In this document: piece after piece, positions 1 to 38,080 of the stretch
Layout of the letters: the number at the start of each line of letters is the position of its first letter
How positions within the stretch are numbered: the stretch's first letter is position 1
Source of the DNA: an uncultured Acetobacteraceae bacterium
Lineage (GTDB): Bacteria; Pseudomonadota; Alphaproteobacteria; Acetobacterales; Acetobacteraceae
NCBI GenBank assembly: GCA_903918315.1
Contig: CAIXEA010000118.1
Span: 1-38,080 of the forward strand
DNA length: 38,080 nt
Direction: 5' to 3'
Program-made: the position numbers and the translations under genes
Notes under the pieces: model-generated
The model's database searches: none
What the model saw: the letters and a program-made list of their open reading frames with translations, nothing else
Told to the model about the DNA's origin: nothing

Positions 1-80
1 CGTCATCCCCGGGCTTGTCCCGGGGACCAATCGCGGCAGTAGCGGAAATCTTGGTCCCCGGGACACGCCCGGGGATGACG
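1..80. repeat. Extragenic palindromic element (about 30-bp arms)
   Basis: The two outer 30-base arms (1-30 and 51-80) are reverse complements with a single mismatch, separated by a 20-base loop. The arm begins CGTCATCCCCGGGC. The core pattern CGTCAT..CCCGG..CTTGTCC..ATGACG recurs in shorter form at 10094-10124 and 22050-22080, so this is a dispersed family. It lies 34 bases beyond the leuA stop codon, where it could fold into a very stable 3' hairpin in the leuA transcript. There is no U-tract, so a classical terminator role is only inferred. The left edge may continue outside the window. Confidence 0.85.
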
Positions 81-114
81 AATGGGGGAGCCGCGATGCC
101 CCCCCTCAGGACAA

Positions 115-1698
115 TCAGGACGCCAGCGCCGCCGGTTCCGTCCGTTCCCGCTTCACCAGCAGCTTATTCAGCGCGTGGATATAGGCCCGCGCCGAGGCCA
201 CGATGGTGTCGGTGTCCGCACCCTGGCCATCGACCATCTTGCCGTTTTCTTCCAGCCGGACGGTGGTTTTGGCCTGGGCGTCGGTGCCCTCGGTGATCGC
301 GCCGACGGAGAACAGGGTCAGTTGCGCGGTATGGGGGAAGATCGCCTGGATCGCTTTGAAGGTCGCGTCCACCGGGCCATCGCCGGAGGACGAGCCTGAT
401 TTCACCACGCCATCAACCTCCAGCTCCAGCTCCGCGCGCGGCGGGGTTTTCGAGCCGGCGTGGATGTCGAGGGAGACGAAACGCACGCGTTCGTGGTCGC
501 GCATCACCTCATCATCGACCAGCGCCACGATATCGTCGTCGAACACCACCTTCTTGCGATCGGCCAGTTCCTTGAAGCGGCGGAAGGCGTCGTTCAGCTG
601 GTTGTCGCCGATGGAATAGCCCAGCGTGTTGAGCTTGTCGCGGAAGGCGGCGCGGCCGGAGTGCTTGCCCAGCACCAGGCTGTTGGTCTTCCAGCCCACG
701 CTTTCCGGGGTCATGATTTCATAGGTCGCGGCGTCCTTCAGCACGCCGTCCTGGTGGATGCCGGCCTCATGCGCGAAGGCGTTGCGCCCGACGATGGCCT
801 TGTTCGGCTGCACGTCGAAGCCGGTGATGGTGGCCAGCAGTTTCGACAGGCGCAGCAGATGCGTGGTCTTGATGTTGTTGGACCGGGGAATGGCGTCCTG
901 GCGGGTGCGGATCGCCATGACGATCTCTTCCAGCGACGCATTGCCGGCGCGTTCGCCGATACCGTTGATGGTGGTTTCCACCTGCCGCGCGCCGGCCTGG
1001 ATGGCGGCCAGGGTATTGGCCACGCCCATGCCGAGGTCGTTGTGGTTATGGGTGGACAGGATGATCTTTTCCACGCCCGGCACGCGGTTGACGATGTTGG
1101 AATACATCCGCTCCATATCCGCGGGCAGCGCATAGCCGACGGTGTCGGGCAGGTTGATCGTCGTCGCCCCGGCGCGGATCGCGGCTTCGACCACGCGGCA
1201 CAGGAAGTCGGGATCCGACCGCGTCGCGTCTTCGGCGGACCATTCGACGTCATCGGCGTGCTGGCGGGCGAGGGTGATGGAGTCGATGGTCTGCTGGATC
1301 ACTTCATCCGGCGTCAGGCGCAGCTTGACCTTCATATGCAGGTCGGAGGTCGCGATGACGATATGGATGCGGCGGCGCTTGGCGGATTTCAGGGCCTCGG
1401 CGGCGCGCAGCACGTCCATCTGTCCGGCGCGGGCGAGGCTGGCGATCACCGGGGTATCGGCGCGCTGGCCGACACTTTCGGCGATGGCCTTGACGCTTTC
1501 GAAATCGCCGGGGGAGGCGATGGCGAAGCCGGCTTCCAGCACATCGACGCCGAGTTCCGTCAGGGCCTCGGCCATGCGGATCTTCTCGGACAGGTTCATC
1601 GAGAAGCCCGGCGATTGCTCACCGTCACGCAGGGTGGTGTCGAAGATGATGATGCGGCGGTCGTCCAGCATGCCGAAGCTGGGGTGATTGATGCTCAT
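115..1698 (-). CDS. leuA: 2-isopropylmalate synthase
   Basis: Condenses acetyl-CoA with 2-oxoisovalerate, the first committed step of leucine synthesis, in the cytosol. The 527-residue protein has the usual length for long bacterial LeuA. The HMGL-like TIM barrel carries DTTLRDGEQ (residues 20-28), the metal-binding HNHNDLG segment, NGIGERAGN and HEAGIHQDG. The C-terminal third is the LeuA dimerisation/allosteric domain, with GDGPVDA and a closing segment TDTIVASARAYIHALNKL, so leucine feedback inhibition is expected. The start at 1698 has only a weak Shine-Dalgarno, which fits expression controlled from the upstream leader (1805-1912). No other leu genes adjoin it. A palindrome follows the stop. 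Identity is essentially certain from motifs. Confidence 0.97.
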   Translation of the reverse strand: MSINHPSFGMLDDRRIIIFDTTLRDGEQSPGFSMNLSEKIRMAEALTELGVDVLEAGFAIASPGDFESVKAIAESVGQRADTPVIASLARAGQMDVLRAAEALKSAKRRRIHIVIATSDLHMKVKLRLTPDEVIQQTIDSITLARQHADDVEWSAEDATRSDPDFLCRVVEAAIRAGATTINLPDTVGYALPADMERMYSNIVNRVPGVEKIILSTHNHNDLGMGVANTLAAIQAGARQVETTINGIGERAGNASLEEIVMAIRTRQDAIPRSNNIKTTHLLRLSKLLATITGFDVQPNKAIVGRNAFAHEAGIHQDGVLKDAATYEIMTPESVGWKTNSLVLGKHSGRAAFRDKLNTLGYSIGDNQLNDAFRRFKELADRKKVVFDDDIVALVDDEVMRDHERVRFVSLDIHAGSKTPPRAELELEVDGVVKSGSSSGDGPVDATFKAIQAIFPHTAQLTLFSVGAITEGTDAQAKTTVRLEENGKMVDGQGADTDTIVASARAYIHALNKLLVKRERTEPAALAS

Positions 1699-1742
1699 GA
1701 TCTGGGTCGTCCGTGTTTTGGGATTGATTGCACGACAATGGC

Positions 1743-1772
1743 CTCAGGGGTCCCCCCGAGTGTTCCCCTGGG
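1743..1772 (-). promoter_or_regulatory. Hairpin between leu leader peptide and leuA (candidate attenuator)
   Basis: CAGGGG (1745-1750) pairs with CCCCTG (1765-1770), and the stem can be extended by two pairs including a G-U pair. It lies between the leader stop (1805) and the leuA start (1698) in the leuA transcript. A second small stem, GCCGG/CCGGC, can form just upstream near 1779-1797. These are the expected places for alternative attenuator structures. No clear U-run follows, so the terminator assignment is tentative; sequestration of the leuA start is an alternative. Confidence 0.4.
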
Positions 1773-1804
1773 CGATGCCGGCGTTCAACAACCCGGCGCG
1801 GCGC

Positions 1805-1912
1805 TCAGGGGCGTGTAAGTCGAAGAAGAAGGAGGAGGAGGCCGTTCAGGCGCGCGCGGCCGCACGCGGATGCGTGGGCAGGCTTGGAAGCGGAGGGCGC
1901 GCCGAAGGACAT
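1805..1912 (-). CDS. leuL: leu leader peptide (leucine-run attenuation peptide)
   Basis: A 35-codon ORF, ATG at 1912-1910 to TGA at 1807-1805, sits directly upstream of leuA on the same strand. Its end reads LNGLLLLLLRLTRP: six consecutive Leu codons (CTC x3, CTT x3), then Arg and another Leu close to the stop. This is the hallmark of a transcription-attenuation leader peptide, in which ribosome stalling at Leu codons during leucine shortage changes mRNA folding and allows leuA expression. The ATG is about 6 bases after a good -10 box (1919-1924), so the message is probably leaderless; this is known for the Sinorhizobium trpL leader. There is no Shine-Dalgarno, consistent with that. It is too short to be found by ordinary gene callers. 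Confidence 0.8.
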   Translation of the reverse strand: MSFGAPSASKPAHASACGRARLNGLLLLLLRLTRP

Positions 1913-1918
1913 GTGACG

Positions 1919-1947
1919 CTTATAGCGGTCTGAGCCGGTGGCTGCAA
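1919..1947 (-). promoter_or_regulatory. Promoter for leu leader / leuA
   Basis: Read on the minus strand, TTGCAG (1947-1942) and TATAAG (1924-1919) are separated by exactly 17 bases, a good sigma-70-type match. The ATG of the leader peptide begins at the seventh base after the -10 hexamer, which places the predicted +1 on the A of the ATG. Confidence 0.65.
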
Positions 1948-2024
1948 GATCCGGATCACGACCGCCCTTGCCCAAACCCGCCGGGGGCCACACATTACGC
2001 CCACCAAGAGAGGACAAAACCCTG

Positions 2025-3392
2025 ATGGACTTCGATCTTTTCGTCATTGGCGGCGGCTCTGGCGGCGTGCGCTGTGCCCGGATCGCCTCGGGCCACGGTG
2101 CGCGCGTGGGCGTGGCGGAGGAGCGGTTCTGGGGCGGCACCTGCGTCAATGTCGGTTGCGTGCCCAAGAAGCTGCTGGTGCAGGCCGGCGAATACGGCGC
2201 CTGGGCGGATGACGCCGCCGGATTCGGCTGGACCATCAAAAAGGGCCCGCATGACTGGGGCAAGCTGATCGCGGCCAAGGACAAAGAGATCGACCGCCTG
2301 AACGGCATCTATCGGCGCCTGCTGGCCAATGCCGGGGTGGAGATTTTCGACGCCCGCGCGACGCTGATCGATGCCCATACGCTCGATGTCGGGGGCAAGC
2401 GGATCACCGCCGAGACCATCGTCATCGCCACCGGCGGCCATCCGGAACGCCCGGCGATCCCGGGGGCCGCGCTTGGCATCATCTCCGACGACACGTTTTA
2501 TCTCCCGGTCATGCCGAAGACGATCGCGATCGTGGGATCGGGATTCATCGCGGTGGAATTCGCCGGGATCTTCCAGGCCCTCGGGGCGGAGGTGCATCTG
2601 ATTTACCGCCAGCCGTTGCCGCTGCGTGGCTTCGATCAGGATCTGCGCGAAGGCCTGGCCGAGGCCCTGACCGCGCAGGGCGTGATCCTGCACCCGTCCT
2701 GCAGCCCCGAATCGGTGGCGGCGAATGGGGATGGCCGGATCCTGACCTTCGGCGGCGGGCAGACTCTGGCCGTGGATACCGTGTTCTTCGCCACTGGTCG
2801 GCGCCCGATGACCGAGCGCATGGGCCTGGAAAACGCCGGGGTCACCGTCAGCCCATCCGGCGCGGTGATCGTCGATCAAAACCTCCGTACGGCCACGCCC
2901 AACATCTATGCCATCGGCGATGTGACCGACCGTATCAATCTGACCCCCTTCGCGATCGCGGAGGGTCATGCACTGGCCGATACGCTCTATGGCAAGAACC
3001 CGCGTTCGGCGTCCCTCGACAACGTGCCGGCGGCGGTGTTCTCGACCCCGCCGATCGGCACCGTGGGTCTGACGGAGGAACAGGCCGCGGCGCGGGGGCC
3101 GGTCGATGTCTATGTCGCGAAGTTCACCCCGATGCGCCACACGCTGTCGGGCCGGGCGCGCAAGACGATGATGAAGCTGGTGGTGGATCAGGCCACGCAG
3201 AGGGTGCTCGGCGCGCATATGCTCGGCGAAGACGCGCCGGAGCTGATCCAGGGCATCGCCATCGCCGTCGTCATGGGCGCGACCAAGGCCGATTTCGACC
3301 GCACCATCGGCATCCACCCGACGGCGGCGGAGGAATTCGTCACCATGCGGACCCGCACCCGCGTATCAGGAGTCGCTCAAGCCGCGGAATAA
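2025..3392 (+). CDS. gor: Glutathione reductase
   Basis: FAD- and NADPH-dependent reduction of glutathione disulfide in the cytosol. The 455-residue protein starts with the FAD-binding motif VIGGGSGG. It has the redox-active disulfide CVNVGCVPKK (Cys40 and Cys45), an NADPH-domain Rossmann motif VGSGFIAVEF, the second FAD motif ending in YAIGDV, and the C-terminal dimer interface with the catalytic IGIHPTAAEE. The spacing CVNVGC is that of glutathione reductases rather than dihydrolipoamide dehydrogenases. The ATG at 2025 is chosen because AGAGAGGA lies about 10 bases upstream and the FAD motif begins at residue 7; an in-frame upstream start at 1938 would add a meaningless basic, proline-rich tail overlapping the leu promoter. 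It is divergent from leuA. Confidence 0.95.
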   Translation: MDFDLFVIGGGSGGVRCARIASGHGARVGVAEERFWGGTCVNVGCVPKKLLVQAGEYGAWADDAAGFGWTIKKGPHDWGKLIAAKDKEIDRLNGIYRRLLANAGVEIFDARATLIDAHTLDVGGKRITAETIVIATGGHPERPAIPGAALGIISDDTFYLPVMPKTIAIVGSGFIAVEFAGIFQALGAEVHLIYRQPLPLRGFDQDLREGLAEALTAQGVILHPSCSPESVAANGDGRILTFGGGQTLAVDTVFFATGRRPMTERMGLENAGVTVSPSGAVIVDQNLRTATPNIYAIGDVTDRINLTPFAIAEGHALADTLYGKNPRSASLDNVPAAVFSTPPIGTVGLTEEQAAARGPVDVYVAKFTPMRHTLSGRARKTMMKLVVDQATQRVLGAHMLGEDAPELIQGIAIAVVMGATKADFDRTIGIHPTAAEEFVTMRTRTRVSGVAQAAE

Positions 3393-3419
3393 AGCGGCGG
3401 CCTAACAGGGAGGAAAACA

Positions 3420-4991
3420 ATGAAAAGACGTACGTTCCTGGCCAGCTCGGCCGTGGCTGCTCTGGCGCGCCCGGCCGTTGCCGCGCCGACCAAGACCCTG
3501 GTCTTCGTGCCCCAGACCAACCTGACCAGCCTCGACCCCGTCTGGACCACCGCCACCGTCACCCGCAACTTCGCGCTGATGGTCTACGAGACCCTCTATG
3601 GCCGCGACCAGCAGTTCAACCCCCAACCATTGATGGTCGAGGGCCATGTCATCGACAAGGATGGCCTGCGCTGGACCATGAAACTGCGCGACGGTCTGAA
3701 ATGGCACGATGGCACCCCGGTGCTGGCGCGGGACTGCGTCGCCTCCCTGCAACGCTGGCTCAAGCGGGATGCCGCCAGCATCATCATTGATGCCCGGGTC
3801 GCCGCCATCGAAGCGCCCGACGACAAGACCATCGTCTGGCGGTTGAGGAAGCCCTTCCCGCTGCTGGCGCATTTCCTGTCCAAGGTGCAGCCGCAGCCGG
3901 TCATGGTGCCGGAGCGGATCGCCGCGACCGATCCTTTCAAACAAATCACCGAGATCGTCGGTTGCGGCCCGTTCCGCTTCGAGCCCGGGGAATTCGTCAG
4001 CGGCGCCAAGGCCGTCTTCTCCCGCTTCGACGGCTATGTGCCGCGCCAGGAGCCGGCGTCCTACACCGCCGGCGGCCACAAGGTGCATGTCGATCGGGTG
4101 GAATGGCGGGTGATCCCCGACGCCGCCACCGCCGCGAATGCCCTGACGGCGGGGGAGGTCGATTGGGTCGAACTGCCGCAGCCCGATCTGATCCCGATGC
4201 TGAAGAAAGCCAACGGGGTCAGCACCGGGCTGCTCGACCTTTATGGCACCGTCGCCTTGCTGCGCCCCAACCACCTGCACGGCCCGACCAACAACCCCGG
4301 CGTCCGCCGCGCCATGCTCGCCGCGATCGACCAGCGGGAGACGATGACGGCCGCGATGGGGGACGATCCATCCACCTGGCGCGCCCCGATGGGCTTCGTC
4401 GTGCCTGGCACACCGTCGGCCACCGAAGCGGGGATGGAGAATGTCCGCGTTCGCAAGAGCGTTGATGAGATCAAACGCATGCTCGACAAGGCCGGCTATG
4501 ACGGCACCCCGCTGGTGATGATGCATCCGACCGACCAGCTCGTTTACCACGCCTTCGCCACCGTCGCCGTCGATGCCTTCCGCAAGATCGGCATGACCGT
4601 GGACGATCAGCTCGTGGACTGGGGCACGGTGGTGCAACGCCGCCCGTCCCGGGAGCCGCCGTCGAAAGGCGGCTGGGGCATGTTCCCCGCGGGCGCGCCG
4701 GGACCGGAGTTCAGCGACCCGCTGCTGGCCAATCCCGTGCGCAGCAACGGCGCCAAGGCCTGGTTCGGCTGGCCGGACGATCCGCGCATCGAGAACGCGC
4801 ATGATGCCTGGATCGACGCGACCTCGGAATCCGAACGGCGCAGGCTGGAGGCGGATTACCAACTGGCGGCGTTTGATTCGGTGCCGATCATCCCCTGCGG
4901 CCAATATCTGCCGCATGCGGCCTGGCGGTCGAATCTGACCGGGCTCGTAAAGGGCTCGGCGCCGGTGTTCTGGGGGGTGGATAAGGCCTGA
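3420..4991 (+). CDS. ABC transporter substrate-binding protein, peptide/nickel (SBP_bac_5) family, Tat-exported
   Basis: Periplasmic ligand-binding protein of 523 residues. The N-terminus MKRRTFLASSAVAAL has a twin-arginine motif (RRTFL), a short hydrophobic stretch and an AVA|AP-like cleavage site, so Tat export is likely. The family pattern is visible in LDPVWTTATVTRNFALMVYE, the LRDGLKWHDGTPVLARD segment typical of oligopeptide-binding proteins, and the FRFEPGEFV region. AGGGAGG lies a few bases upstream of the ATG. It starts 27 bases after gor and ends 3 bases before the convergent EamA gene. No permease or ATPase gene is adjacent, so it is an orphan receptor whose ligand cannot be named from sequence. 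Confidence 0.9.
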   Translation: MKRRTFLASSAVAALARPAVAAPTKTLVFVPQTNLTSLDPVWTTATVTRNFALMVYETLYGRDQQFNPQPLMVEGHVIDKDGLRWTMKLRDGLKWHDGTPVLARDCVASLQRWLKRDAASIIIDARVAAIEAPDDKTIVWRLRKPFPLLAHFLSKVQPQPVMVPERIAATDPFKQITEIVGCGPFRFEPGEFVSGAKAVFSRFDGYVPRQEPASYTAGGHKVHVDRVEWRVIPDAATAANALTAGEVDWVELPQPDLIPMLKKANGVSTGLLDLYGTVALLRPNHLHGPTNNPGVRRAMLAAIDQRETMTAAMGDDPSTWRAPMGFVVPGTPSATEAGMENVRVRKSVDEIKRMLDKAGYDGTPLVMMHPTDQLVYHAFATVAVDAFRKIGMTVDDQLVDWGTVVQRRPSREPPSKGGWGMFPAGAPGPEFSDPLLANPVRSNGAKAWFGWPDDPRIENAHDAWIDATSESERRRLEADYQLAAFDSVPIIPCGQYLPHAAWRSNLTGLVKGSAPVFWGVDKA

Positions 4992-4994
4992 TGC

Positions 4995-5870
4995 TCAACC
5001 CGCCTGGGCCCGCGCGGCGAGCGCGACGCCCAGCGCGGCAAGCGCCATGCCACCGATTTGCAGCGGGCTCAACGCCTCCCCGAACAGGACGAAGGCGAAT
5101 ACCGCGGTGACCGGTGGCACGAGGTAGAACAGGGCCGCGACACCGGCCAGGGCGCCGCGCCGGATCAGGGCCAGCAGCAGGGACACCGCGCCCAGCGACA
5201 GGCCGCAGACCGCCCAGGCCAGCGCCAGCCAGAGCGTGGGGCTGGCATCGAAGCGCCCGTCCTCCGCCGCCAGCGCCAAGGGCGCGGTCACGATGGCCCC
5301 GCCGATAAACTGCACCGCGGCGTTGCTGCGCGGGTCCGCTCCGGCGGCGGTGCGCTTCTGCCAGATCGTGCCGATTGTGATCCCCAGCATGCCCGCCCCG
5401 CAGGCGGCGAGCGGCAGCGCCGGCACCGCGCCGGCGGGCCCGGCTGTGATCCCGGCTGTGGGGCCGATGACCAGCACCGCGCCGCAGAAGCCCAGACCGA
5501 TCCCGATCCAGCGTCGCGCGCCGACGCGCTCCCCGAGCAGAGGGGCGGCCAGCAGGGCGGTGACCAAGGGCTGCAAGCCCGCGATCAGGGCGGACAGGCC
5601 GGCCGAGACGCCATGGCCCACGCCCCAGAACACCCCACCCAAATAGACCCCCTGCATCAGCGCCCCGGCGATCAGCCCCTGGCCCCAGGCCCGCCCCCCG
5701 CGCGGCCAGGCGGCGCCGGCCAGCACCGCCAGACCGGCGAAGGCCAGGCTGCTGAGGCCGAAGCGGATCGTCAGAAACGTCAGCGGCGCCGCATGCGGCG
5801 CGATCAGCCGCGCCACGATGAAACCCGTCGCCCAGATCGGCACGAACAGCAGGGGCATGACCCGGGTCAT
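4995..5870 (-). CDS. EamA/DMT-family transporter
   Basis: A 291-residue inner-membrane protein with about ten hydrophobic segments arranged as two EamA repeats, e.g. MPLLFVPIWATGFIVARL at the N-terminus and LFYLVPPVTAVFAFVLFGE in the second repeat, the signature of drug/metabolite exporters. Members export amino acids or small metabolites; the substrate here is unknown. The ATG at 5870 has a GAGG about 6 bases upstream. The gene converges with the solute-binding protein gene, leaving only 3 bases between stop codons. The long hairpin at 5886-5931 sits immediately upstream of the start and would be in its 5' UTR if transcribed from farther up. Confidence 0.92.
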   Translation of the reverse strand: MTRVMPLLFVPIWATGFIVARLIAPHAAPLTFLTIRFGLSSLAFAGLAVLAGAAWPRGGRAWGQGLIAGALMQGVYLGGVFWGVGHGVSAGLSALIAGLQPLVTALLAAPLLGERVGARRWIGIGLGFCGAVLVIGPTAGITAGPAGAVPALPLAACGAGMLGITIGTIWQKRTAAGADPRSNAAVQFIGGAIVTAPLALAAEDGRFDASPTLWLALAWAVCGLSLGAVSLLLALIRRGALAGVAALFYLVPPVTAVFAFVLFGEALSPLQIGGMALAALGVALAARAQAG

Positions 5871-5885
5871 GCGGCGCCTCGGGGT

Positions 5886-6096
5886 GTTAGAGCCTGTCCG
5901 GTGCTTTGAGGCGCACCTGACAAGCTCTAACGGATTGTTTGATCGCGTGATTCACGGCTTCGATGATTCCACCTCCGCCGATCACGCTCAAGAGCAATAC
6001 CGGTTTAGGTTGAATCGCGCAGCGATCAACAAACCGGTGAAATTGCTCGATCAAACATAGCTAGAGCCTGTCCGTCTTTAGACGGAGAAGCTCTAA
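5886..6096. repeat. Folded intergenic element: hairpin, three-way junction, hairpin
   Basis: Nearly every base can pair. Hairpin 1 (5886-5931): GTTAGAGC/GCTCTAAC, TGTC/GACA and GGTGC/GCACC with matched single mismatches. Middle part: closing stem GTTTGATCG (5937-5945) with CGATCAAAC (6048-6056); one arm GCGTGAT (5945-5951)/ATCACGC (5981-5987); a second long arm AGCAAT, ACCGGTTT, GTTGA, TCGC (5993-6017) with its complement to 6047. Hairpin 2 (6062-6095): TAGAGC/GCTCTA and TCCGTCT/AGACGGA. Both outer hairpins begin with the same 12-mer AGAGCCTGTCCG. It supplies the last bases of the lipoprotein gene at 6093, suggesting insertion. It could be a MITE derived from an IS element, or a structured RNA; no family is assigned. 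Confidence 0.75.
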
Positions 6097-6626
6097 TGCG
6101 ACAGGAATTCTGCGAGCGCCGGGTCGTCCAGCATCAGATGCACCGTCCAGGCCATGACATTGTCCAAATGCCAATGAAACAAGGCCTTGGCGGGCGCACT
6201 GCCCGAGCCGGTATAGGTTTTCTGCCGCCCATCGCTGGCGGTGACACGCAGGGTGATGGTGGTGTGGGACTCGACGGCATCGGTCTGCGACCGCACATCG
6301 GTGATCGCCAGGGTCAGGGTTTTCGCCGAACCAGGCGCCACCGTGACGCCCCGCCGAACCAGGCCCTGTTGCGCGATCTGGACCGCGGTATCGGTCCAGG
6401 CGCGGTAATTGGCGAAGGCCTCAGCCCCCGCGCGGCGGCGGATGAGCACCTCCTCGGTGGCGGGCTGGCCGTTGATCAGGGCGACCGGCTCCTTCGCCTG
6501 CCAGGCCGGGGCATCGGCCAGATCCAACGGCGCCGCGGGGGTATAATGATCGCCGCAGCCGGGGAGGCCGGACAGCGCGATGGCGATCATGAGAGGCCGG
6601 AGTTGGGGCCTGAAGCGGGAAAGCAA
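6093..6626 (-). CDS. Putative lipoprotein of unknown function
   Basis: 177 residues if started at TTG 6626-6624. That start is chosen because GGAGG stands 7 bases before it and it yields a proper lipoprotein signal: a basic N-region, then MIAIALSGLPGC with the lipobox cysteine at residue 24. A longer in-frame ORF to 6797 would bury this signal behind 57 residues and collide with the divergent GMC gene. The mature part is soluble and contains a segment rich in beta-type pattern (KTLTLAITDVRSQTDAVESH and onward), loosely reminiscent of YajG/DUF4410-type lipoproteins, which I cannot confirm. The stop codon TAG is formed by the folded element at 5886-6096, so the original 3' end may have been altered. 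Confidence 0.75.
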   Translation of the reverse strand: MLSRFRPQLRPLMIAIALSGLPGCGDHYTPAAPLDLADAPAWQAKEPVALINGQPATEEVLIRRRAGAEAFANYRAWTDTAVQIAQQGLVRRGVTVAPGSAKTLTLAITDVRSQTDAVESHTTITLRVTASDGRQKTYTGSGSAPAKALFHWHLDNVMAWTVHLMLDDPALAEFLSH

Positions 6627-6795
6627 TGTCTGACCTCCGGTCGCGAAAGCCACGACCGCGCGGTTATAGGCGGGCAGGGGGAGGGACGGAAGACGCGGGG
6701 CCCTTGGCCTTGCGTCCATCGGGCACGATCCAGGCCCCCGATGGTGCAACCGCGCGATCAAGGCTAGCCTGCGCGTCATCAGGGAGGGGCAGGCC

Positions 6796-8406
6796 ATGCA
6801 AGCGGATTACGTCATCGTGGGCGCCGGTTCGGCCGGCTGTGTCCTGGCCAATCGGCTCACCGAGGACCCCAACACAAGGGTCATCCTGATCGAGGCCGGC
6901 GGGCGCGATACCAACCCGCTGATCCACATTCCCGCCGGCTATATGAAGCTGCTGGATCACCCGACCCTCACCTGGGGCTACAAGACCGCACCGGATGACG
7001 GCGTGAACGGGCGCAGCATCGCCTATCCCCGCGGCAAGGTCCTCGGCGGGTCCTCCTCGATCAATGGCATGATCTATATCCGCTCCCAGCCGGAGGACTT
7101 CGACCACTGGGCGCAACTCGGCAATCGCGGCTGGTCGTGGGACGATGTGCGGCCTTTTTTCGACAAGGCGGAGAACTGGGCCGGTCCGGCCACGCCCAGC
7201 CACGGCAAGGGCGGGCCGCTCAACACCACCGTCATCGCCGACAAGCCCGAAATCTGTCAGGCCGCCATCGAGGCCGGTCAGCAGATCGGCCTCGCCTACC
7301 GGGAGGACCTGAACGATCTGCCACATGGGCTGGGCGATCATATCGGCTGGATCCAGCAGACCCGCCACGGGCGGCGCCGGGCCAGCGCGGCGGCGTCGTA
7401 TCTGCACCCCGTGATCAAGCGCCCGAATCTGTCGGTGATCACCGGTGCGCTGGTGCATCGCGTCCTGTTCGACGGCACCCGCGCCACGGGGGTCGCCTTC
7501 TCCCGCGGCGGCGCGATGGAGCGGGCGGATGCGGCCGGGGAGGTCATCCTGTCCGGCGGGGCCATCGGTTCCCCGCATATCCTGCAATTATCGGGCGTCG
7601 GTGATCCCGATCACCTCGACCGTATCGGCGTGCCGGTGCATCACGCGCTGAAGGGCGTGGGCAAGAACTTCCAGGACCATTTCATCGTGCGCGTGTCCGC
7701 CGACATCCAGGGCGCGCGGTCGCTGAACGAGCGGTCCCGCGGCCTGGGCCTGGTCAATGAGGTCCTCCGCTACGTGCTGACCGGCAAGGGATTGCTGACC
7801 TATGGGGCGTCGCTGATCGCGGGCTCGGTCAAGGTGCTCCCGGAATCCGACACGCCGGACATCCAGGCCATGTTCGCCCCCGGCAGCTATGGGCCCGGGC
7901 CGGTGCGGGAACTGGACACCAAGCCCGGCATGACCGGCGGCATCTGGCAGATGCGCCCCTTGAGCCGGGGTTCTGTCGAGGCGCGCAGCAACCGGCCGGA
8001 GGATCAGCCGGCCATCAACCCCCGCTATCTGGACGATGAACGCGACCGCCGCGCCGCCATTGGCGGCCTGCGCTTCCTGCGCCGGCTGTTCGCGGCGCCG
8101 GCCCTGGCGCGCTACGTCATCGCCGAGACCGCCCCCGGCCTCGCGGCCCAGTCCGACGACGATCTGCTCGACTATGCCCGCAGATCGGGGACGACGGTGT
8201 TCCATGCGAGTTGCTCGTGCCGGATGGGCCCCGATCCGATGTCGGTTGTCGATGACCAGCTTCGGGTCCATGGTCTGCGCGATCTGCGGGTGATCGATGC
8301 GTCGGTGATGCCGGCGGTCACCTCCACCAACACCAATGCGCCGACGATCATGATCGCCGAGAAGGGCGCGGCGATGATCCGGGCGGCGGCACGGGTCGCC
8401 GCCTGA
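6796..8406 (+). CDS. GMC-family FAD-dependent oxidoreductase (choline dehydrogenase-like)
   Basis: 536 residues, the usual length for bacterial GMC alcohol dehydrogenases. It shows the N-terminal FAD motif VIVGAGSAGCVLANRL, the GMC signature around GKVLGGSSSINGMIYIR, the second signature in GAIGSPHILQLSGVG, the active-site region TTVFHASCSCRMG (His as the presumed base) and the C-terminal TNTNAPTIMIAEKGA. Such enzymes oxidise primary alcohols or polyols. GGGAGGGG precedes the ATG. Only 26 bases separate it from the adenylating enzyme gene at 8433, so the two are probably co-transcribed. The specific substrate is not deducible; a choline role is not supported, as no betB or betI adjoins it. 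Confidence 0.93.
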   Translation: MQADYVIVGAGSAGCVLANRLTEDPNTRVILIEAGGRDTNPLIHIPAGYMKLLDHPTLTWGYKTAPDDGVNGRSIAYPRGKVLGGSSSINGMIYIRSQPEDFDHWAQLGNRGWSWDDVRPFFDKAENWAGPATPSHGKGGPLNTTVIADKPEICQAAIEAGQQIGLAYREDLNDLPHGLGDHIGWIQQTRHGRRRASAAASYLHPVIKRPNLSVITGALVHRVLFDGTRATGVAFSRGGAMERADAAGEVILSGGAIGSPHILQLSGVGDPDHLDRIGVPVHHALKGVGKNFQDHFIVRVSADIQGARSLNERSRGLGLVNEVLRYVLTGKGLLTYGASLIAGSVKVLPESDTPDIQAMFAPGSYGPGPVRELDTKPGMTGGIWQMRPLSRGSVEARSNRPEDQPAINPRYLDDERDRRAAIGGLRFLRRLFAAPALARYVIAETAPGLAAQSDDDLLDYARRSGTTVFHASCSCRMGPDPMSVVDDQLRVHGLRDLRVIDASVMPAVTSTNTNAPTIMIAEKGAAMIRAAARVAA

Positions 8407-8432
8407 TCGGCGCGAGAGGCCAGGGAACCGCG

Positions 8433-10016
8433 ATGTCACGGTTGGACGGTGCCAGGTGGGTCACGGCGCGCGATCAGCCCCCGGCGGCTGAGCGCTTCGC
8501 GCGCCCCTTGCATGCCATCCTGACCGCGGTCGCGGCCCGTGATCCCGACCGCCTGGCGGCGGTCTGCCGGGGGCAGGGCGTGACTTATGCGGCGTTCCTG
8601 GCGCGGGTGGGCGATCTGGCGCGGGGCATCGCGGCCGCCGCGGCGCCGCCCGGCCCGATGGCGGTGCTGCTCCCGCCCGGGTTGGATTACCTGGCCGCGC
8701 TGTTCGCCGGGGGCGCGGCGGGCCGGACGCTGCTTCTGCTCACGGGTTCGAACCCGGCCGAACGCAATGCCGCGCTGCTGGCGCAGGCCGGCGCGACGCT
8801 GGCTGTGTGCGGCGATGATCCGGGAGCCATCGGTGCCGTGGCGGGTCTGGCGCTTGTGTCGCCCCGTTCGGGGGAACCGGGCCGGGAGACGGACTGGCCG
8901 GAGGGCGGGTTGTCCATCGATGCCCCGGCGTTCCTGCTGCCGACATCCGGCAGCACCGGCACGCCCAAGCTCGTGGTGCATAGCCAGCGGACGATGGCGC
9001 AGCGCGCTTTCGTGCATATCGATCGCTTCCGCCTGACCCCGGATGACCGGGCGCTGTTCGATGGCGGGCACACGTCCTACGGCGCGCTGCGGGAGTTTCT
9101 GGCGGTGCTGTGTTCCGGCGGCACCGTGTGCGCGGTCGATCCGCGGGTCGATGGCATCCGGGGCATCCTGGATGCGATGCGCGCGCAGCGGGTGACGACG
9201 CTGCGGACCTTCGTGTCCTTGTTCCGCACCGTGGCGCGGCTGGATGGCGCGGCGGCGGCCTTCGCGTATATGCGCCTGCTGCGGTTTGGCGCCGAACCGC
9301 CGCTGGCGCCGGATATCCGCGCCGCGCGGGCCTTGGTGCCGCCGGGCTGCGTGATCGCCAATTCCTATGGCTCCACCGAAAGTATCAACTGCGCGTGGGA
9401 GGCGGGAGCGGACGATCTGGCCGATGGCGCACCGGTTCCCGCCGGCTGGATCGATCCGGATGGGGAATACCTGCTGGTGGATGACGACGGCGCGCCGGTG
9501 CCGGCGGGCATGCCGGGGGAGCTGATCATCAGCAGCCGCTACCAGTCGCCTGGGGACTGGCGGGATGGGCAATGCGATCAGGAGCGCTACCGGCCCGACC
9601 CCAGGGATCCCGCGCGCCGGCTCTTCGCGACCGGCGATCTGGCGCGCATCCAGGACGACAGGTCGCTGGTGATCCTGGGGCGCAAGGATCTGCTGGTCAA
9701 AATCAATGGCCAGCGCGTGGCGCTGCTGGAAATCGAGACCGCCTTGCTGGGTGTGCCGGGCTGCGCGTCCTGTGCGGTGATCGCTGCTCCGGGATCAGGC
9801 GCCGCGGGCGTGGAGGGGCTGACCGCGTTTCTGACGCCGGCGCAGCCGCCGGGCAGCGACCTGGCCGCGCGGGCCCGGGCCCATCTGGCCGCGCGGCTGC
9901 CGACCGCCATGGTGCCGCGGCATTGGCGGGTTATTCCCGCTTTGCCCTTGCTCCCCAACGGCAAGACCGATCGGCAGGCTTTGCTGGCATGGCCGGACAG
10001 CCGCGATCCGAGGTAA
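8433..10016 (+). CDS. Stand-alone adenylation (AMP-binding) enzyme, NRPS-like
   Basis: A 527-residue acyl/aminoacyl adenylate-forming enzyme. Core motifs in order: PTSGSTGTPK (P-loop, residues 170-179), NSYGSTE, LFATGDLARI, GRKDLLVKINGQRV, and LPNGKTDRQAL with the catalytic lysine of the C-terminal subdomain. The A8/A10 wording is closer to NRPS adenylation domains and D-alanine ligases than to acyl-CoA synthetases. There is no condensation or carrier domain in the polypeptide. A carrier-thioesterase protein follows at 10277, suggesting this enzyme loads that carrier in trans. Substrate specificity cannot be read reliably by eye. The upstream GMC oxidoreductase could act on the same product or precursor. 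Confidence 0.9.
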   Translation: MSRLDGARWVTARDQPPAAERFARPLHAILTAVAARDPDRLAAVCRGQGVTYAAFLARVGDLARGIAAAAAPPGPMAVLLPPGLDYLAALFAGGAAGRTLLLLTGSNPAERNAALLAQAGATLAVCGDDPGAIGAVAGLALVSPRSGEPGRETDWPEGGLSIDAPAFLLPTSGSTGTPKLVVHSQRTMAQRAFVHIDRFRLTPDDRALFDGGHTSYGALREFLAVLCSGGTVCAVDPRVDGIRGILDAMRAQRVTTLRTFVSLFRTVARLDGAAAAFAYMRLLRFGAEPPLAPDIRAARALVPPGCVIANSYGSTESINCAWEAGADDLADGAPVPAGWIDPDGEYLLVDDDGAPVPAGMPGELIISSRYQSPGDWRDGQCDQERYRPDPRDPARRLFATGDLARIQDDRSLVILGRKDLLVKINGQRVALLEIETALLGVPGCASCAVIAAPGSGAAGVEGLTAFLTPAQPPGSDLAARARAHLAARLPTAMVPRHWRVIPALPLLPNGKTDRQALLAWPDSRDPR

Positions 10017-10033
10017 GGGAACGGGTGTTGCCC

Positions 10034-10174
10034 TACCGTGTTCACACATCGTGGCAACGAAAATTCGTAAGGCAAGCAAAGCGACTTCTAACACGTCATG
10101 GCCCGGCTTGTCCGGGCCATGACGGTGTAGAGCAGCGCTGGCAAAAATCGTTCCCGCGATGTGTGAATCCAGTA
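10034..10174. mobile_element. MITE-like element with nested palindrome and 10-bp flanking direct repeat
   Basis: The ends are imperfect inverted repeats of about 33 bases sharing TAC.G..TTCACACATCG.GG.AACGA. The element is flanked by identical GGGTGTTGCC copies (10023-10032 and 10175-10184; one extra C on the left), which look like a target-site duplication. It encodes no protein and contains the 31-bp CGTCATGG palindrome at its centre. It lies between the adenylation gene and the carrier-thioesterase gene, where it could separate them transcriptionally. Non-autonomous transposition is inferred from structure; no matching transposase is in the window. Confidence 0.7.
10094..10124. repeat. Extragenic palindrome, short form
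   Basis: Perfect 13-base arms CGTCATGGCCCGG and CCGGGCCATGACG around a CTTGT loop. Same family as 1-80 and 22050-22080. It sits in the middle of the MITE-like element, so it either inserted there or is part of that element. Confidence 0.9.
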
Positions 10175-10276
10175 GGGTGTTGCCGGGGATGGGGGTTCCG
10201 CTACCATACTGCCGTTCAGGAACAGGACTCGACGGCATGAACCGCGATGGCCGGTAGCGTATCGGAAGGCTCTGAC

Positions 10277-11431
10277 GTGCTCATCAGCCCCGGGGCCCAG
10301 CACGCCGTCGCGGCGGTGAGCGAGGCCTGGCGGCGGGTGACCGGCGCGTCGCCGCGGCCCGGTGTGTCGTTTCAGGACTCCGGCGGCGACTCCCTGGGCC
10401 TGATGGAGCTTGTGTTCGTTCTGGAGCAGGCGCTGGGGGCGAAACTGCCTTTGGATGCTTTCCACGGCGGGTTGGCGGTCGCGGATATCGTGGCGCTGGG
10501 GTGCCGTATGGGGGGGGAATCGGTTCCGCCCTGCTCGGATGCATGCCCGACGCCGCCACCGGCTCCCATTTTCCTGTGCCCGCCGATGCACGGCGTTTCC
10601 CCCTATCTCGCGGCATTTCGCCGCCTCTGCGGCGATCGGGTGGGTGTGCTGACGGTCGATTATGGCTGCTGGCGGGATTGTCTGGTCCCGGGTTTCGACC
10701 TGGATCATCTGATCGCCCGCACCGTGGCGGCGGTGCGCGGCCAGCAGCCAGCCGGGCCGGTGGTGCTGGCCGCCTTCTCGGCCGGCGCAACGGTTGCCGC
10801 GGGCGCGGCCCTGGCGCTGCAAGCCAGCGGCCGCGCGGTGGTTCACCTGATCATTCTCGACGCCCCCGCGCCGGGCTGCGTGGGGCCGGACCTGACGGTC
10901 AGCGGGGCTGCCCAGCGGCCGGGCTTGGCCACCCGGCTTGCGCGCCTGCGCCAGGGCGGGCGCTGGCGCGGCGCGCTGGTTCGCCGCCTCGGGCAGGTGC
11001 TGGCGGTGCCGCTGGCGTCGCCCTGGATTCGGCCCGTCCTGCGGCACGCCGGCCGGTGGCAGCCCCGCCGGCTGGCCCAGGCGGATCTGGTGGGTATCAC
11101 GCAATGGACCGCCTATTACCTGGCGGAGCGGCTGCGCCAGCAGGCGTTCCGGCGCCATGTGCCTGTTGCCCCCGTGGGTGTGCCGTTTCCCCGGACCCAT
11201 CTGAGCCTGCTGCGATGCGCGTTTCGGGTCGCCGGCGCGGCGGCCGATTACGGGTGGGGGGGGTGGGTTGGCAGGCTGTCGATCATTCCGCTGGCGGGGC
11301 GTCATTTCACCATCATGGGGGATGATGTGGCGGCCACCGCGGCCGCCTTCGTCGCGGCTGTCACAGCGCTGGATCCCCGCGCCATGGCGGCGGGCGGGGC
11401 CGGAACCGGGATGCGCCCGCGCGAGATGTAG
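10277..11431 (+). CDS. Carrier protein-thioesterase didomain (PCP-TE)
   Basis: 384 residues from GTG 10277, chosen because GGAAGG lies 7 bases upstream; an ATG at 10247 in the same frame lacks a clear Shine-Dalgarno. Residues about 1-75 are an acyl/peptidyl carrier domain with the phosphopantetheine site DSGGDSLGL (Ser39). A proline-rich linker follows (PTPPPAPIF), then an alpha/beta-hydrolase thioesterase with nucleophile motif AAFSAGA (Ser168; Ala-Phe-Ser-Ala-Gly instead of the common GxSxG), a probable acid in LIILDAPAP and His in AGRHFTIMG near residue 343. This is the C-terminal half of an A-T-TE synthetase, with the A part encoded at 8433-10016. The product is unknown. The MITE-like element lies just upstream. 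Confidence 0.85.
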
Positions 11432-11478
11432 CCTTCTCCAAGAAATCGCGGCATAACGCGCGGCCAAGGAGACCCACC

Positions 11479-12867
11479 ATGACCGCGACCCCCATTTGGA
11501 CCCCCAATTCCTGGCGTGATTGCCCGATCCGCCAGGTGCCGGCCTATCCCGACCAGGCCAAGCTTGAGTCCATGGAGGCCAAGATCGGCAAATACCCGCC
11601 GCTGGTCTTCGCCGGGGAGGCGCGCCGCCTCAAAGCCCAGCTCGCCAACGCGGCTGATGGCAAGGCTTTCGTGCTGCAAGGCGGCGACTGCGCCGAAAGC
11701 TTCTCCGACTTCACCGCCAACACCTTCCGCGACACGTTCCGGGTGCTGTTGCAGATGGCGGTGGTGCTGACCTTCGGTGCCTCCTTGCCGGTGGTGAAAA
11801 TGGGCCGCATGGCGGGCCAGTTCGCCAAGCCGCGCTCGTCCGACAATGAGACCCAGGGCGATGTGACCCTGCCGTCCTATCGCGGCGACATCGTCAACGG
11901 ACCGGAATTCAACGCCGCGGCGCGCATCCCCGATCCCGCGCGCATGGAGTTCGGGTATTTCCAGTCCGCCAGCACGCTGAACCTGCTGCGCGCCTTCGCC
12001 TCCGGCGGTTACGCCGATCTGCATGAGGTGCATCGGTGGAATCTGGAGTTCGTGGAGCGGTCGCCTTTGGCCGAACGCTACCGCGATCTGGCGACGCGGA
12101 TTGATGAGACGCTGAACTTCATGACCGCATGCGGCATGACCAGCGCCAATACCCGCGACATGCGCGAGACGGATTTCTACATCAGCCATGAGGCGCTGCT
12201 GCTGCCCTATGAGCAGGCGCTGACCCGCATCGATTCCACGACCGGCGATTGGTACGGCTGCTCCGCCCATTTCCTCTGGATCGGGGATCGCACCCGGCAG
12301 TTGAACGGCGCGCATGTCGAATTCCTGCGCGGGGTGAAGAACCCGCTGGGCATGAAAGTCGGCCCGACGCAGGAGCCGGATGATCTGCTGAAGATCCTGG
12401 ACGTGCTGAACCCCGACAACGAAGCGGGCCGCATCACGCTGATCAGCCGCATGGGCGCCGACAAGGTGGGCGACAAGCTCGCGCCGCTGGTGCGCGCGGT
12501 GCAGCGCGAAGGCCGCAAGGTCGTCTGGCTCTGCGATCCGATGCACGGCAACACGATTTCCACCGTCAATAAGCTCAAGACCCGCAACTTCGACGCCATC
12601 CTGTCGGAAGTGCGCGGCTTCTTCGATGTGCACGGGGCCGAAGGCTCCTGGGCCGGCGGTGTGCATATCGAAATGACCGGCCAGAACGTCACCGAGTGCA
12701 CCGGCGGCGCGCATCGCCTGAGCGAAGCCGATCTGGGCGAACGGTATGAGACGTTCTGCGATCCGCGGCTGAATGCGGAACAGTCGCTGGAACTGGCCTT
12801 CCTGGTCGCGCGCGAACTCAAGGAACGCCGCGCGGCGCCGGCGCCCCTCGCGGTCGCAGCGCAATAG
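11479..12867 (+). CDS. aroG: 3-deoxy-7-phosphoheptulonate synthase, class II
   Basis: Condenses phosphoenolpyruvate and erythrose-4-phosphate to DAHP, the entry step of the shikimate pathway, in the cytosol. The 462-residue length and motifs [61 protein letters not shown] and CDPMHGNT are those of the plant-like class II enzymes. Conserved Cys, Arg and metal-ligand His/Glu positions are present (e.g. [15 protein letters not shown]). AAGGAG precedes the ATG by 7 bases. It follows the PCP-TE gene by 47 bases. Supply of aromatic precursors to that pathway is possible, but this class is also the ordinary housekeeping DAHP synthase in many alphaproteobacteria, so a link is not shown. Confidence 0.96.
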
Positions 12868-12871
12868 CGCG

Positions 12872-14041
12872 ATGGCGATCGAGGCGGGAACGGCCAAGGC
12901 AGCGGCGCTCGAAGCGGATATCGCCGGGCGCACCGACAGCTACTTCAACCGGACGCGCAGGATCCTCGCCCGGTTCGGGGATAATCGGGTCACCTATGCG
13001 GTGTTCCTGCGCCGTCCGGTGATCTGCGCCCCGCGGTTGATGCTGGACTGGCTGGCCGAGGTCGCGGCCGCCCGCGACACCGCCATCGACATCGATCTGA
13101 TGTTCCAGGAAGGCGAATGGGTCGGGGCGGGTGAGCCGATCGTCTACCTGACGGGCAGCATGCAACTGCTGTCGGACCTGGAAACCCTGCTGCTGCAGAA
13201 GGTCGGCGCGGCGTCGGTGGCCGCGCATAACGCCTATCAGATGGCGCTGGCTTTGCCCCAGGTCGCGTTCCTGGCCATGGACGCTCGCCACTGCGCCGGC
13301 GCGGAAATGCAGACGATGATGGCCTATGCCGCCTCCGTCGGCGGCAAGGCGGCCCAGGGCGAAGGCGCGAAGGGCTTTGTCGGCAATGCCAATGACGGCA
13401 CCGCCCACTGGTTCGGCGCGCGCCGCGGCCTCGGCACGATGCCGCATTCGTTGATTGGCTACGCGGGCTCGACGGTCCGGGCGGCGGAAATGTTCCGGGA
13501 GACCTTTCCGGATGAGCCGATGACCGTGCTGGTCGACTATTTTGGCCGGGAAGTCACCGACGCCCTGGCGGTCTGCGCCCGCTTCCCCGATCTGGCGGCC
13601 GCCGGCCAGCTGGCCTTCCGCCTCGATACCCATGGCGGCCGCTTCCTGGAAGGGCTGGATCCGGCCGAAAGCTACGCCGTGATGGAGCGCCATGCCCCCG
13701 GCGCCATCCGCCGCTACCGGAGCGAAACGGAGCTGCGCTACCTCGTCGGCACTGGCGTGTCCGCCGCCGCGATCTGGCGCACGCGGGAGGCGCTGGATGA
13801 CGCCGGCTATACCAAGGTCCGCATCGTCGCCTCGTCCGGATTCGGGGTCGATAAATGCCGGGTGATGCACGACGCGCATGCGCCGATCGATGTCGTGGGG
13901 ACCGGCAGCTTCATTCCCGACAGTTGGTCGGAGACTTATGCGACGGCGGATATCGTTGAATACAACGGTGTTCCGATGGTGAAAGTCGGGCGCGAGTTCC
14001 TTTTGCGCAAGAATGGAGCCCGTCGGAAGGTCGGCGGCTGA
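12872..14041 (+). CDS. Nicotinate phosphoribosyltransferase-family protein
   Basis: 389 residues. Family marks are the substrate-tunnel segment FRLDTHGGRFLEGLDP, GTMPHSLIGYAG, VDYFGREVTDAL, the phosphate-binding ending ASSGFGVDKC and VGTGSFIP, which match the type II phosphoribosyltransferase fold of NAPRTase. Expected reaction: nicotinate plus PRPP to nicotinate mononucleotide for NAD salvage. The sequence also has features shared with the wider QPRTase/NAPRTase superfamily, so the exact substrate is less certain than the fold. The ATG at 12872 is 4 bases after the aroG stop, implying translational coupling; an upstream in-frame start overlapping aroG gives an unlikely arginine- and serine-rich tail. 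Confidence 0.85.
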   Translation: MAIEAGTAKAAALEADIAGRTDSYFNRTRRILARFGDNRVTYAVFLRRPVICAPRLMLDWLAEVAAARDTAIDIDLMFQEGEWVGAGEPIVYLTGSMQLLSDLETLLLQKVGAASVAAHNAYQMALALPQVAFLAMDARHCAGAEMQTMMAYAASVGGKAAQGEGAKGFVGNANDGTAHWFGARRGLGTMPHSLIGYAGSTVRAAEMFRETFPDEPMTVLVDYFGREVTDALAVCARFPDLAAAGQLAFRLDTHGGRFLEGLDPAESYAVMERHAPGAIRRYRSETELRYLVGTGVSAAAIWRTREALDDAGYTKVRIVASSGFGVDKCRVMHDAHAPIDVVGTGSFIPDSWSETYATADIVEYNGVPMVKVGREFLLRKNGARRKVGG

Positions 14042-14137
14042 GGCGTCCGTTGACTCGGCCCGAGCCCGGCCCGTAACGTCGGTCCCAGATGAACCGCGCG
14101 TCAGATCGCGGTCGAATCGACAGGGAAGGCGAAGCTG

Positions 14138-15433
14138 ATGGCCAACATCATCCAGGCCGCGTCACGGCGCGATATTCTCACAATCTCGGCCATGACGGCC
14201 GTCGGCGGCATGCTGGGTGCGGCGCGCGCCCATGCGGCCCCGAAATCGATGACCATGATGCACGAAAGCTCGTTCATCCCGGCCTATGACGCGTATTTCA
14301 AGAACACCATCGCGTCGGCCTATGAAAAGGCCACGGGCATCAAGATCATCTATGAAACCGTGAGCGTGGGCAGCATCCAGACCCGCGACACCACGGTGGC
14401 CGAGACCGGAACCGGCCCGGAAATGGCGCAGATGGCGTTCAACTGGCCCTTCCTGTTCGACGAAAAGCTGGTCGATCTGACCGATATCGCCAAAACCATC
14501 GGCGAAAAGGGCGGCGGCTGGCATGCCAACGCGGCGGAGGCGGTGGTTGTGAACGGCAAATGGAAGGCCATCCCGTTCGGCAATATCGGCCAGCTCATGA
14601 ACTACCGCATGGACTGGTTTGACGAAGTCGGCGTCAAAACCTTCCCCGAGACCTGGGCCGAACTGCTGGAGGCCGGCATCAAGCTGAAAGCCAAGGGGCA
14701 CCCGTTCGGCTTTGAGCTGGGCCATGGCTTTGGCGACAATCACGGCTGGCTCTATCCGTTGCTGTGGTCGTTTGGCGCGCGGGAGGTTGATGCCGACGGC
14801 AAGACGGTGGTGATCGATTCGGCGGAAACCGCCCGTGCCATCGATTTCTGCCGCACATTCTTCCAGAAAACGATGCTGGAGGATGTGCTGGGCTGGACCG
14901 ATGTGTCCAACAACAAGGCCTTCCTGTCCGAGCAGATTTCCTGCACCAACAATGCCGAGAGCATCCTGTATGTCGCCAAGCGCGATTTCCCCGACATCGG
15001 CAAGGTGACCGGCCAGGCGCAGAATCCGAAAGGTCCGACCGGTGAGCGGTTCCACATGCTCAATCCCTGGACGCACGGGATCTTCACCCATACGCCGGAC
15101 ATTCAGGCGGCCAAGGACTTCATGGTCTGGCTGATGGATCCCAAGCAGGTGGCGGGCTGGTACGATTCCGCGGTCAGCTATTACGGGCCGTTCCTGCACA
15201 TGTTCGATGACGCACCGTTCTGGCACAGCGAGCCGCGCAATCTGCCGTATCGTGACTCGATGGCCAATTCCCATTTGCCGGGCTGGCCGGCGCCGATCAG
15301 CCGTCCGCAGTCGGAGAGCGTGGCCAAATATGTCGTGGTTGATATGTTCGCCAAGGCCTGCGCGGGCAAATCGACCAAGGAGGTGATCGCCGATGCCTCC
15401 GCCCAGTTGAAGCAGATCTTCAAGACCGGCTGA
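14138..15433 (+). CDS. ABC transporter extracellular solute-binding protein (carbohydrate type, family 1), Tat-exported
   Basis: 431 residues. The N-terminal SRRDILTIS followed by a hydrophobic stretch and AHA|AP is a twin-arginine signal. The mature part resembles sugar/polyol-binding proteins: a YEKATGIKIIYETV segment, a hinge region with PFGNIGQLMNYRMDWFDEVG and TFPETWAELLEAG, and a C-terminal DFMVWLMDPKQVAGWYD. It is the first gene of an importer with the two permeases that follow (2-base gap, then a 4-base overlap). GGGAAGG is located upstream of the ATG. Ligand unknown; sn-glycerol-3-phosphate or an oligosaccharide are family possibilities only. Confidence 0.92.
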   Translation: MANIIQAASRRDILTISAMTAVGGMLGAARAHAAPKSMTMMHESSFIPAYDAYFKNTIASAYEKATGIKIIYETVSVGSIQTRDTTVAETGTGPEMAQMAFNWPFLFDEKLVDLTDIAKTIGEKGGGWHANAAEAVVVNGKWKAIPFGNIGQLMNYRMDWFDEVGVKTFPETWAELLEAGIKLKAKGHPFGFELGHGFGDNHGWLYPLLWSFGAREVDADGKTVVIDSAETARAIDFCRTFFQKTMLEDVLGWTDVSNNKAFLSEQISCTNNAESILYVAKRDFPDIGKVTGQAQNPKGPTGERFHMLNPWTHGIFTHTPDIQAAKDFMVWLMDPKQVAGWYDSAVSYYGPFLHMFDDAPFWHSEPRNLPYRDSMANSHLPGWPAPISRPQSESVAKYVVVDMFAKACAGKSTKEVIADASAQLKQIFKTG

Positions 15434-15435
15434 GC

Positions 15436-16362
15436 GTGTCAGCTTCCGTCCCCGAATACCTGGCCCACCGCCCCGCGTCATCGTTTCGGCGATGGACGGA
15501 GCGGGAGAATGTCTTCAGCTGGCTGTTGATTGGGCCACCGATCCTGTTTTTGATCGCTCTGGTTGGCTATCCATTTCTCTATGGCATCTGGCTCAGTCTC
15601 CAGGATCGTCCGGTGGCGCATGCGGGGAAATTCGTGGGTCTGGCGAATTTCGTGGCGGATTTCCATGACCCCGTGTTTTGGAAAGTGGCTGTCAACACCT
15701 TCGTCTACACGTTCTTCGCGACCATTCTGAAGATGGTGGGTGGGCTGGCTTTGGCCTTGACCATGAACCAGGATTTCCGGTTCAAGAATGCCATCCGCGC
15801 GATGATGTTGCTGCCGTTCATCGTTCCGACGGTGCTATCGACCATTGCGTGGATGTGGATGCTGGATCCGGGGTTCAGCGTCATAAACTGGTTGCTCAAA
15901 TACACCGGGATAGCCGATCCGGGGCCTTCATGGTTGGGTAATCCGTATTTGGCGATGATGTCGCTGATTATCGTCAATGTCTGGCGTGGACTGCCATTTT
16001 ACGCGATCACCTTGCTGGCCGGGTTGCAAACGATCTCCCCCGATCTGTATGAGGCCGCGACGATCGACGGGGCCAGCGCCTGGCAGCGGTTCATCCACGT
16101 CACTCTGCCGCTGCTGCGGCCGGTGATTTTCATCGTCACGATGTTCTCGGTCATCTTCACCTTCGCCGATTTCCAGCTGGTCTATGTGTTGACCCGCGGT
16201 GGTCCGGCCAATGCCACGCATCTGTTCGCGACCTATGCCTTCGACATCGCCATGGGCGGCGGGCAGTTGGGCATGGGTGCCTCTGTCGCGCTGGCCATGC
16301 TGCCGCCGCTTGCACTGATCATCATCGCCATGTCGGTCTATATGAAACCCAACAAATCATGA
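15436..16362 (+). CDS. ABC transporter permease, MalF/UgpA type
   Basis: 308 residues, six predicted membrane spans after a cytoplasmic N-tail. The coupling (EAA) loop reads LYEAATIDGASAWQRFIHVT with the conserved EAA and G, the contact site for the ATPase. The start is GTG at 15436, two bases after the binding-protein stop; no strong Shine-Dalgarno, consistent with translational coupling. It overlaps the next permease gene by 4 bases (ATGA). Confidence 0.93.
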   Translation: MSASVPEYLAHRPASSFRRWTERENVFSWLLIGPPILFLIALVGYPFLYGIWLSLQDRPVAHAGKFVGLANFVADFHDPVFWKVAVNTFVYTFFATILKMVGGLALALTMNQDFRFKNAIRAMMLLPFIVPTVLSTIAWMWMLDPGFSVINWLLKYTGIADPGPSWLGNPYLAMMSLIIVNVWRGLPFYAITLLAGLQTISPDLYEAATIDGASAWQRFIHVTLPLLRPVIFIVTMFSVIFTFADFQLVYVLTRGGPANATHLFATYAFDIAMGGGQLGMGASVALAMLPPLALIIIAMSVYMKPNKS

Positions 16363-17207
16363 GCGTCGAGCGCGGCGGCTGGAAAGTCCGGGCCTTGAAG
16401 CTATGGATTCCCCTCGGGGCGTTCATGCTGTTCACGATGTTCCCGTTTTATTGGATGGCGGTGACGTCGATCAAGCCGAACAGCGAGTTGTACAACCGCA
16501 AGATCATGCCGATGATCGTGTATCACCCGACCTTGAAGCATTATGTGGATTTGCTGACGGAGACCAATTTCCTGGTCTGGACCTGGAACACCTTCCTGGT
16601 GGCGACGGTATCGACGGCGATCTCCCTGGTGTTCGGCACCATGCTGGCCTACCCGCTGGCGCGGATGAAATTCGCCGGTTCGGCGCTGATTTCCTTCGCG
16701 ATCGCGGCGACCTATCTGGTGCCGCAGCCGCTGCTGTTCATTCCGTTGGCTGATATCATCAACCAGTTGCATCTGGGGGATACGCTGACCTCGGTCATTC
16801 TGACCTATCCGACGCTGCTGGTGCCGTTCTGTGCCTGGCTGCTGATGGGCTATTTCCGGTCGGTGCCGGTGGAGTTGGAGGACGCGGCCCGGATCGATGG
16901 GGCGACGCGGTTGCAGACGATGTTCAAGGTGTTTCTGCCGCTCTGCGTGCCCGGGTTCATCTCGGCGGGGATTTTCGCGTTCACCTTGTCGCAGAACGAG
17001 TTCCTGTATGCGTTGATCTTCCTGACCCAGACGGATGTACGCACGGTGCCGGTGGGTGCGATCGCCGAACTGGTGAAGGGGGATGTGTTCTACTGGGGTC
17101 AGTTGATGGCGGCGGCTTTGCTGGGGTCGGTGCCGGTGGCCGTCATTTATTCATTCTTCGTGGAGCATTATGTGGCTGGGCTGACGGCGGGCGCTGTGAA
17201 ACAATAG
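16359..17207 (+). CDS. ABC transporter permease, MalG/UgpE type
   Basis: 282 residues with six spans and the EAA loop ELEDAARIDGATRLQTMF. Forms the heterodimeric channel with the preceding permease. The operon ends here without an ATP-hydrolysing subunit: the next gene is an unrelated membrane protein. Systems of this type often share one MsmK/UgpC-like ATPase encoded elsewhere, which is the likely explanation. Confidence 0.93.
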   Translation: MSVERGGWKVRALKLWIPLGAFMLFTMFPFYWMAVTSIKPNSELYNRKIMPMIVYHPTLKHYVDLLTETNFLVWTWNTFLVATVSTAISLVFGTMLAYPLARMKFAGSALISFAIAATYLVPQPLLFIPLADIINQLHLGDTLTSVILTYPTLLVPFCAWLLMGYFRSVPVELEDAARIDGATRLQTMFKVFLPLCVPGFISAGIFAFTLSQNEFLYALIFLTQTDVRTVPVGAIAELVKGDVFYWGQLMAAALLGSVPVAVIYSFFVEHYVAGLTAGAVKQ

Positions 17208-17230
17208 CCCTCCAACAGAGGGTTGCCATC

Positions 17231-17767
17231 ATGTCGGATTTCGCGCCGATCCACGGAACGGTTTTCGTGAAACTCTCGGATCAACTACTGTATATCGTCC
17301 TGGCCATACGCCAAAAAGCCTTACTGCTGTTCATGTCGCTCTTGTGTGTCGGTTTCGTCGTTTCTTCCGACTCCTTTTCCCATGAAGTGTCCGTCGCCCG
17401 GGCCCATCATGGGTCCGTACCCATGGCCATCCTGGTCGCGGCCCTGAGTGTGGCGGTCACGTCGCTGATCAAGATGTTACCCTTGGTGACCCTGTTCGTG
17501 GTGGTTTTCACGGCCCTGGGTGTCCGTCGCATGGGGATCGAACGGCGGACGCTCACGTACGAAATCGGTGCGGATGGCATGCGCACGCGCGATGGTCTTG
17601 GGGCGGAACTCTTCCTGCCTTGGACCAACGTTGCCTGGACGCGCATGGGAAAACGGCTGCTGCTTGTGAAAATCAAACCACGCATGTTGCGCTACGTGAT
17701 TTTGCGAGCGTTCCCGCCGGAGGACCAGCAAAAGCTGGCCGGTTTCCTGGCCGCACGGACGGCATGA
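17231..17767 (+). CDS. YcxB-like membrane protein, unknown function
   Basis: 178 residues. Two hydrophobic segments occupy about residues 25-45 and 65-100; a soluble C-terminal part has the pattern TYEIGADGMRTRDGLG, LPWTNVAWTRMGKRLLLV and ILRAFPPEDQQKLAGFL, typical of the YcxB-like C-terminal domain (short beta strands followed by a basic/proline segment). Role unknown in the family. GAGGG precedes the ATG. It starts 23 bases after the permease stop and could be at the end of that transcript; a strong hairpin follows it at 17775-17805. Confidence 0.7.
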   Translation: MSDFAPIHGTVFVKLSDQLLYIVLAIRQKALLLFMSLLCVGFVVSSDSFSHEVSVARAHHGSVPMAILVAALSVAVTSLIKMLPLVTLFVVVFTALGVRRMGIERRTLTYEIGADGMRTRDGLGAELFLPWTNVAWTRMGKRLLLVKIKPRMLRYVILRAFPPEDQQKLAGFLAARTA

Positions 17768-17774
17768 TGGGCCT

Positions 17775-17805
17775 GCCTACCCGCTGCCGGCGAAAGCGGG
17801 TAGGC
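17775..17805. terminator. Perfect 11-bp stem-loop after the ABC/YcxB genes
   Basis: GCCTACCCGCT (17775-17785) is complementary to AGCGGGTAGGC (17795-17805), with a 9-base loop, 8 bases after the stop codon at 17767. There is no T-run, so it is either an atypical terminator, a 3' stability hairpin, or another small palindromic repeat. Confidence 0.55.
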
Positions 17806-17837
17806 TCGGTGGATGACACGCTGTACAAAGCTGACCC

Positions 17838-18209
17838 ATGAGTGACCTATTTGCCCCTGAAGGCGGCTGGCGCGTCCGCATCCTGGACCTGTCCGGCGGC
17901 GCCGAAGACAATATCGTGGAGGAAGTCGCCGGCTTCCCCACCCTGATGCAGGCCAACGCCTTCGCCCGCCGCTATGTGCGCGATTCCGTCGAACTGTGCC
18001 GTGCGCCCGGTGCCTCCGCCAAAGAGGTACTGGAAGCCTGGTTCGCCTTCGGTGAAGACGCGCTGGTGGTTGATGCAGAGGAGGGCGGCTGGCGCAGCGC
18101 CACCGAACTCGGCGATTTCGTCGATAAGCGCGCGGCGGTGGAGGAACGCGATTGGCGCGCCCTCGATCCCCGCCGAGACGATCCCGACTACGACGACTCT
18201 GACGAATGA
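17838..18209 (+). CDS. Small acidic protein, unknown function
   Basis: 123 residues, strongly acidic at the C-terminus (RRDDPDYDDSDE), no membrane segment or signal peptide. The body has alternating hydrophobic positions (VRILDLSGGAEDNIVEE, LMQANAFARRYVRDSVELC), compatible with a small alpha-beta fold. The stop overlaps the GluRS-family ATG by 4 bases (ATGA at 18206-18209), so translation of the two is coupled and a functional link is plausible. No clear Shine-Dalgarno before its ATG. I do not recognise the family. Confidence 0.75.
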   Translation: MSDLFAPEGGWRVRILDLSGGAEDNIVEEVAGFPTLMQANAFARRYVRDSVELCRAPGASAKEVLEAWFAFGEDALVVDAEEGGWRSATELGDFVDKRAAVEERDWRALDPRRDDPDYDDSDE

Positions 18210-19543
18210 CCCGCGTCCGGTTCGCGCCGAGTCCCACCGGTCACCTGTATGTCAGCAGCGCCCGCGTGGCGTTGGCCAATTTCCTGCATGCCCGCCGCCG
18301 CAAGGGCCAGTTCCTGCTGCGGTTCGACGATGTGGACCGTGATCGCGCCCGCCCGGCCTTTGTCGAATCCATCAGCTACGATCTGCGCTGGCTCGGCATG
18401 GACTGGGACGAAACCCTGATCCAGTCCGAACGCCTGGACCTCTACGCCAAAGCCGCCGAACGCCTGAAACAGGCCGGACGCCTGTATCCCTGTTTCGAGG
18501 GCGACGACGAATTGCGCGCCAAGCTCGATCAGCGGGTCAAGCGCGGCAAGTCGCCCATCTACGACCGGGCGATGCTGAAGATGACGGCCGAACAACGCGC
18601 CAAGGCGGAGGCCAATGGCAAGCAACCTTATTGGCGTTTTCTGCTGTCGCCGCGGACGCTGGAGTGGCGGGACCTGATCCTCGGGCCGAGGCTGGCGAAA
18701 TTGACCGCGGTCTCCGACCCCGTGCTGGTCCGCGCCGATGGCACGCCGACGCAGCTGTTCGCCAGCGTGGTCGACGATATCGACACCGGGATCACCGAGA
18801 TCATCCGCGGGGAGGAGAACGCCAACAACACCGGCGTGCAGATCGACCTCATGGCGGCGCTGGGCGCGGATCCGAGCCGCATCCGCTTCGCGCATCTGCC
18901 GGCGCTGGCCGATACCGGGCGTACGCAGCTCGGCCGCAAGGTGGGCAGCCTGTCGGTGCGGGCGCTGCGGGGCGACGGGCTCGATCCGGCGGCCCTGGCG
19001 ACCTGCCTGGCCCGGATCGGGCTGCCCGGCTTTGGGGAGCCGGTCGCGGCGCGCGACCTGACCACGGATTTCGACCTCACCCGGCTGTCACCGGCCTCTG
19101 TCGGCTTCGACGCGGCGCAATTGCTGGCGCTCAATCGCCGGGCTTTGGCGCCGATGTCCTTCGCGGATATGGCCGAGCGTTTGCCGAGCGGCGCGACGGA
19201 GGCGTTCTGGCTGGCGGTGCGCGGCAACCTGGATCTGGTCAATGAGGCCCGGGGCTGGTGGGACGTCGTGGCGGGCACGATCGTGCCGCCGGTGATCGAG
19301 GGCGAGCGGGATTTTCTGACGACGGCGGAGGCGTTGCTGCCGCCGGAGCCATGGGACGAGTCCGTGTGGGCGAGCTGGACGGACTCCCTGGCGGCGGCGA
19401 CCGGGCGCGCGAGCGGGGAGGCGTTGCTGATGCCGCTGCGGCTTGCCTTGACCGGGGAAGAGCAGGGGCCGCCGCTGGACGCGCTGCTGGCGCTCATGGG
19501 CCGGGCGCGGGCGGCGAGCCGGCTGCGGATCGCGGCCGCGTAA
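18206..19543 (+). CDS. gltX: Glutamyl-tRNA synthetase-family protein with altered HIGH and KMSKS motifs
   Basis: 445 residues, a normal GluRS length. The class I fold is clear: RFAPSPTG at the start, LRFDDVDRDRARP, a Rossmann region SVVDDIDTGITEIIRGEE, then the tRNA stem-contact and anticodon-binding alpha-helical domain. Key motifs deviate from family norms. The HIGH equivalent, usually LHVGG or LHVGN, reads LYVSS (residues 14-18). The KMSKS equivalent, usually LSKR, reads LGRK (about residues 241-245). The usual RGEDH is RGEEN, and the aromatic residue before SVVDD is missing. It may be a second, specialised GluRS or a GluRS-like enzyme with reduced or changed activity. Translationally coupled to the acidic protein upstream. 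Confidence 0.85.
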   Translation: MTRVRFAPSPTGHLYVSSARVALANFLHARRRKGQFLLRFDDVDRDRARPAFVESISYDLRWLGMDWDETLIQSERLDLYAKAAERLKQAGRLYPCFEGDDELRAKLDQRVKRGKSPIYDRAMLKMTAEQRAKAEANGKQPYWRFLLSPRTLEWRDLILGPRLAKLTAVSDPVLVRADGTPTQLFASVVDDIDTGITEIIRGEENANNTGVQIDLMAALGADPSRIRFAHLPALADTGRTQLGRKVGSLSVRALRGDGLDPAALATCLARIGLPGFGEPVAARDLTTDFDLTRLSPASVGFDAAQLLALNRRALAPMSFADMAERLPSGATEAFWLAVRGNLDLVNEARGWWDVVAGTIVPPVIEGERDFLTTAEALLPPEPWDESVWASWTDSLAAATGRASGEALLMPLRLALTGEEQGPPLDALLALMGRARAASRLRIAAA

Positions 19544-19567
19544 GGTCCCGCGGGGCGCGGTTGATCC

Positions 19568-20227
19568 TCAGGCGATGATCGTTGCCGGGCCCTGGGTGTC
19601 CCAGATCAGGCCGGCGACGGTGCTGACGGCGCGGCCGATTTCTTCCAGCCGCACGATGTCGGCGATGCGCGGCGCGGCCTGTGCCATGGCATGATCCGAC
19701 AGGATTTTCTCCAACGCGCCCGTCGCCGCGGCCAGACCGAGCAGGAGCGTGTCCCGGGGCGCGGGGGTTTGATTGTTGAACAGGACCTCGGTCAGGCGGG
19801 CCAGGGCTTCCTGTTCTTCCTGTCCGGATACGGGCGGATAGGCCCGGGTCGAAAAGAACCAGAGAAAGCGCCGATCTTCGCGGCGCAAAATACCGGCCGT
19901 GGCCAGGCGTTCGAGGATCTGCTCCGGCAGTTCGGCCCGATTGCGTGACAAGGTCTCGATCCACCAGGTGCTGGGATGGGGCACCGTGCTGGTGGCGATC
20001 TGGCTGAGAACGTCATCGAGCAGGCTGTCCCCCGTGGGGGTGGTGTCGACGGCGAACAGCGCCTGCAGGTCGCTGTCCAGGCGCCCCATCAGCGACAGTT
20101 CCATCAGCACCCCGCCCATGATCGCGACATTCGCGACCGGCATGACGGCCGGTTTGAGCTCCCCCACGCTGTCATCGAGCATGAGCACCACGATTTCATC
20201 GGCCAGGGTCAGATGTCGCATGGTCAT
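19568..20227 (-). CDS. GPP34 (GOLPH3-like) domain protein
   Basis: 219 residues that follow the GPP34/Golgi phosphoprotein 3 pattern: LTLADEIVVLMLDD near the N-terminus, an alpha-helical block GGVLMELSLMGRL, the PTGDSLLDDVLSQIA segment, WIETLSRNRAELPEQILERLATAGIL, then ARLTEVLFNN and a C-terminal helical half. In eukaryotes this domain binds phosphatidylinositol-4-phosphate on Golgi membranes; bacterial members, best known from actinobacteria, have no settled function. The ATG overlaps the STAS gene stop by ATGA (20224-20227), so the two proteins are made together. It converges on the GluRS gene with a 24-base gap. Confidence 0.8.
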   Translation of the reverse strand: MTMRHLTLADEIVVLMLDDSVGELKPAVMPVANVAIMGGVLMELSLMGRLDSDLQALFAVDTTPTGDSLLDDVLSQIATSTVPHPSTWWIETLSRNRAELPEQILERLATAGILRREDRRFLWFFSTRAYPPVSGQEEQEALARLTEVLFNNQTPAPRDTLLLGLAAATGALEKILSDHAMAQAAPRIADIVRLEEIGRAVSTVAGLIWDTQGPATIIA

Positions 20228-20574
20228 GCCGCCTTTCCGGCCAGAAGCCTGTCCCTTGCCTCCGCCCCGGTCTCGGCCAGGATGACGATCTGGCCGAAGC
20301 CGGAGGTGATGAAGACGTCCGCGACCATGGGCTGCAATCCGTGGATGGCGATGCCCCCGCCGGTGGCCTGGGCCGCTTTGGCAGCGACCAGAATGGCGCG
20401 CAGTCCGGCGGACGACACGTAGGGGACGGCCGCCATATCGATCAGGATGCGATGGGTGCCGCCGTCCAGGATGTCGGCCGCGGCTTTTTCCAGGACGCGG
20501 CTGGTGGCGAAGTCCAGGCGCCCGTCCAGGGTCAGGGTGGCGAGGCCGGCTTCGATGTGGCTGGTGATATCCAT
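20224..20574 (-). CDS. STAS-domain protein (anti-sigma factor antagonist-like)
   Basis: 116 residues from ATG 20574-20572, selected because GAGGGG lies about 9 bases upstream and the STAS fold starts immediately (ITSHIEAGLATLTLDGRLD). A longer ORF to 20631 adds an unlikely tail. The regulatory site VPYVSSAGLRAIL contains the Ser pair (54-55) that is phosphorylated in SpoIIAA/RsbV-type antagonists. No anti-sigma kinase (RsbW-like) or sigma factor gene is adjacent; the partner it is coupled to is instead the GPP34 protein. Cytosolic. Confidence 0.88.
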   Translation of the reverse strand: MDITSHIEAGLATLTLDGRLDFATSRVLEKAAADILDGGTHRILIDMAAVPYVSSAGLRAILVAAKAAQATGGGIAIHGLQPMVADVFITSGFGQIVILAETGAEARDRLLAGKAA

Positions 20575-20738
20575 GGCGTCGGGCCCCTCGTTTGTGATCG
20601 CAGTCATTGTCCAGATGGCTGGTTTAGGCAAGGGAGGCGCGCCTCGGCAAGACAGGATGGGGCCGGCCCGGTTCGCCTGGTGATGCGGGCCGTGCTATCG
20701 GCACAGCCGCGAAGCAAAAACAGGAAACGCCAGGTCTC

Positions 20739-22001
20739 ATGAGTTCGATCCACCGGCGGCAAGGCCTGATCATCGTTGGCACCCTCGCCACGGCCTATGT
20801 CGCCAGCCACTTCTTCCGGGCCTTCAACGTCACCATCGGGCTGGATCTGATGCGCGATCTGCGGATCGGGCCGGAGGCGCTGGGCGCGCTGACCGGGGCG
20901 TTCTTCTTCGGGTTTTCGTCGATGCAGATTCCCTGCGGGTTCTTCTTCGACCGCTACGGGCCGCGGCTGACGGTGTTCGGCATGCTGGTGGTGGCGATCA
21001 TCGGCGGCTCGATCTTCACTTTGGCGCCGGACTGGCGGACGTTGCTCATCGGCCGGGCGATGATGGGGGCGGGGTTCGGGGTCATGCTCATCGGCAGCAT
21101 GGTCGTGATCTCCCGCTGGTTTCCGCCGGACCGGTTTTCTACCCTGTCGTCGATGGTGCTGTCGATCGGGCTCGTCGGCAACCTGCTGGCCACCACGCCC
21201 CTGGCCTGGGCGGTGGATGTCGTCGGCTGGCGCAGCGTGTTCGGGGGCGTGGTGGTTTTCACCGCCCTGGCCGCGGTGGCGGTGCTGCTGATCGTGCGCG
21301 ATGCGCCGCCGGGGCACCCGTTTCTGACCCGCCGATCGGAATCGCCGAAGGAAATGGTGAAGGGGCTGGCGGATGTGCTGCGCACCCCCACCTTGCCGTT
21401 CATCCTGACGCTGAATTTCTGCAACTACGCCTGCACCTTCACCGTGCAGGGCCTCTGGGGCGGCCCTTTCCTGCGGGAGGTGCATGGCCTGACCAAGATC
21501 CAATCCGGCAACGTGCTGCTGGCCGCCGTGGTCGCCTATCAGGTCGGGCAACTGGTGTTCGGCCCGATGGACCGGGTGCTGGATACCCGCAAATGGATCG
21601 CGCTGACGGGGACGTCCGTGGTGGCCGGCATCATGGCGCTGCTGGCGCTCTGGGGGCATCCGCCGGCCTTCGTGGCCATCGGCGCCATTGTGCTCATCGG
21701 CTTTGTCAGCGCCTCCTCCACCATGATCATGGCGCATGGCCGCGCGACCTTCCCCGATCGGCTGATCGGGCGCGGCATGGCGACGATCAACACCAGCGTG
21801 ATGCTGGGGGTGGCCTGCATGCAGACGCTGTCGGGGGTGATTCTGGGGGCGTTCGAGCCCGGCTCGGATGGTGCGCGGACCGAGCTCGCCTACCGTTCCC
21901 TGTTCGGCTTCATGGGCCTGGTGCTGATCGCGGCCATCGCGGTCTACAGCCGATCGGCTGATGTGCGGCCGAGCGATGAGGTGAAGGCCGGTCGCGGTTG
22001 A
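20739..22001 (+). CDS. Major facilitator superfamily transporter
   Basis: 420 residues with about twelve hydrophobic spans. The loop between spans 2 and 3 carries the MFS motif in GFFFDRYGPRL, and span 4 has RAMMGAGFGVMLIGS, the arrangement of organic-anion/antiporter MFS proteins. Substrate unknown. Divergent from the STAS gene with a 164-base spacer from the chosen STAS start. AGGAAA lies about 12 bases before the ATG. A palindrome of the CGTCATGG family follows the stop. Confidence 0.92.
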   Translation: MSSIHRRQGLIIVGTLATAYVASHFFRAFNVTIGLDLMRDLRIGPEALGALTGAFFFGFSSMQIPCGFFFDRYGPRLTVFGMLVVAIIGGSIFTLAPDWRTLLIGRAMMGAGFGVMLIGSMVVISRWFPPDRFSTLSSMVLSIGLVGNLLATTPLAWAVDVVGWRSVFGGVVVFTALAAVAVLLIVRDAPPGHPFLTRRSESPKEMVKGLADVLRTPTLPFILTLNFCNYACTFTVQGLWGGPFLREVHGLTKIQSGNVLLAAVVAYQVGQLVFGPMDRVLDTRKWIALTGTSVVAGIMALLALWGHPPAFVAIGAIVLIGFVSASSTMIMAHGRATFPDRLIGRGMATINTSVMLGVACMQTLSGVILGAFEPGSDGARTELAYRSLFGFMGLVLIAAIAVYSRSADVRPSDEVKAGRG

Positions 22002-22049
22002 TATTATACCAGCCGCCTTAACCTTTGACCGCTCCCGCCCCGCTCCCAT

Positions 22050-22080
22050 CGTCATGGCCCGGACAAGCCGGGCCATGACG
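22050..22080. repeat. Extragenic palindrome, short form (inverted orientation)
   Basis: Perfect 13-base arms CGTCATGGCCCGG/CCGGGCCATGACG around an ACAAG loop, i.e. the 10094-10124 element in opposite orientation. As in the 1-80 copy, the right arm is followed by AATGGGG. It is 49 bases after the MFS stop and may act as its 3' hairpin. Confidence 0.9.
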
Positions 22081-22131
22081 AATGGGGTATGAGTCGATCG
22101 TTTCGTTGACCGATATTATTTCTTTTGTCAC

Positions 22132-22157
22132 GTGATTCCCATCGTCGGGTGATTCCC
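22132..22157. repeat. Direct repeat GTGATTCCC x2 upstream of small membrane protein
   Basis: GTGATTCCC occurs at 22132-22140 and again at 22149-22157, 17 bases apart, about 35-60 bases before the TTG start at 22192, in a locally AT-rich stretch. It could be an operator. No known regulator site is recognised. The rest of the 22002-22191 gap holds only the palindrome and AT-rich sequence. Confidence 0.35.
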
Positions 22158-22191
22158 CTTCAAACGATCACGCTTTAATCGGAGATTTTCC

Positions 22192-22719
22192 TTGAATCCT
22201 TTTCCCAGCCCCTGGCTCAGCCAGGTGACGACGGGTCATGGCTGCATGGTCATCGTATCCACCATGGTCGCGTTCCTGTCGGGTACGATCTCATGGCCTG
22301 CCGCGGTTCCACTTCTGGTCGCGGGTATTGTCGGCTTGTTATGGCCAGAAAACAAAAACCTTCAGCGCGCCGCACTCACCGCCGCGACCGACTTCGAAAC
22401 AACGATGGCCGCCTGTCAGGGGCCGGCGCGGGCGGGAACGATGCCACCCGCCCCGGGGCCGGGTCCGGCAGGACTGGCGAGCCTGGCTTTTGCCGGCCTC
22501 GCCTTGGTCGCCTGCGCGACCCAAACCGCGGCGGAGCAGTCTGCTGATCTGCGGATGATCGAAAGCGGGATCGTATGTCTGGCCGACGGTTCGGCGAAAG
22601 TCGCCGCGGTCGCGATTGGTACGGCGGCAGATCCGCTCAAGGCGGTGCAGGCGGCAGAGGCCCTTGGCGGGGAACTGGTGACCAATCCAGCCTGCGCCCC
22701 GCCGCAAGCCAAACCCTGA
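22192..22719 (+). CDS. Small membrane protein with internal lipobox-like segment, unknown function
   Basis: 175 residues from TTG 22192, supported by GGAG 7 bases upstream. The N-terminal half has two hydrophobic segments (about residues 15-33 and 36-52) and ends in a short charged part, a holin-like layout. After a proline-rich linker (PPAPGPGPAGL) comes a third hydrophobic stretch ending LALVAC, which looks like an internal lipoprotein signal. The C-terminal part (VCLADGSAKVAAVAIG and following) resembles small phage-associated lipoproteins in flavour. This suggests a fused holin/lipoprotein pair or prophage relic, but no other phage gene is present. Converges with glnD, 4 bases apart. Confidence 0.6.
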   Translation: MNPFPSPWLSQVTTGHGCMVIVSTMVAFLSGTISWPAAVPLLVAGIVGLLWPENKNLQRAALTAATDFETTMAACQGPARAGTMPPAPGPGPAGLASLAFAGLALVACATQTAAEQSADLRMIESGIVCLADGSAKVAAVAIGTAADPLKAVQAAEALGGELVTNPACAPPQAKP

Positions 22720-22723
22720 TGGG

Positions 22724-25531
22724 CTATGCCGCCACCCGGCGCCGTTTCGGGGCCGGGGCGGTCGGTGTCGCGACCTCATCGGGATTGGCCAAAGCCTTCA
22801 GCAGAGCATCCCGCAATTGGGCTAATTTGCGCTCATTCTCGATTTTCAGGCCAAACACGTCCTTGACGTAGAACACGTCGACCGCCCGGACACCGTAGGT
22901 GGTGACGTGAGCGGATGAGATCTGCACCCCGGCTTCACTGATCGCGGCGGTGACGTCGTGCAACAGGCCGGGGCGATCGCGCCCGTTGACCTCCACCACG
23001 GTGTAGGTGTTGGAGGCGTGGTTATCGATCACCACGCGCGGCGGCGCATGGATCGCCTGCATGCGGCGGCCGAGTATCATTTTGGACATTTTACGAATTT
23101 CGACATTCAGACGCAGGCGCCCCGACAGGGCCTGATCGACCAAGGCCGACAGGCGAGCCAGCCGATGCGGCGCATCGAAGGTGCCGCCAGCGGCATCCTG
23201 AATCCAGAACGTATCGAGCGCCATGCCATTGGTCATGGTATGGATGCGCGCATCCACGATCGATGCCCCGGCGACGGCCAGGGCCCCTGAAATCTTGCTG
23301 AACAACCCGGCATGGTCCGCGCAGTAAACCGTTACTTCCGTGACCGACCGGGCCGGCAGCAACTGCGTATCGATGGTCAATGGCGCCTGGCGTTGCTCCG
23401 CGTCGCGCAGCAGGACGGCATGGCGGGCGTGTGTTTCCGGGTCGAACGACAGCCAGTAGCTGGGATAGCCGCGATCGGTGAATTGATCGAGATCCTCCTG
23501 ACTCCAGCCGATCAGCAACGCGGTCGCGGCGGTTTTGGCGCGCTGGACGCGCACGTCCCGCTCCGTCGTGGCCAGACCGCCAGCCAGAACCTCGGCGACG
23601 CGGGAATAGAGTTCCCGCAGCAAGGTCGCCTTCCAGCCGTTCCAGACCTTGGCGGACACCGCACGCATGTCCGCGACGGTAAGGACCAGCAGGAGACGCA
23701 GCCGCTCCGGTGACTGGATGGTTTCGGCAAGGTCGAGAATGGTCTTGGGATCGTCGATATCGCGCTTGAACGCCGTGGTGCTGAGCAGCAAATGATGCAG
23801 CACCAGCCAGGACACGGTCTCGGTCTCCTCGGCCGTCAAGCCGAGTGCCGGGCCGATGTAGAGTGCGACCTCTGCCCCGAGTTCAGAATGATCGCCGCCG
23901 CGCCCCTTGCAGATATCGTGCAGCAGCATGGCCAGGTACAGGGCCCGGCGGGAATGCAGCTGCGCCACGAGGTTGGATGCGACGGGCGCGATCTCCGCCA
24001 GTTCGCCGCGTTCGAGGGCGTTGAGAACCTTCACCGCCTCAATCGTGTGCTCATCGACCGTGAAGATATGGTAGGTATCGAACTGCATCTGCCCAACGAT
24101 GCGGGCCCAGTCAGGCAGGAAGCGCCCGAGGAATCCGGTTTCGTTCAGCACCGCCAGCCAACGGGCGCCATCCGGATGGGCGCCCGGCCCACGATGTTCG
24201 GTCGTGCGGCCGCACAGCAGATCCATAAAAGCATCCGCCGCCAGTGGATCGTCGCGCAGGGCGATGGCCCGGCGTTCATTCTGGATGAACGAGCGGATCG
24301 CCAGCGGATGCAGTTCCAGATTCCGATCGCGGGCGATGCGCAGGATGCGCAGCATTTGCAATGGCTCTGAATCGAAATCGCGGCCGCTGACGGGCATCAG
24401 CTTGCTCTCGGCCAGCACGAACCCCGACGCCAGCAAGGCTTTGTCGGTCTCGGCCTCGATCGCCGGCGGCCCCAGCGCGGCGCGCATGATCGCGGGTTCG
24501 AGAATACGGGTCAGGCGCGCGATTTCACGGGCATTGAGGAAATAGTGGCGCATAAAGCGCTCAACCCCGTCCTGGCGGCCGTGGCGGGTATAGCCCATAC
24601 GGGCGCCGATGACGGGTTGCAGATCGAAGGTCAAACGTTCTTCGGCGCGGCCGGCGACGTAGTGCAGGTGGAAGCGGACGGTCCAAAGGAACTCCCACGC
24701 CCGGCGGCCGTGGCGCGCCTCCGCCTGGGTCAGGACCCCGCCAACCTCGGCGAGTTCGCCCATGGTCTGGGTGTCGAAGACGTAGCGGGAAATCCAGTAC
24801 AGCGTCTGGATATCACGCAGTCCGCCGCGCCCTTCCTTGACGTTCGGTTCCACCATGAAGGGGCTGTCGCCGTAGCGCCGATGCCGCTGCTGGCGTTCGG
24901 CTTGCTTGGCGAGGATATAATCCGCCGCCCCCGCCTCTTTGCATGCCGCCCGGAAGCGGTGGTGGAAGGCGGCGAACAGGGCAGCGTTGCCGGCGACATG
25001 GCGCGCGTCCAGCAGCGCGGTGCGGATCGTCGTATCCTTGGCGCCTTCGACCAGGCAATCGTCGATCGAACGGGTGGCATGCCCGACCTTCAGACCCAGA
25101 TCCCACAGGAAATACAGCATGTATTCCACGACGCGCAGCGTCTGTGGGGAGGCATCTTCGGCTGTCAGAAACAGCAGATCGATATCACTGAAGGGCGCCA
25201 GAACGCCCCGCCCGTATCCACCCGTCGCGGCGATGCTGAGATGCGCCGGTTCGTTGAACCCCAGCTCATTCGTCGTGTGCTCGAACAGAACCCCAACGAC
25301 GCCATCAATCAGCGCCCCCAGCAAGCGCGCGGCCTGCAGGCCAGAGAGCTGTTCCTGCTCAAAGGCGTTCTGCACGTAGCTTTGGATGCGTGCGAGGTGG
25401 CGCCGGAAGGTGGCGACCGCGGCCTCCCGCGGGATGACGCCTTTTTCCTCAGCGGCCAGGGCCGCCAGAACATCGGACAGGACGGAGGCAGCCGCCTCGG
25501 GGGCGCGAGGCAATGGGATGGGGGTCAGCAT
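22724..25531 (-). CDS. glnD: Bifunctional [protein-PII] uridylyltransferase/uridylyl-removing enzyme
   Basis: Senses glutamine and controls PII proteins by adding or removing UMP. The 935-residue protein has all expected domains: nucleotidyltransferase with GGYGRG and SDID (residues 104-118), a GlnD_UR_UTase helical region (VEPNVKEGRGGLRDIQ), a central HD phosphohydrolase with LLHDICKGRGGDHSELG, and two C-terminal ACT domains (EVTVYCADHAGLFSKISG and TVVEVNGRDRPGLLHDVT). A basic C-tail (KRRRVAA) ends it. It begins 16 bases after the mutS stop on the same strand, so it is the last gene of a mnmG-mutS-glnD transcription unit. No clear Shine-Dalgarno before the ATG. Confidence 0.97.
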   Translation of the reverse strand: MLTPIPLPRAPEAAASVLSDVLAALAAEEKGVIPREAAVATFRRHLARIQSYVQNAFEQEQLSGLQAARLLGALIDGVVGVLFEHTTNELGFNEPAHLSIAATGGYGRGVLAPFSDIDLLFLTAEDASPQTLRVVEYMLYFLWDLGLKVGHATRSIDDCLVEGAKDTTIRTALLDARHVAGNAALFAAFHHRFRAACKEAGAADYILAKQAERQQRHRRYGDSPFMVEPNVKEGRGGLRDIQTLYWISRYVFDTQTMGELAEVGGVLTQAEARHGRRAWEFLWTVRFHLHYVAGRAEERLTFDLQPVIGARMGYTRHGRQDGVERFMRHYFLNAREIARLTRILEPAIMRAALGPPAIEAETDKALLASGFVLAESKLMPVSGRDFDSEPLQMLRILRIARDRNLELHPLAIRSFIQNERRAIALRDDPLAADAFMDLLCGRTTEHRGPGAHPDGARWLAVLNETGFLGRFLPDWARIVGQMQFDTYHIFTVDEHTIEAVKVLNALERGELAEIAPVASNLVAQLHSRRALYLAMLLHDICKGRGGDHSELGAEVALYIGPALGLTAEETETVSWLVLHHLLLSTTAFKRDIDDPKTILDLAETIQSPERLRLLLVLTVADMRAVSAKVWNGWKATLLRELYSRVAEVLAGGLATTERDVRVQRAKTAATALLIGWSQEDLDQFTDRGYPSYWLSFDPETHARHAVLLRDAEQRQAPLTIDTQLLPARSVTEVTVYCADHAGLFSKISGALAVAGASIVDARIHTMTNGMALDTFWIQDAAGGTFDAPHRLARLSALVDQALSGRLRLNVEIRKMSKMILGRRMQAIHAPPRVVIDNHASNTYTVVEVNGRDRPGLLHDVTAAISEAGVQISSAHVTTYGVRAVDVFYVKDVFGLKIENERKLAQLRDALLKALANPDEVATPTAPAPKRRRVAA

Positions 25532-25547
25532 GGAAAGAAGCGTAGTA

Positions 25548-28262
25548 TCAGTTTTCCCGGACGGGAACAGGCAAGAGCGCCTTTAGTCGATACAAAGCGT
25601 CCAAAGCGTCACGCGGCGTCATTTGATCGGGGTCCAGGGCGGCGACCGCGTCAACAACCGGGTCCCGCACGGCGGGTTCGGGCTCTGTCGCGGCGGGTTC
25701 AGGCGCGGCGGGCTCAAGGTTGGCGAACAGGGGCAACGCGCCCAACGGCGCCCCGGCTCCCTTGGGGCCACCGTGCTTTTCCAATGCTGCCAACAGCGAA
25801 GCGGCCCGGCGCACCACCGGGGCGGGCACGCCGGCCAGCTCCGCCACGTGCACGCCCCAGGACCGCCCGGCCGCGCCCTCGGCGACCTCATGCAGGAAGA
25901 CGACGCTGCCCTTCCATTCTTTGACCCGCATCGTATGCGGCCGTAGGCGCGGCAGGCGATCGACCAGCTCCGCCAGTTCGTGGAAATGTGTTGCGAAAAT
26001 GGTACGGCTGCGGGTGGCGGAATGCAGCGCCTCCAGCACCGCCCAGGCGATCGCGAGCCCGTCCAGCGTCGCGGTGCCGCGGCCAATCTCATCGACGACG
26101 ACCAACGACCGGGGTCCGGCCTGATGCAGGATCGACGCGGTCTCCGTCATTTCGACCATAAAAGTCGATCGGCCGCGCGCCAGGTCATCGGCCGCCCCGA
26201 CGCGGCTGAACAGGCGGTCGACAACGCCGAGATGGGCGGACTCGGCGGGAACGGGAAGGCCCGCCTGCGCCAGCACGGCGATCAACGCGTTCTGGCGCAG
26301 GAATGTGGATTTACCGGCCATATTGGGGCCGGTCAGCAAAAGCACCCGGCGCTCCGGTGATAGATCGCAGTGATTGGGCACGAAGGCGGCTTTGCCCGCG
26401 AGCGCGGCTTCCACCACGGGATGCCGGCCGGCCTTGATCTGGAAGGCGTCGCCATCGGTGACGACCGGGCGGGTCCAGGTGCCGGATTCGGCCAGCTTGG
26501 CGGCGGATTGGGCGCAGTCGAGGAAGGCGAGCGCGTCCGCCCCGGCCGCCAGCGTGTGCGCGCACTCCAGCGTGGCGTACACCAGGTGGCCGAACACCGC
26601 CCGTTCCCGCGCGCCCGCTCGCTCCCCGGCTTCGGCGATGCGGCGGTCGAGATCCGACAAGGCGGGCTCGGTAAAGCGGGCCCCGTTGGCCATGCCCTGA
26701 CGTAAAGTCAGTTCTGGAAATGCCCGCAGCTTTTCGACGGCGATCGCGGGCGCTTCAATGACATAGCCGAGTTGGGCATGGTGTTTGATCTTCAGACTCG
26801 CGACCCCAAAGCGCTGCGCATAGTCGAGCTGCATGCTGGCCAGCACGCGCCGGGAGTCGTCACGCAGCGTCCTGTGTGCGTCGAGTTCACCGTCGTAGCC
26901 AATACGGATCGAGCCGCCGTCATCCAACCGCAAGGGCGGCGGATCAGCCAGCGCGGCGGTCAGCTGCTCCGTCAGATCGAGCCCGATCGGCAGCGCGGCA
27001 CGAGCGGTGTCCAAAGCACGCGGCAACGGCCCATCGAGCGCGGCATGCGCGGCGCGGGCGGCGATCAACCCGTCGCGCACCGCTGCGAGATCACGGGGGC
27101 CACCCCGGTTCAGGGACAGGCGGCCCAGCGCACGGGCAATATCGGGCGTGGCCCGCAGCGCGGCCCGCAGCCGGGTCGCGGCATCGGGCATCGCGCGCAG
27201 CCAGGACCAGGCGTCCTGGCGTTCCGCGATCCCGGCGGGGTCGGTCAGGGGCGCCGATAGCCAGCCGGACAGCAGGCGTGCGCCCGGCGGGGTCAGCGTG
27301 CGCTGCACCGCGGTCAGGATCGTGTGCTGGGTGCCGCCGTCGCGGGTGCGCTGGATTTCGAGGCTGGCGCGCGTGGCCGCATCCATCAGCAACACCCCGG
27401 TCTCACCCTGCGGCACCGGATGCGCCAGGCGCGGCAGATTGCCCACCTGGGTGGCGCGGACGTAGTCAACCGCCAAGGCTGCGGCCATGGCCTCCGCATC
27501 CGTGAAAGTGCCGAACGCATCGAGGCTGGCGGTGCCGAACGTGTCCGCCAGCCGCCGGCGGGACGCCAAAGGCGGCGACGGCGCCGTATCCGGGGCGCGG
27601 CGGTTCTGCCAGTCGCCCAGGTTCAAATCCGCGGGGGCCAGAATTTCCGCGGGCTCCAGCCGACCGAGCAAGGCCTGGATCTCCCCGAGTGCCAAAGCGC
27701 TGGTTTCAAACAGGCCGGTGGAGACATCGAGCCAGGCGGCCCCGAACGAGTCGCGATCCTGTGCCAGCGCCAGAAGCAGATTGGGCCTGCCCGCATCCAA
27801 CAGCGACTCTTCGGTGATCGTCCCAGGGGTGACCAGGCGCACCACCTCCCGCCGCAGCGGGCCTTTGGTGGTGCGGGTTTTCGGATCCTCCATCTGCTCG
27901 ACGACCGCAACGCGAAAGCCGCGGCGAATCAGGCGGGCGAGATAGGATTCGGCCGAATGGACGGGAACCCCGCACATCGGGACCGGCTGGCCGGCATGCT
28001 CCCCCCGATGGGTCAGGGCGATGTCGAGCGCGGCGGCCGCGGCCTCGGCATCCTCAAAGAACAGCTCGTAGAAATCTCCCATGCGGAAAAAGAGGATCGC
28101 ATCGGGATGGTCGGCTTTGGAGACGAACCATTGGCGCATGCCCGGTGTGGCACCTTCGGCGCGCGCGTTCACGGGGCTGTCCACCTGGGTGGCCGGCGCC
28201 TTCATGGCCGGGCGATCAGCCGCTTCAAGCCCGGCCATGGCGGGAGGCGGAAACCGAAGCAT
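25548..28262 (-). CDS. mutS: DNA mismatch repair protein MutS
   Basis: Recognises mismatches and starts repair with MutL. 904 residues. The N-terminal mismatch-binding motif [14 protein letters not shown] supplies the Phe-x-Glu wedge; the ATPase has Walker [10 protein letters not shown] (about residue 645), [19 protein letters not shown] and THFHELAEL. The start at 28262 is well supported: GGAGG lies 6 bases upstream. It lies inside the end of mnmG, giving a 38-base overlap in another frame. The N-terminus carries about 40 extra residues before GMRQWF, as in many alphaproteobacterial MutS proteins. glnD follows after 16 bases. Confidence 0.97.
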
Positions 28263-30138
28263 GACGGTCCTCCTTCTTCCGCAGATGCGCGGCGATCGAG
28301 GCCAGGGCCGTCGGGGTCATGCCCTGCAACCGCGCGGCGGCACCCAGGGATTCCGGACGGAAGCGGGTGAGTTTGTCGGTCACCTCCGCCGACAAGCCGC
28401 CGATATCGCTGAAGGTGACGCCGTCCAGGGACACGGTTTCTTCCCGCCGGAAGCGGCGGATATCCGCCTCCTGGCGGTGCAGATAGCCGGCATACCGCGC
28501 CTCGGCCCGCAGTTGCGCTGAAGCGCGGGGCGGCAGTTCGTTCAACCATGGGAAAGCGGTCTTCAGTGTCTCCCACTCCACGGTATCCTGCCCGGCGGTC
28601 TCGAGCAGTGACCGCCACTTGCCGTCAGCCCGGGCCGGCATACCCAGGCGCGCCCATGCCGCCGCCGATAATCCTTCGGTCCTGGCCCGCTCCAGCGCCG
28701 TGTTCACAGTTGCATGGTATGCTGTGAAGGCTGCCGCGCGTTCCCGCCCCACGCACCCCCATTCCATGCCCCGTGCCGTCAGCCGCAGATCGGCGTTATC
28801 AGCCCGAAGGCTGAGCCGAAACTCCGCGCGGGAGGTGAACATGCGATAGGGCTCACTGACGCCTTGAGTCGTCAGATCGTCCACCAGCACGCCGATATAG
28901 GCTTCCGAGCGGTCCAGCCGGGCCGGCGCGCTGCCGCCGGCGAGCCGGGCGGCGTTGATGCCAGCGAACAGGCCCTGGGCCGCCGCTTCCTCATAGCCCG
29001 TCGTGCCATTGATCTGACCGGCGAGGAACAGACCCGGGAGCGCCCGAAGCTCCAGCCCCGCGGTCAGCGCGCGTGGGTCGACATAGTCATATTCGACCGC
29101 ATAGGCCGGGCGCAGCATCGTTGCATGTTCCAACCCCGGGATGGTGGCCAGCATCGCCCGCTGCACGTTTTCAGGCAGACTGGTGGAAATGCCGTTGGGA
29201 TAGATGGTGTTGTCGTCCAGGCCTTCCGGCTCCAGGAATATGTTGTGGCTCTGGCGGGCGGCGAACCGCACGACCTTATCCTCAATCGACGGGCAGTAGC
29301 GCGGCCCCACCCCGGTGATGTTGCCGGCGTGGATGGCGGAGCTGTGCAGATTCTCACGAATGATCGCATGGGTGGCCGGCGTCGTGGCGGTGACGCGGCA
29401 TTCGATCTGGCGATTGCTCAGACGCGTCGTCAGGGTGCTGAACGGCTCCGGATCCGCATCGCCGGGATCCGCGTCCAGGCCTTTCCAGTCGATGGTGCGC
29501 CGATCCAGCCGGGCGGGGGTTCCCGTCTTCAGGCGACCCATTGGCAAACCCAGGCGCGCCAGCGTCAAAGCGAGGCCAATCGACGGGGCTTCACCCACGC
29601 GGCCTGCCTGGGTCTGCTGGTTGCCGATATGGATGACCCCGCGCAGGAATGTCCCGGTGGTGAGCACGACGGCGGCGCAGCGCACCCGCGCCCCATCGGC
29701 GCAGGTCACGGCGGCGAGGCGGCCATCCGGTCCGATTTCCAGATCCTCCACCGCGCCGGCCCGGAGGGTCAGGCGGGGGGTTTCGTCCAGCAACTGGCGC
29801 ATGGCGCGGCGATACAGGCTGCGATCCGCCTGGGCCCGGGGGCCGCGCACGGCCGGCCCCTTGCTCCGGTTCAGCAGTTTGAAATGAATACCCGCCCGAT
29901 CGGCGGCCTGGCCCATCACGCCGTCGAGGGCATCGACCTCCCGCACCAGATGGCCTTTGCCGATCCCGCCGATGGAGGGATTGCAGGACATTTCGCCGAT
30001 GGTTTCAAGCTTATGGGTGAGCAGGAGGGTACGCGCACCGGTGCGCGCGGCCGCGGCCGCGGCTTCGCACCCGGCGTGGCCCCCGCCCACCACAACGACA
30101 TCGAAGCGCTCGGTCATTCCTGCTCTCATGCCTGCCAT
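28225..30138 (-). CDS. mnmG: tRNA uridine-5-carboxymethylaminomethyl modification enzyme MnmG (GidA)
   Basis: FAD-dependent partner of MnmE that modifies wobble U34 of several tRNAs. 637 residues with the FAD motif [30 protein letters not shown], the signature [11 protein letters not shown], a second signature around [13 protein letters not shown], and the C-terminal helical domain ([17 protein letters not shown]). The start could be 30138 or the later ATG at 30117 (MTERFDVVV), which sits closer to the FAD motif; neither has a convincing Shine-Dalgarno. Downstream is mutS, not the rsmG-parAB genes usual after mnmG near the replication origin. Confidence 0.96.
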
Positions 30139-30206
30139 GGCGCGCGTTTAGCGGGAAATGGCGGCTATGGCTACGGAATCGGCGTTGCGCGCGCCGCGGC
30201 CAGTGG

Positions 30207-31184
30207 TCAGCCGGCCGCCAGCCAATCCTCGATCAGGCGCCGGGCGATGCTGTCCACCCGCGGCAGGGAAAACCCATGCTGCTCGGCGTTGCGCATCTGA
30301 TCGCGGGAGAACCATTTGGCGTCCAGCAGCTCTTCCGGATCGATGGTGATCTCTTCGGTGAGCGCTTCGGCGTAGTAGCCGAGCATGATGTTGCCCGGGA
30401 ACGGCCAGGGCTGGCTGGAGTGATAGTGCACCGCGCCGCATTGCACGCCGACTTCTTCCAGCACTTCCCGCCGGACGGCTTCTTCCAGCGTCTCACCGGG
30501 CTCCACGAAGCCGGCCAGGGTCGAATACATGGTCGCGCGCGGGAAGCGGGTGGAATGACCGAGCACGGCGCGATCCCCCTTGTGCACCAGCATGATCACC
30601 GCCGGATCGGTGCGCGGGAAATGCTGGGTGTCGCAGGCCGTGCATTGCATGACATGGCCCGACGACTTGGCATCGCAGACCCCGCCGCAGACGCCGCAGA
30701 AGCGGTGCCGTTGGCGCCAATGCAGCAGGCCGCGGGCATGCGCCAGCACGGATGCTTCCGGCTTCGGCTCCCCCCAACCGACGGAGCGCAGATCGACGAA
30801 CGTGCCGAGAGCGGCCGGCAGCAGCGGCACGGGATCATCCTCGGCGCTGAGGTCGATCGCGAACACCGCCTTATCGTCGAGCAGGCCGAGAAACGCCCAA
30901 TTGCCGCCCTTCATGCGCAGCGCGGCGGCCATTTCGCCGGAAATATAGACCGCTTCCGGCGTCGCGCCCGGCTCGGTGCCACGCACCAGATTGCGGGTGC
31001 GCCAGACCGGCACGAACAGGCTGTCGGGGTTGTCGAGCTGTTCCGCGATCCAGGCATGGTCTTCGCGCCGCGTGGCAATGCGGTCGAGCGGGGAGGAGGA
31101 ATAAACATTGAGCCGGCTGGCCAGGATCAGGGTCACGACGCGGTCCGTTCGATCGAGGGTTTCTGTTGCGGCGAACCGTGCCAT
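30207..31184 (-). CDS. nudC: NAD(+)/NADH diphosphatase (NudC), also RNA deNADding enzyme family
   Basis: 325 residues. A zinc ribbon is formed by CGVCGG (Cys163, 166) and CTACDTQ (Cys181, 184). The Nudix box runs from Gly225 (GFVEPGETLEEAV...REVLEEVG), and the NudC specificity motif SQPWPFPGNIM follows it. The family hydrolyses NADH/NAD and removes NAD caps from RNA. It ends 68 bases upstream of mnmG on the same strand; the gap contains no gene. It is divergent from the giant repeat gene. Confidence 0.95.
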   Translation of the reverse strand: MARFAATETLDRTDRVVTLILASRLNVYSSSPLDRIATRREDHAWIAEQLDNPDSLFVPVWRTRNLVRGTEPGATPEAVYISGEMAAALRMKGGNWAFLGLLDDKAVFAIDLSAEDDPVPLLPAALGTFVDLRSVGWGEPKPEASVLAHARGLLHWRQRHRFCGVCGGVCDAKSSGHVMQCTACDTQHFPRTDPAVIMLVHKGDRAVLGHSTRFPRATMYSTLAGFVEPGETLEEAVRREVLEEVGVQCGAVHYHSSQPWPFPGNIMLGYYAEALTEEITIDPEELLDAKWFSRDQMRNAEQHGFSLPRVDSIARRLIEDWLAAG

Positions 31185-31204
31185 GCGGCCTGCCCCGGGG
31201 CAAC

Positions 31205-31376
31205 CGTGCTTTTGGGGACGATAATTTTAATACTTTGTTAACCAATTCTCCGTTTGTTCGCAAAAATGTATGAAAAAAACCGATTTTCGGCGCGCCGCGT
31301 AAACCTTTTGTAAACTTTCTGCTGCGAGACTTGCTGTTACCCGGCTCGCGCCAGCCCGGCCGCCACAGGCGGCGGG
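31205..31376 (+). promoter_or_regulatory. AT-rich upstream region of the giant repeat gene, with helical-turn direct repeat and 5' hairpin
   Basis: In a GC-rich neighbourhood, 31215-31325 is strongly AT-rich and lies between divergent nudC and the repeat gene. GTAAAC occurs at 31299-31304 and 31310-31315, an 11-base period with similar flanking T-runs, as expected for a protein binding one DNA face. A GCCGCC/GGCGGC hairpin, extended by CCC/GGG, follows at 31355-31376, within the likely 5' UTR. Exact -35/-10 boxes are not clear to me. Confidence 0.45.
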
Positions 31377-31417
31377 ACGCGGTTCGGCTTCATCCGCCCG
31401 GCAAGGACGCTTTCATC

Positions 31418-34400
31418 ATGGCAAGACTGACGATCACCCAGGCTCTTTTCAGCAACAGCTCAGGCCTCTCTATCCAGGATACCGCGGCCAATATCTTACG
31501 TGCGGCGGCCAATCCTGCCCTGTTGCAGCGGGTAACGCAGTTCAATCTGACCGCGAATGCCACCGTAAGCGCCGCATCAGCACAGATTTTGGCTGGTCTG
31601 GGGAGGAAATTCTCCCTGAACGGGCATCAGCTCACGGTGCAGGACTCGGTGGCGGCGCTGAGTGATCCGGGCAACCTCGGGGCACTTGGTCTGGCAACGT
31701 CGATCGTGGCCGCCGATACCGCGGACCACCTGCTGGCCGCGGTGGGCGGCACGGTGCTGCATCAGGTGCAGGCGGTCACGCTGTCCACGAGCGCAGTCCT
31801 CGACGCCGCCGGTTATGTGTCGCTGGAAAGTCTGCCGGGATTTTCCGTCGCGAGCGGGCAAACCATTACGATCGCCGATACGGTCGCCAACCTGCTGACG
31901 CTGACATCGGTGCCGATGCTCCCGGCGGTGCAATCCGTGCAGGTGACCGCCAACGCGACCATCAATGTCGCGTCTTTGAATCAGCTATTCGCCTTGCCGA
32001 ATGTCACGCTGCAAACCGGCGCGGCGCTGACCGCCGAGGATAGCCTGGCCAATCTGTCCGGCCTGTCACCGGCCGAGCAGCAGGTGGTCCATGACGTCGT
32101 CGTCCATGATACGGTGGCTGCTCTGGTCGGGGCGACGGCGCTGCCAACCGGCACGATCGGGATCGTCGCCGTGCTGGACAACGGTTCGTACACTGTAGCC
32201 CAGGCGCGGGCGTTGTTGGCCTTCGGCCAACCCCTGACTCTGCTGCCGTCGCAAGGAGCGGCCACGCTTCAGATCACCGATACGCAGCAGCATATCACCG
32301 ACGGTCATGACGCGCTGGCGTCACTGGAAGCGGATGGTCCGGTAACGGTGACACCCAACGACCAGTCGTCCGTGCTCACCGCCGCGCAGGCGGCTGCATT
32401 GTCGGTCGTATCCCCGGGGCTATCCGTCCAGGATACCGCGCCGGCCATCAGCGGCCTGGCTGGACAGATATTTGGCAAGGGCTTCGCTTCGATCACAGCG
32501 ACCTCCGGCACATTGTCCGGAACAGCGACGCAACTGCTGGACCCGACGCTGCACTATGGCTCTTCGTCGAACAGCCTGCTTTCGACGCTGTCCCAATCGT
32601 CAGGCAGCAGCGTTCCGGTGAACGCACAGCTGACTGGCGCGTCGACCGTGGACGCGGCGCATCTCACCGCGCTGTCGGTGCTGCCGGGGTTTTCTGTCGC
32701 GCCCGGGGCCACCCTGACAGTGGCGGACACGATCGGTGCGCTGATCGCGGCATCCGGGTTGATCCATTCCTTCGCCACAGCGGTGCTGGCGACCGATAAT
32801 GAGACGATGACCGCAGCGGCGGCGACGGTGCTCGCCGGCCTGTCGGCCGCGGTGGGGAGCGCCCAGTTCAGCCTGGGTGGTCATACCGTCACGATCAGTG
32901 ACGATGGCGCCAATCTGGCCGCACCCGGCAATGCCGCCGGTCTCGCGCTTGCCAGCGCGGTGACTTTGTCGGCCGCGTCGATCGTAAACGCCAGCCAGGC
33001 CGCCCATCTGATCGCGCTGGGAACAGTGTTCTCCACCGGCGGGATGAGTCTGACAATCAGTGACACGGCGGCGAACCTCGCGACACTGGCGAGTTCGGCG
33101 TCGACCCTGAATGGCTGGGGTGCCCAGCTACAGCTGGCCGCGGATGTGACTTTAACGGTCGCGGCTGCGCATGCTCTGCAAGCCTTCTCCACGTTCGGAC
33201 CAGGATCGCCCCATCTGACCATCGCCGACACCGCGGCGTCTTTGCTGGCTGCCGGAGCGGGCACATTGGCGTTGGCCGGCAAAGTGCAACTGTCACAGCC
33301 AGCGACCCTGACAGCCGCCACTGCCACCGCCCTGCTGGCACTCCCCGCTTTCAGCACCGCCGGTCAGACAGTCACCATCGCGGACACCGCGGCGCATCTC
33401 GCGTCACTGCCAGGCACCCTGACCAACTGGGCCGCCGCGGAGACATTGCTTTTCAACGTGCCCTCGGATGCGATTGTAACGGCAACGCAGTTCACCGCGC
33501 TGCTGGCACTGCCGCATCTGACGTCCATCACGGGCCTGACCGTCGCCGATACCGCGGCCAATCTGCTGGCCGCCAGCACCGTGCTGGGACAGGCCACGCA
33601 TATCCAGCTCAGCACCCAAGCGGCCCTGACCGTCACCCAGGCCGAGGCTTTGATCGGACAGGCGAATTTCCAGACCGGCGCCGCCCTGTCGATCGCTGAT
33701 ACCGTCCCGAATCTGCTCACGCTCGCCGGCGCCGTCCTGCCCAATCACACCACCATCCTGCAGGCCACACCCATCGGGCTGTCCGCCGATGCGACGGTCA
33801 CGGTCGCGCAGATGGCGGCATTGCAGGCATTGCCGGAATACACCCTCTTCAGCCGCAATGGACACGCATTGATCCTGAGCGACTCCGGTAAGCATCTCGC
33901 CGCCTTCGTCCCGGACACCGTGGCACCCCCCACCAGCTATGTGCTGGCCGGAGACACCACGCTCACCACAGCCCAGGCCAATATTCTGGCAGCACGGAGC
34001 GTGACGACCAACGACAATGCCGTCACCGTCGCCGACACGCCCAGCGCATTGTTGGACGCCGGTAACAGCGCCGGTCTCGCACTGGCTTCCGCGATCACAC
34101 TCTCGGGCGACGCCACCGCCACCGCGGCGCAGACGAGCGCATTGTTCGCCAATCCGTATTTCAACACAGGCGGGCATGCCCTGACCGTGTCCGACACCGC
34201 AGCAGCCATCCTGGGCCTGAGCCCCAGCATCGATGCCGCGGTCACAACCCTCGCGCTGGCCGCATCCCAGACCGTCGATGTCGCGACCCTGCTCGGTCTG
34301 ACGCAGCTGGGTATCAAATTCTCCCTCGCCGGGCATACCCTGACCGTCGCCGATACCGCGGCCAATCTGGCCACTTTAAACAGCCTGGAAACCAGTCTCA

Positions 34401-34774
34401 CCAGCGCTGAAGTACTGACCACCAGCGCCAGCGTGAACGCCGTAACGGCCACGCTGCTGGCAGCCCTGCCGCACTTCTCACTCGCCCCCGGCGCGACGCT
34501 GACGATCGTGGATACCGAGGCAGCCCTGGCAGCCTTGCCCCTCGCGGTGTCATCGATTGCCACCAGTGAGCAGCTGGCACCCGGTTCCACGGTCACATTG
34601 ACCGTGGCACAGGCGCTGATTCTGGTCGCCTTACCCGGCTTTTCGAACGCCGGTTCCACCATCGTGGTGTCCGACACGCTCGCCCATCTCGCGGCCAATG
34701 GCTGGCAGTCCATCGCGACGGGCTACATCGTCAAGGATAATGCCGAGGCGCTCGTTGCCCAGGCCGGAGGTTAG
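31418..34774 (+). CDS. Giant tandem-repeat protein, N-terminal 1,118 codons (VxDTAANL repeats), ended by in-frame TAG
   Basis: The ATG at 31418 has AAGGA about 10 bases upstream; an in-frame TTG at 31331 gives only an arginine-rich tail and spans the 5' hairpin. The N-terminus (MARLTITQALFSNSSG) has no signal peptide. The whole chain is built of about 22 divergent units averaging about 50 residues, each with [VI]-x-D-[TS]-x-A-x-[LI] followed by a helix, then ALxALPxFS-type and beta segments, e.g. LTVADTAANLLAA, LTISDTAANLATL. No cysteine and few Lys/Arg residues are present. Such features suit a secreted or surface protein exported by type I secretion, whose signal would be C-terminal and lies outside the window. 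The TAG at 34772-34774 interrupts a repeat unit. Confidence 0.85.
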   Translation: MARLTITQALFSNSSGLSIQDTAANILRAAANPALLQRVTQFNLTANATVSAASAQILAGLGRKFSLNGHQLTVQDSVAALSDPGNLGALGLATSIVAADTADHLLAAVGGTVLHQVQAVTLSTSAVLDAAGYVSLESLPGFSVASGQTITIADTVANLLTLTSVPMLPAVQSVQVTANATINVASLNQLFALPNVTLQTGAALTAEDSLANLSGLSPAEQQVVHDVVVHDTVAALVGATALPTGTIGIVAVLDNGSYTVAQARALLAFGQPLTLLPSQGAATLQITDTQQHITDGHDALASLEADGPVTVTPNDQSSVLTAAQAAALSVVSPGLSVQDTAPAISGLAGQIFGKGFASITATSGTLSGTATQLLDPTLHYGSSSNSLLSTLSQSSGSSVPVNAQLTGASTVDAAHLTALSVLPGFSVAPGATLTVADTIGALIAASGLIHSFATAVLATDNETMTAAAATVLAGLSAAVGSAQFSLGGHTVTISDDGANLAAPGNAAGLALASAVTLSAASIVNASQAAHLIALGTVFSTGGMSLTISDTAANLATLASSASTLNGWGAQLQLAADVTLTVAAAHALQAFSTFGPGSPHLTIADTAASLLAAGAGTLALAGKVQLSQPATLTAATATALLALPAFSTAGQTVTIADTAAHLASLPGTLTNWAAAETLLFNVPSDAIVTATQFTALLALPHLTSITGLTVADTAANLLAASTVLGQATHIQLSTQAALTVTQAEALIGQANFQTGAALSIADTVPNLLTLAGAVLPNHTTILQATPIGLSADATVTVAQMAALQALPEYTLFSRNGHALILSDSGKHLAAFVPDTVAPPTSYVLAGDTTLTTAQANILAARSVTTNDNAVTVADTPSALLDAGNSAGLALASAITLSGDATATAAQTSALFANPYFNTGGHALTVSDTAAAILGLSPSIDAAVTTLALAASQTVDVATLLGLTQLGIKFSLAGHTLTVADTAANLATLNSLETSLTSAEVLTTSASVNAVTATLLAALPHFSLAPGATLTIVDTEAALAALPLAVSSIATSEQLAPGSTVTLTVAQALILVALPGFSNAGSTIVVSDTLAHLAANGWQSIATGYIVKDNAEALVAQAGG

Positions 34775-34777
34775 TTG
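34766..34777 (+). promoter_or_regulatory. Amber codon with overlapping ribosome-binding-site-like GGAGG and TTG
   Basis: GGAGG (34766-34770) encodes the last glycines before TAG (34772-34774), and TTG follows at once (34775-34777). GGAGG to TTG spacing is 4 bases, short but possible. It allows stop-and-restart translation of the downstream half; equally the GGAGG could simply be Gly codons by chance. Confidence 0.4.
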
Positions 34778-37700
34778 ATAGCCGGGGCGGATTCTGTCTC
34801 GCTGGCTGGCGATTCCGTTATTGATACAATATCGGTTGCTACGCTGGCCGGGATCGCTCATTTCACCCGCGATGGCGCGTCGCTTGTCGTGGCTGACAGC
34901 CCCGACGCGATCGCGGCTGCAGCCTCGGACATTCTGGCGATCGCGAGCGCGGCGCGGGTGGTATCGTCCAGTACGCTGTCGGCGGCGCAGGCGGAGCAGC
35001 TGGTACCCCTGGCGATAGCTGGGAAACTGACATTCGCGGGCAGCAACCACCTGAATGTCGCAGACAGCGCCGCGAATATTCTGGATTCAGCCAATGCCGA
35101 CGGTGTGGCGCTGGCTTCGGTCGTTACCATCATCGACAGTGCCGCCAACCTCGCGACAGCCGCGATGCACGCTTGGGGCAACGTCCATCCGCTTTATGAG
35201 CTGATCGCGAATGATACGGTCACGGGCGCGCAAGCGGCGGCGCTCGCGGCTCTCGGGGGGGCCTTCTCCCTGCGCGGACATGGGCTGACCATGGCCGACG
35301 ACGCAGCCGGCGTGACCAGCAACGCGGCGGCCCTGAACGCCCTGGGAATCACTGCCCAGGTCACCGACTCGGTCGCCGATATCGACGCGGCCATGGCGGG
35401 CTTGCTGGCGCTCGGAACCCGCTTGGCATCGGTGCAGGTGACCAACGCCGGCCCCGTGGGTGCGATGGCCGCGGGGGCTCTTTACCCCTTGGCCAGTCTG
35501 ATCATCGGCGGTCCAATCGCGGTGGCGGACACCGCGTCCGCCGTGGGCGTCAATGGCGCGCACCTCCTGGCCCTGGGGCAGCATCTTGGAACCATTACTT
35601 TAACGGATATCGGATCCGTTGCGGCCGGCGACGCTATCGGTCTGCTTCCACTGGTGGCCAGTCTGGCCGGCGGGACATCGGTCTCGGTGCTGGATACGCA
35701 GGCGGACGTCCTCTCTCAGGTGTCTGGCCTGGTATCGCTGGGCGCGGTTCTCGGGACAGTGTCGTTGTCCGACGGCACCGTAACCGACGCGGCGACCGCC
35801 GCCGCCTTGCTGCCGATTCAGGCGCATTTCGGGGCGGGGGTCCAATTGACCGTCCAGGACAGCATCGCGGCGATCAGCGCTGATATCGTGCCGCTGACGG
35901 CGCTACAGACCGACGGCCGGATCGCCAGCATAACGGCCGGACAGGAGACGGTGGCCAACATCCTCGCGCTGCCAGGGGGTTCTCTGCCCGCGTTGCAAGC
36001 GGCCGGCGTCACAGCGACCGTGGCCGACACCGCCGCCCACGTAAACCAGAATCTGGATGCGTTGGAGGCGCTGCACCTGCTGCTGACCGGCATTACGTTA
36101 ACAAACACCGGCACCCCGACCTTGTCGGTGACCCTCACCCAACTGTCGGCCGACGCAGATGTGCTGGCCTTGGTGACCTCAGGCTACACCCTGGATATCA
36201 GCGACACAGCGGCGGCGATTCAGGCGGATCTGACCAGTGGCAGCTCGCGGATTCTGGCTCATCTCGGTGGTATCACCCATATTGTCGCCAACGATGGCGG
36301 CACTGTGAGCCTGACCGGGTCCACCTTGCTGGCGCCGGGCGTTGACGACGGCACTGGTTCCGCTTTGGCCAAATTCCTGGGCGGCTCGGTGGTTGTGACC
36401 GACGTCGCCGTCGCTGATATCGGGCTGATCACCGCGCTGATGTACCCACCCACCAGCGTCACGATCGCCGACACGGTCACGCATATCCAAGGCGATCTGG
36501 CGTCCGGGACCTCGGCTTTGGTCGCGGCGCTGGCATCGATCGCAGGCATCTCGGTCATCGGCGGCGGCACCATCACGCTGCAGGAGACGCAGGTCCTTGC
36601 CGCTGGTGTCGACGATGGCGCTGGCTCCGTCTTCAGTAAAATCAGCGGCGCCAGTCTGATGGTCACCAATGTGACGGTCGCGGATATCGGGACGATCGCG
36701 ACTCTCCCCTTCGCCCCCATCGCGATCGCGATGGCCGACACCGGCGCGGCCATCCAGGCGGATCTGACGGGGGGATCGTCGGGAATTCTGGCCAATCTGG
36801 GGACCATTTCGGGAATCCAGGTGACCGATGGCGCCCCCATCACGCTGACCGGCTCGCAAATCCTGGCTGCTGGGATCGATGACGGTCCCCAATCGGCGCT
36901 CACGAAACTGAATGGGGCCACAGTCAACGTGACGAACGTCACGGCGGCGGAGCTCCAGACGCTGGAAACCCGCACTGTCCTGCCAACGACGATCTCGCTA
37001 CTGGATTCGGCCGCGGGGATCCAGGCAGATCTGACGTCCAGCGGGGGATCGGCGATCTTGTCGAATCTGTCGCAAATCGGAACCATTGTGCTGACCCAGC
37101 CCGATACCATCACGCTGACGGCGGCCCAGGCATTGGAAACCGGCATGGATGACGGGCCTGGATCCGCCTTCGCAAAAATGACGGGGGCATCTTTGTCCGT
37201 AAACCAGGTGCCCGTCGCCGACATTGGCGCGATCCGCGGGCTATGGGTGACGCCGCAACACATCACGATCAATGATACAGCGGCCCAAATACAAAGCGAC
37301 CTGACCGCCCACGTGTCGGCGCTGGTTGGCGCGACAAGCGCGATCCTCAGCATTAAAGTCGCCGACGCGGGTACGATCGGCCTGACGGTGGCGCAGATCA
37401 GGGCCTCCGGGATCGATGATGGCCCCGGCGCGGTCCTTGGGTTAATCACCGGAGGCTCCATTGCCGTCACCAACGCGGCCATTTCCAATGTTGCGGCTTT
37501 GACGGCGCTGCCCGTGCGACCCAACACCATCACAATCATTGATAGCCAGGCGCACTTGCTCAACGATCTCGCGCTGGGTCAGCATTCGGTTCTGCGGTCG
37601 GCCGACCCTTTGATCGACCACATCAAACTGAGCGATGCGGGCGTACCCGACTTTGCCCTCTCGCTTGCGGATATCGCGGCCGACAGCAGCTTTTTGCAGC

Positions 37701-38080
37701 GGATCACCACGCCCTACACAATCAGCCTGTCGGATACCGCGGCGGCCATCCAAGCGGATCTGACGTCCGGCACGCCCAAAATCACGGGGCTTCTGTCTTC
37801 ACTGCAATACATTGAGGTCACGGACAACGGCACAATCACAATGCCCCTCAGCCTCCTGCTGACAGCGGGCATTGACGACGGCGCAGCGTCGGTTTTTGGC
37901 AAAATGATGGACCTTGGTGGTCTGGCGGTGCAAAACGATGTGTCGGTGGCGGAATTTAGGACGTTGATGGCGTTGGGTGTTCCCCCGACCTCGGTCTTCA
38001 TCGTCGATTCCACCGCGCATTTACAGGCGGACCTTGCTTCACCCACATCCGCGATCGCCGGCAACATCGGTTCTGTCAGC
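34775..38080 (+). CDS. Giant tandem-repeat protein, continuation after the TAG (partial, runs off window)
   Basis: I read the frame codon by codon from 34775 to 38080: 1,102 codons, no stop. It continues in the same frame and the same repeat family as 31418-34774. The first motif after the TAG, LVVADSPDAI, is 53 residues after the last one before it (IVKDNAEAL), counting the TAG as one position, i.e. one normal unit. From about 36180 it changes to an 89-residue repeat. Cysteine-free, like the upstream half. Whether it is the second half of one protein (readthrough or a mutated stop), a separately started protein (TTG 34775), or a dead segment cannot be decided from sequence alone. The C-terminus is outside the window. 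Confidence 0.8.
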   Translation, partial: MIAGADSVSLAGDSVIDTISVATLAGIAHFTRDGASLVVADSPDAIAAAASDILAIASAARVVSSSTLSAAQAEQLVPLAIAGKLTFAGSNHLNVADSAANILDSANADGVALASVVTIIDSAANLATAAMHAWGNVHPLYELIANDTVTGAQAAALAALGGAFSLRGHGLTMADDAAGVTSNAAALNALGITAQVTDSVADIDAAMAGLLALGTRLASVQVTNAGPVGAMAAGALYPLASLIIGGPIAVADTASAVGVNGAHLLALGQHLGTITLTDIGSVAAGDAIGLLPLVASLAGGTSVSVLDTQADVLSQVSGLVSLGAVLGTVSLSDGTVTDAATAAALLPIQAHFGAGVQLTVQDSIAAISADIVPLTALQTDGRIASITAGQETVANILALPGGSLPALQAAGVTATVADTAAHVNQNLDALEALHLLLTGITLTNTGTPTLSVTLTQLSADADVLALVTSGYTLDISDTAAAIQADLTSGSSRILAHLGGITHIVANDGGTVSLTGSTLLAPGVDDGTGSALAKFLGGSVVVTDVAVADIGLITALMYPPTSVTIADTVTHIQGDLASGTSALVAALASIAGISVIGGGTITLQETQVLAAGVDDGAGSVFSKISGASLMVTNVTVADIGTIATLPFAPIAIAMADTGAAIQADLTGGSSGILANLGTISGIQVTDGAPITLTGSQILAAGIDDGPQSALTKLNGATVNVTNVTAAELQTLETRTVLPTTISLLDSAAGIQADLTSSGGSAILSNLSQIGTIVLTQPDTITLTAAQALETGMDDGPGSAFAKMTGASLSVNQVPVADIGAIRGLWVTPQHITINDTAAQIQSDLTAHVSALVGATSAILSIKVADAGTIGLTVAQIRASGIDDGPGAVLGLITGGSIAVTNAAISNVAALTALPVRPNTITIIDSQAHLLNDLALGQHSVLRSADPLIDHIKLSDAGVPDFALSLADIAADSSFLQRITTPYTISLSDTAAAIQADLTSGTPKITGLLSSLQYIEVTDNGTITMPLSLLLTAGIDDGAASVFGKMMDLGGLAVQNDVSVAEFRTLMALGVPPTSVFIVDSTAHLQADLASPTSAIAGNIGSVS
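36203..38080 (+). repeat. Coding tandem repeat, 267-bp/89-residue period with DDG motif
   Basis: The Asp of the [SAN]-D-[TS] motif starts at 36203, 36470, 36737, 37004, 37274, 37541, 37733 and 38006: spacings 267, 267, 267, 270, 267, 192 and 273. The G-[IVM]-D-D-G motif falls at 36344, 36611, 36878, 37148, 37415 and 37874 (first Asp), with the same period. Each unit has DTAAAIQADLTSG-like, G-x-DDG-x-GSA-x-x-K-like and [VT]-x-DI-x-like parts. One unit (37541-37732) is 64 residues and lacks the DDG block. Units are diverged, so this is an old array. Confidence 0.9.

Follow-up and report, generated by a model that had tools for sequence, protein, structure and literature searches.

A giant repeat-protein gene of an uncultured Acetobacteraceae bacterium carries an in-frame TAG codon private to one draft genome

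In the draft genome of an uncultured Acetobacteraceae bacterium, a conserved repeat-protein gene of probably about 4,100 codons reads as interrupted by a single in-frame TAG that is private to this one genome. We take the stop to be either a young nonsense codon or, in the draft consensus, a mistake or a minority variant, a reading to which we assign a probability of about 0.78. Because relatives carry the gene without it, the stop most likely arose by recent mutation, or is a mistake in the sequence, and is unlikely to serve as a programmed control point. An earlier note on this DNA had listed recent nonsense mutation, programmed readthrough, and stop-restart as options. Recent mutation fits the evidence, and so does the assembly error that the note had posed as a refutation; readthrough is not supported, the stop being private and no decoding aid having been found.

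The window analysed here is the whole stretch of 38,080 bases that makes up contig C118, and its right edge is the contig end. The draft comprises 5.04 Mb in 241 contigs, with a contig break inside the giant gene. On the forward strand, the frame opened by ATG 31418 runs for 1,118 codons (31418..34771), a 5′ part whose sequence and start match the open frames of relatives, meets TAG at 34772..34774, and continues, as seen by translation and alignment, for another 1,102 open codons to the window end (34775..38080). The start is well supported by a GGCAAGGA stretch that lies upstream of the homologous ATG and is common to the four relatives compared; the alternative start TTG 31331 has no comparable backing from relatives.

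Much of the earlier description of this locus held up. An ORF and translation check that began at ATG 31418 and ran as far as the contig reaches returned one frame with a lone interrupting TAG, and the spacing of flanking motifs across the stop again counted to 53 residues. No frameshift accompanies the stop (the junction lacks an indel in eight of eight relatives), third-position GC content is alike on both sides within the window (GC3 0.77 before, 0.76 after), codon usage before the stop correlates with that of everything after it (r = 0.92), and cysteine is absent from either side within the window, with one occurring in the gene's continuation on another contig. TAG also ends the PCP-TE and permease genes, as the note had said, and GlnD as well, which makes three TAG-terminated genes among the 14 window genes tabulated. 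Elsewhere, the window encodes a GPP34 (Golgi phosphoprotein 3) family protein (19568-20227; Pfam, 140 bits), here in a bacterial genome, and clustered GMC oxidoreductase, AMP-binding enzyme, and PCP-thioesterase genes (6796-11431) that perhaps form a small biosynthetic cluster.

The last 69 bases of the window (38012..38080, forward strand) exactly match the opening 69 bases of contig C99 in a DNA search, and the giant gene continues there in frame. The overlap frame stays open for 1,915 codons to a TGA, 1,892 of them beyond the window, giving a complete gene of about 4,113 codons (1,118 + stop + 1,102 + 1,892) in which the stop is codon 1,119, at about a quarter of its length. The 69-base overlap, the shared frame, and the order seen in relatives are our grounds for joining C118 to C99. 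Identical ends of 69 bases within the giant gene are the pattern expected at an assembler break.

A gene for a PrtD-type permease/ATPase (TIGR01842, 588 bits against a cut-off of 510) starts 10 bases past the TGA on C99, and a gene for an HlyD-type adaptor (TIGR01843, 342 bits against 209) follows; both are intact, being open and full length. A PrtD homologue adjoins the giant ORF in 8 of the 12 stretches from relatives that were searched, and the other four (L044, L052, L053, L054) stop short of the gene end. One of the eight PrtD genes is cut by the stretch edge (L055) and another is fused to the giant ORF (L050; G031 C24:11000-30000), which at about position 1554 enters the last 366 PrtD residues in frame. 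The fused ORF lacks the giant protein's own C-terminal end, whether through a true deletion or through faulty assembly. A short way past the secretion genes, in the downstream direction, comes a gene for transcription termination factor Rho (L043, 9886-11286). The final 110 residues of the giant protein, which lie downstream of the TAG, appear similar by eye in this genome and the seven relatives compared, and no Pfam or NCBIfam family matched this end. SiiE, a giant Salmonella adhesin and type I substrate, carries a C-terminal secretion signal according to a passage of PMC5466336. Because PrtD and HlyD genes adjoin the giant gene and its last 110 residues are similar among relatives, the giant protein is probably exported by type I secretion and probably carries its signal, as SiiE does, at the C terminus.

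Comparison of the locus among relatives, which the earlier note had proposed, revealed no conserved stop. A junction-spanning profile (E 1e-20) matched 11 of the 33 genomes of the genus, including this one, and in this junction census and in the alignment with relatives TAG occurs here and in none of the other 10. In two of these (G018 and G030) the match is confined to the initial 286-295 of 401 profile positions, and the sequence past the junction is diverged. In the other eight, with the sides aligned separately, one sense codon exactly replaces the TAG, with identical spacing and no indel. The column itself is variable, with four residues among the eight relatives, and the next position is leucine in all eight; because L050 and L054 are very close in trees, the eight amount to about seven independent witnesses. 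In the six relatives whose fetched stretch spans it entirely (L045-L049 and L051), the gene is a single uninterrupted frame that measures 4,592 to 6,058 codons from stop to stop, and in the tenth named relative (L116), which lies outside the column alignment, it is open to the contig end. Two stops in the G032 match proved to be codons 2 and 4, just outside the open frame near a contig end.

Sequence beyond the stop appears as constrained as sequence before it. Given the downstream positional base composition, an unconstrained run of 2,994 codons should hold some 35 stops; the downstream part has none, nor is there any second lesion in these codons. In blocks beside the stop, comparison of this genome with L044, its closest relative, gives a pN/pS of 0.379 on the 5′ side and 0.437 on the 3′ side, compared with 0.387 and 0.450 for an intact pair (L044-L045), and against three other relatives it is 0.45-0.53 before and 0.48-0.51 after, all of these values being rough because synonymous differences are near saturation. 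Branch lengths, from trees built on blocks adjoining the stop (389 columns on its 5′ side, 366 on its 3′ side), are 0.267 and 0.322 for this genome and 0.244 and 0.278 for L044. Neither measure reveals relaxation or decay past the stop in these blocks, although L044, the nearest relative, is 60-64% identical there and too distant for a fine test of decay or for a direct dating of the stop. If the remainder were unconstrained, its freedom from further lesions would place the origin of the stop within roughly 0.3% divergence, where indels are taken to be 10% as frequent as substitutions, or within 1.9% where indels are left out, both figures being 95% limits under assumed rates; a real stop would probably be young. 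Unrelaxed constraint past the stop would equally be expected of a translated downstream part.

The family to which the gene belongs is patchy. It occurs in 11 of the 33 genus genomes, in 9 of 299 sampled family genomes (six genera), and in one of 385 sampled class genomes, which is this genome itself, the best few candidates per genome having been scored in the latter two samples. Among the 10 named loci, eight are called Acetobacteraceae or Rhodospirillales and two bear other names. Searches of Pfam, NCBIfam, and PDB sequences gave the protein no meaningful match (best E = 0.17 in NCBIfam and 1.2 in PDB). No related sequence was found in plasmids searched with the second half of the gene or in phages searched with the first half, one exact 24-base pattern had no match in viral contigs, and literature listings turned up nothing on the family.

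If the stop is real, translation would end after residue 1,118. Such a product is not expected to be exported because it would lack the conserved C-terminal end, the site of type I signals, and polarity may lower expression of the downstream transporter genes. That the stop is instead a mistake of consensus calling or assembly, or an allele of a minority strain, is possible though doubtful, and is counted within the probability given above. Consistent with this are the state of the draft, broken within the giant gene itself, the titling of all 10 named relatives as MAGs, and the lack of decay in the downstream part. A lone substitution error, on the other hand, would be rare, and DNA searches (E 0.001) of the genome found the junction only once, which makes a collapse of repeats there unlikely.

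Programmed readthrough of UAG into short and long secreted forms, as the earlier note had suggested, would agree with the persistence of frame and constraint past the stop. We nevertheless regard it as very improbable, because the stop is private (absent from all 10 relatives), release factor RF1 is encoded (485.6 bits against a cut-off of 423), no UAG-reading tRNA was found, and RNA folding is unremarkable; the short form, moreover, would be without the conserved C-terminal end. ARAGORN read all loci of the 44 tRNA matches and none has anticodon CUA, in a list that is incomplete because an isoleucine tRNA with anticodon GAT is missing from it. Folding gave z = -0.71 for the 201 bases spanning the stop and z = -1.52 for the 100 bases after it, and nothing in 30000-38080 matched Rfam at gathering score. 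Of the possible aids to readthrough considered, none turned up, be it a suppressor tRNA, a loss of RF1, an Rfam element, or a fold of the RNA. A UAG followed by U might be expected to terminate very well. A passage of PMC2680264 states otherwise, describing UAGU in E. coli as less favourable for termination than UAGG, a point on the side of readthrough, and we dropped the argument from stop context.

Termination at the TAG might also be followed by reinitiation at TTG 34775, which would yield two proteins from one gene. The layout is GGAGG-TTAG-TTG, with a start codon directly after the stop and a Shine-Dalgarno-like GGAGG (34766..34770, forward strand) 4 bases before the TTG; the eight relatives lack this string within 60 bases ahead of the TAG column. 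Among in-frame NTG codons, 17 of 2,823 in nine relatives and none of 272 in three pieces of this genome, the junction itself excluded, follow a 5-base string of this kind (GGAGG, AGGAG, or GAGGT) at a distance of 4-10 bases, and the density of GGAGG (8 in 12,339 bases, junction copy included) gives a chance of about 0.45% over the 7-position range. Such strings are probably used in this genome, since its PrtD gene begins behind GAGGAG. A 4-base spacer is short, however, and TTG is a weak start codon. Passages of PMC10666635 and PMC6728339 document reinitiation at very short stop-start distances, and an arrangement that chance would produce with a frequency of roughly 0.5% speaks for reinitiation here, but the motif was singled out post hoc. 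Because the open frame of eight of eight relatives has a leucine codon where the TTG stands, it need not be an evolved start, and because it is a conserved leucine position and the stop is confined to one genome, we retain restart as a rival that we judge unlikely. In that improbable event, the restart product would be 2,994 residues long and would retain the C-terminal end needed for type I export. It is less likely again that we are seeing a giant type I protein splitting in two through a fresh stop and a lineage-specific ribosome-binding string; were this true, the downstream 2,994 residues would be made and secreted alone while the first 1,118 residues remained inside.

On our preferred reading of a young private nonsense codon or an error, the stop codon itself is ordinary. 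A useful by-product is a patchy Acetobacteraceae family of repeat proteins, about 4,100 to 6,000 residues long, with their own type I exporter genes.

Compared with known systems, the locus resembles recent nonsense pseudogenes in its single lesion, the lack of any further decay seen, and the open orthologues of relatives, and differs from them in that the lesion itself is putative and the C-terminal part might still be produced via restart. It shares with the termination-reinitiation pairs described in passages of PMC6728339 and PMC10666635 a start directly after the stop and a Shine-Dalgarno-like string within the upstream part; unlike in those pairs, the second part is the rest of a single gene, which relatives keep open throughout. 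Finally, set against SiiE-type substrates, the giant protein has no meaningful match to a known domain and belongs to a patchy family, here seen within one bacterial family, with any export or adhesion putative, but like SiiE, as portrayed in a passage of PMC5466336, it is very long, repetitive, and accompanied by its own type I system.
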